DNA of 60,486 nucleotides from Ahrensia sp. GTDB lineage: Bacteria; Pseudomonadota; Alphaproteobacteria; Rhizobiales; Rhizobiaceae. Within the stretch, counting starts at the first letter, position 1. Each line of letters begins with the position of its first letter. This document shows, piece after piece, positions 1 to 60,486 of this stretch. Made by a program: the position numbers and the translations under genes. The stretch lies in assembly GCA_028817895.1 (NCBI GenBank), contig JAPPOQ010000031.1, positions 1-60,486 on the forward strand, read 5' to 3'. Under the pieces are notes generated by a model. The model had not been told where the DNA came from. It saw only the letters and a program-made list of their open reading frames with translations, and searched no databases.

Positions 1-249
1 AAGACCGCAGAGCGATGCTGGGCATCGCACGAGGATTTCGACGCCGCCAGAGCGGAAAAGACACCCAAGCAAATCGTATGCAAGGCAATAAGAATGAAGA
101 ATAATCTGCAATCGTTTGAACTTGTTCCTTTGCGCCCTGACTGCGTTGCGCACGAACTTGTGGTGCCCGCACCACGGCGTCGCACGCGCCTTGTCAGGTC
201 ACAAATTCCCTGCGCTCAAACGATTCAATCTGGGCGAGATTTGCTCTAG
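1..249 (+). mobile_element. MITE-like interspersed repeat, copy A (truncated by window start)
   Basis: This stretch is nearly identical to 53137-53384 and to the reverse complement of 60209-60486. It carries a small hairpin near its start (GCGATGC-tgg-GCATCGC), a central hairpin (GTGGTG-cccg-CACCAC) and the right terminal inverted repeat ending in TTGCTCTAG at 241-249. The left terminal repeat seen in copy B is missing because the window begins inside the element. It ends only 11 bases before the ybgC start, so it probably supplies or replaces the leader of the Tol operon. It encodes no recognisable protein. Confidence 0.85.
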
Positions 250-260
250 GTCGTTTCCCC

Positions 261-719
261 GTGTCAGGCACCCCGCAAGTCGATACCGGCACGCTGCTTG
301 ATGCTGCGCACAGGCTTAATCAGCGCGTCTATTTCGAACACACGGACTTTTCTGGCATCGTCTACCATGCCCGTTATCTCGACTTTCTCGAACATGGGCG
401 GACTGACTATGTGCGGATGCTGGGTGTTCACCACTCCGCAATGCGCGACGGTGCCTATGGCGAAAGCCTCGCCTTTGCCGTGCATCGCATGGAGATCGAT
501 TTCAAGAAATCGGCCAGCATTGACGATGTGCTGACGGTCGAGACACGGCGCGGCACGCTGCACGGGCTAAGGCTGGTTTTCGATCAATGCATCAAGCGCG
601 ACACCGAGGTACTCCTCGAGGCGAAGGTGACCGTGGTTCTGGTCAACCCAGAGGGAAAACCAAGGCGGTATCCGCCCGAGATGCTGGCGCAGCTCGGCGT
701 CACAAGGGACAAGTTCTAA
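261..719 (+). CDS. ybgC: Tol-Pal-associated acyl-CoA thioesterase YbgC
   Basis: Hot-dog-fold thioesterase of 152 residues, the usual first gene of the tol-pal cluster. The family signature VYFEHTDFSGIVYHARYLDF lies at about residues 23-42, with Asp29 matching the catalytic aspartate of E. coli YbgC. The family hydrolyses short acyl-CoAs or acyl-ACP and associates with the inner-membrane Tol complex; its physiological substrate is not settled. The start chosen is GTG at 261, because the conserved domain begins about 20 residues in and only repeat sequence lies upstream. The Shine-Dalgarno is poor. tolQ follows after about 200 bases in the same direction. The upstream neighbour (often ruvB in Rhizobiales) is outside the window. 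Confidence 0.93.
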   Translation: MSGTPQVDTGTLLDAAHRLNQRVYFEHTDFSGIVYHARYLDFLEHGRTDYVRMLGVHHSAMRDGAYGESLAFAVHRMEIDFKKSASIDDVLTVETRRGTLHGLRLVFDQCIKRDTEVLLEAKVTVVLVNPEGKPRRYPPEMLAQLGVTRDKF

Positions 720-726
720 CCAAGCA

Positions 727-734
727 TTAACCAT
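727..734 (+). promoter_or_regulatory. possible CtrA half-site (TTAACCAT) upstream of tolQ
   Basis: The ybgC-tolQ gap (720-915) contains TTAACCAT just after the ybgC stop. This matches the half-site favoured by alphaproteobacterial CtrA, and chpT, which feeds phosphate to CtrA, is present in this window. Only one half-site is seen, so this is a weak call. No other clear promoter could be picked out in the gap. Confidence 0.2.
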
Positions 735-915
735 GACTGACGCATTGTGGTGGTGGAGTGCAATGCCGCATATCGGGCCACAAAATCGGACCACCACCGT
801 CACGCTTTCTCCGCAATGAAGTGACATATCGCGATCACGCCGTTCACGGCTCGTCATGCGCGATAAGCGCCTCCGGCTCGTTTCAACTGATCTTTTCATT
901 CGGGGTTTCCGGATC

Positions 916-1695
916 ATGACTTTCTCGCGCATTCTTCTTGGCCTGCCGATCGCGCTTGTGCTTTCGGCAAACAGTACAGCCGCTCAGGTTCAGAGCGGAG
1001 ATCTTGCCGCTCCAACGGTCGATACCTCGCTTCTTGGCTTGTTTCTTGAGGCGTCGCTGGTGGTTCAGGCAGTCATGATCGGCCTGCTCATCGCCTCCGT
1101 GTGGTGCTGGGCCATTATCGTTGACAAGATGATCGCCTTTGCCCGTATCAAACGACAGACAGACCGGTTTGAACAGGTCTTCTGGTCCGGTCAGAATCTC
1201 GAAGAGCTTTACCGCACGCTGTCGGAACGCCCGCAGACCGGGATGGCAGCGGTGTTCGTGGCTGCAATGGGGGAATGGAAGCGTTCCTTCGAGCGCAATG
1301 CTCGTTCGCCGATTGGTCTGCAAACGCGCATCGACAAAACCATGGATGTCGCCATGGCTCGCGAGGTTAGCAAGCTGGAGAAGCGACTGCTGTTTTTGGC
1401 AAGCCTTGGTTCTGCTGCTCCCTTCATCGGCCTTTTTGGAACAGTTGTCGGCATCATGACCTCGTTTCAAGCGATTGCCGGTTCGAAGTCCACCAATCTT
1501 GCCGTGGTCGCGCCGGGTATTGCCGAAGCCCTGTTGGCAACGGCGCTGGGCCTGATGGCGGCTATTCCCGCCGTGATCGCCTACAACAAGTTTGCCTCCG
1601 ATGCCGGCAAGGTGAGCATGCGCCTTGAGGGCTTCGCCGATGAGTTTTCTGCGATCCTGTCGCGGCAGATCGACGAATCTCAATCCAAACGATAG
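916..1695 (+). CDS. tolQ: TolQ, proton-channel subunit of the Tol system
   Basis: MotA/TolQ/ExbB proton-channel protein, 259 residues from the ATG at 916. Three membrane segments are visible at about residues 44-68, 152-175 and 187-212, the last two enclosing the conserved [16 protein letters not shown]-type block. With TolR it uses the proton-motive force to drive TolA during outer-membrane constriction. An upstream in-frame ATG at 856 would add 20 polar residues with no family similarity, so the shorter start is preferred. Unusual is an extra hydrophobic stretch at residues 4-24 ending in an AxA-like site before the first family helix, resembling a signal peptide. tolR starts 12 bases after the stop. 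Confidence 0.95.
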
Positions 1696-1707
1696 GCGGG
1701 CGCGCTC

Positions 1708-2160
1708 ATGGGCATGTCAGTTTCAGGGTCGGGGCAGCCGGGTGGTCGTCGCAGGCGCGGTCGTCGCAATGCACCAATCAGCGAGATCAATGTCACACCC
1801 TTTGTGGATGTCATGTTGGTACTTTTGATCATTTTCATGGTTGCCGCTCCGCTGCTAACCGTCGGTGTGCCCATCGATTTGCCGGAATCGCAGGCCAGAC
1901 AGCTCAACTCCGAGACCCAACCCATAACGGTGTCAGTGCGCGAGGGTGGGCAAATCTTCCTTCAGGAAACAGAAATCACCTATGAGGAACTCGTGCCCAA
2001 ACTTAGCGCGATCGCCAAGAATGGCGTTGAGGAACGCCTTTACGTGCGCGGAGACCGGGCGACTGACTATGGCACCGTGATGCGCATTATGGGGGCACTT
2101 AATCAGGCCGGTTATCGCAAGATCGGGCTGGTAACGTTGCAGGAACAACCGAGAAGCTGA
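1708..2160 (+). CDS. tolR: TolR, ExbD/TolR-family protein
   Basis: ExbD/TolR-family protein of 150 residues. It has an arginine-rich cytoplasmic tail (residues 13-20), the conserved [15 protein letters not shown] block and one membrane helix at about 31-52. Asp34 inside the helix is the expected protonatable residue of the TolQ-TolR channel. The periplasmic domain follows (about 60-145). The gene lies 12 bases after tolQ with AGGCGGG upstream of the ATG, so translation is probably coupled. A second ATG at 1714 is an equally possible start. Confidence 0.95.
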
Positions 2161-2186
2161 GCCTGAAGCGATGAAGTTGTGAGACG

Positions 2187-3209
2187 ATGAAGACCGGCAT
2201 AGCCATTTCCAGCATCGCTCACGCATTGGTGCTTGCCGGTGCGATGGTTTCGCTCGCCTCGCCCCCACCCATGAGCGCGCCGGATGTCGAAGCCTTGCCG
2301 ATCGACATTATCCCGATTGAAACTCTGACGAAATCGGTTGTAGGTGAGCGAACCGCTCCAAAGCTTGAAACCCCGGCACCGCAGCGCACAACGCAGCCAC
2401 AAACTCGACCTGATGCGGTCAATGTCGGTGAAGCCGAAAACGATACGCAGGCCCAGGCCGACCGCGTTGCTCCAGAACCTCCCGTGGAGCAGACGCAGGC
2501 CCCTGCACCTGCTCCACGGTCGCAACCTCAGGAACCCACTCCGGTTCCGACACCTGAATTGGCGCAAGAACCTGAGCCGCGCAAAGACATCGCCATGTTG
2601 TTGCGCGAGGCACAGCCGGAGCCCAAGCCGACGGAACCGCCCGAAGAGACACTCACTCTGCCGGAAAGGGTCGCAACACCGAAGCCGCGGCCCGCGGCCC
2701 CTCAGCCGGAGCGCGCCAGAACTGATCAGCGCCAGCAGGAGCGCGACGTTGCGGAGGCGGCCCGCAAGGCTCAGGAAGAGAAAGAGCGCAACGAGGCGCG
2801 TGAAAAAGCCGTGGTCAACCGCGCGCAGGAAGCCGCTGGCGGTGCAAAACGCTCCAATCGTGAAGAGTCGCTCGGGACCAGTCGGGGCAACAATGCCAAC
2901 AGGCTTGCCCAGAGCGAAATTGATGCGTTGCGCGGGCGACTGGAAGGCTGTTGGAGCGCCGGAATACTGTCCGGCAACCCGGATGCGGCGAAAATACGCG
3001 CAGAAGTGCGTTTCGCGCTCAACCGCGCTGGAGAAATTGATGGGCGTGTGCGCGTGAAGGTGACGGGCGGAGATCGACGTACAAAGGCCGCCTTTTCCAT
3101 CAGCGTACAAAGCGCCGTCAATGAATGTGCACCCTACAAACTGCCTGCCGACAAATATGAGAATTGGGCCAATGTCGTGGTCAATTTCTCGTTGGCCGAC
3201 ATGCTGTGA
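2187..3209 (+). CDS. tolA: TolA, envelope-spanning Tol protein
   Basis: Protein of 340 residues with an N-terminal membrane anchor (about 5-23), a long proline/glutamate/glutamine-rich middle (about 60-240) ending in a charged, probably helical segment, and a compact C-terminal domain (about 245-340) with two cysteines (GCWSAG, NECAPY). This is the TolA layout: anchor, periplasm-spanning rod, and C-terminal domain that contacts TolB and Pal. Sequence identity is always low in this family, so the call rests on layout and position between tolR and tolB. Confidence 0.9.
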   Translation: MKTGIAISSIAHALVLAGAMVSLASPPPMSAPDVEALPIDIIPIETLTKSVVGERTAPKLETPAPQRTTQPQTRPDAVNVGEAENDTQAQADRVAPEPPVEQTQAPAPAPRSQPQEPTPVPTPELAQEPEPRKDIAMLLREAQPEPKPTEPPEETLTLPERVATPKPRPAAPQPERARTDQRQQERDVAEAARKAQEEKERNEAREKAVVNRAQEAAGGAKRSNREESLGTSRGNNANRLAQSEIDALRGRLEGCWSAGILSGNPDAAKIRAEVRFALNRAGEIDGRVRVKVTGGDRRTKAAFSISVQSAVNECAPYKLPADKYENWANVVVNFSLADML

Positions 3210-3253
3210 ACAAATCTCTGCTGTGAGATGCTCAGCGATTCTGGACTGTATCG

Positions 3254-4588
3254 ATGAAGACTGACCCAATGAGTTTCGACCGGATCAACGGTTTCAAATC
3301 CGCGTTGCTGGCATGCGCGCTGCTGCTGGCGAGTGCCGTTTCAACACTTCAGGCGCAGGAACTGCGCATCGACGTGACGAAAGGCAATGTTGACCCCCTG
3401 CCGATCGCCATTTCTCCCTTTCTTGGGGATGCTGGTCTGGCACCGCAAATTGCAGGTGTGATCGAGGCCAATTTGCGCCGTTCCGGCCTGTTTGCGCCCA
3501 TGGATCAGGCTGCCTTTATTGAAAAGATCAGCGACACCAATGTGCAGCCTCGATTCGCCGACTGGACAGCCATCAAGGCGCAGGCGCTCGTCACCGGTCG
3601 TGTTGTCAGCGAGGGGGGAGGTCGTTTCCGCACGGAGTTTCGTTTGTGGGACACCTACGGCGCCCGCCAGATCGAGGGCCAGCAATATTCCACCGACCCC
3701 AACAATTGGCGCCGGGTCGGGCATGTCATTTCTGATGCGATTTATCAGGCTCTGACCGGCGAGAAGGGCTATTTCGACACAAGGGTGGTGTTCGTGTCCG
3801 AAACCGGGCCGAAGAATCGCCGCGTCAAGCAGCTGGCGATCATGGATCAGGATGGGGCCAATGTACGCAATCTGACCAATGGCAGCGACCTTGTCTTGAC
3901 GCCACGTTTTTCCCCGTCGCGCCAGGAAATCACCTATATGTCCTTCGCCGGAGATCAGCCGCGCGTCTATCTTCTGCAACTGGATACGGGCCAGCGCGAG
4001 GTGGTGGGTAATTTCCCCAGCATGACCTTCTCTCCGCGCTTCTCGCCGGACGGGCAACGCATCGTGATGAGCCTGCAACAGGACGGCAATGCCAATATCT
4101 ACACGATGGATTTGCGCTCGCGCAGCACGACGCGGCTCACCAATACGGCAGCGATCGATACGTCGCCATCCTATTCGCCGGACGGACGGCAGATCGTGTT
4201 TGAATCCGATCGTGGCGGACGCCAGCAGCTTTACGTCATGGGCGCCGATGGCTCCAACCCGCAGCGTATTTCCTTCGGCACAGGCTCTTACTCGACTCCG
4301 GTTTGGTCTCCGCGGGGCGATCTGATTGCCTTCACCAAACAGTCGGGGGGCAAGTTTCTGATCGGCGTCATGCGTCCTGACGGCAAGGGTGAACGCATTC
4401 TGACAGAGGGATTTCACAATGAGGGGCCGACATGGGCCCCCAATGGCCGTGTGTTGATGTTTTTCCGCGAAGATCAGGGCAGCGGCGGGCCACGCCTTTA
4501 TTCTATCGATCTGACCGGTCGCAATGAGCAACGCATTGCTACACCGGCCTTTGCAAGCGATCCGGCCTGGAGCCCGCTGCTCAATTAA
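3254..4588 (+). CDS. tolB: TolB, periplasmic beta-propeller of the Tol-Pal system
   Basis: Periplasmic protein of 444 residues. A signal peptide ends near residue 35 (STLQA-QE), followed by the TolB N-terminal alpha/beta domain (about 36-165) and repeated propeller blades with SPDG and SPSR/SPRG motifs (about 180-440). TolB links TolA with Pal and the outer membrane. ATG at 3269 is a possible alternative start. The stop codon overlaps the 3' end of rluD on the other strand by 8 bases. pal, which normally follows, is not in the window. Confidence 0.95.
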
Positions 4589-5609
4589 AGGCGTCGATCA
4601 GTCGCTGCATGTCCGGCGGGGTTGGGGCCTCAAAGTGCATGGTTTCGCCTGTCGCAGGGTGACGAATGCCAAGCGTTCTGGCGTGCAGCGCTTGCCTGTT
4701 CATCTCTCCAAGCGCTGTTTGCGCATCGTCGGGCAATCGCATTGAGCGATTGGCGAATTGGCGGCCATACTCCGGGTCACCCAACAAAAAGCAGCCCAAA
4801 TGGCCCATGTGAACGCGAATCTGGTGGGTCCTACCGGTTTCAAGCGTGCATTCCACCAGCGAAACAAGCGGCTCGCCAGTCTTCTGCGACACCCCAAAAC
4901 GGTCCAGCACGTCATAATGCGTGATCGCCTCCTTGGCATCCGGCGCATCGGGTGGGACCACCGCCCGCTGCAATCGCTTTGTTGGGTGGCGGCCCAGCGG
5001 CGCGTCGACCAAGCCTTTCATACGCGGGGGCATACCCCAAACCAGCGCGAGATAGCTGCGCCGCAACGGGCCGGAACGACCATGATCGGCAAACTGTTCC
5101 TGAAGGTCAACATGCGCACGGTAGCTCTTGGCGATCACCATCACACCACTTGTGCCCTTATCGAGCCTGTGAACGATGCCCGGTCGCTTCACCCCGCCAA
5201 TGCCGGACAATTGCCCGGCGCAATGATGCAGCAGCGCGTTGACCAATGTGCCGGACCAGTTTCCGGGCGCGGGGTGAACCACCATGCCAGACGGCTTGTC
5301 GATCACGATGAGGTCAGCATCCTCGTGCAAGATGGCAAGCGGGATATCCTGTGGCTCCGGCTCGGCTTCCTGCGCTTCAGGCATGGTAAAGCGCACCACA
5401 TCGCCCGCTGCAATCTTGCTGCTGGTGCCGCGCGGTGCTGCGCCGTTGATGACGACCAGCCCCTGCCGAACCAGGGCCTGCACCCGCGCGCGTGAAAGAT
5501 CATCCGGCGCGTTGGCGGATATGAACAGATCAACGCGCTTACCGGCCCATTCATGCGGCACGATCAGCACTTCCATTGTTTCGAAGGCCTCGTTATCACC
5601 GTCGCTCAT
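4581..5609 (-). CDS. rluD: RluD-type 23S rRNA pseudouridine synthase
   Basis: RluA-family enzyme of 342 residues with an N-terminal S4 RNA-binding domain (about 20-85) and the catalytic domain with HRLDKGTSG at 148-156, where Asp150 is the nucleophile. RluD makes pseudouridines in helix 69 of 23S rRNA. The sequence fits RluD better than RluC, but the exact target uridines cannot be proven from sequence. It is convergent and slightly overlapping with tolB, and divergent from the DUF6476 gene with only 26 bases between the two starts, so promoters must overlap coding sequence. Confidence 0.88.
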
Positions 5610-5635
5610 CGTACTTTCCCGACCCGGCAGACTGC

Positions 5636-5974
5636 ATGAAAGATCAAGACAAAGAGGAACCGCTCGATCCGCAGGTCGAAGCGATCCGCCGCAAGATGAT
5701 GCGGTTGTTGATGATTTCCAGCGGAACCATGATTTTGGGGCTTATGGCGGTGTTGATTGCCATTGTCTACCGCGTGACGCAGGCGGCAGATGCCGTTCCA
5801 GAGGCGGCGATGCATAATGAAATCACGCTGCCGCAAGGTGCGACGATCCTTCACACGGCTTTGGATGGTGGACGCATATTGCTGACCGTCCGACATGCAG
5901 ATGGGACTCGCGAAATCCGTCTGCATAATGCGGATGGTAAACTCTCCGCAACCTATACGATTAACGAAGGGTAG
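5636..5974 (+). CDS. DUF6476 family membrane protein
   Basis: Small protein of 112 residues with a charged cytoplasmic N-terminus, one membrane helix (about 22-46) and a short soluble domain containing ITLPQGA and a DGTREIRLHNADG segment. This matches the DUF6476 family of alphaproteobacteria, commonly found next to rluD; the function is unknown. The start is placed at ATG 5636; an upstream in-frame ATG at 5576 would overlap rluD and add unconserved residues. Confidence 0.75.
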   Translation: MKDQDKEEPLDPQVEAIRRKMMRLLMISSGTMILGLMAVLIAIVYRVTQAADAVPEAAMHNEITLPQGATILHTALDGGRILLTVRHADGTREIRLHNADGKLSATYTINEG

Positions 5975-6039
5975 ACAGGTCGCGGTTACTTTATGGCCAT
6001 CTGTCAGTCGAACGTTGCCTGTGTGACGATGAGGCCGGG

Positions 6040-6513
6040 ATGAACGATGAAAACAATACGTTGAAGCTTCCGATCACCATTTTGATGACGGATGGACGCC
6101 AGTTGATCGGTGATCTCGTGGTCAATATTGGCGGTGCGCTTGAGCGGACCATGAACAATGACGCGCGATTCATCACCTTTGCGGACCTCGATGGCAGCGT
6201 TCGTATGATCTCGAAAGCCTCGATCGCCGAGGTGATGTCGAGAAAGGCGGCGAAGGTCGTCAATCTGCCATCTTCGGATCGTCTAGACAACATGGACCCG
6301 CATGCGCTTTTGAATGTGGTGCCTGGGGCAAGCGCCCAGGAGGTGCATGAAGCCTGGCGGGCGCAAGCGCGTCTCTACCACCCTGACAAATTTGCCAAGG
6401 TCGATCTGCCGCCCGAGATGCGCAGCTACACCAACTCCATGTCACGGCGTATCAACGAGGCCTATGCCTTGCTGAAAGCGCAGCACAGAACCGAACCGGC
6501 GCGCGCCAGGTGA
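6040..6513 (+). CDS. J-domain protein
   Basis: Protein of 157 residues. Residues 1-80 form an uncharacterised N-terminal domain, and residues about 85-148 form a J domain with HPD at 114-116 and the RINEAYALLK helix. J domains stimulate Hsp70 (DnaK) ATPase, so this is likely a specialised co-chaperone. It lacks the G/F and zinc domains of DnaJ itself. It lies 65 bases after the DUF6476 gene and may be co-transcribed with it. Confidence 0.8.
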   Translation: MNDENNTLKLPITILMTDGRQLIGDLVVNIGGALERTMNNDARFITFADLDGSVRMISKASIAEVMSRKAAKVVNLPSSDRLDNMDPHALLNVVPGASAQEVHEAWRAQARLYHPDKFAKVDLPPEMRSYTNSMSRRINEAYALLKAQHRTEPARAR

Positions 6514-6652
6514 TGGTCGGCTGATCCAAGCAGCCGACAGCAGCGATCCTTGACAGTCCGAGCATCAAGACGACGGAGAGCGGTGGTGTGTCGGGTGATT
6601 ACAGTTTCAGTACACACCAGCCACAATCACGCACCTGAACCAATGCGCGCAA

Positions 6653-6669
6653 TGCATAGATTTTATGCA
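6653..6669. repeat. short palindrome TGCATA-gattt-TATGCA in the intergenic region
   Basis: The 278-base gap between the J-domain gene and the small secreted gene (6514-6791) holds this perfect 6+6 palindrome, about 120 bases before the next start. It could be an operator or a chance palindrome. Nothing else recognisable is in the gap. Confidence 0.25.
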
Positions 6670-6791
6670 CTGGCCACAGCTTGTTGATCTGTTTCCTAGA
6701 CCGTACATTTCGTGTTGGCGGTGCGATTTCGTAATCCGCTGACAGTGTGGTCGGCACCTAAAGTACGAATTCCTAACATCAGGAGGGAAAC

Positions 6792-7163
6792 TTGCCGACA
6801 ATTCTTGGAGCCCACCTGTTTTTCCTTGCACTGCTTGTATTGCCCGTTGCAGCGGAGACTCGCGGTGAAACGCAATGGGTGCCAGCAAATGGGAGTTGGC
6901 ATCAGAACGTTATCGATGATTTTTGGACGAATTTTGATAAGCAGTCTTTCGATAAGATCTACTGGGCCGACAAAGGCAACTTGCGGATAATTCGGCCAAG
7001 TTTGGGTATCCGGCAAGACCTGCTTGCCAATCACATCTGCAAAAGTGTCGTCGTGAAAAAAATGCCAATAGACCAAGTCATCACACTAAAATTCTTTGAC
7101 ACAATGGCGCACGAAGAAGGTCGACTTGAAGAACATGCTTCAGTGATATGCAATATGAATTGA
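6792..7163 (+). CDS. small secreted protein of unknown function, TTG start
   Basis: Protein of 123 residues that I do not recognise. It starts at TTG with a very strong ribosome-binding site, AGGAGGG at 6781-6787, which decides the start. Residues 1-21 form a signal peptide (hydrophobic core LFFLALLVLPVAA). The mature part has two cysteines (HICKS and the C-terminal VICNMN) that could form a disulfide. The gene and its surroundings are visibly more AT-rich than the neighbourhood, suggesting acquisition. It stands alone between the J-domain gene and the msr operon. Confidence 0.6.
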   Translation: MPTILGAHLFFLALLVLPVAAETRGETQWVPANGSWHQNVIDDFWTNFDKQSFDKIYWADKGNLRIIRPSLGIRQDLLANHICKSVVVKKMPIDQVITLKFFDTMAHEEGRLEEHASVICNMN

Positions 7164-7330
7164 CGTTTATTTGGTGTATTGCATTGTTTTTTTGAAAGTT
7201 CATTTTTTCAGATCCATGTTCAATCCTATTTGGTCGACATCGAACGCATAAAAACTATTCTCGTTGGGTATTTCACATTTGGACGCTCCTATCCCAAGTG
7301 GAGTTGACGACCAGAACATGGAGGAAAAAA

Positions 7331-7777
7331 ATGAAGTACGAAAGAACAGAACAAGCAATCTCCAATCTTACCCCGGAACAATTCAGGGTGACTCAGGAGA
7401 ATGGCACAGAGCGCCCGTTCACAGGCGAATATGACGATCACTTCGAGCCCGGTATCTATGTGGACATCGTTTCAGGCGAGCCTCTGTTTGCCTCTTCGGC
7501 CAAGTTCAATTCCGGCTGCGGGTGGCCTGCCTTTTCGAAGCCCATTGTCAATGACAACGTCAATGAGCTGCGCGATACGACCCATGGCATGATCCGAACG
7601 GAAGTGAGATCGGCCAACGGTGACAGCCATCTGGGACACGTTTTCCCGGATGGCCCTGCCGATCAGGGCGGTATGCGCTACTGCATTAACTCGGCTTCGT
7701 TGCGATTTATTCCCAAAGAGGAAATGGAAGCTGAAGGATATGGAAAGTATCTCAATCAAGTGGAGATTAAGTCATGA
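7331..7777 (+). CDS. msrB: peptide-methionine (R)-S-oxide reductase MsrB
   Basis: MsrB of 148 residues. Catalytic Cys118 lies in RYCIN and the second redox cysteine, Cys63, in SGCGWPAF. The two CxxC zinc pairs of some MsrBs are absent, so this is the zinc-free type. It reduces methionine-R-sulfoxide in proteins using thioredoxin. The start is ATG 7331, preceded by GGAGG; ATG 7298 lacks such a site. It overlaps msrA by 4 bases (ATGA), so the two are translationally coupled. Confidence 0.96.
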
Positions 7778-8277
7778 CTGAGAAAGCAATTCTCGCCGGC
7801 GGTTGTTTCTGGGGGATGCAGGGTCTCATCCGCAAACGCCCTGGCGTTCTGGACACCCGTGTCGGATACACGGGTGGTGACGTTAAAAACGCCACTTACC
7901 GCAATCATGGAACACATGCGGAAGGGATCGAGATAATCTTCGACCCCAACCAGATTTCGTATCGTGATCTGTTGGAGTTCTTCTTTCAGATTCACGATCC
8001 TTCCACGATGAACAGACAAGGCAACGATGTCGGCACCAGCTATCGTTCCGGTATCTACTACACATCGGAAGAACAACACCAAATCGCACTTGATACTATT
8101 GCGGATGTGGATGCGAGTGGTATTTGGCCTGGAAGAGTGGTCACAGAGGTTAAGGCGGCTGGCGACTTTTGGGAAGCAGAACCGGAGCATCAGGATTATC
8201 TGGAGCGTTTTCCCAATGGCTATACCTGTCATTTCGCGAGGCCCGACTGGGCCCTGCCCAAGCGGTCAGCAGCCTGA
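7774..8277 (+). CDS. msrA: peptide-methionine (S)-S-oxide reductase MsrA
   Basis: MsrA of 167 residues with the invariant GGCFWG motif (catalytic Cys11) right at the N-terminus. It reduces methionine-S-sulfoxide, complementing MsrB encoded just upstream with a 4-base overlap. Only the catalytic cysteine is obvious; no C-terminal recycling cysteines are seen. The next gene, a thioredoxin-like protein, follows after 72 bases and could supply electrons. Confidence 0.96.
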
Positions 8278-8349
8278 CGAGGCGGATTAGCAAATGTTAT
8301 CGGGGCCACTCGCGGTCCCGGTCACCTCTCAATTTTGATAGGAGTGATC

Positions 8350-8850
8350 ATGAAATTTGGCAGGCCTTACGATAAGGCAAAGGAACTTCGCGTCACTCAA
8401 TGGATCAATGCCGATGGTGTTCCCCAGGTTATGCCATTACGCCTTAGCGATCTTGGGGATGGTTACAAGATTCTCTACTGCTTTCAGCATTGGTGTCCTG
8501 GATGCCATTCACGAGGGTTTCCAACCCTGAAGTTCCTTCACGAGCATCTCAATGACAAAGGCTTCGACTTTGCGGCCATTCAGACTGTTTTTGAAGGGGC
8601 CAAGGTCAACACCGATGATAAGCTACGGATTAATCAAGAGCGATATGGGCTCAAAATCCCGTTTGGACATGATACGCCGACAGATGGTGAGGATTATCCG
8701 ACCTTTATGGAGGACTACCGAACGGCCGGGACACCCTGGTTCACCGTGATAGACCCACACAACAATGTTGTGCATGCTGATTTCAGGATCGACCCGCAGC
8801 GCTTCATCGAATCGCTTGGTGCAGAAAAGCTGGAGCTTGAACCCGCTTAA
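8350..8850 (+). CDS. thioredoxin-fold protein (TlpA/peroxiredoxin-like)
   Basis: Protein of 166 residues with a thioredoxin-like fold: HWCPGCHSRGFP at about 47-58 gives a CxxC pair (Cys49, Cys52), and TPWFTVIDP at about 126-134 gives the cis-proline loop. No signal peptide is visible, so it is probably cytoplasmic. The start at 8350 is supported by GGAG at 8341. It follows msrBA and may be their reductant or a related peroxide sensor; that is inference. The stop codon is immediately followed by an IS terminus at 8851, so the C-terminus may have been altered by insertion. Confidence 0.7.
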   Translation: MKFGRPYDKAKELRVTQWINADGVPQVMPLRLSDLGDGYKILYCFQHWCPGCHSRGFPTLKFLHEHLNDKGFDFAAIQTVFEGAKVNTDDKLRINQERYGLKIPFGHDTPTDGEDYPTFMEDYRTAGTPWFTVIDPHNNVVHADFRIDPQRFIESLGAEKLELEPA

Positions 8851-9369
8851 GAGTCTGATTTGAAATTGTTTGTCGGTATTTTCTTGCCTTGCGATGGAGC
8901 GTGTTGCTCTGCGTATTGATGCGATGAGCAGCCAACTTTCAGATGATGCGATCGTTTCTTCCCAATCCTTTGCAAGACGGCGACATCGGCCCAGCCATGC
9001 GAATGTGCGCTCGACCACCCAGCGCCGTGCAATAATGACGAAGCCTGTTGCCTTGTCCGGGCGACGCCCGATCTGGATTGCAGGGCTGCGTTCCAGGTTC
9101 AGTAACGCGCAGTGGAGCTTGTCGCCGGCATAGCCTCCGTCAGCAAAGATCATTGCAACCGATGGGAAGCTGTCCATGGTGTCGGCGATGATACCCGGTG
9201 CTCCGTCGCGATCCTGAATGTGGGCACAATGAACCTGTGCAGCCAGCAGATTGCCTTGTGTATCAACGGTTATATGACGTTTGCGGCACAGCTCACGCGG
9301 CGAAACGCCTGCCTGATGTTCCTTCAGAATGCCGATGATTTGCTCTTCCGAAAACCGTGATCGTTTCAT
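8851..9369 (-). pseudogene. IS3 OrfA / IS5 transposase fusion pseudogene
   Basis: The open frame starts with MKRSRFSEEQIIGILKEHQ, the N-terminus of IS3-family OrfA. After about 30 residues it continues in frame as an IS5-type transposase (HITVDTQGN, IFADGGYAGDK, WVVERTFAWLGRCRR and the IRRATR C-terminus). The helix-turn-helix of OrfA, all of OrfB and the N-terminal half of the IS5 enzyme, including the first catalytic aspartate, are missing, so the product cannot be an active transposase. The join falls on Arg-Lys-Arg-His codons that both families share. The reading frame runs on into antisense of the neighbouring gene. Confidence 0.85.
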
Positions 9370-9434
9370 GGCCTGTCTCCTTTAGTTGGGAACAGGCTAA
9401 CCGAGAAACGGGAATCTTCCAGGGGAGCAGGTCA
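8851..9434 (-). mobile_element. chimeric insertion-sequence remnant (IS3 left part joined to IS5 right part)
   Basis: Reading leftwards from 9434, the block begins with an IS3-type end (TGACCTGCTCCCC) and the first codons of an IS3 OrfA. It then switches near 9274-9288 to the C-terminal part of an IS5-family transposase and ends at 8851 with GAGTCTGATTTG, an IS5-like terminus. Neither element is complete. Target duplications cannot be assigned because each element keeps only one end. Confidence 0.8.
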
Positions 9435-9633
9435 CCTCCACGAGAACCCCCCGCGAGATCCCCATCGATGTGCTGAGCGTGCGCGTCGATGGAAGTCGCT
9501 CTCCAGGGTCCAGAGTGCCGTCGCGGATTGCCTTGCGCAAAATATCGATCACTTGTCGCCCGATCTGTCCGGCCTCAAAATCAACTGTCTTCAAAACTGG
9601 CAGCGGGATCGCGGTAGCGCGTTTGGGCATCAA
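9435..9633 (-). pseudogene. MocR/GntR-type transcriptional regulator, N-terminal fragment truncated by an IS
   Basis: About 66 residues of the N-terminal winged-helix domain of a GntR-superfamily regulator remain (IGRQVIDILRKAIRDGTLDPGERLPSTR, given here only as the position of the motif: residues 23-50). The wording LPSTRTLS and the pre-HTH region favour the MocR/PdxR group. The frame then runs into the IS3 end at 9434 and stops within the IS. The aminotransferase-like effector domain is gone. It is divergent from the peroxiredoxin-glutaredoxin gene, which it may once have regulated. Confidence 0.75.
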
Positions 9634-9715
9634 AGTGGTTTAGTATAATTGGTCAAAAATGGATCTTCTGGAAAGTCCATTTATGGAGCACTCTGGTTCG
9701 AAAAGGAAGAACTTC

Positions 9716-10564
9716 ATGTCTACGCCTCAACACATCACAAATCCCCTGTTTCTGCCCGATGGCCTGCCTGTTCCCGAAGATGACGGTGCTGCGGATCATT
9801 TGGTGGGCGCTGTGCTACCCGATCTTGCTCTCATCGCTACGACCGGTGAGACAGTGTCCTTGGCGGAGATCAAGGGCCGGGCTGTGGTCTATGCGTATCC
9901 GATGACGGGTGTGCCGGATGTTGCCCTCCCTGACGGGTGGAACGATATTCCTGGTGCGCGGGGATGCACGCCGCAAACGCTTGCATTTCAGACGCAGACG
10001 GATGCATTTGCCGGATTTGGGGTCCCGATCTATGGGCTTAGCACGCAAACACCCGCCTACCAGAATGAGATGGCGACCCGGCTTGGCCTTACTTTTCCCG
10101 TGCTCAGCGATTCCGAGTTTATGCTGACGGACGCGCTTGGGCTGCCGACCATGACCGTGGATGGGATGCGGCTGATTAAGCGTATCACCTTGATCATCCG
10201 CGACGGTGCTGTTGAACACTTCTTCTACCCCGTATTTCCCCCGAACAGAGCCGCGTCCGAGACTCTGGCATGGCTACAGGACCACACTGACTGGCCCGAC
10301 GTGGCTGGCGTTATGATCTATTCACAGCCGGGTTGCGAGCATTGCCAAGCGGCCAAAGCCATCCTTAACAAGCAAGAGATCCAGTATGTCGACATCGACA
10401 TTGCACGTGATCCCGAAGCGGCCAAGGTGATGGCTGCAAGGACAGGCGCCAGCACTGTGCCGCAGATCATCATTGGCTCAAAACATGTCGGTGGCGCTCA
10501 AGAGCTGCTCGAATTGGCCGATAGCGGCGCACTCGCCGAACTTCTGACCGGCGCCAAAGCATAA
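9716..10564 (+). CDS. peroxiredoxin-glutaredoxin fusion protein
   Basis: Protein of 282 residues with two domains. Residues about 30-195 are peroxiredoxin-like, with Cys84 in GARGCTPQ as the likely peroxidatic cysteine; residues about 208-282 are a glutaredoxin with CEHC (Cys217, Cys220), TVPQIIIG and the GGAQEL helix. Such hybrids, as in Haemophilus hyPrx5, reduce hydroperoxides with glutathione through their own glutaredoxin domain. The start ATG 9716 is supported by AAGGAAG upstream; ATG 9659 lies in the divergent promoter. The gene belongs to the redox-repair neighbourhood with msrB and msrA. Confidence 0.88.
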   Translation: MSTPQHITNPLFLPDGLPVPEDDGAADHLVGAVLPDLALIATTGETVSLAEIKGRAVVYAYPMTGVPDVALPDGWNDIPGARGCTPQTLAFQTQTDAFAGFGVPIYGLSTQTPAYQNEMATRLGLTFPVLSDSEFMLTDALGLPTMTVDGMRLIKRITLIIRDGAVEHFFYPVFPPNRAASETLAWLQDHTDWPDVAGVMIYSQPGCEHCQAAKAILNKQEIQYVDIDIARDPEAAKVMAARTGASTVPQIIIGSKHVGGAQELLELADSGALAELLTGAKA

Positions 10565-10941
10565 GCGAGAGCAATTGCATGACACAGCAGCTCAACACCC
10601 AAGAGGAGCCAGTAGAGATGTTGAGATTCCAAACTGGCTCCCGGTCCATGCCACCGCTTTGTTGAACCACTCGCAACCCGCGACGCGTTGCGTGACTGGA
10701 TGCTGACCGCAGAGCGCGGCACGGCAAATCTGTTCTATGTCTGCGTGGATCAGCTATCGAAGCGTGCGGTCAGGAACACAGCCTTTATGTCCATTGATCA
10801 TGAAGGTGGATCCATCCAGGCAGGATCGATCATGTTTTCGCGCGCCCTGCAACGTACGATTGCTGCGACTGAAGCGAAATTTCCACACGTCAGTTGCCAA
10901 CCGGCGGATTTGCTGTCTGGAGCCTTTGCCCATGGAGCATG
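10565..10941 (+). other. degenerate region without a supported gene
   Basis: No recognisable gene lies here. An open frame from 10688 to 11011 encodes a sequence containing SIDHEGGSIQAGS and could be a broken fragment of a cytoplasmic enzyme, but I cannot name a family. The frame runs into the IS200 remnant, which fits IS-driven decay. Confidence 0.4.
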
Positions 10942-11343
10942 TGGGTCATCTGCGCGTGTCATCACCGCTATCACCTCGTTTGGATCACCAAATACCGCTA
11001 CAAAGTGCTGAGCGGGGATGTGCGGTTTCGAGTGCGCGAGATCATCCGTCAGGTTTGCGCTGAAAACGGTGTCGGTATCATCTCAGTCGTTCTGGCGAGC
11101 GGTCATGTGCATATGTTTGTATCGATCCCGCCGAAGCTGTCGGTGGCGGATCTGATGCGCAAGATGAAGGGCCGCTTGTCCCACAAGGTTCCGCGAGAGT
11201 TCTCGCAATTGAAGAACCACTATTGGGGACGTCACTATTGAGGCCGAGGGTATTTTTCAGCCACCAATGGCGCCATCACCGAAGACACCGTACTTCAGTA
11301 CCTTGAGGAACACGGCAACAAATCTACCGGCGCAAGCCGGTAG
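10942..11343 (+). pseudogene. IS200/IS605 TnpA (Y1 transposase) pseudogene, nonsense mutation
   Basis: The frame encodes an IS200-type single-strand transposase: YHLVWITKYRYKVL at the start, the HUH motif HVHMF, then KGRLSHKV and NHYWGRHY. A TGA at 11239-11241 stands where the family has Trp (HYWGRH-W-x-RGYF), and reading continues in frame after it with GRGYFSATNGAITEDTV and LQYLEEH, where the catalytic tyrosine lies. The stop therefore removes the nucleophile and kills the enzyme. The N-terminus is also incomplete. Confidence 0.85.
11324..11343 (+). repeat. IS200-type right-end hairpin, copy 1
   Basis: CTACCGGCgcaaGCCGGTAG is a perfect 8-bp stem with a GCAA loop overlapping the end of the transposase frame. 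Such subterminal hairpins are the DNA recognised by Y1 transposases. The same hairpin occurs at 15259-15278. Confidence 0.75.
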
Positions 11344-11393
11344 TGGTCCATCTGTGGCCAGGTTGACCCGCTACCATTTATCATTCGGATAGC

Positions 11394-12638
11394 TCAAAAA
11401 GCCACGAGGCCATATGCACCAAGCTCCGGCAATCCACCCACCGTCTGCTTCGGCTCAAGGTCGCCATTCGGTTTGATCTCAAAGATCATGATTTCACCTT
11501 TGTTGCCGACCAGTTGATACAGCTCACTTCCGTCCTTGCTGATGGCTAGGTCGCTGAAGAACAGCCTTTCCGACTTGTCCTTGTAAGCGCGAGCATTGAT
11601 CAATGACACCGAGCCATTTTTCCGTACCCGGAAAGTGCTGATGGAACTGGACAGGGCATTTGCAGCCCAGAGTGTTTTGCCATCAGCGGAGACGGCAACC
11701 CAGCAGTTTGCGATCTCTCCACCCTCAACAGCGTCGCCAGTAAGAACGTCGCCTGAAACCATCGAGATTGAGCCATCAGCGCCGAGCGAATAACTGGAAA
11801 CCGAACTTGTCTGCCATGAATACAAAGGGCTTTGAACGACGACATTCGCTTCTTCACGCAGCTTAAAATCGGGGGTCAGAAAGCGAGCCTCAGACATCAA
11901 AATCTTGTCGCCATGGACGGCGAATCCAACCGGGATAGCCTGAAAACGGCTTTCTTCATCGCGCGGCGAATTTACGGTTGAGACCGGTGCCTCTGACAAG
12001 GAGCCGTCCTTAACTGCAAATGAATGGATCTTGCCCGTCACCAACTCGTTGACGATGACGAATTCGCCATCGGAAGAAAACGAGATTGTCGAAGGACGCG
12101 CCTTCAAATCGCGGCGCGATCCTTCAACCGCTTCCAGATCATCTCCGTCAATACGGAAAGCGCTGATACTGCCGGACCCATTATTGTCGCCAACCGAGGC
12201 AGCAACGACCATGCCGCCACGAACGGCAAGGCTGATCGGGAATTTGTCAGAAGACGGTGCTGTTGAAAGCGACTTCAGGGTGCCGTCGTCGTTTACGCCC
12301 ATCAATGAAATTGTTGCATTACCGGGATTGACCGCAAGGATGTGCTTTCCTTCTGACGCGGTTGCGATTGCGTTGGCCGAGATCAACGGGTCATCGCCAT
12401 TTGCCAGCGGATGTGTGGGGTCTTTCTTGAGCGCCGGAATCTCCAGATCCCCTGTCCCGGTTCCCCCTGTCGCGAACTCCCCCAGCACTTCGTATTTTCC
12501 TGAGCCGTTCACCTTGAATGCGACAACGGTGTTGCCGTCAGCCTTATTGCTTATGGCGTAAAACCCTTGGGCAAATGCCCCAGAAGCCGCAAAAAGCGTG
12601 ACCAGCACTGCGCTCAAAAAGGTACGGAATTTACTCAT
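11394..12638 (-). CDS. secreted beta-propeller protein (lactonase-like)
   Basis: Protein of 414 residues with a signal peptide (cleavage after AFA, about residue 23) and repeated blades containing short GNATISLM, SVGDNNGSGSISAF and ANALSSSISTF motifs, typical of seven-bladed lactonase/6-phosphogluconolactonase-like (Lgl family) propellers. The enzymatic activity is unproven; many members are only binding proteins. The start ATG 12638 precedes the signal peptide directly and has AGGAAC upstream. The gene lies 98 bases after the cytochrome P460-like gene on the same strand and is probably co-transcribed, suggesting a shared periplasmic role. Confidence 0.7.
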   Translation of the reverse strand: MSKFRTFLSAVLVTLFAASGAFAQGFYAISNKADGNTVVAFKVNGSGKYEVLGEFATGGTGTGDLEIPALKKDPTHPLANGDDPLISANAIATASEGKHILAVNPGNATISLMGVNDDGTLKSLSTAPSSDKFPISLAVRGGMVVAASVGDNNGSGSISAFRIDGDDLEAVEGSRRDLKARPSTISFSSDGEFVIVNELVTGKIHSFAVKDGSLSEAPVSTVNSPRDEESRFQAIPVGFAVHGDKILMSEARFLTPDFKLREEANVVVQSPLYSWQTSSVSSYSLGADGSISMVSGDVLTGDAVEGGEIANCWVAVSADGKTLWAANALSSSISTFRVRKNGSVSLINARAYKDKSERLFFSDLAISKDGSELYQLVGNKGEIMIFEIKPNGDLEPKQTVGGLPELGAYGLVAF

Positions 12639-12736
12639 GATGATCGTTCCTATGCCCCATATTATCGCACGAATATGCCCGCGTTTCACCTTGAACTCAT
12701 TGGTAGAACGCGGGCAGCCGTAATCTGTCGAGACAG

Positions 12737-13375
12737 CTATTCCCCTGCTTTAGCTCTTGAGTCGCTTACCTTCGGCTCGCTGTCACGCAGGACGGGATAG
12801 AACTGAGTGAAAACGAAGTCGTTGGCCGCAGCGGATTCGTGGCATGCATTACATGAAGCTGCCGGGAACGGCTTCGCAGAGTCTGCCCATTGTTTGGGGT
12901 TCTCTCCGAAATTGTAGTAGACCCAGCCGCCCGGATCCTCGAAGCGATTTGTGTCCTTGACAGTTAATTCGAACCCGGAATACTCGCCGTTGAAATAACC
13001 ACGTCCCGAAACGGCCTGACATGAACCGTTCTCTTCACTGCGATCGAAGCAGGCATCGCCCTCATAAAGATGCGTGCGCACTTTGACGAGCTGGGTACCA
13101 TTTGCAAATTTGCCGGTTTCCTTAAAGTGCTTGAATGCCGATGGTTCGATGTAAACGCTGTGAAATTCCTGGAAGGGAGCCTTGCCGCCATTCAGGGCAT
13201 TGGGCGTTAATGGTGAGCCAACAAACACCCATGTTTCCCAGTCGATTGGCCGAACAACTGACCCGTCGTCATTGAACTTGGGGCCGTTTATGGCATCCTG
13301 AGCCAAGGCCAGGGCTGAAAACCCAACACCTGAAGCCACGACCGCGGCAATGATTAATTTGGTTCTTGCTAGCAT
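12737..13375 (-). CDS. cytochrome P460-family periplasmic haem protein
   Basis: Protein of 212 residues with a signal peptide ending near ALA-Q26 and a c-type haem site CNACH at 175-179. The region SVYIEPSAFKHFKETGKF followed by NGT is the characteristic P460 segment. Known P460 cytochromes oxidise hydroxylamine or NO using a lysine-crosslinked haem; whether the crosslinking lysine is present needs alignment. The start is ATG 13375 because GGAGGT lies 7 bases upstream; the ATG five codons earlier overlaps that site. It is the first gene of a two-gene operon with the propeller protein. Confidence 0.82.
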   Translation of the reverse strand: MLARTKLIIAAVVASGVGFSALALAQDAINGPKFNDDGSVVRPIDWETWVFVGSPLTPNALNGGKAPFQEFHSVYIEPSAFKHFKETGKFANGTQLVKVRTHLYEGDACFDRSEENGSCQAVSGRGYFNGEYSGFELTVKDTNRFEDPGGWVYYNFGENPKQWADSAKPFPAASCNACHESAAANDFVFTQFYPVLRDSEPKVSDSRAKAGE

Positions 13376-13442
13376 TTGCTTAACCTCCAATCCATTTGGG
13401 ATAAGCTAGCGGAGACCGGTTTCAATGACAAATTCCCGAAAA

Positions 13443-13457
13443 GCATAAATATTATGC
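13443..13457. promoter_or_regulatory. palindrome GCATAA-ata-TTATGC upstream of the P460 operon
   Basis: A perfect 6+6 palindrome about 70 bases upstream of the cytochrome P460 start codon, in an AT-rich stretch suited to a promoter. It could be an operator for a dimeric regulator. The LysR gene nearby is one candidate, but there is no T-N11-A signature, so the regulator is unknown. Confidence 0.35.
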
Positions 13458-13599
13458 ATGGAGTGAAAATGAATGATCGAAGCGCTTAAACTCAACAGCG
13501 TCAGGGCATTCGAATTGTCGGAAGACTCGTGTCGGAACAGAATTCCGTGTATTCAAGAGTGAGCCCACCAATTGGGGATTGAGTGTTCAGTTGCCTCGA

Positions 13600-13800
13600 T
13601 TGAGGCAAGCCCTGAACAGCAGAGAGTTTTCCAGACGCACTCGTTTTTCATTTTCCGCTGCCGTTCGAACTCCACGGTCGGATAGTCTCGCTCGGTGATG
13701 TACGTCATCGCGTCCCGTTTGAATTCGTCGTTGAAATGGGCTTTGCCCATCATAGCCTCCTTGCCTCAAAATTTGGGAAGTAGGCGTCTGCGAACCCATC
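13600..13800 (-). pseudogene. IS3-family OrfA remnant
   Basis: On the minus strand an IS3-type leader (AGGCAAGGAGGCTATG) is followed by MMGKAHFNDEFKRDAMTYI and TERDYP, closely matching the N-terminus of IS3 OrfA proteins. After about 33 residues the similarity breaks (frameshift or substitutions) and the frame ends without OrfB. It is a dead fragment located between the P460 operon and the LysR gene. Confidence 0.75.
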
Positions 13801-13916
13801 GGCTATTCACGACGAGCATACACTCTTACCAAATCTACACTCGGTTCAACCGTTTGGTTTCCGGTTTCTCAAAGGCGCTAACTCGATGCATTCCATGTCG
13901 AATCTGGTCACTGTCA

Positions 13917-14813
13917 CTACACCACATCTGCTTTGGGTTTAACCCAGTCGAATAGTTTGGCGAGCTTCAGAATCTGCCTCACTTCTCGCGGGTTCCCGGA
14001 TCCTGACACAGCAACCATGGTCACATGCCTTCCCAATTCGAGACCTGTCACGGACCTGGTAACGATACCATCCACGATGATCGAATGCTCAGGCATTGCA
14101 GAAATACCAAGTCCGTTTGCAACCATGCTTTGGATCCAGTCCTCGCGTTCGGTTTGAATTCGAGGCCGCATTACAATGTTCCGGTCTTTGAAATGATTGA
14201 TGAACTGAGATCTGAATTCACAGTGTATGCGATCAAGGTATGGCTCTTCCGCAATTTGTTCCGGCGTAATTTGTGCTTGGTCGACAAGGGCATAATTCTC
14301 CGCCATTGCAAGTTTCACCCGTTCATAAACCAATGGAACGATTTCAAGTTTGAAATTCTCTTGCGGCGCTTCTGGCAGGATACATAAGTCATATTTTCCT
14401 GACAGAACCTCTGCTTCACCCTCACTTGGCAACAGTGGTTCAAGGCTCAATTCGACCATGGGCAGTTGTTCGAGCACGTGCGCCCAGAATCTGGAAAACA
14501 GGCCTGGCGCAATGGTTGTCGCCACACCGATGGTTAGCATGACACTCCGTCCGGCGATCGAACGATCGGCGAGTTCTCTTACGATCTCAAAGATGGCGTC
14601 TACGCGGGTGAACTCGCCTTGTAAGTCGCGACCGAGGGCCGTGAGTCTTGTATCCTTGCCATCGCGATACAATAAAGCCCCCCCCAATTCCTGTTCGAGG
14701 CGCCGAATTGATTTCGTGAGACTGGGCTGTGAGACCCCACTAAGACGTGCGGCTTCTGTAAAATTGAGCGTTTCCGACAAATTTAGAAAGTGCTTTATCT
14801 GGTTTAGCTCCAT
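13917..14813 (-). CDS. LysR-family transcriptional regulator
   Basis: Regulator of 298 residues with an N-terminal winged helix (residues 1-60; LNFTEAARLSGVSQPSLTK) and a substrate-binding domain (about 90-290). The target is unknown: both flanks are IS debris, and the nearest intact operon (P460) lies downstream rather than divergent, so its original partner may be lost. The start codon ATG 14813 gives the exact family N-terminus MELNQIKHFL. Confidence 0.9.
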   Translation of the reverse strand: MELNQIKHFLNLSETLNFTEAARLSGVSQPSLTKSIRRLEQELGGALLYRDGKDTRLTALGRDLQGEFTRVDAIFEIVRELADRSIAGRSVMLTIGVATTIAPGLFSRFWAHVLEQLPMVELSLEPLLPSEGEAEVLSGKYDLCILPEAPQENFKLEIVPLVYERVKLAMAENYALVDQAQITPEQIAEEPYLDRIHCEFRSQFINHFKDRNIVMRPRIQTEREDWIQSMVANGLGISAMPEHSIIVDGIVTRSVTGLELGRHVTMVAVSGSGNPREVRQILKLAKLFDWVKPKADVV

Positions 14814-14903
14814 CGGTGACTCCGGATTTTTTCCCTCAATATTGCTTTCGCAGGCAGGTGACTTGCCCCTTTTGACTGGTCGGTTGCGAATGTTAGTTCA
14901 TGG

Positions 14904-15017
14904 AAATCGTTTGGTGCAAATGAATGATGCTTTCCGCAGCTGGCGGCGGGAAGCCGAGGGAAGAATGCGGGCACATGGTGATGTCGTGTTGCCCCCACTG
15001 TTCGATGATGATCTGGG
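14904..15017 (-). pseudogene. IS3-family OrfB C-terminal fragment
   Basis: Minus-strand residues AQIIIEQWGQHDITMCPHSS and then LGFPPPAAES match the C-terminus of IS3 integrases (x-EQW-x-x-HYNTVRPHSSLGY-x-PPAPE). The rest of the integrase is absent. It points away from the OrfA fragment at 15090, so the two come from different insertions or from an inversion. Confidence 0.75.
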
Positions 15018-15025
15018 CCTCCTTT

Positions 15026-15285
15026 GACCTGAGACCGGTTTTCTCGTCGAATTTTAGGTAGAATTCGTCCCCGACGAGGAGACGGATAGATGAGACGATC
15101 ACGGTTAACGACGAACAGATCATCGCGATCCCTGAAGCAGCAGGAGAGTGGTGTAGCGACAGCCGATCTATGTCGTGAACATGGGATCAGTTCAGCCACC
15201 GATGGCGCCGTCACCGAAGACACCGTACTTCAATACCTTGAGGAGCACGACGACAAATCTACCGGCGCAAGCCGGTAGCGGTCTA
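15026..15285 (+). mobile_element. chimeric IS remnant (IS3 left end plus OrfA joined to IS200 tail)
   Basis: It begins with an IS3-like left end (TGACCTGAGACCGG near 15027), then OrfA codons from ATG 15090: RRSR, a segment of changed frame, then LKQQESGVATADLCREHGIS. Two compensating single-base indels scramble the intervening residues. At TCAGCCACC (about 15189) the sequence switches to the last 90 bases of the IS200 transposase found at 11259-11343, about 91% identical. It ends at the M20 amidohydrolase stop codon. Confidence 0.8.
15259..15278 (+). repeat. IS200-type right-end hairpin, copy 2
   Basis: CTACCGGCgcaaGCCGGTAG, identical to the hairpin at 11324-11343. It marks the right end of a second, otherwise deleted, IS200-like element and lies 5 bases from the 3' end of the amidohydrolase gene. 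Confidence 0.75.
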
Positions 15286-16452
15286 AGTTGCAGGCATCGC
15301 TCGTTCTGCAAGCTTTGCCCAATAGCTTGATCCAACAGGAATGGCTTCGTCGTTGAAGTCATATTCTTCATGATGCAGGCCGGCTGTGTCGCCATTGCCC
15401 ATGAAGATGAACGCGCCCGGTCGCTCTTCCAGCATGTAGGAGAAGTCTTCCCCACCCATAACGGGGGGTTGTTCGACATTGACCCGCGCGTCGCCTACAA
15501 TCTCCTTGGCGATCTGCGCGGCAAAATCCGTCTCAGCATCGTGATTGACGGTGACGGGGTATCCATCCTTCATGGCAATATCGACCGTACAGTCATGCGC
15601 CACGGCAATGCTCTCAACAACGCGCTTCAATCGCGTGTGGACGAGTTCCCGCACCTGCGGATCAAGCGTTCTGATCGTTCCCCAGAACTTAGCCGTCTGC
15701 GGAATGACATTGTAGGCCTGCCCGGCCTGGAAAGCCGTGACCGTGACCACGGCCGATGATATCGGGTTGACGTTGCGCGACACGATGCTTTGCAGTGCGG
15801 AGACCATCTGCGAGGCCACCATGATCGGGTCGATGCCGTTGTGCGGTTGCGCGGCATGAGCGCCATGACCTTCCACGATGATGGTGAATTCGTCCGTGCC
15901 TGCCATGATGGCACCTGGGCGGATGGCGAAGTCTCCCACCGGCAGGCCAGGTATGTTGTGCAGGCCATAGACTTCATTGATGCCGAAGCGCGCCATCATG
16001 TCGTCGTCGCACATCGCCTTGCCGCCGGCGCCGCCTTCTTCCGCCGGCTGGAAAATCACCACCGCCGTTCCATCGAAATTGCGCGTTTCGGCAAGATATT
16101 TTGCTGCACCAAGGAGCATGGCCGTGTGGCCGTCATGGCCACAGGCATGCATTTTTCCTGGAATCTTCGATTTGTGCGGCAGGTCGCTTTTTTCCTGAAT
16201 TGGAAGTGCGTCCATATCGGCGCGCATGCCGACGACTTTGCCGGAATTCGATTGCCGCCCCTTGATGACACCGACAACACCCGTGCGGCCAATACCTTCG
16301 ACAACCTCATCGCACCCGAATTCCCGCAGTTTGGTGGCAACCAGATTGGCCGTGTGTTCGACATCATAAAGCAGGCCGGGGTTCTGATGAATTTCGCGAC
16401 GCCATTCGGTTATCTCGGCGTGAAAATCGGCAATGCGGTTGTTGACGGGCAT
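15283..16452 (-). CDS. M20-family amidohydrolase (hippurate/N-acyl-amino-acid hydrolase type)
   Basis: M20D metallopeptidase-like amidohydrolase of 389 residues. Metal ligands and neighbours are visible in MRADMDALPI (76-85), HACGHDGHTAM (102-112) and the PAEEGGAGG and GLHNIPG motifs; a dimerisation domain lies about 185-295. These enzymes remove acyl or benzoyl groups from amino acids or related amides; the substrate is unknown. The C-terminus abuts an IS fragment, but the ending (SSYWAKLAERAMPAT) looks normal for the family. It is transcribed alone. Confidence 0.9.
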   Translation of the reverse strand: MPVNNRIADFHAEITEWRREIHQNPGLLYDVEHTANLVATKLREFGCDEVVEGIGRTGVVGVIKGRQSNSGKVVGMRADMDALPIQEKSDLPHKSKIPGKMHACGHDGHTAMLLGAAKYLAETRNFDGTAVVIFQPAEEGGAGGKAMCDDDMMARFGINEVYGLHNIPGLPVGDFAIRPGAIMAGTDEFTIIVEGHGAHAAQPHNGIDPIMVASQMVSALQSIVSRNVNPISSAVVTVTAFQAGQAYNVIPQTAKFWGTIRTLDPQVRELVHTRLKRVVESIAVAHDCTVDIAMKDGYPVTVNHDAETDFAAQIAKEIVGDARVNVEQPPVMGGEDFSYMLEERPGAFIFMGNGDTAGLHHEEYDFNDEAIPVGSSYWAKLAERAMPAT

Positions 16453-16603
16453 CTGACATTCCGTTTGCGGGTGAAATTTTGAGGAAAATGCCCGTCAACG
16501 CGCCGATAGGCAAGATTGGCAAGGCGTCAAATCGCCGCGAAACGAAGACAACAGTCGTGCGTTGCTTCTTCTAACCGTCCTCTCCGCATCGCCGTGATCA
16601 TCA

Positions 16604-18130
16604 ATGACAAAAGCTGCGCTCGTCTTTCCTCATCAGCTTTTTGAGGATCACCCCGCTCTTGCGCATGAGGTGGAGTTGATCGTGCTGGTCGAGGAGCCCT
16701 TGTTCATTGACGATCCAACTTACCCGATGCACTTCCACAAACAGAAGCTGTGGCTGCATCGCGCAACGATGAAACGCTATGCGAAGACGCTTCGCGATCA
16801 GGGGCACAAGGTCATTTATCGCGATCATGAGCGTGATGCGCACATGCTCGACGCCCTGATTGGGGAATTGAAAGCCAAGAACGTGGATGAGGTGTTCGTG
16901 GCGCAGCCGCATGACTTCATTCTTGCCAAACGGCTGAAACGGGCCTGCGATGCGGCTTCGGTTGATCTGACGATTCTCGATACGCCGCAATTTCTGAACA
17001 CCGCCGATCTCAATCGTGACTATCGTGAAGGCAAGAAACGCTGGTTCATGGCCGATTTCTACAAGTGGCAGCGCAAGCGCCTCGCCATCATGGTGGACGG
17101 CGATGGCGAACCGGAAGGCGAGCGCTGGAGCTTTGATGAAGACAACCGAAAAAAGGTGCCTAGGAAGAAGCTTGGCGATGTTCCCTATATTGCAGCGCGC
17201 GAAGCAGACAATATCGAACGCGAAGCGATGGACTATGTCGATGCCAATTGGAGCGACAATCCTGGATCGCTTGACCAGTTATGGTTCCCGACCGATCACG
17301 CCGCCGCGCAAGAATGGCTTGATACCTTTCTGAACGATCGGTTCCACGCATTTGGTGACTATGAGGATGCCATTGTGCGCGAAGAGAGCTGGCTTTGGCA
17401 CTCCGTGCTCACACCCATGCTGAATGTCGGTCTGCTGACACCGTGTCAGATCATGCAAGCCATGCTCGAACATTGCGACACTCACGACATTCCGATCAAT
17501 GCGCGCGAAGGCTTTGTGCGTCAGATCATTGGATGGCGAGAGTTCATGCGCGCGACCTATGACGGTCTCGGTGTTTCCATGCGCACCACCAATCATTGGA
17601 ATCACACGCGCTCGGTCCCGCCCTGTTTCTGGGACGCAACAACAGGCATCGCGCCGGTTGATGATGCGATCGAACGCATTCTCAAGACGGGCTACTGCCA
17701 CCACATCGAGCGGCTGATGGTGCTCGGCGGGTTCATGTTTGTGTGTGAGTTCGACCCGGACGACATCTATCGCTGGTTCATGGAAATGTTCGTCGATTCC
17801 TACGACTGGGTGATGGTGCCGAATGTCTACGCGATGAGCCAGAACGCCGATGGCGGGCAGATCACCACCAAACCTTACTTCTCCGGCTCCAACTACATCA
17901 AGAAAATGAGCAACTGGACCGGTTCAGACAAGGAAGGCGACTGGGCAGAGATTTGGGACGGCCTGTACTGGCGCTGGATCGACAAGCATGCCGATGCGCT
18001 GGAGAAAAACCCGCGTTGGTCGATGATGGTTGCTACGGCCCGCAAAATGAACGCAGAAAAAATGCAGGCGCATAAGGATATCGCGACAGCCTTTCTGCGT
18101 CGCATGACGATGGAGGCGGACGCAGTTTGA
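16604..18130 (+). CDS. cryptochrome/photolyase of the FeS-BCP ((6-4) photolyase) family, apparently lacking the Fe-S cysteines
   Basis: Protein of 508 residues of the prokaryotic (6-4) photolyase/CryPro family (formerly deoxyribodipyrimidine photolyase-related proteins). An N-terminal Rossmann domain (about 1-135) precedes a helical FAD domain with family blocks VRQIIGWREFMRATY, GYCHHIERLMVLGGFM and VPNVYAMSQNADGG. Typical members such as Agrobacterium PhrB carry a [4Fe-4S] cluster ligated by four cysteines, three in a C-x2-C-x12-C segment after the MS(D/N) motif. Here that segment reads MSNWTGSDKEGDWAEIWDG with no cysteine, and the first ligand position also appears lost. Likely role is light-driven DNA repair or blue-light sensing. 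Start ATG 16604 fits the family N-terminus (KAALVFPHQLF). Confidence 0.88.
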   Translation: MTKAALVFPHQLFEDHPALAHEVELIVLVEEPLFIDDPTYPMHFHKQKLWLHRATMKRYAKTLRDQGHKVIYRDHERDAHMLDALIGELKAKNVDEVFVAQPHDFILAKRLKRACDAASVDLTILDTPQFLNTADLNRDYREGKKRWFMADFYKWQRKRLAIMVDGDGEPEGERWSFDEDNRKKVPRKKLGDVPYIAAREADNIEREAMDYVDANWSDNPGSLDQLWFPTDHAAAQEWLDTFLNDRFHAFGDYEDAIVREESWLWHSVLTPMLNVGLLTPCQIMQAMLEHCDTHDIPINAREGFVRQIIGWREFMRATYDGLGVSMRTTNHWNHTRSVPPCFWDATTGIAPVDDAIERILKTGYCHHIERLMVLGGFMFVCEFDPDDIYRWFMEMFVDSYDWVMVPNVYAMSQNADGGQITTKPYFSGSNYIKKMSNWTGSDKEGDWAEIWDGLYWRWIDKHADALEKNPRWSMMVATARKMNAEKMQAHKDIATAFLRRMTMEADAV

Positions 18131-18141
18131 GGTGAGTGCTA

Positions 18142-18348
18142 TCAGTAATCGCCGAGCTTGATGTCTGCGCGATAGTCCTCCTCCGGCACGTCTTTCACAA
18201 CGGCCTGCGCGCAGATCGCCGTGCCCTTCTGGCTGTCAAAACTCAGTGCAGGTGATCCGTGTAAGTCCCACCCGGCGGAGATTGCCTTGCTGACGCGGTT
18301 GCAAAAGGCAGAATCATCCGGCCCCGAGATCAATCGATAGAGTTTCAC
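18142..18348 (-). CDS. DUF1737 domain-containing small protein
   Basis: Protein of 68 residues matching DUF1737: MKLYRLISGPDDSAFCNRVS, then GWDLHGSPA and a QAVVK segment. Function unknown; it is cytoplasmic without signal or membrane helix. It ends 12 bases from the photolyase stop (convergent) and is divergent from leuD with a 75-base gap that must hold both promoters. Confidence 0.75.
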   Translation of the reverse strand: MKLYRLISGPDDSAFCNRVSKAISAGWDLHGSPALSFDSQKGTAICAQAVVKDVPEEDYRADIKLGDY

Positions 18349-18423
18349 CGCGTTCTCCTTCTTGGCGTGGCGTTGCGGGTCGTGTAGAGACCCATCGCTT
18401 ACTGAAAATGGGCAGGTTCGATC

Positions 18424-19029
18424 ATGGAAAAATTCACACAGCTAACCGGCGTTGCCGCGCCACTTCCCATCGTCAATATCGACACAGACATGATCATACC
18501 GAAAGACTATCTCAAGACCATCAAGCGCACCGGCCTGTCCGAAGGGCTGTTTGCCGAGATGCGGTTGAATGAGGATGGTTCGGAGAACCCGGATTTCGTG
18601 CTCAACAAGCCAGCCTATCGCGATGCGCAGATTCTGGTGGCGGGCGACAATTTCGGCTGCGGCTCTTCGCGTGAACATGCGCCCTGGGCGCTGCTTGATC
18701 GTGGCATACGCTGCATCATCTCCACCAGCTTCGCCGACATCTTCTACAACAATTGTTTCAAGAACGGCATTCTGCCCATCACTGTCACCCCAGAGCAGCT
18801 TGAAGCGCTGCTCGATGATGCCGAACGCGGTTCGAATGCGGTGCTGACCGTTGATCTTGAAAGCCAGACGATCACGGGGCCAGATGGCGGCACGATCAGT
18901 TTTGAGATCGATGCTCACAAGAAGCACTGCCTGTTGAACGGACTCGACGATATCGGCCAGACCATGGAGAAGGCCGACAACATTGCGAGCTTCGAGACGC
19001 AATTGGCCGAAACTCGACCATGGGTCTAG
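18424..19029 (+). CDS. leuD: 3-isopropylmalate dehydratase small subunit LeuD
   Basis: LeuD of 201 residues with the swivelling-domain signature [17 protein letters not shown] at 74-90. With LeuC it interconverts 2- and 3-isopropylmalate in leucine synthesis. Neither leuC nor leuB is in the window; in many Rhizobiales leuB follows leuD, whereas here a GC-rich repeat and a dehalogenase-like gene follow. The length and start are standard. Confidence 0.96.
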
Positions 19030-19063
19030 CGGAGTTCTGAAGTTAGGTTGCGCCACACACCAA

Positions 19064-19201
19064 TCTCCCCCTTGCCGGGGAGATGCTGAAGCGAAGTGAA
19101 AGCAGAGGGGGGGGTGAGTAACCCTATGTGGCGCGCTTTTGCGCGCTGCCCCCTCTCTGTCACCTTCGGTGACATCTCTCCCGCGAGGGGAGAGAAGGGG
19201 T
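19064..19201. repeat. Rhizobiales-type GC-rich palindromic intergenic repeat
   Basis: The 327-base leuD-rdh gap contains a chain of hairpins: TCTCCCC-cttgcc-GGGGAGA (19064-19083), GCGCGC-tttt-GCGCGC (19131-19146), TGTCACC-ttc-GGTGACA (19158-19174) and a CTCTCCC/GGGGAGAG stem near 19175-19196. This arrangement, with outer arms that can pair with each other, resembles the abundant intergenic repeat seen in many Rhizobiales genomes. It may act as a bidirectional transcription stop or mRNA-stabilising structure after leuD. The rest of the gap (19202-19356) shows nothing recognisable. Confidence 0.7.
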
Positions 19202-19356
19202 GCGGTGGGTATCCAGTATGGGTGGACGATGACTGAATTGCGGGGGGCATGCCTTGCACCGTCGATCTGGCAGTTGATTGACCGCTGTCTGCGCCCGCAG
19301 CTTCCAACTGCACGAAATGCGTTCCAAAAGGATCGCGTGGCGTGTAGTGGTGTCTG

Positions 19357-22300
19357 ATGACGCTGCGTTTCTTCTCCGACAAGAACCGCCCCGTGCATAT
19401 GGGGCCTTATCCGACGGAAAATCTGGCGCGGCGTGACAGTGTGCCGGACCTGCTCAATGTCCCGGCAACGCAGCCACTCTCCTTCAATCGCCCCGATGAT
19501 CCGCGATCCATCGTCAACGCCATGCGTGAGCATCAGGCGATGCTGGACGCCATTCGCGACGGTCTGGTCAACCCTGCGATTTCGCAAGTGCCGGACGACC
19601 TCCAGCAACGTACCGAGCATCTGAAAGCCTTTGGCTACTTCAGCGATGCGGCTCTGGTCGGCATGTGCGAACTTCCGCAGGCCGCCAGACTCGAAGCACC
19701 GCATGTCAACGCGGATGTCGAGCGCCTGGCTCATGATCTGAAGACCCGTCAGACCAAGACGCTCGCCTCTGGCATCGACATGATCATGGCTGATCTGAAG
19801 GAATCGATGGAAGCTGAACCGACCGGCATTGAGGCGCACAGCCACGCTATCGTTTTTGCCTATGAGAATCCGCGTGATCCCGAACTGGGTGAAACCGGGG
19901 CGGACTGGATCGCAGACGCGCAGGCGCACAGGGCCGGGCTTTTGGCCGCTGAAACGGCCATCGTTATCGCCAATTATTTGCGGGTGCTCGGCCATGACGC
20001 GCGGGGCCACACGGTCTCGGCCAGCGATGTTGATCTCAATCGTCTCGCGGTGGCGGCCGGTATCGCCACATGTGAAAATGAGGTGCTGACCAACCCCTAT
20101 TTCAGAACCCGCTTCGGCCTTGCCGCGGTGACGACCATATTCGCGGTCGCGCCTGATCGCCCGCTTGTGCCCTTGAGTGAACAGCCCAAATCTGCTTTCG
20201 GGGTTGGCTGGAAGTTTGGGACGGCATCCGCCAAAAATGCGATGAACGCGGTGCCCTTCGCCAAGCGTCGTTTTGTCGATGGTGCGCACCCATTCGAAAC
20301 GCTGAAACGGATCGAGGAACCAACAACCTATATTGACGAAAAACGTGTTGCCCGCGTGCCCAAGCGCACTGACATGTTCGCCCGCGCGCAATTCGGCGAT
20401 ATGGGAAAATCACTCCAGGAGGGTGCCAAGGGCGGCTACTATGTGCGCAAGGCGGCGCCGTCATCGGCTCAGCGTCGCGCGCTCGGCGCCTTTGTGTTGT
20501 TGCAGGATGGCGAAGCTGAGCCGGAAAAGGCGCGCCTTGACCCGCAACAGGCTGCTGATCTCGTCAAGGCAACCAGCTACTGGCTGGGCATTGATGCGGT
20601 GGGGATTTCGCGTTGCCCGGACTGGAGCTGGTATAGCCACGATGCGCGCGGAGAGATGATCGATCCGCCGCATGATCAGGCGGTCTCCATGATCGTCGAC
20701 CAGGGCTATGAGACCATGGAAGGCGCGTCCGGCGACGACTGGATCAGCGTTGCCCAATCCATGCGCGCCTATCTGCGTTTTTCCCTTCTGGGCGGTGTGC
20801 TCGCCAAACAGATCCGCAATCTGGGCTATTCAGCGAAAGCGCATACGGTGATGGATGGCGAGGTTTTGCAGCCGCCGCTGCTTCTGCTTTCCGGACTTGG
20901 TGAGGTGAGCCGCATCGGCGAGGTGATCCTGAATCCGTTTTTGGGGCCGCGGCTTAAGTCCGGTGTGGTTACGACCGATCTTCCTATGGCGCATGACAAG
21001 CCGATTGATTTCGGTCTGCAAGCCTTCTGCGAAAGCTGTAACAAATGCGCGCGCGAATGTCCGTCCGGTGCCATCACTGCCGGACCAAAGCTGATGTTCA
21101 ACGGCTATGAAATCTGGAAATCCGACAGCCAGAAATGCGCTACCTATCGCATCACCACGCCGGGCGGTGCGATGTGCGGTCGCTGCATGAAGACCTGCCC
21201 CTGGAACCTTGAAGGCATCTTCAAGGAAAAGCCCTTTCGCTGGGCCGCCATGAATGTTCCGAGCCTCGCTCCGGCTCTGGCCAAGCTTGACGATGCGGTC
21301 GGCAATGGCGGGCTGAACCCGGTTAAAAAATGGTGGTGGGATCTGGAGCTTGAGGATGATGGCGCATATCGGCCCACCAAACATGCGCTGAATGAACGTT
21401 CGCTGCAGAAAGACCTCAAAGTCGCATATGAAGACCAAACCCTCGCAGTCTATCCGGCGCCACTGGCTCCCCATCCTTACCCCTATCCGTTTCCCATGGA
21501 TCGCGAGGCGGGCATCGAAGCCTATCAGGCCATGGTCACCGCTGAGGAGTATCGCGAGCGGCTGAAGCGCGGCGATGAGACCGTTGTCCATGCCTATACC
21601 AATGATGGTGACAGCCCCGTCGTTCAGGTTGAGGTGACGAAAGTCGAAATGATGGCGCAAGGCGTCGCCAAATATGAGTTTCGCGCGGTGGATGGTGACG
21701 AGTTGCCGCCATGGAACGCCGGCGCTCATCTCGACATTGTCGTTGCGCCGGAATTTCTGCGCCAATATTCGATGTCGGGCGATCCGGCGGACCGCACAAA
21801 GTACCAGATCGGCGTGCTGCGCGAGGATGAAGGCCGTGGTGGTTCGGCCCTGATGCATCGCATTTTCAGCGAAGGGCGGCGCATCTTCATTTCAAAGCCG
21901 ATCAATCATTTTCCGCTCGTTTCCGATGCCACAAAAACCATCCTGATGGGCGGCGGCATCGGCATCACGCCGATGATTGCCATGGCGCATGAGCTGCACG
22001 CGCAAGGTCGGGACTTCGAACTTCACTATTCGGGCCAATCTCGCCAGAGCATGGGCTTTTTGACTGACCTCATGCAGTTTGAGTGGTCTGACAAAATTCG
22101 TCTGTATGTCAGTGACGAGGGAACGCGCTGCAAACTGAACGAGACGATTGGCGGCTACGAGTCGGGCACGCATGTCTATGTCTGCGGCTCGGAACGCTAC
22201 ATGAATGCGGTGGTGGAACGGGCGTCAGCCGTTGGCTTTCCCGAAGAAGCCATTCATCTAGAGTATTTTTCGGTTCCAGAACAGCCCGATTATGAGAACC

Positions 22301-22572
22301 ACGATTTCACCCTGAAGCTGGCGCGATCGGGACGATCCTTTCTCATCCCCGCTGACAAGAGCGCCACAGATGTGCTCGCTGAAAACGGCATCCATGTTGA
22401 TGTGAAATGCTCCGACGGCATATGCGGCGTGTGCAAATGCGACTTGGTTTCAGGCGAAGTCGAACATCGCGACTTTGTGCTGTCAAAGGCCCAACGCGAA
22501 ACCGCTATCATCCTGTGCCAGTCGCGCGCGGCTCAAAAGAATGACGTGATTGAGGTTGATCTTGAGGCGTGA
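19357..22572 (+). CDS. self-sufficient reductive dehalogenase-like protein (RdhA core fused to flavin/2Fe-2S reductase)
   Basis: Protein of 1071 residues. Residues about 150-300 resemble a degenerate copy of the corrinoid-binding core; about 360-550 form the corrinoid core with CPDWSWYSHD (420-429; Tyr426 is a proton-donor candidate) and QGYETMEGASGDDWIS; two [4Fe-4S] sites follow (Cys558, 561, 564, 568 and Cys594, 607, 610, 614). The C-terminal 330 residues are a phthalate-dioxygenase-reductase-like module: flavin motif RQYS, NAD motif GGGIGITP, and a plant-type [2Fe-2S] site (Cys1018, 1023, 1026, 1054). There is no Tat signal and no rdhB anchor gene, so it is cytoplasmic. This matches the aerobic NAD(P)H-dependent group of Nitratireductor pacificus RdhA and Comamonas BhbA, which dehalogenate halophenols or halohydroxybenzoates. 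The actual substrate here is unknown. Confidence 0.88.
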   Translation: MTLRFFSDKNRPVHMGPYPTENLARRDSVPDLLNVPATQPLSFNRPDDPRSIVNAMREHQAMLDAIRDGLVNPAISQVPDDLQQRTEHLKAFGYFSDAALVGMCELPQAARLEAPHVNADVERLAHDLKTRQTKTLASGIDMIMADLKESMEAEPTGIEAHSHAIVFAYENPRDPELGETGADWIADAQAHRAGLLAAETAIVIANYLRVLGHDARGHTVSASDVDLNRLAVAAGIATCENEVLTNPYFRTRFGLAAVTTIFAVAPDRPLVPLSEQPKSAFGVGWKFGTASAKNAMNAVPFAKRRFVDGAHPFETLKRIEEPTTYIDEKRVARVPKRTDMFARAQFGDMGKSLQEGAKGGYYVRKAAPSSAQRRALGAFVLLQDGEAEPEKARLDPQQAADLVKATSYWLGIDAVGISRCPDWSWYSHDARGEMIDPPHDQAVSMIVDQGYETMEGASGDDWISVAQSMRAYLRFSLLGGVLAKQIRNLGYSAKAHTVMDGEVLQPPLLLLSGLGEVSRIGEVILNPFLGPRLKSGVVTTDLPMAHDKPIDFGLQAFCESCNKCARECPSGAITAGPKLMFNGYEIWKSDSQKCATYRITTPGGAMCGRCMKTCPWNLEGIFKEKPFRWAAMNVPSLAPALAKLDDAVGNGGLNPVKKWWWDLELEDDGAYRPTKHALNERSLQKDLKVAYEDQTLAVYPAPLAPHPYPYPFPMDREAGIEAYQAMVTAEEYRERLKRGDETVVHAYTNDGDSPVVQVEVTKVEMMAQGVAKYEFRAVDGDELPPWNAGAHLDIVVAPEFLRQYSMSGDPADRTKYQIGVLREDEGRGGSALMHRIFSEGRRIFISKPINHFPLVSDATKTILMGGGIGITPMIAMAHELHAQGRDFELHYSGQSRQSMGFLTDLMQFEWSDKIRLYVSDEGTRCKLNETIGGYESGTHVYVCGSERYMNAVVERASAVGFPEEAIHLEYFSVPEQPDYENHDFTLKLARSGRSFLIPADKSATDVLAENGIHVDVKCSDGICGVCKCDLVSGEVEHRDFVLSKAQRETAIILCQSRAAQKNDVIEVDLEA

Positions 22573-23875
22573 TCGCCAGGGCAGCGAACAGCGGCGCGCA
22601 TGAGCCACCTTGGGGCATGGCTTGCGCATGTAGCAGGAAGTCGTTGGCCCATGCGTCGCCCAGGACCGGCCCCGCATAATCGCGAAATTTCTGCCAGACC
22701 ACATTGTCAGGGAACCGGTCTTCTGGATCGCCCTTTGGCCGGGTGATGTTTGATTGCAGGCAACGACCATCCGTCAAATCCATGTGAGCGCGGGCAAGGC
22801 GTTGCGCCGGGAAGGCGTCGTTGAACGGCTGACCTTCGCGAATGCTCACGCGACTTGCCAGATTGAGTATATGTTCGTCATTGAGGCCGCTTTCGGTGAC
22901 CTCCGCCACGCCTATGGTGCCGCGACAGGCAGCGGCTGCGACAGCAAAGGGCAGGGAGTATTGCGCCTGTTCCGTGTTGGTTGGAAGCGATGTAAGCCGC
23001 GCGGCCTCGTGAAAGGTCTCAATCTCGATGGACCTGATCTGGTCTGGATCGACGCCATTGCCCTTTATGAGTGCGAGCGTTGCCTCGACGGCGGGCTGCG
23101 CCCATCGGCAGACTGGATAGGGCTTTATGTATTGTTCACGAATGCACCATCTTGACCCGAGGTCGCCCCAAATTTCGCCGAGCGCCTCATCCTCCATCGT
23201 GATCGCGGGCGCGCCGGTGAAACCGTCATTGGCCAGATAGACCGCGGACACGCCCGCCATTGCGCCCCAGCCGGAACCGTCCTTCACCATTGTGGGTGCA
23301 TCGATGCACCGCATCATCTGGCTGCGTGGGCCGTGGTATTCGGCGATGCCGATCGCCTCGCGGGTCTGGGCGTGATCCAGCCCCAAACGTCGTGCGCCCA
23401 GAGCTGCGACGGCGAGCGCAATCCATGCGCCCGACGTGTGGTAGTCATCAACGCTTGCATGCAAGGCGACGCCAGCTCGCGTGCCTATCTCATAGCCTAT
23501 GGCGATGCAGGTGAGACATTCGCTCGCGTCTGCATCGTGCTGAGACTGCATGATGGCAACGAGACCTGGAATCAGCCCGCAGCCAATATGCCCTTTAGTA
23601 AGCTTGTGGCCGTCATGAGCATCGAGTGCGTCAATCGTCATGCCATTGGCGAGAGCGGCGCCCACCGCGCTTACCTTGCGGCCATCAACCCACAGGGCTG
23701 CGTCATTGCCGCCAAACATGCGCGCGGCATGGTTGCGAATAATCAAGGACAGTGGTGTTTGCGATGCTGCAATCCCAACTCCGATCGTGTCTACGAAACA
23801 GCGCACAGCCTCCCAAACAACGTCTTGCGGCAGGTCCTGAAAGCCGGTGTCATGCACAAAATCGATCGCGGACAT
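22508..23875 (-). CDS. MmgE/PrpD family protein
   Basis: Protein of 455 residues of the MmgE/PrpD family (2-methylcitrate dehydratase, cis-aconitate decarboxylase and related enzymes). Family blocks are DAHDGHKLTKGHIGCGLIP, the KPYPVCRWAQPAVEA core and VSIREGQPF. It is stand-alone, not in a prp operon, so the substrate cannot be assigned. The start is placed at ATG 23875 (MSAIDFVHD); the upstream in-frame ATG would add 30 unconserved residues. The 3' end overlaps the end of the dehalogenase gene on the opposite strand by 65 bases, an unusually long convergent overlap. Confidence 0.85.
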   Translation of the reverse strand: MSAIDFVHDTGFQDLPQDVVWEAVRCFVDTIGVGIAASQTPLSLIIRNHAARMFGGNDAALWVDGRKVSAVGAALANGMTIDALDAHDGHKLTKGHIGCGLIPGLVAIMQSQHDADASECLTCIAIGYEIGTRAGVALHASVDDYHTSGAWIALAVAALGARRLGLDHAQTREAIGIAEYHGPRSQMMRCIDAPTMVKDGSGWGAMAGVSAVYLANDGFTGAPAITMEDEALGEIWGDLGSRWCIREQYIKPYPVCRWAQPAVEATLALIKGNGVDPDQIRSIEIETFHEAARLTSLPTNTEQAQYSLPFAVAAAACRGTIGVAEVTESGLNDEHILNLASRVSIREGQPFNDAFPAQRLARAHMDLTDGRCLQSNITRPKGDPEDRFPDNVVWQKFRDYAGPVLGDAWANDFLLHAQAMPQGGSCAPLFAALAITPQDQPQSRHSFEPRATGTG

Positions 23876-24006
23876 TGGTTTTGCGTCTCCGCCCTCTCCG
23901 TTAGGGCGATTATGGCAGCACAACAGGCTCGCGCAATGCTGTTGGTTCAGAACCGTCTGCGTCACATTCCGGCGACTTTACAAAGCTTTACAAAAATTTT
24001 CGCTTT

Positions 24007-24024
24007 CATCGTAGAAATACGATG
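24007..24024. promoter_or_regulatory. perfect palindrome CATCGTA-gaaa-TACGATG upstream of rpoH
   Basis: A 7+7 perfect inverted repeat with a GAAA spacer about 70 bases before the rpoH start. It sits just upstream of TTGTGCCCTATATGGG, which may contain the -10 region. It could be an operator or a 5'-leader hairpin controlling the heat-shock sigma factor. No known regulator was matched. Confidence 0.4.
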
Positions 24025-24095
24025 ATTGTGCCCTATATGGGAACCATGAGGCGTGTTCAGGGTTGTGATCATGCTGAGAGAAGGAAAGAGAGACC

Positions 24096-24998
24096 ATGGC
24101 CAACACACTTCCCACCATTTCCGCCAGTGGAAACGGCTTGCAGCGCTACATGGATGAAATTCGCAAATTTCCCATGCTGCAGCCGGATGAGGAATATATG
24201 CTGGCAAAGCGTTATGCCGAGCATGACGATACCGATGCAGCGCACAAGCTGGTGACGAGCCATTTGCGCCTCGTTGCCAAAATCGCGATGGGCTATCGTG
24301 GCTACGGTCTGCCCGTGGGCGAAGTCATCTCCGAAGGCAATGTGGGCCTCATGCAGGCGGTCAAGAAGTTTGACCCGGAAAAAGGGTTCCGTCTGGCAAC
24401 TTATGCCATGTGGTGGATCAAGGCATCCATCCAGGAATATGTGCTGCGTTCATGGAGCCTTGTGAAGATGGGCACCACTGCCAATCAAAAGCGGCTGTTC
24501 TTTAATCTGCGCAAGCTGAAAGGCAAGATGAAGGCGCTTGAAGATGGTGATCTGACGCATGACCACACAGAAAAGATAGCCAAGACACTTGGCGTTTCGG
24601 AAGAAGAGGTGCGGTCGATGAACCAGCGCCTTTCCGGTGACGCTTCGTTGAATGCGCCTATCAAGGCTGCTGAAGGCGAGTCGGGGCAGTGGCAGGATTG
24701 GTTGGTTGATGAGTCCGACAGCCAGGAAGACACGCTGATTGAGCAGGATGAGCTCGAAGTGCGGCGTGAGATGCTTGCTGATGCCATGAATGTGCTCAAT
24801 GAGCGCGAGCAGCGCATCTTCACTGCCCGTCGTTTGTCTGAAGACCCACTCACGCTAGAAGAGCTTTCCGGCGAGTTCGACATTTCCCGCGAGCGCGTCC
24901 GGCAGATTGAGGTGCGCGCCTTCGAGAAGGTGCAGAAAGCGATGGTCACCGCGGCCAAGGAGCTTGCCAAACCTCAGGCTCAACTCACCGCCGCTTGA
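24096..24998 (+). CDS. rpoH: heat-shock sigma factor RpoH (sigma-32)
   Basis: Sigma-70-family factor of 300 residues. The RpoH-specific box NQKRLFFNLRK (130-140) distinguishes it from other sigmas; region 2 has EGNVGLMQAVKKFDPEKGF and ATYAMWWIKASIQEYV (about 80-116), and region 4.2 has ISRERVRQIE. It directs transcription of chaperone and protease genes. Alphaproteobacteria often have two rpoH genes; which paralogue this is cannot be told. It is monocistronic: a strong terminator follows at 25016-25046. Confidence 0.96.
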   Translation: MANTLPTISASGNGLQRYMDEIRKFPMLQPDEEYMLAKRYAEHDDTDAAHKLVTSHLRLVAKIAMGYRGYGLPVGEVISEGNVGLMQAVKKFDPEKGFRLATYAMWWIKASIQEYVLRSWSLVKMGTTANQKRLFFNLRKLKGKMKALEDGDLTHDHTEKIAKTLGVSEEEVRSMNQRLSGDASLNAPIKAAEGESGQWQDWLVDESDSQEDTLIEQDELEVRREMLADAMNVLNEREQRIFTARRLSEDPLTLEELSGEFDISRERVRQIEVRAFEKVQKAMVTAAKELAKPQAQLTAA

Positions 24999-25015
24999 TA
25001 CAAGACACTAGAAAC

Positions 25016-25046
25016 CGCCCGCGATCTTACCGATCGCGGGCGTTTT
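25016..25046 (+). terminator. rho-independent terminator of rpoH
   Basis: Stem CGCCCGCGATC pairs perfectly with GATCGCGGGCG (11 bp) around a TTACC loop, followed by TTTT. It lies 18 bases after the rpoH stop and is the clearest intrinsic terminator in the window. Confidence 0.9.
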
Positions 25047-25064
25047 CGCATTGTGGATACGATT

Positions 25065-25610
25065 ATGCCTGCACCGGTCGCTCTCATTCCCTCAAAACCA
25101 ATTCCACCGCTCTCACTGAAACTTGTCGATGGGAACGATTGGTCAACACAATCCGCGGCGGGCGAAAACTTCGCACTCATTACATTCTATCGCGGGTTTC
25201 ATTGCCCAAAATGCAAGGAACAGTTGCAAGAACTCCAGAGCAATCTTACTGCTCTGCGCGACCGAGGCGTATCCGTGACGGCTATTTCCATGGACCCGCA
25301 GGGCCGGGCTGAGCGCGCTCGTGATGAATGGGACCTCGACGCGCTGCCGATTGCCTATGGCCTCACGCAAGAACAGGCCGCCGAATGGGGTCTGCATCTG
25401 TCAACCAGCCGCGGAAAGACTTCCATGGGGGTCGAGGAGACGAAGATTTTCAACGAGCCGGGCCTGTTTCTCGTGCGCGCAGATGGAACGCTCTACGCAT
25501 CCTGGGTGCAGACCGTTCCCTTCGCCCGCCCGAAAACAGCCGACCTGCTGTCGATGATCGATTTCGTACTCGACAAGGACTACCCTCCACGTGGAACTTT
25601 GGCTGCTTGA
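25065..25610 (+). CDS. peroxiredoxin-like (AhpC/TSA) family protein
   Basis: Protein of 181 residues with a thioredoxin fold and GFHCPKCKEQL at about 45-55, giving a CxxC pair (Cys47, Cys50) where peroxiredoxins have their peroxidatic cysteine, followed by VSVTAISMDP and a PGLFLVRADGT strand. Cytoplasmic; probably a thiol peroxidase or reductase of the AhpC/TSA-related group. The start is ambiguous: ATG 25065 is preferred over GTG 25053. It is separated from rpoH by the terminator and therefore has its own promoter. Confidence 0.75.
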   Translation: MPAPVALIPSKPIPPLSLKLVDGNDWSTQSAAGENFALITFYRGFHCPKCKEQLQELQSNLTALRDRGVSVTAISMDPQGRAERARDEWDLDALPIAYGLTQEQAAEWGLHLSTSRGKTSMGVEETKIFNEPGLFLVRADGTLYASWVQTVPFARPKTADLLSMIDFVLDKDYPPRGTLAA

Positions 25611-25661
25611 TGTTCGGCGCTCAATCCCTTTAGTTGGACCGAGAGGCGGACATTCACCGAC

Positions 25662-28600
25662 TCACCCCTCCATGCGGACCAGCAGGTCCTTTGCGTCGAT
25701 CTGATCACCGCGTTTGACGAAGATCTCTGCAACCGTGCCATCGGCTTCGGCATGCAATGCTGTTTCCATCTTCATCGCTTCGATGGAGAGCAGCACGTCT
25801 CCGGCGGAAATCTCATCGCCCGGCTCCACCATGATGGTTGAGACAACGCCGGGCATGGGGGCGCCGACATGGCTGGCATTTCCGGGTTCGGCTTTGGGAC
25901 GTACAACCGCGGCTTCGCCGCCGCGATGACGATCCGGCACGCGGGCACGACGCGGTTGGCCATTGAGTTCGAAAAATACCGTGACCATGCCCTGATCGTC
26001 CATTTCGCCGATGGCGAGGCAGCGGATAACGAGCAGCTTGCCCTTCTCGATCTCCACGCCGACCTCTTCGCCCGGTTGCATGCCGTAGAAGTAAACCGGT
26101 GTAGGCAGGGTGGCGGTGGGGCCGAAAGCATCGCGCGCCAACGCATAATCGGTGAAGACCTTTGGATACATCAGATAGGAAGCGAACTCTGTATCGCCGA
26201 CCTCGCGACCGATCGCCGTTTCAACCTCTTTGCGCAAAGCATCCAAATCAGCCGGCGGCAGAAGAGCACCCACACGATCGGTCAACGGTTCTTCGCCCTT
26301 TAGAACCTTCTTCTGGAAGTTTTCCGGCCAGCCGCCTTTGGGAAAGCCGAGTTCGCCTTTCATCATGGACACGACCGAATCCGGGAACGCGATGTCCTTT
26401 TCCGGCGTTTCCACTTCTTCGCGCGATAGGTCTTGAGATACCATCATCAGCGCCATGTCGCCCACCACCTTGGAGGAAGGCGTCACCTTAACGATGTCGC
26501 CGAACATGTCGTTGACTTGCGCATAGGCCTTGGCAACTTCGTTCCATCGCGTTTCGAGTTTGAGCGACCGCGCCTGCTCTTTCAGATTGGTGTATTGCCC
26601 GCCCGGCATTTCATGCAGATAGACCTCGGAGGCCGGCGACTTCACATCGCTTTCAAAGGCGGCATATTGCGCCCGCACGCTTTCCCAATAGAGCGAAATC
26701 TGGCGGATCGCATCCGGGTCAAGACCCGGGTCACGCTCGCTGCCGCGCAATGCCTCGACGATGGACCCAAGGCAGGGCTGCGATGTACCCCCTGACAGTG
26801 CGTCCATGGCTGCGTCCACTGCATCCACACCCGATTCAACGGCGGCCAGCACGGTTGCAGCTGAAATTCCGGATGTGTCATGCGTGTGGAAATGGATCGG
26901 CAGATCGACCGCCTTGCGCAGAGCGGGGAACAATTCACGCGCGGCAGCGGGCTTCATCAGTCCCGCCATATCCTTGATGGCGATGATATGCGCTCCAGCT
27001 TTCTGTAGCGCTTCGGCCATCTCCAGATAGTATTTCAGATCATATTTGCCGGGATCGGCGGCGGACAGATCGCCCGTGTAACAGACAGTCGCTTCAAGCA
27101 GCTTGTCAGTCTCCAGCACCGCATCCATGCAGGGGCGCATATTGTCGACCCAGTTGAGCGAATCGAAGACACGGAAAATGTCGACGCCACCCTTGGCGGC
27201 TTCCCGGGTCCAGTGTTTGACGACATTGTCAGGATAGCCGGTATAGCCGACGCCGTTTGAGCCGCGCACCAGTGCCTGCAACAGAAGATTGGGCGCGCGT
27301 TCCCGGATCGCAGCGAGGCGCTCCCAAGGGTCTTCAGTGAGAAAGCGCATCGCGACGTCGAACGTCGCGCCGCCCCAGCATTCAAGCGATAGAAGCTGCG
27401 GCAGGGCCTTCGCATAGGCCCCAGCGACTGCGACGATGTCATAGCTGCGCATGCGGGTCGCGAGCAGCGATTGGTGCCCGTCACGCATCGTCGTATCGGT
27501 GACCAGAACCTGCTTTTGATCCCGCATCCATTTGGAGAACGCCGTTGGCCCATTGGCTTCAAGGCGCTGGCGTGTTCCGTCTGTGATCTCGCCTTCAAAC
27601 CAGGGAGCGCTCGGCGTTGGCAGGTTCGGGGCAGGTTTCGTCCTGTCGCGGGCTTCAGGGTGTCCGTTCACGGTCACATCGCCGATATAGTTCAACAGCC
27701 GCGTGGCACGGTCACGCCGCTTCACCTTTTCGAAAAGTTCTGGCGTCGTGTCGATGAACTTGGTCGTGTAGCTGTTATCCTTGAAGCTTGGATGGGTGAT
27801 GATGTTTTCAAGGAAGGTCAGATTGGTGGCCACGCCGCGAATACGGAACTCGCGCAGCGCACGATCCATGCGCTTGATCGTTTCCTGATAGGTGGGCGCC
27901 CAGGCTGTCACCTTCTCCAGAAGCGGGTCGTAGTAACGCGTGATCACAGCGCCGGAATAGGCCGTGCCCCCGTCCAGGCGAATGCCAAAGCCGGTCGCGC
28001 CGCGATAGGCGGTGATGCGACCATAGTCGGGAATGAAATTCTGTTCGGGGTCTTCGGTGGTGATGCGGCATTGAAGCGCATGACCGTTGAGCTTGATATC
28101 ACTTTGCGCCGGAACGCCGGATTCCTTTGAGCCGATTCTGTGCCCGTCCACCAGGTGAATTTGCGCCTTGATGATATCGATGCCGGTAACCTCTTCCGTC
28201 ACCGTGTGCTCCACCTGAACGCGCGGATTGACTTCGATGAAGTAGAACTTCTCGCTGTCCATATCCATGAGGAACTCAACCGTGCCCGCGCCCAGATAGT
28301 TGGTCGCATTGGCGATCTTCAGCGCGTAGCCGCACAGTTCCTGGCGTTTCTCTTCCGAAAGATAAGGGGCTGGCGCACGCTCCACGACCTTCTGATTGCG
28401 GCGCTGAATGGAACAGTCACGCTCAAAAAGATGGACAGCGCTGCCCTGGCCATCACCCAGAATTTGCACTTCGACGTGACGGGCGCGTTCGACGAGCTTT
28501 TCAAGATAGATCTCATCCTTGCCGAATGCGGCGCGTGCCTCGCGGCGGGCTTCCAGCGCCTCCCCTTCAAGCTCGGTTTCGGAGCGAATGACACGCATGC

Positions 28601-29123
28601 CGCGCCCGCCCCCGCCCCAGGACGCTTTCAGCATGACCGGATAACCGACGTCCTGCGCCATCTTGCGCACCTGCGCCATGTCTTCCGGCAGCGGATCGGT
28701 GGCCGGGACGACGGGTACGCCAGCCTTGATGGCCAGATTGCGCGCCGCGACCTTGTTGCCAAGCGAGCGCATCGTCTCTGCCTTTGGTCCGATAAAGGTG
28801 ATGCCGGCTTCCACGCAGGCGTCTACGAATTCCGGCGATTCAGACAGCAAGCCATAGCCGGGATGGATCGCATCGGCACCGGATAATTTGGCAACGCGAA
28901 TGACCTCGTCGATCGACAGATAGCTTTCGATCGGCCCAAGAGGCCTTTTCAGATGCGGTCCGGAGCCAATTTGGTAGCTTTCATCCGCCTTGAAGCGATG
29001 CAGCGCCAGCTTGTCTTCCTCTGCCCAGATCGCGACTGTTTTCAAATCGAGTTCATTTGCGGCGCGGAACACGCGGATCGCAATTTCGGACCGGTTGGCA
29101 ACGAGGATTTTCGAAATGGGCAT
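25662..29123 (-). CDS. pyc: pyruvate carboxylase
   Basis: Single-chain pyruvate carboxylase of 1153 residues. Domains in order: biotin carboxylase (about 1-455; ATP-grasp ASWGGGGRGM, EVNPRVQVEHTVTE), carboxyltransferase (about 530-800; DTTMRDGHQSLLATRMR, TGDLSAADPGKYDL), allosteric linker, and biotinyl domain with AMKMETA, Lys1118 being biotinylated. It converts pyruvate, bicarbonate and ATP to oxaloacetate, an anaplerotic reaction. The length and order are standard. It is transcribed separately from its upstream neighbour, the MttB-like gene, by a 164-base gap. Confidence 0.97.
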   Translation of the reverse strand: MPISKILVANRSEIAIRVFRAANELDLKTVAIWAEEDKLALHRFKADESYQIGSGPHLKRPLGPIESYLSIDEVIRVAKLSGADAIHPGYGLLSESPEFVDACVEAGITFIGPKAETMRSLGNKVAARNLAIKAGVPVVPATDPLPEDMAQVRKMAQDVGYPVMLKASWGGGGRGMRVIRSETELEGEALEARREARAAFGKDEIYLEKLVERARHVEVQILGDGQGSAVHLFERDCSIQRRNQKVVERAPAPYLSEEKRQELCGYALKIANATNYLGAGTVEFLMDMDSEKFYFIEVNPRVQVEHTVTEEVTGIDIIKAQIHLVDGHRIGSKESGVPAQSDIKLNGHALQCRITTEDPEQNFIPDYGRITAYRGATGFGIRLDGGTAYSGAVITRYYDPLLEKVTAWAPTYQETIKRMDRALREFRIRGVATNLTFLENIITHPSFKDNSYTTKFIDTTPELFEKVKRRDRATRLLNYIGDVTVNGHPEARDRTKPAPNLPTPSAPWFEGEITDGTRQRLEANGPTAFSKWMRDQKQVLVTDTTMRDGHQSLLATRMRSYDIVAVAGAYAKALPQLLSLECWGGATFDVAMRFLTEDPWERLAAIRERAPNLLLQALVRGSNGVGYTGYPDNVVKHWTREAAKGGVDIFRVFDSLNWVDNMRPCMDAVLETDKLLEATVCYTGDLSAADPGKYDLKYYLEMAEALQKAGAHIIAIKDMAGLMKPAAARELFPALRKAVDLPIHFHTHDTSGISAATVLAAVESGVDAVDAAMDALSGGTSQPCLGSIVEALRGSERDPGLDPDAIRQISLYWESVRAQYAAFESDVKSPASEVYLHEMPGGQYTNLKEQARSLKLETRWNEVAKAYAQVNDMFGDIVKVTPSSKVVGDMALMMVSQDLSREEVETPEKDIAFPDSVVSMMKGELGFPKGGWPENFQKKVLKGEEPLTDRVGALLPPADLDALRKEVETAIGREVGDTEFASYLMYPKVFTDYALARDAFGPTATLPTPVYFYGMQPGEEVGVEIEKGKLLVIRCLAIGEMDDQGMVTVFFELNGQPRRARVPDRHRGGEAAVVRPKAEPGNASHVGAPMPGVVSTIMVEPGDEISAGDVLLSIEAMKMETALHAEADGTVAEIFVKRGDQIDAKDLLVRMEG

Positions 29124-29287
29124 GAGGAGGAAATTCGCTGAACTGACATCGATATTTCCACTATAGACCGCTCAAGCCCGGTTGCGAAACATACTCCCGC
29201 CATCGCAAATAGTCGAAGTCGGGCACGCGAAATCGGGTGGGAGGGGTGCGCGATCAACTCGACTACTTTGTCAGCGTCCTGAATGGA

Positions 29288-30865
29288 CTAACCCGCCCGC
29301 ATTGCTGCTCGATCAAGATGTATCGCAAAGCGGTTACGCAGCCAGGCATCGGTTTCGGCGTCGATCAGATCGGGGAAGAACCCATCCAGCACCTCGCGTT
29401 TGCGGGCGATGGCCATGTGCACAATGTCGGGCTTGCCTTTTTCCGACCATTCCTTGGGGCTGAAGCGGTTTGCCAGATCGGGATAGTAGTAGTCACGCTG
29501 CATGAGATCGAGCGTCTGGCCGTGGCCGAGATAATGCCCCGGCCCCTGCATGCAAACTTCGCGCATTGCGTCGATGGACAGGGATTGGGGCGTTACCTCG
29601 ATGCCACGCACGCAACGCAGGGCTTGGCCTAGTGCATCGTTGTCCAGAAACAGGCTTTCCAGACAGAAGCCCATCAAGGAGCCATGCATTCCGGCTGCTT
29701 CATATACGATATTGGTTCCAGCCAACCCCGCCGTGACGTGAGCGATGCCCTTTTCCCACCCGGCTTGAATGTCTGGCAGTTTGGCATCGCACATGCCTGC
29801 CGCAGATCCTCCGGGCAGGTTGTAATAGTTGGCCATCTGACCGCAGGCAGCCGTCAACAGAGCCTGCTCGCCTGAACCGCCCGACATGGCTCCGGTGCGC
29901 AGATCAGACACGAAAGGCCATGTCCCGAAGATTGCGGGGTGTCCTGGCGCCAAAGCGTTGACGAATACGAGGCCAGCCAACACTTCAGCGACCGCCTGTA
30001 CCACCGAACCGGCAATGGCTGCCGGTGACGTTGCGCCTGCCTGCCCGGCGGAAAGCAGGAGCACCGGCATGCCACCCTTCACGCATTCCTCCAGCACGTC
30101 GCAAGCATCGGCGGCAAAGCGCAATGGCGGCACGACGAAGCAGTTGGAATTGGAAACGAAGGGCCGCTCTCGGAACGCGTCTTCACCACCGGCAACCTTG
30201 TACATCATCTCCAACGCATCCGGCACATAGTCGGCCAGCGTGAAGGATGTACCGATATGCTTGCTCGTGCCGGAGAGGCAGGCATAGAGCGTGTTCAAAT
30301 CCATCTCGCGCGGATCGGTGATGTCTCGAGCCACCATCGGTCGCTGGAAAAAATGGATGTTGTCGAGCGTTTCTACGATGCGCGCGGCGTCGTAAATGTC
30401 GCGCAAATAGCTTTCGCGGTAAGCATTGTTTTCCAGATCAACCACGTGAACGGCGGCGCCCGCCGTGCCGAAATGGACCTTCGAGCCTTGCGGATGGATG
30501 TCGTGTTTCGGGTCACGACCATGCAAGGCGAAACTTCTGTTTGCTGCTGCGATCGTGTCCATCACAAGGCCGCGCGGAAAGCGTAGGCGCCCATCCGAGC
30601 CGTTGACGGCCCCAACGCGTTCGCACGCTTCAATCAACGTGGGCGTTCCCTGCGACAGGCCGATCTCCTCGAGAACAGTGAGGACAGCCTCATGCACCTG
30701 CGCCACATCATCGTCAGACAGTGGTCGGTAAGTCCCGCCGGAGAGCCCCGCTCGGACGGGGCGAAGATCGGCGGCCAGCGGCGCAGCTCGCACAGCGCGT
30801 CTTGCGGCACGGCCTCCGTTGCGTGATGATCTCTGCGGCGCAACGTCGATATCCTGCACGGACAT
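29288..30865 (-). CDS. trimethylamine methyltransferase family (MttB superfamily) protein, non-pyrrolysine type
   Basis: Protein of 525 residues of the MttB superfamily: GLSGGTYRPLSDDDVAQVHE, LLSAGQAGATSPAAIAG, NYYNLPGGSAAGMCDAKLPD and the C-terminal PGHYLGHGQTLDLMQRDYYYP signature. The frame has no internal TAG, so it is not a pyrrolysine enzyme; non-Pyl members methylate cob(I)alamin proteins from glycine betaine, carnitine or similar quaternary amines. No corrinoid protein or methyltetrahydrofolate methyltransferase gene lies nearby. The N-terminus (about 1-40) is an arginine/alanine-rich extension. Confidence 0.88.
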   Translation of the reverse strand: MSVQDIDVAPQRSSRNGGRAARRAVRAAPLAADLRPVRAGLSGGTYRPLSDDDVAQVHEAVLTVLEEIGLSQGTPTLIEACERVGAVNGSDGRLRFPRGLVMDTIAAANRSFALHGRDPKHDIHPQGSKVHFGTAGAAVHVVDLENNAYRESYLRDIYDAARIVETLDNIHFFQRPMVARDITDPREMDLNTLYACLSGTSKHIGTSFTLADYVPDALEMMYKVAGGEDAFRERPFVSNSNCFVVPPLRFAADACDVLEECVKGGMPVLLLSAGQAGATSPAAIAGSVVQAVAEVLAGLVFVNALAPGHPAIFGTWPFVSDLRTGAMSGGSGEQALLTAACGQMANYYNLPGGSAAGMCDAKLPDIQAGWEKGIAHVTAGLAGTNIVYEAAGMHGSLMGFCLESLFLDNDALGQALRCVRGIEVTPQSLSIDAMREVCMQGPGHYLGHGQTLDLMQRDYYYPDLANRFSPKEWSEKGKPDIVHMAIARKREVLDGFFPDLIDAETDAWLRNRFAIHLDRAAMRAG

Positions 30866-30954
30866 GGGCTTCCTCCGCGACCCACAATATTGTCAGGAGT
30901 GTTCGTCAAAAACCTCCGTCAGCGCAACTGATTTTTGTGGCGGTCAGAAACGGT

Positions 30955-31314
30955 CTATCCCCCCACCCGAAAAGTGACGCCATCAGAGGTGCGGTAGCGG
31001 TTATCGCCGATCTTCGTATAGCTCACGCAGCGCGTTCCCTTCGCCGGGCCGCTCGGGAATGTGGTGCACACCCTATTGCCCTGCGGCTTCCATGTTCCGT
31101 TGAAGGTGCCAATCAGGGCGCGAGCCGTCACGGTGCCGTTGGAGCGATACACCATGCTGACCCGCATTCCGAAGCGCCGCGTGGTGATCGGCTTGTTGAG
31201 CATTTCCCTTTGAATTTCCGCCTGTGTCAGCGTTCGCGCTTGTGCGGAGGCGAGGCTAAAGGCCCCGATGACCAGCATGAAACAAAGTGCGGTGATCATG
31301 TTGGAACGGGTCAT
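30955..31314 (-). CDS. small secreted protein of unknown function
   Basis: Protein of 119 residues from the ATG at 31314, chosen because it is followed directly by a signal peptide (MITALCFMLVIGAFSLASA, cleavage near residue 24). The mature part has two cysteines (RVCTTF, TRCVSY) that probably form a disulfide, and a pattern resembling short periplasmic DUF995-like domains, but I cannot name the family securely. An upstream in-frame ATG would add 44 unlikely residues. Divergent from the cytochrome b561-like gene across a 130-base gap. Confidence 0.6.
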   Translation of the reverse strand: MTRSNMITALCFMLVIGAFSLASAQARTLTQAEIQREMLNKPITTRRFGMRVSMVYRSNGTVTARALIGTFNGTWKPQGNRVCTTFPSGPAKGTRCVSYTKIGDNRYRTSDGVTFRVGG

Positions 31315-31444
31315 GGCTTGGCTCCGGCGAGGGGTGAATGCATCAATAACGGTGAGCGAGGTCAAGAAGTTGCAAATTGCAGCAGAGTCATGAACGCTGG
31401 TGCTTGCTTTATCGATAAAAACCGAAGTGAGCGAGGCCGCAAGC

Positions 31445-31975
31445 ATGGTGAGACGGCGGTTCTTCTTGAAGACCCTTCACTGGACGCTTCTACCGCTTTT
31501 CATATGGTTTGTGGTTGTCCAGCCTTCGGATGTCGCGCGGATTGGGCCGCAGGCCGTTCGCCTACATTCGGTTTTTGGTTTGATTTTCGTGACGTTGGCG
31601 CTGATTTGGTCTGCCGATTATCTTTTTCGCGGCCTTGCAGGACGGCCCGGCCCCAAGCTGAAGGGACGATTGCGCCCATTCCATCAGATTTTGCACAAGG
31701 TTCTCATTTGGGGTCTGTTTCTCGTCGCCCTCACCGGGTTTCTGCTGGGTGTGACGGCGTCACGGCAATTGTTTGCCGGTGATCTGGTGCCGATCGGCGT
31801 TCCGCTGGGCCTTCCACGAGCCAACGACTTTGTCGGCTTGGTCCACACGGTGGAATTCTACGGTCTCGCAGTCGTGGCTGCTGTTCATGCGCTCTTTCAC
31901 ATATGGCGCCATATCTGGCTGCGCGACAATGCGTTGCGCATCATGGTGCCAAAGATGTTCCATCGCTTCTTGTAG
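31445..31975 (+). CDS. cytochrome b561-like membrane protein
   Basis: Protein of 176 residues with four membrane segments and histidines in haem-ligand positions: LKTLHWTLLP, RLHSVFG, HQILHKVL, LVHTVEFYG and VHALFHIW. This fits the bacterial cytochrome b561 family, which passes electrons between the quinone pool and acceptors. The start ATG 31445 places the first conserved histidine at about residue 12, as expected. It is convergent with the DoxX-like gene. Confidence 0.8.
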   Translation: MVRRRFFLKTLHWTLLPLFIWFVVVQPSDVARIGPQAVRLHSVFGLIFVTLALIWSADYLFRGLAGRPGPKLKGRLRPFHQILHKVLIWGLFLVALTGFLLGVTASRQLFAGDLVPIGVPLGLPRANDFVGLVHTVEFYGLAVVAAVHALFHIWRHIWLRDNALRIMVPKMFHRFL

Positions 31976-31998
31976 GGCGGGAACGGGCGCATCGATGT

Positions 31999-32499
31999 TC
32001 AAATTGCCGGGTCGCCCATTGATGCTGCAAGGCGTCGATTGCGCAACCCATCGATCGTGTAACCGTCGTGGCGACGCAGAAGGAAAAGCGCAACTAGCGC
32101 CCCCAAAGTTGCCACCGAGGTCCAAAGCAGATTGGCCGGAAAGTTGATGTAGCCGATCTCGAACGTGCCGGTGTTGATGGCCTTTATCAGGCCGCCCTTG
32201 ACCAAAACGCTGCCGGACAGGAAGGCACCGATGATGCCTGTGGCGTGCATCAGTGTTACCGCTGCGTAGACTGGCGTTCGCAACAGTCCAAGGACAAAGG
32301 CGAGCGCCAACGCCATCTGAACCGCCCCGACAGCGTAGGCATAATCCTGGGTCACCCAGTCCAGCCCATAGGTGCCGCGAAAGACGTTCACCATCCATTC
32401 AGGTCGCAGGAACTTTAGTGACGCCCAGACAATTAGAAAAGCACCAACCGCCAGCCGGATGGACAGGAGTGCAAGGTTCAATCGGGTGGTGAGGGACAT
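31999..32499 (-). CDS. DoxX-like membrane protein
   Basis: Protein of 166 residues with four predicted membrane helices (about 10-28, 55-75, 82-102 and 120-142) and the RLAVGAFLIVWASLKFLRPE start typical of DoxX-type proteins. No catalytic motif is visible; related proteins are linked with thiosulfate or redox metabolism but the role here is unknown. It is the only gene between the cytochrome b561-like and ThDP genes; the 200-base gap on its upstream side (32500-32699) shows no other gene. Confidence 0.65.
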   Translation of the reverse strand: MSLTTRLNLALLSIRLAVGAFLIVWASLKFLRPEWMVNVFRGTYGLDWVTQDYAYAVGAVQMALALAFVLGLLRTPVYAAVTLMHATGIIGAFLSGSVLVKGGLIKAINTGTFEIGYINFPANLLWTSVATLGALVALFLLRRHDGYTIDGLRNRRLAASMGDPAI

Positions 32500-32699
32500 C
32501 GAACTTGGGTCCGGCCATTAAAGGCATCCACCATAAATGCCGAGCGGCAGAAGGGCCAACTCACAATGTTGCCAAGCCAAAGTGAAGGCCGTGCGCTTGT
32601 GGATCGCCCGCCTCCCATGCACAAGCGACAGCGCGACGGATCGCCGGGGCATGGTCGCAGGACCAGAAAAACAAGAACGTTCACAGGGCAGGGCGCTTA

Positions 32700-34313
32700 A
32701 TGACCAAAACAGTTCGAGCCGCAGACATACTTGCTCGCAGGCTTTACGCGGCGGGCTGTCGCCATGCTTTTGGCATGCCGGGTGGTGAAGTTCTGACCCT
32801 GGTTGATGCGCTGGAAGCGGCTGGCATTCGCTTTCACCTCACGCGACACGAAAATGCCGCCGGGTTCATGGCGGAAGGCGTCCACCATATGGACGGGGCT
32901 CCGGCCATACTGGTCGCCACGGTCGGCCCCGGGGCGATGAACGCCGTTAACGTGGTGGCCAATGCCGAGCAGGACCGCGTTCCATTGATCATGCTGACCG
33001 GCTGCGTGGATGCGGCGGAAGTGCAGACCTACACACATCAGATCCTCGATCACCGGGCGGTTTTTGAACCCATCACAAAAGCAACCTTCACTCTGGATGC
33101 CGCCGCTGCCGGAGTGATTGCCGAAAAGGCTGTCGGCATCGCGACAGAAGGCCGCCCCGGCCCGGTTCACATCGACGTACCGATCTCCGTCGCCGATGCT
33201 CCGGGCATCGATATGTCAGGGCAGCGCGTTGCCGCCAGTGCAGCCGTTCCGGCAACCAGGGACTTGGAGACCGCACGCGCATGGCTGAAGGAGGCAAAGC
33301 GACCGGTACTGATCGCTGGTCTTGATATTCTTTACGATGATTCGGTGGATGCGCTTCGCGCTCTTGTCGAAAAACACAATGTGCCGGTGATCACCAGCTA
33401 TAAGGCCAAGGGTGTCTTGCCTGAAGATCACCCGCTGAGCCTGGGCGGGGCTGGTTTGTCCCCCCTGGCGGATCGACATCTCCTGCCATTGATTGCCGAG
33501 GCTGATCTGATCATTTGCGCCGGTTACGACCCCATTGAGATGCGCACGGGATGGCGCGATCCCTGGGATCCCGCAAAGCAGAATGTGATCGACATTCATG
33601 CTGCGCCCAATCATCACTTCATGCATCAGGCGACTCTGAGCTTTATCGCGCATACGGGTGAAACGCTTAATGCCCTGTCTGATGGTGTTGATGGCCACCA
33701 AACATGGGCAGACGGACGCATTGACGATCTACGCGCTGCTTTGAGTAACGCCTTTGCCGATAGCGAGGATTGGGGCCCGGCAGCGGTGATAGCAGAGTGC
33801 CGCACTGTTCTGCCGCGCGACACGGTTGCCACTGTCGACAGCGGTGCGCATCGCATTTTGCTGTCGCAGATGTGGCGCAGCTTTGAACCGCGTGGGCTTT
33901 TGCAATCTACCGGCCTGTGCACCATGGGCTGCGCATTGCCCCTGGCCATGGGTGCAAAGCTTGCCGCACCCGAGCGACCGGTCGTCGGTTTCACCGGCGA
34001 TGCGGGATTTCTGATGGTAGCGGGTGAACTGTCGAGCGCGGCGGAAATGGGCCTGAACACCATTTTTGTGGTGTTTGTGGATGAATCCCTCGCACTGATC
34101 GATCTGAAACAACGCCAAAGACAACTCACCAACAATGGCGTTGACTTTATCGGGCACGACTATGCGGCAATTGCGCGCGCATTTGGCGGGCATGGCGTGA
34201 CCGCCAACAACCGTTCTGATCTGCGCTCAGCGCTCAAAAACGCGCTTAATGCCGACACATTCACGCTGATCGCCGCCCATATCGACCGACATGCCTATGA
34301 CGGAAGGATCTGA
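32700..34313 (+). CDS. thiamine-diphosphate-dependent enzyme, acetolactate-synthase-like
   Basis: Protein of 537 residues with the three-domain layout of the acetolactate synthase/benzoylformate decarboxylase family: PYR domain with RHENAAGFMAEG (catalytic Glu51), central domain (about 185-330) and PP domain with GDAGFLMVAGELS from about residue 434. The usual GDG...NN metal/ThDP motif is altered to GDAG and, about 26 residues on, VDES, so cofactor binding may differ. No partner gene is adjacent (no ilvN). The substrate is unknown; it could be a decarboxylase or carboligase. The start codon at 32700 lies 200 bases from its neighbour, consistent with an own promoter. Confidence 0.85.
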   Translation: MTKTVRAADILARRLYAAGCRHAFGMPGGEVLTLVDALEAAGIRFHLTRHENAAGFMAEGVHHMDGAPAILVATVGPGAMNAVNVVANAEQDRVPLIMLTGCVDAAEVQTYTHQILDHRAVFEPITKATFTLDAAAAGVIAEKAVGIATEGRPGPVHIDVPISVADAPGIDMSGQRVAASAAVPATRDLETARAWLKEAKRPVLIAGLDILYDDSVDALRALVEKHNVPVITSYKAKGVLPEDHPLSLGGAGLSPLADRHLLPLIAEADLIICAGYDPIEMRTGWRDPWDPAKQNVIDIHAAPNHHFMHQATLSFIAHTGETLNALSDGVDGHQTWADGRIDDLRAALSNAFADSEDWGPAAVIAECRTVLPRDTVATVDSGAHRILLSQMWRSFEPRGLLQSTGLCTMGCALPLAMGAKLAAPERPVVGFTGDAGFLMVAGELSSAAEMGLNTIFVVFVDESLALIDLKQRQRQLTNNGVDFIGHDYAAIARAFGGHGVTANNRSDLRSALKNALNADTFTLIAAHIDRHAYDGRI

Positions 34314-34463
34314 CTCATGCCCATACAGGGGCCCGTACAAGGCGGATCATAGCGAGCGGCACGATCATAACATTTGCGTCATAACCACCTTTGTGCCGTT
34401 TCTTTGAATATAAGTTTCCAACATAACGAAGAAATTCAGCACGCAGTTTCTGCCGAGAGAGCC

Positions 34464-35837
34464 ATGTCAGTTGATATTTTCCGCCAGAGCGTATCGTTGA
34501 AAAACCCGAAGGCCCTTCAGGCCTGGAACAAGACACAACTGGCGTTTCTGGCGCATGGCGCTTCCACGCCAACGCATTTGGCAAAAACCCTTGAGGCGGC
34601 GCCCGATTTTGCGCTTGGCCATACCGTCAAGGCGATGTTTTATCTCTTGCTTGGGCGCAGGGAGCTTATGGAGACGGCCTCACAGGCCCACCAGGCGGCC
34701 CTCAGGGCGGCCCAAGCCCAGACCATCAGCCGCCGCGAACAGCAGATACTCGATGCGCTCACCGTCTGGATGCAGGGCTTTCCCAGCAAAGCGTTGGCGC
34801 ATTTTGAAACCGTGCTGAACGACCATCCGCAGGACACGCTCACCATGAAGCTGGACCATGCTGTACGCTTCGTTTTGGGCGATGCGGCGGGCATGCGGCG
34901 CATGGTGGAGAAGGTGTTGCCCAGCTATGACAATGCGCATCCGGGTTTTGGCTATCTGCTGGGTTGTCAGGCCTTTGCGCTGGAAGAAACCGGGGATTAT
35001 TCCGCTGCCGGGGTGGCGGGCCGCAAGGCCCTGCTTCTGGCGCCGGATGATGCGTGGGGACTGCACGCGGTGGCTCACGTTCACGACATGACGGCGGATG
35101 CGAAAGGCGGTCTTGATTGGTTGAAGGGACGCGAAAACGCCTGGGCGCATTGCAACAATTTCAGATATCACGTGTGGTGGCACAAGGCGCTCATGCATCT
35201 TGACCTTGGCCAATATGATCAGGCCATGGCGCTGTATGACACCGAGATCCGTGCCGACCGGACGGATGATTATCGTGATATTTCCAACGCGACTTCATTG
35301 CTTTCCCGTCTGGAGCTGGACGGGATCGATGTCGGAAACCGTTGGGAAGAGCTGGCCGATCTGTGCGCTGAGCGCACCGAGGATGGCTGTTTGATCTTTG
35401 CCGATCTGCATTATCTTCTGGCGCTTGTCGGGGATGACCGCAAAGAAGCCAAAACAAGGCTCATTCAACGCCTGCACAGCGACGCAAGCGAAAGCAAAAG
35501 CGATATGCAGCGCGCCATGGCAACGCCGGGACTATCGGCGGCCATCGGTTTGGAAGCCTTTGGCGACGGCAATTACGAGAAGGCCTTCGTCAATCTGACC
35601 CGCGCCCGGCCCAATATGTGTGATGCCGGTGGCAGCCATGCCCAACGCGACGTGTTTGAGCGATTGACCATCGATTGCGGCATTCGCGCCGGATTTTTGG
35701 ACGAAGCCTCGGCTATGCTGTCGGCGCGGACAGCGAAACGGGCGGGTCGCGAAGATGGCTATGCGGCTGCCCGGCGTGATCTCATTTCCGTGATGCGCCA
35801 TCCAACCAATTGTGTTTCGAAGGTTCCGGCTGTTTAA
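34464..35837 (+). CDS. TTC38-like tetratricopeptide repeat protein
   Basis: Protein of 457 residues with helical TPR-like repeats and the TTC38 hallmarks: DALTVWMQGFPSKALAHFE, WGLHAVAHVHDM and NNFRYHVWWHKALMHLD. Cytoplasmic; the function of bacterial members is unknown. ATG 34464 is chosen because the first helix follows immediately; the ATG at 34374 adds 30 poorly conserved residues. It precedes opgC by 48 bases on the same strand, so it could be read with the glucan operon. Confidence 0.78.
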   Translation: MSVDIFRQSVSLKNPKALQAWNKTQLAFLAHGASTPTHLAKTLEAAPDFALGHTVKAMFYLLLGRRELMETASQAHQAALRAAQAQTISRREQQILDALTVWMQGFPSKALAHFETVLNDHPQDTLTMKLDHAVRFVLGDAAGMRRMVEKVLPSYDNAHPGFGYLLGCQAFALEETGDYSAAGVAGRKALLLAPDDAWGLHAVAHVHDMTADAKGGLDWLKGRENAWAHCNNFRYHVWWHKALMHLDLGQYDQAMALYDTEIRADRTDDYRDISNATSLLSRLELDGIDVGNRWEELADLCAERTEDGCLIFADLHYLLALVGDDRKEAKTRLIQRLHSDASESKSDMQRAMATPGLSAAIGLEAFGDGNYEKAFVNLTRARPNMCDAGGSHAQRDVFERLTIDCGIRAGFLDEASAMLSARTAKRAGREDGYAAARRDLISVMRHPTNCVSKVPAV

Positions 35838-35885
35838 CAGTCCTGTCGCGAATCGTCTCGCGGCCAAGTTTCAAGTACGCCGCGT

Positions 35886-37100
35886 ATGACACAATCTGAC
35901 ACTTCATCGGATCAAGCCAAGCCGGTCACCAGAATTCGCGATCCGCGGCTCGACTTCTATCGCGGCCTGGCGATGTTCATCATCTTCATTGCACATGTGC
36001 CCGCTAATTTCTGGGCCTTGTGGATTCCGGCTCGATTCGGATTTTCCGATGCAACCGAGATGTTTGTGTTCTGCTCCGGCATGGCGTCTGCCGTAGCTTT
36101 CGGCGGCAGCTTTCGACGCGGCGGCTGGTGGATCGGCTCCGCACGCGTCACTTTCAGGGTTTGGCAGATTTATTGGGCGCATATCGCGCTGTTTTTTCTA
36201 GCCGCCACAATGCTCGCCGCTATCGATGAGTTTGGCGATTTTCAGAAGGTCTATATCGGCTCACTCAATCTTTGGAAGTTTTTCGCCGATCCGGGGCCGC
36301 AGTTGATCGGCCTGTTCACGCTTACCTATGTGCCGAATTTCTTCGACATCTTGCCCATGTATATGGTGCTGTTGCTGATGATGCCGCTGATGATGGCGCT
36401 GGCACGCATCAATCTGTGGTTCGTTGCAATCGCCATGGCGCTGTTCTGGATATTCGCACAAGGGCGATTTCTGGACCTGATCGGGCTCGGTGGCTTGCAT
36501 ATCGAATTTCCAGCAGAACCCTGGTCGCAACGTCCCTGGTTTTTCAATCCATTTGGCTGGCAGCTGATCTTCTTTACCGGTTTTGCCTTCATGATCGGCT
36601 GGTTGCGCCCTCCGCCGGTGAACTGGAAGTTGATCACCCTGGCGTCGGCGATAGTGTTTACCTTCATGCTGTTTTCCAGTGTTGCGATACGCATTTTGCA
36701 GTTTGAATGGTCTCGGATGATCTATTCCGACTATCGCATTCTGGTGACGAAGACCGATTTTGGCATTTTGCGCTATGTGCACTTTTTGGCGTTGGCCTAT
36801 TTGGGCTGGGTGGTCGCCGGCGAAGGCGGGCACCGGCTTCGCATTGAAGGTGCCGGTTTGGTCGCTCGCATTGGCCGCCGCATCGTGGCGCTGATCACCA
36901 AGGTGGGCCAGCAGTCCTTGGCCGTCTTTCTCACCTCGCTGATTCTGGCTCTGCTGGCAGGTTTTGTTCTCGATCTTGTCGGTCGCAGCGGTTTGAATGT
37001 CTTGGCCATTAATTTGACCGGTTTTGCTGCATTGATCACAACAGCTTACCTCGTGGCCTGGTATAAGGGCCAACCCTGGAAGAAACCGGCCGACCGATGA
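35886..37100 (+). CDS. opgC: OpgC, osmoregulated periplasmic glucan acyltransferase
   Basis: Integral membrane protein of 404 residues with about ten helices and the OpgC/acyltransferase-3-like start RIRDPRLDFYRGLAMF and FIAHVPANFWALWIPARFG. OpgC adds succinyl groups to osmoregulated periplasmic glucans. Its stop overlaps the opgG start by 4 bases (ATGA), and opgH follows, so substituent transfer and glucan synthesis are co-expressed. Confidence 0.88.
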   Translation: MTQSDTSSDQAKPVTRIRDPRLDFYRGLAMFIIFIAHVPANFWALWIPARFGFSDATEMFVFCSGMASAVAFGGSFRRGGWWIGSARVTFRVWQIYWAHIALFFLAATMLAAIDEFGDFQKVYIGSLNLWKFFADPGPQLIGLFTLTYVPNFFDILPMYMVLLLMMPLMMALARINLWFVAIAMALFWIFAQGRFLDLIGLGGLHIEFPAEPWSQRPWFFNPFGWQLIFFTGFAFMIGWLRPPPVNWKLITLASAIVFTFMLFSSVAIRILQFEWSRMIYSDYRILVTKTDFGILRYVHFLALAYLGWVVAGEGGHRLRIEGAGLVARIGRRIVALITKVGQQSLAVFLTSLILALLAGFVLDLVGRSGLNVLAINLTGFAALITTAYLVAWYKGQPWKKPADR

Positions 37101-38599
37101 TTGATCGCCGTACTCTGCTTGCCAGTATCGCATGCGCATGTGCCGCGCCGGTTTTGTCCGCATCCGCGCAGGGCATCAAGTTTTCACGCCGTTGGTTGGA
37201 AGAGGAAGCGCAACGCCGGGCGCAATCGGCTTATCAACCGGCGCCACTCATTCCCGCCGCCTGGCGCGAACTGTCCTATGAGAAATTCCAGCACATCTGG
37301 TTCAACGGCAAGAAGGCCATCTGGGCAGATGAACAGCGGCCCATGCAGCTCGATCTGTTCACAGCTGGCCTGTATTTCCCCCGCGCTGTGCGTGTTCACA
37401 CTGTGACCGACGGCGCCGTGCAGCAATTGCCTTATGACCTCTCACTTTTTGCGACCACCGATCAGTTTCCAGACATGCCGGTGGATGAAACGATGGGGTA
37501 TGCCGGGGTTCGCCTGCGTTCAGAGTTGAACCGGCGGGGCAAATTTGAAGAATTCATCGTTTTTCAAGGTGCCAGTTACTTTCGCGCCATCGCCAACAAG
37601 CAGAATTACGGACTTTCGGCCCGCGGCATCGCGCTTGGCACAGCTTCCGCCGAGGGTGAAGAATTTCCCGATTTCACCGATTTTTGGGTCGAGGCAGCGC
37701 AGCCCGGACAGACAACCTATCGCGTTCACGCGCTGCTTGATGGACCATCGATAACAGGTGCCTACAGTTTCGAGGTAACGCCCGGGCAGCCGACGCGCGT
37801 TAAGGTTGACGCGGTTGTGTATCCGCGCCGCGATCTTTCCCATGTCGGTTTGGGTGCGTTGACCAGCATGTTCCTGTTCGACGAAACCAATCGCAGTCGT
37901 TTCGATGATTTTCGCCCCGCTGTTCATGACTCCGAAGGCCTGTTGATGGTCAATGGCAATGGTGAGCGCATCTGGCGACCGCTGGCCAATCCCAAAAAGG
38001 TTGAGATCAGTGCCTTTCAGGACCGCAATCCACGCGGTTTTGGGCTTATGCAACGCACCCGCGATATCGAACGCTATGCCGATCTGGAAGCGCGATACGA
38101 GAACCGTCCTTCGCTTTGGATCACACCGAATGGCGAGTGGGGCGATGGCGCGGTTGAACTGGTGGAAATACCAGCTGACCGCGAGATCTATGACAATATT
38201 GTGGCCTATTGGCGCCCACGCGAAAGCCTTGGAGGCGGCAGTGCGCACCGGTTCTCCTACGCCATGGCTTGGGGAGAAGAAGAAGTTGACGCACCCGATG
38301 TTGCGCGCGTTTTGAACACCCGGATCGGTAAGGGCTTTGATCAGAAGAAGATCGTCACGGCCATCGATTTCGCACCGCACCCAGCTTTCTCTGGCGAGCT
38401 TGAAGATTTGGAAATTGTGCTGCGCAGTCCGTCCGCGGAATTATCGCCCGGCGTTCTTCAGCGCAATCCGGGAACGGGCGGCGTACGCCTTGCCTTCAGT
38501 TTCCTTCCCGGAGAGCGAAAGATGGTGGAGATGCGCGCGCAACTTCTGGTCAACGGTGAAACGGCCAGCGAAGTGTGGCTGTATCGATGGACGGCGTGA
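37097..38599 (+). CDS. opgG: OpgG, glucan biosynthesis protein G
   Basis: Periplasmic protein of 500 residues with a signal peptide (ACACAAPVLSASAQG, cleavage near residue 25) and the MdoG/OpgG beta-sandwich fold: LSYEKFQHIWFNGKKAIW, LFTAGLYFPRAV, and NGNGERIWRPLANP followed by GFGLMQRTRDIERYAD. It shapes the glucan backbone in the periplasm. It is coupled to opgC by a 4-base overlap and overlaps opgH by 13 bases. Confidence 0.93.
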   Translation: MIDRRTLLASIACACAAPVLSASAQGIKFSRRWLEEEAQRRAQSAYQPAPLIPAAWRELSYEKFQHIWFNGKKAIWADEQRPMQLDLFTAGLYFPRAVRVHTVTDGAVQQLPYDLSLFATTDQFPDMPVDETMGYAGVRLRSELNRRGKFEEFIVFQGASYFRAIANKQNYGLSARGIALGTASAEGEEFPDFTDFWVEAAQPGQTTYRVHALLDGPSITGAYSFEVTPGQPTRVKVDAVVYPRRDLSHVGLGALTSMFLFDETNRSRFDDFRPAVHDSEGLLMVNGNGERIWRPLANPKKVEISAFQDRNPRGFGLMQRTRDIERYADLEARYENRPSLWITPNGEWGDGAVELVEIPADREIYDNIVAYWRPRESLGGGSAHRFSYAMAWGEEEVDAPDVARVLNTRIGKGFDQKKIVTAIDFAPHPAFSGELEDLEIVLRSPSAELSPGVLQRNPGTGGVRLAFSFLPGERKMVEMRAQLLVNGETASEVWLYRWTA

Positions 38600-40488
38600 C
38601 GGTGCAACAGTGCGGCGCCCACATGCCGCCAAGGGCGCCGCTTGCGCGTCCGATTCAGGAACTCAAACAGCCCTATCGCGACAGCGCTGCACCGTCGCTT
38701 TCAGACAGGCCAAAGGCGCTACGCTGGAGACTTTTGACATTTATCCCGGCGATTTTGACCACATTGGGGGTCATTGCAGCACTCAGCAACTGGTTCGTCA
38801 TGGATGGGCTGTCACTGCTTGAGGGAGCCATTCTGCTCCTGATCGTCATCACCTTTTTCTGGATCGCCCTTTCTTTGAGCACCGCGACTCTGGGCGTGCT
38901 GAGCATGTTTTTTTGGCGCAAACGCAGTGGCCAAGATGGTTCGGACGGTGCCCTGGACGTCGCCTTGCTGGTTCCGATCTACAATGAGGAACCGGTTGAT
39001 GTCTTCGGCAACGCTGCGGCCATGATGAGTGCTTTGGCCAAGCGTGGCAGTCGGCATCGCTTCGCTTTGTTCATCCTGTCTGACACGCGTGATGAGGAAA
39101 CGGCACTGGCGGAATGCCAGGCTTTTGCGGTTCTGCGTGACGATTTGTTGCCCGGAACGGAGGTCTATTATCGGCGCCGGGCAGACAATGTGGACGCCAA
39201 ACTCGGCAATCTGGCCGAATGGACGGAACATTGGGGCGGTGCCTATGAGGCGATGCTGGTGCTGGATGCCGACAGTCTCATGAGCGGCAGCGCGATCATT
39301 GCCCTCGCCGATGCGCTGGCCGATGACGCGAATGCCGGTTTGATCCAATCCTTCCCCACACTTTACGGGGCGGAATCACTCTTCGGGCGCGTTCAGCAAT
39401 TCTCAAACCGCGTCTATGGTGCGGCACTTGCTGAGGGCTTGGCGAAATGGACGGATCGTGAAGGCAATTATTGGGGCCACAATGCCATCATGCGCACCGC
39501 TGCTTTCGCGTCCTGTGCGGGATTGCCAAAACTCAAGCCACGACTGCGCAAACGCGGTGATGAGCGGCTTATTTTGAGCCATGATTTCGTGGAAGCCGGG
39601 CTGCTGCGCCGTGCAGGTTGGTCGGTTCGCTTCCTTCCGCAGGTCGAGGGCAGCTATGAGGAAGTGCCGCCAACGCTGATCGATTACGTATTGCGGGATC
39701 GACGTTGGTGCCACGGCAATTTGCAACATCTGTCGCTCATCGATTCGCGCGGCTTTCACGCCGTGTCGCGCTTTCATCTGCTGAACGGCGCCATGGGCTA
39801 TTTGATGTCACCTGCCTGGTTTTTGCTCATGGTGGTGTGGGCGCTGGTTGGCAATGGCGAAAGCCAGAACGTCGTTCAATATTTTTCGGGCTACAACCCG
39901 CAAGTGAATTGGCCGCAGATCAGCGGCGGCAACAGCTTTGCAATTCTTATTTTCATGTATGCGATGCTGCTTGCACCAAAGTTCCTCAGCGCGCTTGCGA
40001 TCAGCCAGACGGGCATGAAGATCCGCGATCTCGGAGGGCCATTGCAATTCGTAGCCTCCGTGTCGCTCGAAATTGCTTTGTCCATCGCCTATGCGCCGGT
40101 TCTGATGGTGCAGCAAACGCTCGCCATCATCCGCATCGCCATCGGTCGCAAGGAAAGATGGAAGCCGCAAAACCGCAAGGGCGGACATTACTCTTGGTCG
40201 GAAATGGCAAAGTTCCATGCCGTCGAGACGGTAACCGGCACGTTGCTGCTGCTCGGGATGTTTATGGGCGTTGTTACATTGTGGCTGCTGCCGATTGGAT
40301 TGAGCCTTGCTTCCGCGATCGGTCTTTCAGCGCTGAGCGGCGTCAATTTGAAAGCCCGTCGCTGGTCTGCGCGTCAGTTGGGGACGCCCGAAGCGAACAA
40401 TGCGCCTCCGATCATTCGACAGTCCCGGCGTTTTCGGCGGCAGCTGGAAAACATGCTCGGGGCAAACCAACTGGCCGCAGCGGAGTAG
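38587..40488 (+). CDS. opgH: OpgH, glucosyltransferase for periplasmic glucans
   Basis: Membrane glucosyltransferase (GT2) of 633 residues with N-terminal helices (about 50-110), a cytoplasmic catalytic domain containing PIYNEEP, DADSLM (Asp227) and RDRRWCHGN (about 368-376, the QxxRW-like motif), then C-terminal helices (about 395-590). It polymerises and exports the beta-glucan chain from UDP-glucose. ATG 38587 lies inside opgG; GTG 38575 and ATG 38623 are alternatives. It is shorter at the N-terminus than E. coli OpgH, as in other alphaproteobacteria. Confidence 0.92.
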   Translation: MDGVTVQQCGAHMPPRAPLARPIQELKQPYRDSAAPSLSDRPKALRWRLLTFIPAILTTLGVIAALSNWFVMDGLSLLEGAILLLIVITFFWIALSLSTATLGVLSMFFWRKRSGQDGSDGALDVALLVPIYNEEPVDVFGNAAAMMSALAKRGSRHRFALFILSDTRDEETALAECQAFAVLRDDLLPGTEVYYRRRADNVDAKLGNLAEWTEHWGGAYEAMLVLDADSLMSGSAIIALADALADDANAGLIQSFPTLYGAESLFGRVQQFSNRVYGAALAEGLAKWTDREGNYWGHNAIMRTAAFASCAGLPKLKPRLRKRGDERLILSHDFVEAGLLRRAGWSVRFLPQVEGSYEEVPPTLIDYVLRDRRWCHGNLQHLSLIDSRGFHAVSRFHLLNGAMGYLMSPAWFLLMVVWALVGNGESQNVVQYFSGYNPQVNWPQISGGNSFAILIFMYAMLLAPKFLSALAISQTGMKIRDLGGPLQFVASVSLEIALSIAYAPVLMVQQTLAIIRIAIGRKERWKPQNRKGGHYSWSEMAKFHAVETVTGTLLLLGMFMGVVTLWLLPIGLSLASAIGLSALSGVNLKARRWSARQLGTPEANNAPPIIRQSRRFRRQLENMLGANQLAAAE

Positions 40489-40512
40489 GTCCGTTCAGGT
40501 CGTCAATTGGGA

Positions 40513-40525
40513 ACGAGACTTGCTC
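40513..40525. repeat. MITE terminal-repeat core match at a convergent gene junction
   Basis: ACGAGACTTGCTC matches the core of the terminal inverted repeat of the MITE family exactly (compare 53076-53090 on the other strand). It sits in the 44-base gap between opgH and the esterase, two convergent genes. It may be a decayed remnant or coincidence; 13 bases is short. Confidence 0.3.
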
Positions 40526-40532
40526 CAGTGTT

Positions 40533-41378
40533 TCAATCCAGGCCTTCGAACCAGTCAATCACCATTGTCGCCCAACCGCGAGGAATGCCATGGGCGCTCG
40601 CATGCAACGCGAATTCCAGGGCCGTGCCGGGATCACAGCTTTCCCATTTGCGCCGCCAAAACTGCTCGCCAATCTCGAAGCTGTCGGGTCTCAGATTCTT
40701 GCAGCCGTTCTCGGCCCGCCAAATCTGCATGGCGAGCCAAACATCGCCCTGAAAGATCGCGCCACCGCGCAGGGGACGCCCCTCCAGCGGTACCGTCGTG
40801 TCGCGCCAGCCATGTGTGTGCAGAAGCCGCACCTGTCCCGAACAGTCGGTTGGATGTGGTCGCCAGAAGCTTCCGGCAACAGGGGCAAAGGCTGCAAAGG
40901 CTTTAGGGTCAGCGCAAGCGACATAGCTGGTCATGGAGCCGCCGATGGAAAACCCCGCCAGGATGATGCGCTCAGGATCAACACCATGCCTGTTGACGGC
41001 GTCGGCAGAGACCGACTTTAGAAACGCAATTTCGTTGCGCTCCTTCGGCCAGTCGGGGTGAAAATACCATCCCGTGCCGAACCGTCCTTCCCGTTCCTTG
41101 CCATTGGCCGCGATGAAAGCATAGCCGCGCTGCAAAACCGCTTCGACCATACCGGTGTTGCGCATAGCGCCCCTGCCTGTGCCACCGGCCCCATGAAGCC
41201 AGATGATGGCGGGTCGAGAGGAACTCTGACCGCTGCCTTCCGCAGGTTCCGGCAATGCAATGTGATAGCTGCCCGTTTCAACCAGACAAGGCTCTTCGTC
41301 CGTCGCGCATCCGGCATTGGCAGCGCAAATCCAGGCCAATGAGGAAAGTGCGGCAAGGATTGGCGAAATCAGCTTCAT
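40533..41378 (-). CDS. secreted esterase (PHB depolymerase / LpqC-like)
   Basis: Protein of 281 residues with a signal peptide ending near AANA-G and an alpha/beta-hydrolase fold: WLHGAGGTGRG (oxyanion loop), nucleophile serine in AGFSIGGSM, and HTHGWRDTTVP. It resembles secreted polyhydroxybutyrate-depolymerase-like or feruloyl-esterase-like proteins (COG3509). The substrate is unknown. ATG 41378 starts just before the signal peptide. Its start lies 13 bases after the rhodanese stop, so the pair is probably co-transcribed. Confidence 0.78.
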   Translation of the reverse strand: MKLISPILAALSSLAWICAANAGCATDEEPCLVETGSYHIALPEPAEGSGQSSSRPAIIWLHGAGGTGRGAMRNTGMVEAVLQRGYAFIAANGKEREGRFGTGWYFHPDWPKERNEIAFLKSVSADAVNRHGVDPERIILAGFSIGGSMTSYVACADPKAFAAFAPVAGSFWRPHPTDCSGQVRLLHTHGWRDTTVPLEGRPLRGGAIFQGDVWLAMQIWRAENGCKNLRPDSFEIGEQFWRRKWESCDPGTALEFALHASAHGIPRGWATMVIDWFEGLD

Positions 41379-41391
41379 TCGACAGACTTGC

Positions 41392-41856
41392 CTAGCCCGC
41401 ACTCTTCAGCGGCAGACCGCTCTGCAACCAACCGGGCCCAGCGGCAGAACCGAACATACCTTCTGGAACATCCATGATCCGGGTGAAGCCAGCTTCCTGC
41501 AAACGGTTGGCAAGGCCCGCCGAGCGCACACCGCGGGCGCAAATCAAAGCCACCGCAGCGTTCTTGTTGCCATCAACCAGCATGCCGAGTTGTTGCGTGA
41601 AATCATCGCGCCGCATGTCCAGCGGCAATGCGCTCGCAGCGATCCCGGTGGTCTTCCATTCATCGGGCCGACGTATGTCGATAAGGATTATTTCGCCCTT
41701 CGATGCCGCCCAATGCGCCTGCTGCACGCTGAGTTTTTCGCCCTGATAGGTCTCGGCAAGCGCGAAATACAGCAGGTTGCGGCCCTGTGGAGCGGCAAAA
41801 AAGGTCAACACGAGGAGCGAAAACACCCCAGTTAAGATGATGGATCTTCGGTTCAT
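41392..41856 (-). CDS. membrane-anchored rhodanese-domain protein
   Basis: Protein of 154 residues with an N-terminal membrane anchor (about 6-22) and a periplasmic rhodanese domain with IDIRRPDEWK and the active-site loop CARGVRS (Cys106). Rhodaneses carry sulfur as a cysteine persulfide. ATG 41856 gives a short cytosolic tail before the anchor; ATG 41886 is possible. It heads an apparent two-gene unit with the secreted esterase. Confidence 0.8.
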   Translation of the reverse strand: MNRRSIILTGVFSLLVLTFFAAPQGRNLLYFALAETYQGEKLSVQQAHWAASKGEIILIDIRRPDEWKTTGIAASALPLDMRRDDFTQQLGMLVDGNKNAAVALICARGVRSAGLANRLQEAGFTRIMDVPEGMFGSAAGPGWLQSGLPLKSAG

Positions 41857-42118
41857 GAGACGCCGGATCGCTTGAATTTGTACCATTGGCCATGGGGACA
41901 AGGGGAAATTCAAGTCAATTTCGCTTGAAATCCTATGCGGTGCAAAGCTATCGATACCGATAACGAAGCGCGTCTTGCAGCGCATCTTCGACGTGAGGGA
42001 CAAAAGGGCATGAAGCAGTCGAACGGGTGTTCGATTGCTCGTGTTTTCGTCGTTCGCGAAACTGCAAAATCAGGCATGGTCGCCGACTGCATGGTCGCGG
42101 CCATGAGGGCGCGTTGTG

Positions 42119-43519
42119 ATGCAGGTGAATGCGAGCTTCGGCTCACGAATTGTCTACTGCCTGGGTGCCGTCGCTTACGGCGTCAAGGACAGTGGTTTTT
42201 CCACTTTCATGATGCTGTATTTCAATCAGGTACTGGGCTTGCCAGCCATCTATGTTGGTGTGGCGCTGCTTTTCGCCATTTTGGTGGATGCCGTGACCGA
42301 CCCCTATGTCGGGCATCTTTCGGATGGATGGCGATCGCGGCTGGGGCGACGGCACCCGCTGATGTATACTGCAATTTTGCCTGCGGCCTTTGCCTACTAC
42401 ATCATCTGGCATCCACCGTCTGACTTGTCGCATGCAGCGCTTTTCGTCTGGCTGCTCGTCACGACCATCCTGGCGCGCATAACGATTACGGTTTTCGAAG
42501 TGCCCAACTCGGCGATGTTGCCGGAACTGGATCGCAGCTATCGAGGCCGAACAAGTCTAGCGGGTCTGCGCCAGATGTTCGGTTGGATCGGCGGAGTGGT
42601 GATCGCTGTTTTTGGCTTCACTGTCTTTCTGCGTCCTGTCGGCGATGTCCCGGGAATTTTGAACCGCGAAGGCTACGAGCAGTTCGTGCTGCTGGCCGCT
42701 CTTGTCATGGCGGGAACCATGGCTCTTTCAGCCGGGGGAACGCACCGGCTGATCCCTCTTTTGCCGCAGGCTGGCGACGGCAAGATCGGACCGGGCGATG
42801 ACTATGTCAGATTGTCTTTTGTTCAGACCTGTCGTCGCATCATGGCACAGCCGCTTTTTCGCGCACTGTTTGCCGGCACGTTGTGTTCAAGTCTGGTCCT
42901 GGGGCTGACCATGACCTTGCAATCCTACTTTGCCGCCTTTTACTTCGAACAGAGCGCGGCCCGGATCGGATACATCGCTCTGGCACTTACACCTGCCGCT
43001 CTTGCCGCTTATCCGATGACCAATTGGATGGTGAGCCGATGGGAGAAGCGTGGCAGCGCATTGCGGCTCATCATCGTGTCACTTTGCCTGGGCAACATCT
43101 GGATCATCGTGAAGCTTGTCGGCCTGGTGCCAGATAACCAGCATCCGGTCGTATTTCCAATGTTGGTGATGAACGCCTTTACGGGCACACTGCTGTTGAT
43201 TGCCCTTCAGATCATTCTCGTTTCGATGATGGGCGATCTCGTCGAGGTCAATCAACGCGAGTCGGGTCTGCGCGCAGACGGCCTGTATATGGCAACCTAT
43301 TCTCTCATCAGGAAGGCCGTCACGGGCTTCGGCATCTTCCTGTCCGGCCTGCTGCTCACTCTGGGTGGAGACGACGAGATAACACCCGACACGATGGATA
43401 TGGTCGCAGCCCCCTATCTAGCGCTAATCGTCATCCTCTATGCCTTGTCCTATGCATTCCTGAAGCGTTACTCGATGAGCCGTGCCGACCACGATGCCAA
43501 CCTTCGAGCGCTTGATTAA
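42119..43519 (+). CDS. MFS sugar transporter of the GPH (glycoside-pentoside-hexuronide) family
   Basis: Twelve-helix transporter of 466 residues. The GPH signature is present: YGVKDSGFSTFMMLYFNQVLG at the start, DAVTDPYVGHLSDGWRSRLGRRHP (the conserved DxxxDP loop) and VFEVPNSAMLPEL. It imports a sugar or glycoside with a cation. ATG 42119 has GAGGG upstream. The next gene is a NagZ-like glycosidase 86 bases downstream, suggesting import or recycling of an amino sugar. Confidence 0.83.
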   Translation: MQVNASFGSRIVYCLGAVAYGVKDSGFSTFMMLYFNQVLGLPAIYVGVALLFAILVDAVTDPYVGHLSDGWRSRLGRRHPLMYTAILPAAFAYYIIWHPPSDLSHAALFVWLLVTTILARITITVFEVPNSAMLPELDRSYRGRTSLAGLRQMFGWIGGVVIAVFGFTVFLRPVGDVPGILNREGYEQFVLLAALVMAGTMALSAGGTHRLIPLLPQAGDGKIGPGDDYVRLSFVQTCRRIMAQPLFRALFAGTLCSSLVLGLTMTLQSYFAAFYFEQSAARIGYIALALTPAALAAYPMTNWMVSRWEKRGSALRLIIVSLCLGNIWIIVKLVGLVPDNQHPVVFPMLVMNAFTGTLLLIALQIILVSMMGDLVEVNQRESGLRADGLYMATYSLIRKAVTGFGIFLSGLLLTLGGDDEITPDTMDMVAAPYLALIVILYALSYAFLKRYSMSRADHDANLRALD

Positions 43520-43605
43520 CGAAACGCTAACGGCTTAGATTCACTTTGTGGCGGGTTGCGTTGCGCGCTGCGGCGCCTCGATTTGAGCGAGCGGAAGGGC
43601 TGGCC

Positions 43606-44703
43606 ATGGCCGCATATGAGCTGTCGCAAGTCGGCAATCATTTTTTCGTAGGGCTTCAGCCATCACCGAAATTGACGGACAAAGACAAAGAGCTTCTGGA
43701 AGCGTTGCGTCCTGCCGGTGTGGTGCTGTTTAAAAGTAATTTTGTTCATGACGTCGATTACGATAGCTGGCTTGAGAACCATCGTCGGCTGATCAACGAT
43801 ATCAAGGAAGCGGTCGGGCGCGACCGTTTTCTGATCGCAACGGACCATGAAGGCGGCCGAGTGTGCCGCACGCCCAATCCGATCACGCGCTTCCGAAGTG
43901 CCGCGCAATGGCCGCACGCAGCCGCGCAAATTGGCGAAGCCATGGGTCGTGAGCTCGCTTCGCTTGGTCTGAACATGAACTTTGCGCCTGTTCTTGATGT
44001 TGACAGCAACCCTGACAACCCGGTCATTGGAGACCGGGCTTTTGGCTCATCCCCGCAAGGTGTTGGAGAAAGTGGCGCCGCGTTCACCAGAGCCATACAA
44101 AGCCAGAATGTATGGGCCTGCGGCAAGCATTTCCCCGGCCATGGCGATACGGATGTCGATTCCCACCATGCTTTGCCAGTGCTGAACCTTGATCGCGCAC
44201 AGCTGAACGAACGTGAGCTTGTTCCTTTTGATCTGGCCATAAGGGCCGGGCTCGAACTCATGATGACCGCCCACATCATGTTTCCAAAGATCGACCCGGA
44301 CCTTCCTGCAACGCTGTCGAAAACCGTCACCACCGGTCTGTTGCGCGAGACGCTTGGCTTTGAGGGTGTGGTTCTTTCCGACGATATCGGCATGCATGCC
44401 ATGGATGGCTATTTCGCCGATGGGTCAGCGGCGCGACAATTTATGGAAGCTGGCAATGACGTGATCATGGTTTGCGCTCATTTCACCGACACTGATCGCG
44501 CTTTGCGTCTGGCTGCTTCGCTGGTGGATGAACTGGCGGATGACGGCTTTGCAAAGAGCTTCCATGAACCCTCCAAAGAGCGGGTCGATGGTCTGCTCTC
44601 ACGCACCGTGATGCATGACGTTTGTCATCTCAATGACGATGTCTTCGCGACCCATCGCGAAATTGCGGGCGTTTACGAAGCCAAGACGGTGGAAGTGGTC
44701 TGA
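43606..44703 (+). CDS. GH3 beta-N-acetylglucosaminidase, NagZ-like
   Basis: Glycoside hydrolase family 3 protein of 365 residues. NagZ features are visible: LIATDHEGGRVCR, KHFPGHGDTDVDSHHALP (catalytic His loop) and VVLSDDIGM with the nucleophile Asp (259/260). NagZ removes GlcNAc from peptidoglycan turnover products in the cytoplasm; no signal peptide is visible. ATG 43606 is chosen over the in-frame upstream start because the fold begins at YELSQVGN. The end overlaps the next gene on the other strand by 31 bases. It may work with the GPH transporter upstream. Confidence 0.85.
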   Translation: MAAYELSQVGNHFFVGLQPSPKLTDKDKELLEALRPAGVVLFKSNFVHDVDYDSWLENHRRLINDIKEAVGRDRFLIATDHEGGRVCRTPNPITRFRSAAQWPHAAAQIGEAMGRELASLGLNMNFAPVLDVDSNPDNPVIGDRAFGSSPQGVGESGAAFTRAIQSQNVWACGKHFPGHGDTDVDSHHALPVLNLDRAQLNERELVPFDLAIRAGLELMMTAHIMFPKIDPDLPATLSKTVTTGLLRETLGFEGVVLSDDIGMHAMDGYFADGSAARQFMEAGNDVIMVCAHFTDTDRALRLAASLVDELADDGFAKSFHEPSKERVDGLLSRTVMHDVCHLNDDVFATHREIAGVYEAKTVEVV

Positions 44704-45611
44704 CTTTCTTGCGCATGCATGCTGTCACTCGTGCGCAGATGTTCAACAAGTTCGCCGGTCAGCTCTGCCAGAAACTTGGGCGGTAGATCATGCCCCATGC
44801 CGTCCAGCAGATGTAGACGGCTGTTCATGATGTTTGCGGCAACATCTTTGCCGCCACTTGCCGGCACGAGCGGATCAGCCGTGCCGTGCAGCACGAGTGT
44901 CGGCAATGAGATTTTGCGGGTCCAGCGACGCAGGTCACCGGTTTCGATGATGGCCGCTATCTGCCGTTTCAAACCAGCCGGATAGAAACTCCGGCGCAGA
45001 GCAGCATCCACGCGTTCGCGCAAGTCTTCCTGCGTTCCACCGCCATTTTGCGTGCCAATCGTGTTCCACAGGCGTATCGCCCGCTCGACCGCTTCATCAT
45101 GCGTTTTGGGTGCCGGACCGGGCGCGATGAGCATTTTTAGAACATCTCTGCGCGGCTTTGGAAGACGCGGATTATTGGTTGATGTCATGATTGCGGTGAA
45201 ACTGGCAAGTTGCGAACCGGCTCGCGCCGCGATGATCTGGCCGATCATGCCGCCCATGGACACGCCAACCAGATGCGGGCGTTCAAGCTCAAGCGCCTCG
45301 ATCAGCCCCAGAGTGTCATCGGCCATATCGGTCAGGGCGTAGGGAGCGCCTCCGCCAAGTCCAAGTCTGCTGGTGATAATGTGCAGGGCGATATGGCGGG
45401 CACGCCTACCTTCAAGTCTTGAAGACAAGCCAATATCGCGATTGTCAAAGCGGATGGTGCGATAATCTGCCCAGTGAAGCGCATCGAGAAACGCCGCAGG
45501 CCATGCCGTGCTTTGGACGCCAAGTCCCATGACAAGCACGATCGGGCGCCCATTGCGCGGACCTTCATCTTCATAGTACAGGGTCAGGCCATTGGCGGAA
45601 AGTTCAGGCAT
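44673..45611 (-). CDS. alpha/beta-hydrolase
   Basis: Protein of 312 residues with an alpha/beta-hydrolase fold: VLVMGLGVQSTAWP (oxyanion loop), nucleophile serine in GVSMGGMIG, HGTADPLVP with the catalytic Asp, and LDGMGHDLP with the catalytic His. The substrate is unknown; it resembles esterases and aclacinomycin-methylesterase-like enzymes. It is convergent with NagZ and divergent from yghU across 149 bases. Confidence 0.85.
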   Translation of the reverse strand: MPELSANGLTLYYEDEGPRNGRPIVLVMGLGVQSTAWPAAFLDALHWADYRTIRFDNRDIGLSSRLEGRRARHIALHIITSRLGLGGGAPYALTDMADDTLGLIEALELERPHLVGVSMGGMIGQIIAARAGSQLASFTAIMTSTNNPRLPKPRRDVLKMLIAPGPAPKTHDEAVERAIRLWNTIGTQNGGGTQEDLRERVDAALRRSFYPAGLKRQIAAIIETGDLRRWTRKISLPTLVLHGTADPLVPASGGKDVAANIMNSRLHLLDGMGHDLPPKFLAELTGELVEHLRTSDSMHAQESQTTSTVLAS

Positions 45612-45760
45612 GTGAGCGCCCCGCTGAAGTTTGAGATGGGCGGTTCATGCATGCTCGACGTCCATCATTCAAGCGATCACGAAATTGCGCGCCGCCATTG
45701 TCAAGCGTGGCTGCACACCCCAACTGGTTTGCCAATAGCAACCCGTACAGCGAAGCAGTG

Positions 45761-46639
45761 ATGGCTCAACAGGACGAATACACTCCACCCAAGGTTTGGA
45801 AATGGGAGCAGGAAAGCGGCGGCCAATTCGCCAATATCAACAGGCCAATCGCCGGGCCTACCCATGACAAGGACAGACCTGTCGGGAAACACCCTTTGCA
45901 GCTTTATTCGCTCGCAACGCCAAATGGCGTGAAAGTGACCATCATGCTCGAAGAATTGCTCGCGGCGGGGCATTCGGGCGCTGAATATGATGCCTGGCTT
46001 ATCAACATTGGTGAGGGAGACCAGTTCAGCAGCGGCTTTGTAGAAGCCAATCCCAACTCGAAGATTCCTGCTCTGATGGATCATAGTGGCGACGCGCCGG
46101 TACGCGTGTTCGAATCTGCTTCAATCCTGCTTTACCTCGCCGAGAAGTTTGATGCGTTTCTGCCCAAAGAGCATGTCGCGCGCACCGAAGCACTCAACTG
46201 GCTGTTCTGGCAGATGGGCAGCGCTCCCTATCTGGGCGGCGGTTTTGGGCATTTCTACGCCTATGCACCGTATAAGATGCAGTATCCCATCGACCGCTTC
46301 ACCATGGAGGTGAAACGCCAGTTGGACGTTCTTGACCGTCACTTGGCAGACAACCAGTTCATGGCAGGGTCCGACTACACAATTGCCGACATGGCGATCT
46401 GGCCGTGGTACGGTAATCTGGTGGCCGGCAAGCTGTATGGCGATTCAGCAACCTTTTTGGAAGCGGACAGCTACACCCATGTGAACCGCTGGCAGGACGA
46501 GATATTTACCCGCGAAGCTGTCAAGCGCGGCCGCATGGTCAACCGCTCCTTTGGCGAGCCCCATGAACAACTGCATGAGCGTCACGACGCTGATGACTTC
46601 AACACCAGAACGCAGGACAAGCTCGACGCAGAATCCTGA
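45761..46639 (+). CDS. yghU: YghU-type glutathione transferase / disulfide-bond reductase
   Basis: GST-like protein of 292 residues with the YghU N-terminal extension (YTPPKVWKWE, FANINRPIAGPTHDK) before the thioredoxin-like domain (about 45-130; PNSKIPAL, ESASILLYLAEKF) and the helical C-terminal domain (about 140-270). E. coli YghU binds two glutathiones and acts as a disulfide-bond reductase. The start is ATG 45761; the in-frame upstream ATG gives unrelated residues. Hairpins downstream may end its transcript. Confidence 0.9.
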   Translation: MAQQDEYTPPKVWKWEQESGGQFANINRPIAGPTHDKDRPVGKHPLQLYSLATPNGVKVTIMLEELLAAGHSGAEYDAWLINIGEGDQFSSGFVEANPNSKIPALMDHSGDAPVRVFESASILLYLAEKFDAFLPKEHVARTEALNWLFWQMGSAPYLGGGFGHFYAYAPYKMQYPIDRFTMEVKRQLDVLDRHLADNQFMAGSDYTIADMAIWPWYGNLVAGKLYGDSATFLEADSYTHVNRWQDEIFTREAVKRGRMVNRSFGEPHEQLHERHDADDFNTRTQDKLDAES

Positions 46640-46680
46640 TTGGATCCTGACCAAAGCGGTCGAGCGACGATTGAAGCCTC

Positions 46681-46721
46681 GGATCAGGCCTCGATGGGGC
46701 CTGATCCGACCATTCCGGTCG
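46681..46721 (+). terminator. tandem hairpins downstream of yghU
   Basis: GGATCAGGCC-tcgatgg-GGCCTGATCC is a perfect 10-bp stem at 46681-46707, directly followed by CGACC-attcc-GGTCG at 46707-46721. No T-tract follows, so this is not a canonical intrinsic terminator, but such structures can stop or stabilise transcripts. The rest of the 198-base gap before the ABC exporter shows no gene. Confidence 0.5.
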
Positions 46722-46837
46722 TCCTGACCCCGCAGCGACCAAATGCCTTTCTTTTGGCGTCGGGGTTCAAATCTTGAGAAGTTCCCGCCAAAAGACACGC
46801 ATAGAGTCTTGGCACGTATCAAGCGGATCGCGTTGGT

Positions 46838-48649
46838 TTGGATTCCAGGCAGTTGAAGCAACCCCCGTCGCAAGATGAAACAGCGAACGGGAGCAAGGGA
46901 TTGAAGCCTCTGCTGAGGCTTCTGCCCTATTTGCTGCAATACAAGGCGCATATTGCGGGCGCTTTGGTTTTCTTGTTCACCGCGTCAGCCGTCACACTGT
47001 CTTTGCCACTGGCCGTCCGCTCAATGATCGACAACGGGTTTACCCGTGCAGATAGCAGTCTGGTCAACAGCTACTTCTATGCCCTGTTTGCGCTTGCAGG
47101 CCTGCTCGCGGTGTCGAGCGCCTTGCGCTACTATTTTGTGATCTGGCTGGGAGAACGCGTGGTCGCCGATCTGCGCCGCGACGTCTTTGCCCACATCACC
47201 AATTTGTCTGTATCCTTTTTCGACACAGCCAAGACCGGCGAACTGGTCTCCCGCCTGACCGCCGATACGACGCAGATCAAATCGGTTGCAGGTGCGACGG
47301 CATCGATGGCCCTGCGAAACAGTGTTTTGATCATCGGTGCGATCATCGGCATGGTCTGGACCAGCCCGTCGCTCTCCCTGATTGTTCTGGTGGCAATTCC
47401 GATCATCGTGCTGCCCTTGTTCATTTTCGGGCGCAATGTGCGCAAGCGCTCTCGTATTGCCCAGGACACGCTTGCCGACGCATCGGCCTATGCCTCCGAA
47501 GCAATCTCATCGGTGCGCACGCTTCAGGCCTTCACCAATGAAAAAATGGTGGCTGGCCTGTTCGAAACAGCGGTGGAACGAGCTTTCGATGCCGCCCGCT
47601 CATCCGTCGCAGCCCGTGCCTTTCTGACGGCCTTTGCCATTTTCATGATTTTTTCCAGTGTTGTCGCCGTGCTGTGGATCGGTGCTGGCGCTGTTCTCGA
47701 TGGAACCATGAGCCCGGGGCTTTTGGGGCAGTTTTTGATTTTCTCAATTATGGCTGCCGGAGCGCTGGGATCTCTGTCGGAAGTTTGGGGAGAGTTGTCA
47801 CAGGCCGCAGGTGCAGCCGAACGTTTGTCCGAACTGCTTGCGACCGCCCCTGACATTCGTGCCCCGGTTGATCCGGTTCCTTTGCCAGACAATGCTTCGG
47901 GAGCGCTGGAGTTTTCCGGCGTTTCTTTCGCCTATCCCAGTCGCAGCGATTTGCCGGTGGTTTCGTACATTGACCTCAACGTGAAGCCCGGCGAGACGGT
48001 CGCTCTGGTGGGGGCGTCAGGTGCCGGGAAAAGCACGCTGTTCGGTTTGGCGCTGCGCTACTATGATCCGACATCCGGCACGGTGCGGTTGGACGGTGTT
48101 GACATCGCAATGGCGGACCCGGAAGCGGTGCGGCAGCGTATCGCTCTGGTGCCACAGGATACGACTATTTTCGCCATGTCGGCGGCGGACAACATCCGTT
48201 TCGGCAGACCTGCGGCAAGCGATGAGGACGTGAAGCAGGCGGCAAAGCTGGCTTTGGCGCATGATTTCATTGAGCAACTTGAGAATGGTTACGACACAGT
48301 GGTTGGCGAGCGCGGAGTTACGCTGTCTGGCGGGCAACGCCAGCGCATCGCCATTGCCCGCGCGATTTTGAAGGATGCGCCCCTGCTGCTGCTTGATGAA
48401 GCGACGAGCGCCTTGGACGCCGAAAGCGAAAAACTCGTTCAAAAGGCTCTCGAGGGCCTGATGAAGGGTCGCACAACCATGGTGATCGCACACCGGCTGG
48501 CAACAGTGTTGATGGCGGACCGCATACTCGTGCTCGACCAGGGGCGCATTGTGGAAGAAGGCAATCACGACGCTCTGATCGCGCAAGACGGCATCTATGC
48601 ACGGTTGGCAAAGCTGCAATTCGACATGTCTATTGCGGGAGCCGCTTGA
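46838..48649 (+). CDS. ABC exporter with fused membrane and ATPase domains (MsbA-related)
   Basis: Half-transporter of 603 residues: six-helix exporter domain (about 35-330) and nucleotide-binding domain (about 365-595) with Walker A GASGAGKST, signature LSGGQRQR and Walker B LLLLDEATSALD. The sequence falls with the MsbA-related group common in alphaproteobacteria; possible cargo is lipid, drug or peptide. The start is uncertain: TTG 46838 is the only in-frame candidate just before the domain, with a poor Shine-Dalgarno. It is convergent with the lipoprotein hydrolase gene (18-base gap). Confidence 0.88.
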   Translation: MDSRQLKQPPSQDETANGSKGLKPLLRLLPYLLQYKAHIAGALVFLFTASAVTLSLPLAVRSMIDNGFTRADSSLVNSYFYALFALAGLLAVSSALRYYFVIWLGERVVADLRRDVFAHITNLSVSFFDTAKTGELVSRLTADTTQIKSVAGATASMALRNSVLIIGAIIGMVWTSPSLSLIVLVAIPIIVLPLFIFGRNVRKRSRIAQDTLADASAYASEAISSVRTLQAFTNEKMVAGLFETAVERAFDAARSSVAARAFLTAFAIFMIFSSVVAVLWIGAGAVLDGTMSPGLLGQFLIFSIMAAGALGSLSEVWGELSQAAGAAERLSELLATAPDIRAPVDPVPLPDNASGALEFSGVSFAYPSRSDLPVVSYIDLNVKPGETVALVGASGAGKSTLFGLALRYYDPTSGTVRLDGVDIAMADPEAVRQRIALVPQDTTIFAMSAADNIRFGRPAASDEDVKQAAKLALAHDFIEQLENGYDTVVGERGVTLSGGQRQRIAIARAILKDAPLLLLDEATSALDAESEKLVQKALEGLMKGRTTMVIAHRLATVLMADRILVLDQGRIVEEGNHDALIAQDGIYARLAKLQFDMSIAGAA

Positions 48650-48667
48650 GCGGGGCCCTGTTTGGGG

Positions 48668-49798
48668 TCAGCGGACGCCTGCAACCTTGGCGGGCAGGTA
48701 CACGATGGCTGAGGCCAGATCGCTGAGCTTGCCGATGCCTTCACCCACCGGGGCCAGCGGATTGTTGTCGGCTTGTGCGGCTTGCGGGTTCTGAATCAGT
48801 GCGCCGCTTTGCACCATGCGCATCACAGTCTCGGATGTGGCGAATGTCGTGTGGTTGGTGGCATCTTCTCCATCGGCAACATTGGAGAGGTCGACCACCG
48901 TGATGCCGAGTTCTCTGAGTCGCTCAATATCGCTTCCCTGCCCCAGCCTGCTGCCGCCGCCGCGCAGCTGTGTGGAGGCCTGCAAGGCGCGGTCATATTG
49001 CGAGACAAACAAAATGAACGGATCGGGCTTCGGATCCAGTTCGGCCAACTGCTCGTAAAACACGCCCGTATCGATGTCTGGAGAGGCAAGGATGACCGCA
49101 TCGAGCCGGTTCAAAAGCCGTGTTTCCTTGCGAATCGACATGTCACGCAAGGCCTCCATGGTGACAAACCCTCCCATGGAATGCCCGAGCAGGACGATGG
49201 ACTTGGCATCGGTTTTTGACAGAGTGCGGATCGTATCGCGCAGACCGTTGCGCGCCAGATGCGCGCTCTCACGGTCATAGAGGTAAAGCGTGGTGCGCCC
49301 AGCCGACGACCAGGAGAAATTCACCGGAACGCCCGGAAAGCGGAAATCGTGAACCATCTGCGCCTGGCGATAGACGCCGGAGGCGAAGTTCGTGTTGTAG
49401 CCATGGACGAACAGAAAGACGGTGCGATCCTGCGGAGGTTTTTGCGCCAGCGAACGATTGATGGCTTCGATGAACTGCGCCTCGTTGCGATTGGTCGTGT
49501 GACCCACCGCAGCAAATTGCTCTTTGAGATTTGGAACCTTGCGCGGATAGACGATCGTGCCGCGCTTGCGATCTTTGGGAATGGACACGTCGACTTGTGC
49601 AAAGTTCAGTCCGCCCGACCGGTCGCCGGAAAACACCGCATATCCATCGTCGGAAAGTTCACGCATGGTCGCCACATGGATGGGCTGCACGATGGCGTTG
49701 CGGTTGTCCGCAACGGCCAGAGGCAGGATCACCTCATTGTTGGCGCAGCCAGCTGTGAGAAAGGCCAGCGCGAGAAGAAACCAGCGTATCGGGGACAT
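48668..49798 (-). CDS. lipoprotein with DUF900-type alpha/beta-hydrolase domain
   Basis: Protein of 376 residues with a lipoprotein signal (LAFLTAGC, Cys18 lipidated) and a hydrolase domain: FLFVHGYNTNF, nucleophile serine in LLGHSMGGFV and an SPDIDTGVF segment. DUF900 proteins are alpha/beta-hydrolases of unknown substrate. ATG 49798 or ATG 49810 are both possible starts; neither has a clear ribosome-binding site. It is divergent from prpE across a gap that must hold both promoters. Confidence 0.8.
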   Translation of the reverse strand: MSPIRWFLLALAFLTAGCANNEVILPLAVADNRNAIVQPIHVATMRELSDDGYAVFSGDRSGGLNFAQVDVSIPKDRKRGTIVYPRKVPNLKEQFAAVGHTTNRNEAQFIEAINRSLAQKPPQDRTVFLFVHGYNTNFASGVYRQAQMVHDFRFPGVPVNFSWSSAGRTTLYLYDRESAHLARNGLRDTIRTLSKTDAKSIVLLGHSMGGFVTMEALRDMSIRKETRLLNRLDAVILASPDIDTGVFYEQLAELDPKPDPFILFVSQYDRALQASTQLRGGGSRLGQGSDIERLRELGITVVDLSNVADGEDATNHTTFATSETVMRMVQSGALIQNPQAAQADNNPLAPVGEGIGKLSDLASAIVYLPAKVAGVR

Positions 49799-49974
49799 GG
49801 TGTGCAGCATACCAAACTTTGTGCACCGCAATCTGTGACATTTTCAGGGCGGCGCGCTATCGATTCTTGTCGCGGATCAGCCGATTGTTGCATGGACCCT
49901 GGTCACAAAGATGCGATAAGAATTTCGCTGCATTCAACGTGCCACAGCAAAGCTGGTTCCGCGGGGAGGGATTC

Positions 49975-51879
49975 ATGAACACCTATCAGGACATTTATGA
50001 AGGCTGGCGTCAGGACCCGGAAGCCTTCTGGATGGAAGCGGCAAATAAGCTGGATTGGACCACGCCGCCTTCACGCGCCTTTTTTGCCGATCAAGGCGCT
50101 TATGGGCGCTGGTTCGCCGATGGGAAGGTGAACACCTGCTACAATTGCCTTGACCGTCACGTTGAAGGCGGGCGAGCAGACCAATCCGCGATCATTTATG
50201 ACAGCCCAATCACCGGCAATCAGCGCAGTCTTACCTTCGCCCAATTGAAAGCCGAGGTTGTGGCTCTGGCGGCTGCGTTGAAAGATCGCGGCATCGCCAA
50301 GGGTGATCGCGTCATCATCTATATGCCGATGGTGCCTGAAGCAGCGATTGCCATGCTCGCCTGCGCCAGATTGGGTGCGCCGCACTCGGTTGTCTTTGGT
50401 GGCTTTGCCTCAGCGGAATTGGCAACACGGATCGATGATTGCGCCCCCAAGCTTATCATCTCTGCCTCGTGTGGGATCGAACCCGGGCGGGTTGTCGCCT
50501 ATAAGCCCTTGCTCGATGGCGCCATTGAACTGGCTTCGCACAAGCCTGAGGCCACGCTCATCCTTCAACGCGAGCAACAAGGCTGTGATCTGATCGAAGG
50601 CCGAGACTTTGACTATGCCGAGGCGGTGCAGGCCCACAAGGCTGCCGGAACCGATGTGGCTTGCGCAGACGTTGCTGCAACAGACCCGCTCTACATTCTT
50701 TACACCTCCGGAACGACTGGCCAGCCAAAAGGTGTTGTGCGCGATAATGGTGGCCATGCCGTCGCGCTGCACTGGACGATGAAGAACATCTACAATGTCG
50801 AGCCTGGAGAAGTGTATTGGGCAGCGTCGGATGTCGGATGGGTGGTCGGCCATTCTTACATCGTCTATGGCCCCTTGCTGGCAGGAAATACGACCATCTT
50901 GTTTGAGGGCAAACCGGTCGGCACACCCGATGCAAGCACATTCTGGCGGGTTATGAGCGAGCACAAGGTGGCTTCCATGTTCACCGCGCCCACAGCCTTT
51001 CGTGCCATCAAACAAAACGACCCCGACGGGGAGATGGCCGCACAGTTCGACTTGTCAAATCTGCGAACGGTCTACCTTGCCGGCGAGCGCGCGGATCCTG
51101 ATACGATCCTCTGGCTGGAAAAAGTATCGGGCAAACCGGTCATCGATCATTGGTGGCAGACGGAGACCGGTTGGACGATGGCCGGAAATCCGGTTGGCAT
51201 TGAGTTGATGCCTGTCAAATATGGTTCACCCACCGTTGCCATGCCGGGGTATGATTTGCAGGTTCTCTCCGATGAGGGCGAAGAACTGCCGCGCGGAGAG
51301 TTGGGCAATGTAGTGGTCAAATTGCCCTTGCCGCCGGGCGCGTTCCCAACGCTGTGGAATGCCGAAGAGCGGTTTCGGGAAGCCTATCTCGATGAGTTTC
51401 CGGGCTACTACAAAACCGCAGACGCCGGAATGATGGATGAAGATGGCTATCTGTTCATCATGGCGCGCACGGATGACATCATCAATGTCGCGGGCCATCG
51501 CCTTTCGACCGGCGGAATGGAGGAAGTGATTGCCGAACATCCGGACGTTGCCGAATGCGCAGTGGTCGGTATTGCCGATGAGATGAAGGGGCAATTGCCA
51601 GCGGGCTTTGTTATTCTCAACAAGGGTGTCGATCGCCCGGTGGCTGAAATACAGGGCGAGCTTGTGCAAATGATGCGGGATCGCATTGGCCCCGTCGCGG
51701 CCTTCAAGATCGCAGTGCCGGTTCAGCGCTTGCCGAAAACCCGTTCCGGCAAGATCCTGCGGGCAACCATGCAGAAAATGATCGACGGCGAAGAGTTCAA
51801 AATGCCCGCAACCATCGACGATCCGGCCATTCTTGATGAAATCGCAGAGAGTTGGCGGGCCTATTCCGGTCGCGGATAA
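49975..51879 (+). CDS. prpE: propionyl-CoA synthetase / acyl-CoA ligase PrpE
   Basis: Acyl-adenylate-forming enzyme of 634 residues of the PrpE group: N-terminal ACS domain with NTCYNCLDRHVEGG, A3 motif YTSGTTGQPKGVV, A5-like HWWQTETGW and the C-terminal PKTRSGKILR with the lysine subject to acetylation. It activates propionate (or acetate) to the CoA ester. ATG 49975 is preceded by GGGGAGGG and fits the family N-terminus (YQDIYEGWRQDPEAFW); the earlier in-frame start would overlap the divergent lipoprotein promoter. No methylcitrate-cycle genes are adjacent. Confidence 0.92.
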   Translation: MNTYQDIYEGWRQDPEAFWMEAANKLDWTTPPSRAFFADQGAYGRWFADGKVNTCYNCLDRHVEGGRADQSAIIYDSPITGNQRSLTFAQLKAEVVALAAALKDRGIAKGDRVIIYMPMVPEAAIAMLACARLGAPHSVVFGGFASAELATRIDDCAPKLIISASCGIEPGRVVAYKPLLDGAIELASHKPEATLILQREQQGCDLIEGRDFDYAEAVQAHKAAGTDVACADVAATDPLYILYTSGTTGQPKGVVRDNGGHAVALHWTMKNIYNVEPGEVYWAASDVGWVVGHSYIVYGPLLAGNTTILFEGKPVGTPDASTFWRVMSEHKVASMFTAPTAFRAIKQNDPDGEMAAQFDLSNLRTVYLAGERADPDTILWLEKVSGKPVIDHWWQTETGWTMAGNPVGIELMPVKYGSPTVAMPGYDLQVLSDEGEELPRGELGNVVVKLPLPPGAFPTLWNAEERFREAYLDEFPGYYKTADAGMMDEDGYLFIMARTDDIINVAGHRLSTGGMEEVIAEHPDVAECAVVGIADEMKGQLPAGFVILNKGVDRPVAEIQGELVQMMRDRIGPVAAFKIAVPVQRLPKTRSGKILRATMQKMIDGEEFKMPATIDDPAILDEIAESWRAYSGRG

Positions 51880-51900
51880 AGCCTGTCACTTGTCCGCAGC

Positions 51901-51925
51901 CGCTCCAATCTGGGCGAGACTTGCT
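51901..51925 (-). repeat. solitary MITE terminal-repeat copy after prpE
   Basis: Read on the minus strand this 25-base stretch matches 53076-53100, the left terminal repeat of MITE copy B, at 23 of 25 positions (core AGCAAGTCTCGCCCAGATTG). It lies between the prpE stop and the convergent coiled-coil gene. It and the MITE end at 53072 point towards each other, flanking that gene. Confidence 0.7.
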
Positions 51926-51944
51926 TTGGCCGACCCCGCATGAC

Positions 51945-53003
51945 CTATTGAGCGGCCTTTTGCATATCTCGGATGCGTTCGGCGAGCGATGGTGCTTCGC
52001 CATTGACAACGGGATCAGGCGTCTCAATTGCCTTGATGACGGGAGAGTCCGCGCCTTCGCTTGACGCCGTGTGCGCGGCGAGCTGTGCTGCCAGATCGGC
52101 GATGCGCTCGCGCATGATGGCATTTTCGCTGGATTGAGCCTTGGCGAGTTCTGCTTTCAGTTGCTGATTCTCAGCACTCAGCTGCTCTGTGCGATCATTG
52201 AGATTGGACGTGGCATCGCTGACAACCCTTGGCGAAACCGTGTCGGAACCCTCTTGAAGCTTTGCGATACGAGCATCGCGTCGTGCCACTTTCTCTTCAA
52301 GATCGGCATTGGTGGCTTGCAGCTGTGCGACGCGGTCTTCAGCGCGCTTCAACCGGGTTTTCTCCCGGTCGATAACAGCCTGTTGCGCCTTGATCTCGCT
52401 GCTGAATTTTGACCCTTCGGCAACGCGTTCCTTCAGCCGTTCGGCGAGTTCCCGCTCGCGTTCCCGTGCAGCTTCCAGTCTGACCATGGTGGATTTCACC
52501 TCGATGATCTGCGTGTCGAGATCGTCTTTCAAGTCTTCATGTTCGTTGCGCAGCGCCTTGAGTGCTTCCTCGCTGTCTTCAAACCGGCGTCGCGTGGACA
52601 GGAGTTTTGCTTCGGTTTTTTGCAGATCTTCCTCGCGATTGTTGAGGTCGGTTTGCAAAGATGCCGCCAGTGCATCCAGTTCTTCAATGCGGGCATTGCG
52701 AGCGGAAAGATCGTCTTCCAGGGTCAGGATCGTGTCCTGTGCCCGGTTAAGTTTGACGAATTGTTGCGCCGCGTTCTCGCGTTCGCCTTCGAGCGTAACC
52801 TCCAGCTTTCGTTGCTCAGCCGCAAACGACGCGCGCAACTGATCGCGTTCGCCCTGAAGTTCCTCGATGGAAAGGGGAACATTTGCCTCTATGCGTTGGC
52901 GTGTCAGCGTCACGGCGCGACGCCAGATCGTCGGCGCGATCAAAAGCGTCACAAAAATGGCGACCAGGACGCCGAGCGTGAAGAAGAGAATGTTTTCGGC
53001 CAA
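51945..53003 (-). CDS. membrane-anchored coiled-coil protein of unknown function
   Basis: Protein of 352 residues with an N-terminal membrane helix (about 5-27), then a long coiled coil (about 45-290) rich in Glu, Arg, Leu and Ala heptads (for example TLEDDLSARNARIEELDALA), and a disordered tail with PVVNGEAPSLAERIRDM. I recognise no domain beyond coiled coil; similar anchored coiled-coil proteins are widespread in Rhizobiales and unassigned. It is flanked by a solitary MITE terminal repeat and a full MITE. Confidence 0.75.
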   Translation of the reverse strand: MAENILFFTLGVLVAIFVTLLIAPTIWRRAVTLTRQRIEANVPLSIEELQGERDQLRASFAAEQRKLEVTLEGERENAAQQFVKLNRAQDTILTLEDDLSARNARIEELDALAASLQTDLNNREEDLQKTEAKLLSTRRRFEDSEEALKALRNEHEDLKDDLDTQIIEVKSTMVRLEAARERERELAERLKERVAEGSKFSSEIKAQQAVIDREKTRLKRAEDRVAQLQATNADLEEKVARRDARIAKLQEGSDTVSPRVVSDATSNLNDRTEQLSAENQQLKAELAKAQSSENAIMRERIADLAAQLAAHTASSEGADSPVIKAIETPDPVVNGEAPSLAERIRDMQKAAQ

Positions 53004-53071
53004 GGTGGGCTGATGGAGAGTGAACGCGTGTTACCCACTCACTCATAGGCAAGGCTGAGAAGAAACACCAG

Positions 53072-53384
53072 TTAGAGCAAGTCTCGTCCAGATTGGAGCA
53101 GTTTGATGGGATGGATTTTTCGATCTGGCAAGGAGAACACCGCAGAGCGATGCTGGGCATCGCACGAGGATTTCGACGCCGCCAGAGTGGAAAAGACACC
53201 CAAGCAAATCGTATGCAAGGCAATGAAAATGAAGAATAATCTGCAATCGTTTGAACTTGGTTCTTTGCGCCCTGACTGTGTTGCGCACGAACTTGTGGTG
53301 CCCGCACCACGGCGCCGCACGCGCCTTGTCAGGCCACAAACTCCCTGCGCTCAAACGATTCAATCTGGACGAGATTTGCTCTAG
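53072..53384 (+). mobile_element. MITE-like interspersed repeat, copy B (complete)
   Basis: Element of 313 bp bounded by terminal inverted repeats: left 53072-53095 pairs with the reverse complement of 53361-53384 at 22 of 24 positions (shared core AGCAARTCTCGTCCAGATTG), and the similarity continues with a gap to GTTTGA. Inside are the GCGATGC-tgg-GCATCGC and GTGGTG-cccg-CACCAC hairpins and an AATCGTTTGA/TCAAACGATT pair. Copies A and C match from about 53137 onward. No transposase is encoded, so mobilisation would need an enzyme in trans. Neighbours are the coiled-coil gene and eipA. Confidence 0.85.
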
Positions 53385-53414
53385 CTTCCTCACACCTCAT
53401 TCTCAAAAATGGAA

Positions 53415-54026
53415 TCAGAAGGGATTCCAGGTCGCATAGGGCCGCATTTTCAGATAACCGACATTGACACCCAGGCGCGCACCAACACCTGTGCGCACCG
53501 GCACCAGCACGGTGTCGCCATGTTTCATGACCGTCATGCCCAGGCCGCCAACCAGATAGGCCGACCCGGAAACGCCGATATAACGACGATAGATTTTTTC
53601 AGTGTTCGTCAGGTTGTAGACCAGCATCATGGTGCGATTGCCGTCTCCACCAAAATCCCAACCGATGGACGGGCCCTGCCAGTAGACTTTGTGATCGCCG
53701 GCGTTCTTCGTGTGCAGAATGCCTTCGCCATAGCGCAGTCCGCCCACAATGGCGCCTGAGCCTTCCTCTCCCAGAATATATCCATTGGGCAAACCATTTT
53801 CCTGCACAGCCCGCTCGATGAGCGATGCCAGACCGGAGGTTGTGCCGCCAAAGAAGCGGTGACCGGCATTGATCAATTCGCTGTTAGAGTATGTTTGAGG
53901 TTGAGCCGCGACCTGGTGAACAGCCGACGGAACGAGCGGCTGCGTTACGACTGACGTCAGCGCCAGAGCAGCGGCGATCGTCAAGCCTTTCAAGGAAAGG
54001 CAGTTTTTCAGAAGCGAGAATGCCAT
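53415..54026 (-). CDS. eipA: EipA/DUF1134 envelope protein
   Basis: Periplasmic protein of 203 residues with a signal peptide (ending near residue 40, VAAQPQ) and the DUF1134/YSC84-like domain: NGYILGEEGSGAIVGGLRYG, YWQGPSIGWDFGGDGNRTM and GARLGVNVGYLK. EipA of Brucella is needed for envelope integrity. ATG 54026 with AAGGAC upstream is preferred to the earlier in-frame ATG. It is divergent from chpT across about 253 bases, and the MITE lies just beyond its 3' end. Confidence 0.85.
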   Translation of the reverse strand: MAFSLLKNCLSLKGLTIAAALALTSVVTQPLVPSAVHQVAAQPQTYSNSELINAGHRFFGGTTSGLASLIERAVQENGLPNGYILGEEGSGAIVGGLRYGEGILHTKNAGDHKVYWQGPSIGWDFGGDGNRTMMLVYNLTNTEKIYRRYIGVSGSAYLVGGLGMTVMKHGDTVLVPVRTGVGARLGVNVGYLKMRPYATWNPF

Positions 54027-54279
54027 GGACGAGGTCCTTTCACCGGATACGCAAAACACTGATCGGACCTTTCGGTGGTCCGCGGCTGGAAACGAGCAGA
54101 CGTCGTTTCAAGAACAGCCGGAATGGTGAAGGAAAAGCATTGCCAAGGCGTTAACAGATCCTTTCCGGGATTGATGGCATTCTTACGAAGGAGAAACGCA
54201 AACGCTTGGCAGTTTTCGACGCCTTGTGTATCCCGTTTGCTGTCGCCGAATCGTGCCGTGTGATGTGGGGAATCGGACC

Positions 54280-54915
54280 ATGCCAAACCTTCCTGAACTT
54301 TCAGCGCTTGATGTGGCCGCTCTGCTGGCCAGCCGCGTCTGCCACGACATCATCTCGCCCGTTGGGGCGCTCGCTAATGGGTTGGAGGTGCTGGAGGAAG
54401 ACCAGGGTGAAGAGATGCGGGAGTTTGCCATGGAGTTGATCTCCAAAAGCGCAAAATCCGCTTCCGCCAAACTGAAATTCTCCCGTGTTGCGTTTGGCGC
54501 TTCGGGATCGGCCGGATCATCCATCGACAGCGGTGAGGCTGAAGAGGTGGTGCGCGGTTACATGGATGGCGAAAAGGCTGAGATGACCTGGGAGGGCACG
54601 CGCTCGCTCGTTCCCAAAAATCGCATCAAGCTTTTGTTGAACCTTATCCTTCTCGGCATCGGAGCCATTCCGCGCGGTGGAAATCTCGGCATCCAGATCC
54701 ATGGTGAAGGCGAAACGGCAACATTCACCATTCGTTGCGCGGGCATCAAGGCGCGTGTTCCATCAGACTTTCTCGACTTGCTCAACGGGACGATCGAGGA
54801 AGACATCACGGCTCATGTTATCCAACCCTATTACACGATCATGCTTGCGCAGGAGTGCGGGCTTGAGCTTTCCGCGAAGGCTGAAGGGGAAGATGTGGTC
54901 TTTTCGGCCTCATAG
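54280..54915 (+). CDS. chpT: histidine phosphotransferase ChpT
   Basis: Protein of 211 residues with the ChpT layout: a dimerisation/phosphotransfer helix with SRVCHDIISPVGALANGLEVL (His25 receives phosphate) and a degenerate CA-like domain (about 75-205; TWEGTRSLVPKNRIKLLLNL). ChpT passes phosphate from CckA to CtrA and CpdR to control the cell cycle. ctrA is not in the window. The start ATG 54280 gives the family N-terminus (MPNLPELSALDVAALLASRV). Confidence 0.92.
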   Translation: MPNLPELSALDVAALLASRVCHDIISPVGALANGLEVLEEDQGEEMREFAMELISKSAKSASAKLKFSRVAFGASGSAGSSIDSGEAEEVVRGYMDGEKAEMTWEGTRSLVPKNRIKLLLNLILLGIGAIPRGGNLGIQIHGEGETATFTIRCAGIKARVPSDFLDLLNGTIEEDITAHVIQPYYTIMLAQECGLELSAKAEGEDVVFSAS

Positions 54916-55088
54916 AGCCTCTCGATTTGTGTGAAGAGCATCAAAGCGTGCGGCAGAAACAGTTGGACGCGTCGGCATGCAACATCCGAAAGGTTAACGG
55001 ATAACGAAACAGTGTCGTTTCGCTTCATCTTTCGTTCACCTTGATTTTCCTACACTTGCGCCACAATCCCCCCTTATCGGTGCAGTCC

Positions 55089-56471
55089 ATGAAGCTTTCC
55101 GCATTCTCAGCAGCAACGACATTGGCGTTTGTGTCGCTTTGTTCCGGTATAATCACCATGCCCGCTCATGCGGAATCGCCTGCCATTCAGCTGGCACAGG
55201 CGCAGTATGATATCTGGACCAATGAGGAGGGCCGAACCTTTTTGATCGACCCATATACGGGTGAGATCGTGCGCGAGGTTTTTCGCGAACGGCGTTTGAC
55301 CAGACGGGAGGAACGGCAATTGCTGCGTCGCGAACGCCGTGAACGTCGTCTGGGCCGCCTGGAAGGCGAGCTTGACCGCCTGTTCAACGGCGAACCTCGT
55401 GATGATCGCTATCAATATGATGACGAGATATTTGAGGAGCGCCCTCGCGGTCGCTATCTCGACGAGTATGATGATGGTGTCGAACCGCGCTTGGAGCGCC
55501 GTGAGCTGCCTGAAGCGGAACCGCGCCAGGCTGCCCCGCGTGATCAGCAACAGGACGTTGCCCGCCTGCCACAGCAAGAAGCGCCGCAATCGCGCAGCGC
55601 AGGCATTTATCGCATTCCCAAGCCCAACTATTCGCGCACCCAAATGGCGAAACTTCAGGTCGTGTTGGATCGGGCCGGATTTTCGCCGGGTGTGATCGAT
55701 GGCAAATGGGGGTCCAATGTTGCCAATGCGATGGCGGCCTGGACGGAGGCGCGCGGCGACAATCGTCTGCACAATTCAGACAATCTGGCAGCCGAACTGC
55801 AAAATTCCGGCGGACCGGCCTTTTACGACTACACGCTGACCCAGTCCGATATTTCCGGTCCCTTTGCCGCATCGATACCGGTCGACTATGGCGAAAAGGC
55901 ACAGTTGAGCGTGCTGTCCTACACATCGGTTCAGGAAAAGCTCGCCGAACGCTTTCATATGAGCGAGGCCTATCTGCGCGAGCTCAATCAGGGCAAGAGC
56001 TTCGTCCGTTCTGGCGAGACCATTCGCGTCGTCGCGCCCGGGGCAAAGCGGGAAGGCCGCGTGTACTACATTGTCGCTGACAAGGGCCGCGAGCAGGTGC
56101 GAGCCTATGATCGCAATGGCGTGTTGGTAACCGCCTATCCCGCAACCATCGGTTCTGCTTCAACACCGTCGCCGACGGGCGTGCACAGCGTTGAACGCAT
56201 AGCGATCAACCCGGAATACACTTACAATCCCAGGAAGAACTTTCAGCAGGGCGACAATGATCGCATTCTGACTATCGCGCCGGGCCCCAACGGACCGGTC
56301 GGGTCGGTCTGGATTGCGTTGTCAAAACCGACCTATGGCATTCATGGCACGCCCAACCCTGATACGATTGGAAAGACCAACAGCCATGGCTGCATTCGCC
56401 TCACCAACTGGGATGCCCAAGAACTGGCGAAGATGGTGGCCAAGGGTGTGAAGGTCGAATTCGTCGAATAG
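55089..56471 (+). CDS. L,D-transpeptidase (YkuD) with peptidoglycan-binding domain
   Basis: Secreted protein of 460 residues. Signal peptide (cleavage near AHA-E29), an arginine-rich linker (about 65-150), a PG_binding_1-like region (about 185-240), a LysM-like segment (LREGLNQ-type, about 290-330) and a YkuD catalytic domain (about 335-460) with HGTPNPDTIGKTNSHGCIRL; the SHGC cysteine is the nucleophile. It makes 3-3 crosslinks or attaches proteins to peptidoglycan. The start is ATG 55089; TTG/ATG codons upstream are less likely. It neighbours chpT and ends close to the convergent AspH-like gene. Confidence 0.88.
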   Translation: MKLSAFSAATTLAFVSLCSGIITMPAHAESPAIQLAQAQYDIWTNEEGRTFLIDPYTGEIVREVFRERRLTRREERQLLRRERRERRLGRLEGELDRLFNGEPRDDRYQYDDEIFEERPRGRYLDEYDDGVEPRLERRELPEAEPRQAAPRDQQQDVARLPQQEAPQSRSAGIYRIPKPNYSRTQMAKLQVVLDRAGFSPGVIDGKWGSNVANAMAAWTEARGDNRLHNSDNLAAELQNSGGPAFYDYTLTQSDISGPFAASIPVDYGEKAQLSVLSYTSVQEKLAERFHMSEAYLRELNQGKSFVRSGETIRVVAPGAKREGRVYYIVADKGREQVRAYDRNGVLVTAYPATIGSASTPSPTGVHSVERIAINPEYTYNPRKNFQQGDNDRILTIAPGPNGPVGSVWIALSKPTYGIHGTPNPDTIGKTNSHGCIRLTNWDAQELAKMVAKGVKVEFVE

Positions 56472-56492
56472 GACAAACCTTATACAGCAGCG

Positions 56493-57185
56493 CTATTGCG
56501 TGATCTGCTCATAGGCCAGCGCCGCAACGATGTGGACGCGATGTGTCTCACCGCCATTGAGCGCTGTATGATAGGCGCGCGTATCGGTGAAATAGACCGA
56601 TCCATCAGCGGGCAAATGCGTGACATGGTGATTTACGACAAACAGCGAACCGGGATTAGTGATGACGGGAATGTGCAGCCGTGGTTCCGGGTCACGATGC
56701 CATGAGTTGCAGTTGTAGAGCCCCTTGGAGAGGACCCGCATGCGTCCAATCGGAAAGCGCGCAGCCAATTCGCTGTGAACCTGTTCAAAATAGGTTCCCG
56801 CGAAGGCCGGATTGAAGGCGCTGAACTGCGCTTCTGAAACAAGGTCTTCGCGCGGTTCTTCCAAATAGCGCTCATCACCGCGCAGCCAATAGCGCCCGGA
56901 AAGATCATTGGCTGTCCATTCCGTCTGCCCCGGGCGCTGCGTCAAAGGCAGGGCGGCAAAGCCTGCATCCTGCATATCACCCTGATAGTCCTGCCGGGCG
57001 AGACACTCATTCAGAGCCTCGCGCAACAGGTCGATATCAAAACGCAAATGAAGGCGCTGAATACCCGGACCCGGCTTGAACGAGGCGACCGAAGTGGTAT
57101 CCGGCGGCTCGCCAATCCAGCTCTCGATTGCAGCACTGTCGGGGTCGTCAAGCATTGGGTCTGCGGTGGCCTTCTTGGCAGACAA
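56493..57185 (-). CDS. aspartyl/asparaginyl beta-hydroxylase-like dioxygenase
   Basis: Protein of 230 residues with a double-stranded beta-helix of the AspH-like 2-oxoglutarate/Fe(II) group: NSWHRDPEPRLHIPVITNPG gives the HxD-like iron ligands and substrate loop, followed by the distal HTALNGGETHRVHIV with His and Arg. It probably hydroxylates a small molecule or a protein residue; the substrate is unknown. It starts 5 bases after the small upstream gene, so the two form a unit. Confidence 0.78.
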   Translation of the reverse strand: MSAKKATADPMLDDPDSAAIESWIGEPPDTTSVASFKPGPGIQRLHLRFDIDLLREALNECLARQDYQGDMQDAGFAALPLTQRPGQTEWTANDLSGRYWLRGDERYLEEPREDLVSEAQFSAFNPAFAGTYFEQVHSELAARFPIGRMRVLSKGLYNCNSWHRDPEPRLHIPVITNPGSLFVVNHHVTHLPADGSVYFTDTRAYHTALNGGETHRVHIVAALAYEQITQ

Positions 57186-57190
57186 GACGC

Positions 57191-57406
57191 CTACTCGGAG
57201 CCCGTTTGCAATTTATTGCTCTTGAAAAGCTCGACCAGCCTATCGTTGGCTTTACCCGGCGCACTGAGCATTTCCTGCAGTGCTTCAAAGTCCGACGCAT
57301 CAAGCGAAATGTTAGCCTTCTGCGATCCAATCAGATCGACTGGTCCTTCAGACTCTGAAACAGCGACTCTTTGAACGGCTCGATCTTGTTTGGTCATGAC
57401 ATCCAA
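57191..57406 (-). CDS. small protein with DUF1778-like C-terminus
   Basis: Protein of 71 residues. The N-terminus (1-30) is not a ribbon-helix-helix, but residues about 34-66 (LDASDFEALQEMLSAPGKAN then DRLVELFKSN) resemble the toxin-neutralising tail of DUF1778/TacA antitoxins. No GNAT toxin gene is near. It lies 5 bases before the AspH-like gene on the same strand. The similarity may be chance in so short a protein. Confidence 0.4.
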   Translation of the reverse strand: MDVMTKQDRAVQRVAVSESEGPVDLIGSQKANISLDASDFEALQEMLSAPGKANDRLVELFKSNKLQTGSE

Positions 57407-57572
57407 CTCCTTCGTCAGATCAACAAGGCAAAGCGGTTGTTAATTGTCGCCGGTCCTTTGCGCAAGCAATCGATATGTAGGCTGACACCGACATCTGCCA
57501 ACGTTCCACATGCCCACCTCTCGCTGATTATAGCTAGCGAGAACAGGAGCAGCGCCTGGGTCTGGAATACCC

Positions 57573-60194
57573 CTATCGCGGTTCTTTCCCGAACACGCGA
57601 ACATGTTCGGCCTCTCCGCCCTTGGCAAGCGCCTTGGCCTGCTTGACCCAGTCTTCGCGTTCGATGCGGCCCTTGAAGCGCAGTTTCTCGTCCACCCAGG
57701 CGCGTTCGGCTTTTCGCCATTTCGCGATCTGTTCGAACTTGTAGATGCCAAGACCGTTCAGAATGCCTTCGATCTTCGGGCCAACACCCGAGATCATCTT
57801 CAAGTCATCGGGGTCCTTCGGCTTGCGCATGCGGGGCGGTGCCGGATCCTTCTTGGCGCTTGCCGTTTTGGGCTTTGCGGTCGTCCTGCTACCCGCCTTG
57901 CCAGCTGATGCGGATCTCGTACTGGATTTGGCGTTCGAACCGGGTGTGGTCCTTGCCTTTGATTCGCTCCTGGCGGTCGACTTCGATCTGGTTTTCCCAA
58001 CGGCGGCAATGGACGCCACGGGTGCCAGATCTCCGGCAGTCTCTTCCCCTTGCGTGGTTACGTCTTTCGTGAAGCTCTTTTCGCCGCCCAAAACGATAAC
58101 CGGTTCCATGGAAGAGAGGATCGAATCGGCCAAATGACATTTGACGTGATGGCCATTGCCAAGATTGCGCATCGGCGGCACTTCGCGCTCGCAAAGATCA
58201 CCATCAACCTGATGTTTGCGCGGGCAGCGCGTTTGGAATGGGCAGCCTGAAGGCGGATTCATTGCGGAAGGTATGTCGCCATCCAGAACGATGTGCTTCT
58301 TCTCCACGGAGGTATCGGCAATCGGAATGGCCGAAAGAAGCGCCTCGGTATAGGGATGGTAGGGTGGCGAGAAAATATCGTCCGTCGTGCCTTGCTCGAC
58401 AATATGCCCGAGATACATCACTACCACGCGGTCGGCGATGTAGCGCACGACGGAAAGGTCGTGGCTGATGAACAGCATCGTGGTCTTGGCCTCGCGCTGA
58501 ATGTCCATCAGCAATTCGGTCACGGCGGCCTGGACAGACACATCAAGCGCGGAAACCGGCTCGTCAGCCACCACAAGCTTGGGCTGACCGGCAAATGCGC
58601 GCGCGACCCCGATGCGCTGTTTTTGACCGCCGGAAAGCTGGCGTGGCATGCGTTCAGCGAATGCGCGGGGCAGTTTCACGAGATCGAGCAATTCCAGCAT
58701 TCGCTGCTCGCGATCTTCGACCGTCTCACCGATTCCGAATTTTTCAAGCGTGCGGATGATCTGCGCGCCTACCGTATGGCTGGGGTTGAGCGTATCGAAC
58801 GGATTCTGGAAAACCATCTGCACGGAAGCGACGGTGCGCTTATCGCGATCGCCCACTTCCATTTCATCGATGGCGACATTGCCGAGCACAACATCACCAT
58901 CAGTCGCGGTTTCCAGACCCAACAGCACCTTGGCGAGGGTGGATTTTCCACAGCCGGATTCGCCCACAATGGCGACGGTTTCGGCCTCGCGCGCCTGGAA
59001 GGTGATCGACTCATTGGCCTTAACGGTGCGCGTGTCGCCGCCACCGAACATCTTGTTGGCTGCGACATCGTAATATTTCTTCATGTCGCGAATATCGAGC
59101 ACGACATCGCCCGGTTCTGCCGGGTCAGCGACGAGGCGGCGTTCCGGTTCTGCACCCCAGTCGATTTCGTCAATGCGCACGCAGCGTGAATAATGGCGTT
59201 CTTCGCCCGGTATGGGTTGCATGGAGATCGCCGCGGCGTTGCACTTCTCCTCGACGTAGTGATCACAGCGCGGCCCGAAATTGCAGCCACGCGGACGTTC
59301 CATCGGCAGTGGCAATTGTCCGGGGATGGCGATGAGGGGCCGGGAATTCTTGTCGGCACCGGGCAGGGGAATCGAGTTGAACAGTCCCTGCGTATAGGGG
59401 TGGCGCATCCGGTCGAACACCTCATGAACGGTGCCGGTTTCGACCGCCTCGCCGGAATACATGACCGTGATGCGGTCGCAGGTCTCCAGAATCAGCCCAA
59501 GATTGTGGCTGATGAACAGCATCGATGTGCCGGTTTCGCGGGCCAGTTCCTTGATGAGTTCGACAATTCCGGCCTCCACCGTCACATCCAGCGCGGTGGT
59601 GGGTTCATCCAGCAGCAGCAGATCAGGCTTTGACAAAAGCGCCATGGCAATGACGACGCGCTGCTGCTGGCCACCGGAAATCTGATGCGGAAACGCTTCC
59701 ATTACGCGTTCCGGATCCGGCAGTTTGACCGAGCGCAGCATCTCCAGTGAGCGACTATAGGCCTCCTCCTTGGAGACATTTTCATGAATGAGCGGCACTT
59801 CCATCAATTGCCGTCCGATTTTCATCGCCGGGTTCAGGCTGGCCATCGGCTCCTGATAGATCATCGCGATCTTCGAGCCGCGGATGTCGCGCAGTTCCTC
59901 CGCCGACATGTCCCCCATGTCGCGGCCTTTGAACTTGATCTTGCCGCCAACGATTTTGCCGCGATTGCCCATATCGCGCATGATGCCGAGCGCAACGGTC
60001 GACTTTCCGCAACCGGATTCCCCAACCAGCCCCATCGTCTCGCCCGGCATGACCTTGCAGGAGAAATCCATCACGGCCGGAATTTCCCCGGCACGCACGA
60101 AGAAGGAGATGTTGAGATCCTCAATTTCGAGGATTGGCGTCACATCGCTTGTAGCAGCCGCGGTGCCCGGACGTTCCAAAGTGGTGGAGGCCAT
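57573..60194 (-). CDS. dipeptide/oligopeptide-type ABC transporter ATPase (two NBDs) with C-terminal helix-hairpin-helix domain
   Basis: Protein of 873 residues with two ABC ATPase domains (DppD/DppF-like): Walker A GESGCGKST in each, signatures ISGGQQQR and LSGGQKQR, Walker B LLLLDEPTTALD and VVADEPVSALD, and oligopeptide-transporter cysteine tails (GCNFGPRCDHY, GCPFQTRCPRK). After a Lys/Ala/Ser/Thr-rich linker (about 700-800) comes a helix-hairpin-helix unit: LKMISGVGPKIEGILNGLG and KFEQIAKWRKAERAWVDEKL, then RFKGRIEREDWVKQAKALA, very like the C-terminal tail of alphaproteobacterial NuoE. The ATG at 60194 has AGGAGA upstream; the frame continues upstream only through repeat sequence. The permease genes are probably outside the window. 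Confidence 0.9.
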   Translation of the reverse strand: MASTTLERPGTAAATSDVTPILEIEDLNISFFVRAGEIPAVMDFSCKVMPGETMGLVGESGCGKSTVALGIMRDMGNRGKIVGGKIKFKGRDMGDMSAEELRDIRGSKIAMIYQEPMASLNPAMKIGRQLMEVPLIHENVSKEEAYSRSLEMLRSVKLPDPERVMEAFPHQISGGQQQRVVIAMALLSKPDLLLLDEPTTALDVTVEAGIVELIKELARETGTSMLFISHNLGLILETCDRITVMYSGEAVETGTVHEVFDRMRHPYTQGLFNSIPLPGADKNSRPLIAIPGQLPLPMERPRGCNFGPRCDHYVEEKCNAAAISMQPIPGEERHYSRCVRIDEIDWGAEPERRLVADPAEPGDVVLDIRDMKKYYDVAANKMFGGGDTRTVKANESITFQAREAETVAIVGESGCGKSTLAKVLLGLETATDGDVVLGNVAIDEMEVGDRDKRTVASVQMVFQNPFDTLNPSHTVGAQIIRTLEKFGIGETVEDREQRMLELLDLVKLPRAFAERMPRQLSGGQKQRIGVARAFAGQPKLVVADEPVSALDVSVQAAVTELLMDIQREAKTTMLFISHDLSVVRYIADRVVVMYLGHIVEQGTTDDIFSPPYHPYTEALLSAIPIADTSVEKKHIVLDGDIPSAMNPPSGCPFQTRCPRKHQVDGDLCEREVPPMRNLGNGHHVKCHLADSILSSMEPVIVLGGEKSFTKDVTTQGEETAGDLAPVASIAAVGKTRSKSTARSESKARTTPGSNAKSSTRSASAGKAGSRTTAKPKTASAKKDPAPPRMRKPKDPDDLKMISGVGPKIEGILNGLGIYKFEQIAKWRKAERAWVDEKLRFKGRIEREDWVKQAKALAKGGEAEHVRVFGKEPR

Positions 60195-60208
60195 ATCTTC
60201 TCTCCTAG

Positions 60209-60486
60209 AGCAAATCTCGCCCAGATTGAATCGTTTGAGCGCAGGGAGTTTGTGGCCTGACACTCCTTGATCCAGGGGGGCGCGTGCGACGCAGTGGTGC
60301 GGGCACCGCAAAGCATTGCGTGGGTTTGGGCGCAACACAGTCAGGGCGCAAGGAAACAAGTTCAAACGATTGCAAATTACTTCTCATCTTCATTGCCTTG
60401 CACACCATTTGCTTGTGTGTCTTTTCCGCTCTGGCGGCGTCGAAATCCTCGCGCGATGCCCAGCATCGCTCTGCGGTGTTCTCCTT
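60209..60486 (-). mobile_element. MITE-like interspersed repeat, copy C (truncated by window end)
   Basis: The reverse complement matches copies A and B over the whole length (terminal repeat CTAGAGCAAATCTCGCCCAG at 60207-60226), but contains two insertions of 12 and 15 bases around the central hairpin and the GTGTCAGG segment. The left terminal repeat would lie beyond the window end. It sits 13 bases upstream of the ABC ATPase start, so it forms that gene's leader. Confidence 0.85.

Follow-up and report, generated by a model that had tools for sequence, protein, structure and literature searches.

A dispersed MITE-like element of an Ahrensia genome with IS630-like ends and an inverted pair of conserved structured modules

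A 307-bp repeat in the genome of Ahrensia sp. is probably a non-autonomous DNA transposon of the IS630/Tc1-mariner type (a MITE), with a core fold that would be selected most likely as RNA and act in cis. It lies in the window, the whole stretch of DNA analysed, which is one entire contig (C30; 60,486 bp) of a 46-contig, 3.54-Mb genome. Inside the element, a 61-nt module is present twice, in opposite orientations, on either side of a spacer. Comparison of distant relatives placed the conserved part of the element in this interior, and the elements that contain the module have ends of five or more kinds.

Limits and copies of the element

The 313-bp repeat with inverted ends reported in the initial annotation is present, and its arms, at 53070-53095 and 53361-53386, show 92% complementarity over 26 nt. 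Comparison of flanks among copies trimmed it to 307 bp (GAGC...GCTC). For this, 40 copies were aligned, and the limits were set from the 25 copies of the same genome that reach both ends and have unrelated flanks; the same ends recur in copies dispersed over the genome. The ends read YTA/GAGC...GCTC/TAR, where the slash marks the boundary of the element. The module was searched for with two models, R1, made from nine sequences, and R2, a second model, both of which give only rough E-values as their calibration was short. The features of the element are:

53075-53381, forward strand: full MITE-like element; 25 copies reach both ends, and the 10 closest others are 93-96% identical
53073-53074, no strand: left flanking TA (target YTAR, here T-TA); 22 of 25 copies have TA here, with C or T ahead of it in 21 of the 22
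53382-53383, no strand: right flanking TA (here TA-G); 21 of the 24 copies that extend this far have TA, with A or G after it in 20 of the 21
53073-53104, forward strand: left end, IS630-like, 32 bases from the TA; 22 of 32 positions agree with the left end of L049, an IS630-family element of the same genome, a score reached by none of 2216 background TA windows
53352-53383, reverse strand: right end, IS630-like, 32 bases from the TA; 22 of 32 positions agree with the right end of L049, a score that none of the 2216 background windows reaches
53125-53185, sense on the forward strand: left structured module (R2, 76.8 bits, rough E 2.4e-17)
53272-53332, sense on the reverse strand: right structured module, divergent (R2, 26.9 bits, rough E 1e-6 in an unfiltered search of 361 bases)
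53205-53240 (element positions 134-169), no strand: hypervariable spacer between the modules, with a mean diversity of 0.286 among aligned copies

Both strands of the element fold far better than shuffled sequences (z of -6.92 and -5.91), with none of 100 shuffles as good on either. Of the six reading frames, two have no stop codon anywhere in the element, and neither of their 102-aa translations matches Pfam at E≤0.1, in agreement with the earlier description of the element as lacking a protein. Diversity among the copies is lower outside the spacer, at 0.047 and 0.072 in the left and right modules, 0.044 and 0.067 in the ends, and 0.116 in the 27 bases adjoining the spacer.

The initial annotation counted three full copies plus fragments in 60 kb. 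One full copy is present, together with two partial copies and two short end matches; the copies at the contig edges are real, but both are truncated by the contig ends. One fragment is a likely end remnant and another may be chance. The additional copies and remnants in the window are:

1-249, forward strand: partial copy at the contig start, 96% identical to 53136-53384
60205-60486, reverse strand: partial copy at the contig end, 84% identical over query positions 59-313
51901-51925, reverse strand: likely solitary end remnant, 88% identical to the end motif over 25 nt
40514-40528, reverse strand: possible solitary end motif, a 15-nt match with one mismatch that may be due to chance

The proposal that the genome holds many copies was borne out. 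At least 40 places in the genome are copies of the element or parts of it as judged with the 313-bp query, a lower bound because scoring covered 40 of the 92 first-look candidates; the 50 matches to this query include 10 further ones, which are cross-matches between the two ends. The 15-base terminal motif, allowing up to two mismatches, occurs at 123 places genome-wide as compared to 21 for its reversed control. The YTA...TAR flanks at most copies fit insertion into YTAR with duplication of the TA, and 6 of the 25 own-genome copies lack the TA on one side. Shorter internal derivatives also occur, one of 189 bp with a single module (L134) and one of 234 bp (L136), and similar ones are found in another genome, G172. 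The terminal inverted repeats, TA flanks, dispersed copies, shorter derivatives and lack of a Pfam match, together with the absence of a related G107 element from syntenic sites of three congeners, support the assignment to a MITE family, an interpretation that is nevertheless too narrow, since the ends are IS630-like and the core is conserved. Many other contig ends of the assembly also fall inside copies, indicating that the element limits the assembly.

A search of 14 congeners with the whole element gave no match and hence no empty site for the family. Orthologues of the neighbouring gene were also compared (80 loci kept of 91). Among the matches listed, all stop at the gene and none crosses the insertion, so the empty site of the window copy is unreadable by that route. 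The nearest relatives of this gene are in uncultured genomes of the Rhizobiaceae group, and those with a name that come closest include Ahrensia sp. R2A130.

Two other features of the window lie outside the element. A 93-nt direct repeat, 92% identical, is present at 11256-11348 and 15191-15283, 3.9 kb apart. An Rfam match to PYLIS_3, the pyrrolysine insertion sequence (29695-29794, reverse strand), falls inside an MttB-family gene (29288-30865, reverse strand), whose 525-codon frame is uninterrupted and which is therefore probably a non-pyrrolysine homologue.

Likeness of the ends to IS630-family elements

The genome contains two matches to PF13358 (DDE_3), of which one is above the cut-off. 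This match (L049, on contig C24) lies in an element of 1027 bp that has TAGAGCG ends and whose reading frame seems to be split. L049 was considered as the exact autonomous partner of the 53075-53381 element and was rejected, as 10 of 32 positions differ at each end. Among 31 PF13358 loci, inverted ends beginning with TA were detected by script at eight. The ends of L049, L194, L211 and L220 were scored against element ends; L193, L200 and L204 have other ends and were left out, and L218 repeats L211. Each IS end was given the best of 32 element ends, and the scores, that of L049 (22 of 32 at both ends) included, are therefore biased upward: the left end of L194 matches the L161 element at 26 of 32 positions, and the right end of L220, a broken IS in genome G150, matches the L052 element at 24 of 32 and the L155 element at 23 of 32, none of the 2216 background TA windows doing as well in any of these cases. 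Weaker matches, subject to the same bias, were obtained for the right end of L194 (20 of 32, one background window as good), the left end of L220 (20 of 32, none) and the two ends of L211 (18 and 21 of 32, with four and two windows as good). The right end of the window element (53352-53383, reverse strand) and the left end of the IS630-family locus L194 both contain GATTGAATCGTTT, at an identical offset. GANTC sites were seen in the right end of the element and in several IS630-family ends (ends compared: L001, L049, L194 and L211). GANTC is the CcrM methylation site.

By their sequences, the two commonest end types of module-bearing elements, TAGAGC and TACCAA, thus both resemble IS630-family ends. 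The ends might instead belong to other transposase families, for example of IS5 type with short TA duplications, their likeness to IS630 reflecting convergence or shared descent of end motifs. Some IS5 groups duplicate TA, there are end types besides TAGAGC and TACCAA, namely TAGGCT, TAGCAGGCTG, TAGTGTCCTG and TAGCCCGG, and three IS630-family loci have other ends. The best matches to PF13358 loci, however, reach base 31, at a fixed offset, in ends of TAGAGC type and base 25 in those of TACCAA type, and none of the 2216 background windows does as well; we regard this alternative as unlikely.

The initial annotation had pointed to a transposase bearing the same terminal repeats. The likeness to IS630-family ends is partial, and no autonomous element with the exact ends of the 53075-53381 family was found. 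PF13358 matches are present in 10 of 14 module-bearing genomes. Genome G107 contains two different IS630-type elements, each ∼99.7% identical between the two copies compared. In G172, a genome of one contig with 125 end motifs, a search for PF13358 gave no match, and the 100 listed places of the 125 include no two ends separated by 0.8-2.5 kb. A 749-bp end pair in G172 was considered as an autonomous candidate and dropped when it proved to be two separate elements.

Target-site duplication, a check also proposed earlier, would be consistent with the TA present on both sides of most copies. The comparison with empty sites in relatives of G107 holds at the level of synteny rather than of single bases: L155, a relative of the element in G107, is absent from three congeners (G188, G189 and G191) in which both flanks are syntenic, and a fourth, G190, shows orthology at this site on the right flank only.

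Element boundaries and stop codons

Element boundaries show a moderate bias toward stop codons. Of 64 element sides, 14 have a boundary TAG that terminates an open frame of 100 codons or more, as compared to 10 of 128 when the two remaining frames are counted (Fisher p 0.0096); with a minimum of 180 codons the counts are 12 of 64 and 4 of 128, both length thresholds having been picked afterwards. At four loci (L004, L007, L018 and L021), open frames of 196-402 codons enter the element and gain a short C-terminal tail.

Structure and covariation of the core module

The internal hairpins noted in the initial annotation are present, a description that proved too narrow, as they belong to a conserved module that occurs phylum-wide and also within other ends. 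The 61-nt module comprises three helices and two conserved internal loops. The right module of the 53075-53381 copy was absent from the list of the filtered R2 search at E≤5, and its counterpart in the copy at the contig edge (137-197, reverse strand) scored 28.7 bits (rough E 8.9e-5). In an alignment of 63 sequences (A5), 90.4% of the cells assigned to pairs were paired and 19 of 21 pairs showed double changes, with none of 500 shuffles as good on any measure; sliding the alignment out of register reduced pairing to 29-36%. Helix 2, which is absent from model R1, covaried in six of its seven pairs in A5. A larger alignment of 113 distinct modules (A7) gave 90.5% pairing, double changes in 21 of 21 pairs (a count reached by 2 of 500 shuffles) and 522 double-change cells as compared to 148 in shuffles (0 of 500 as good), results that lean toward the structure because R2, the model used to align A7, already includes the pairs, and that cover both L268 and L280, which are one place.

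The wobble pairs are asymmetric. In A5, G-U occurs 71 times and A-C six times; leaving out the four weakest pairs, the counts are 43 and 6, as compared to 84.6 and 54.2 in shuffled columns. Helix 2 has 32 G-U and one A-C, with 24 of the G-U in its two weakest pairs, and eight and one remain without those. Recounting A7 without L280 (75 loci, 113 distinct rows) gave 137 G-U and 21 A-C, an excess common to RNA and single-stranded DNA. Because each G-U corresponds to an A-C on the complementary strand, the fold seems to be under selection on the sense strand only, probably as RNA.

The loops are conserved as well. In A5, G.A oppositions are present in 61 of 63 sequences at two places, and one position alternates between A.G (35) and C.A (26). 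An internal loop was considered as a kink-turn, an assignment that was dropped since the bases left unpaired on the opposite strand are incompatible with it. Three loop letters are nearly fixed in the 113 distinct rows, namely G8 (112), A119 (112) and C120 (113). These observations bear on a simpler account, in which the element is an ordinary decayed MITE and its internal folds are functionless by-products of a palindromic origin. While short derivatives and solitary ends do exist, and strong folding is common in bacterial MITE transcripts according to one report (PMC5896051), by-products would not hold identical loop letters, nor do they explain covariation, strand-asymmetric wobble or a module that can still be recognised in several classes despite changing ends and spacer. 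We therefore consider decay alone to be very improbable.

Distribution and arrangement of the module

Using R1, the module was found in 53 of 151 genomes of the family, from 45 of 109 genera (E≤0.001), and in 50 of 397 genomes of the order (E≤1e-5); using R2, it was found in 43 of 385 genomes of the class and 24 of 398 of the phylum (both at E≤1e-5), the four samples overlapping, each including the genome under study, and differing in model and threshold. Eleven of the 24 phylum genomes are listed outside the class. Ten stretches from nine of these 11 genomes were picked because they were hits, and in six of the ten (L270, L271, L273, L274, L275 and L279) the module lies within a palindromic element of 264-287 bp; the script found no such palindromic ends in the other four.

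R2 finds 116 modules over 76 loci when both L268 and L280 are counted. Without L280, 38 of 39 adjacent module pairs are inverted (+/-) with their 3' sides facing inward, and the gaps between modules are 41-47 nt in 31 pairs and 77-88 nt in seven. Ends were assigned at 55 of the 76 loci, 27 of TAGAGC type, 15 of TACCAA type and 13 of other types, with no ends found at 21 loci; the script demands a TA at the start, and some of the other ends are internal to the true ends (for example at L239, L243 and L273). At L031 (∼1630-1690, genome G017), a small palindrome, AGAGCATTT...AAATGCTCT, lies inside a TACCAA-type element, apparently as a nested insertion.

This distribution allows a broader, tentative reading, which we hold with less than even confidence: the core may be an undescribed structured RNA or single-stranded DNA cassette found throughout Pseudomonadota, usually as an inverted pair, that spreads because it is packaged in the terminal repeats of several unrelated transposon types. 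If so, conservation would attach to the folded core instead of the transposon ends, and with the pair inverted, transcription of either strand would be sure to yield one functional copy.

Comparison with described repeats

As a MITE, the element is of a known kind, and the closest described is RUP of Streptococcus pneumoniae, which is 107 bp long and was proposed to be moved by the IS630-Spn1 transposase (PMC2229807). As described there, RUP also lacks a transposase, has terminal repeats like those of an IS630-family element, targets TA and has many intergenic copies. The element described here is larger, at 307 bp, and contains two inverted structured modules with phylum-wide relatives. QMITE1 and QMITE2 of Coxiella are, as reported, likewise MITEs whose transcripts are predicted to fold strongly and which can extend a protein at the insertion site; they are set apart by their description, with different direct repeats and, for QMITE1, no orthologues reported in other genomes (PMC5896051).

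CGTC and GTAG REPs are 20-40-bp palindromes with a terminal tetranucleotide which, as described, occur in alphaproteobacteria as short intergenic hairpins, often in inverted pairs (PMC3733652). This raises the alternative that the module is a hairpin of single-stranded DNA, formed during replication or transfer, that serves a second mobile system as in REP/RAYT, its inverted pair being analogous to a REPIN. The inverted arrangement of 38 of 39 distinct pairs would agree with such a system, as would a varying centre and outer ends that differ between elements, which are expected of a self-standing core. Columns 118-121 of A7 read GACG in 44 and AACG in 49 of the 113 distinct modules, and the antisense of GACG, at this fixed place, is CGTC, the tag letters of CGTC REPs. 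Against this, the module has 61 nt, three helices and two conserved loops, exceeding the 20-40 bp given for REPs in the same source (PMC3733652), and it lies in elements that end in IS-like inverted repeats. We regard a REP-like role as improbable.

The element does not correspond to a named repeat of Rhizobiales insofar as the comparisons, which covered Sinorhizobium meliloti pSymB and Rfam, can tell, in line with the initial annotation. Its identity with an S. meliloti Sm repeat was considered and not borne out for pSymB (1.68 Mb), which holds Sm-4 and Sm-5, the two repeats that the comparison covers, and which gave no R1 match at E≤0.01 under strict filters. The two regions were located through PMC2780559. 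By eye, Sm-4 (L146) looks like a CGTC-type REP. In the region given as Sm-5 (L147, ∼395-500), a palindromic unit has the same outer letters, TAGAGC...GCTCTAG. The pSymB 'Repeat sequence' B31 (L148, 247-476), as given in PMC2780559, overlaps a cobalamin riboswitch (119.6 bits).

Searches of Rfam returned only PYLIS_3, outside the element, for the window at the gathering cut-off; one sub-threshold match, outside the element, for 15 loci at E≤0.5; and three sub-threshold matches, two of which overlap the element in L274, for 10 loci outside the class at E≤1. RIME resembles the element as a palindromic, mosaic, intergenic repeat of rhizobia and would differ from it in the length of RIME1, ∼108 bp, and in its palindromes. 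No description of the module was found in the open-access literature searched.

A proposed route and its implications

The reading that we favour as probable would involve an IS630-family transposase that binds the ends in trans and excises the element, which would then reinsert at a TA within YTAR. This may sometimes be the TA of a stop codon, and at such sites the end of the element would supply a new TAG. The 61-nt fold would be selected on one strand, most likely as RNA, as its covariation and strand-asymmetric wobble suggest. With the modules inverted, a transcript entering from either side has one sense module, and one sense module per crossing transcript is the simplest reason we can offer for the inverted pairing of a strand-specific fold. 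The folded module may act in cis in the host transcript, which for insertions at stop codons would mean at the 3' end of the gene; we take this action to be the weakest step of this route. There it might bind a protein or stabilise the RNA, which would make insertions easier to tolerate and so help the family to persist.

Bacterial MITEs are usually defined by their ends and are often viewed as lineage-specific relics. Here the usual picture is reversed, in that the ends change and the folded core stays across classes of Proteobacteria, which raises the question of what selects the core. A covariance model of the module could find many intergenic repeats that are presently unannotated.
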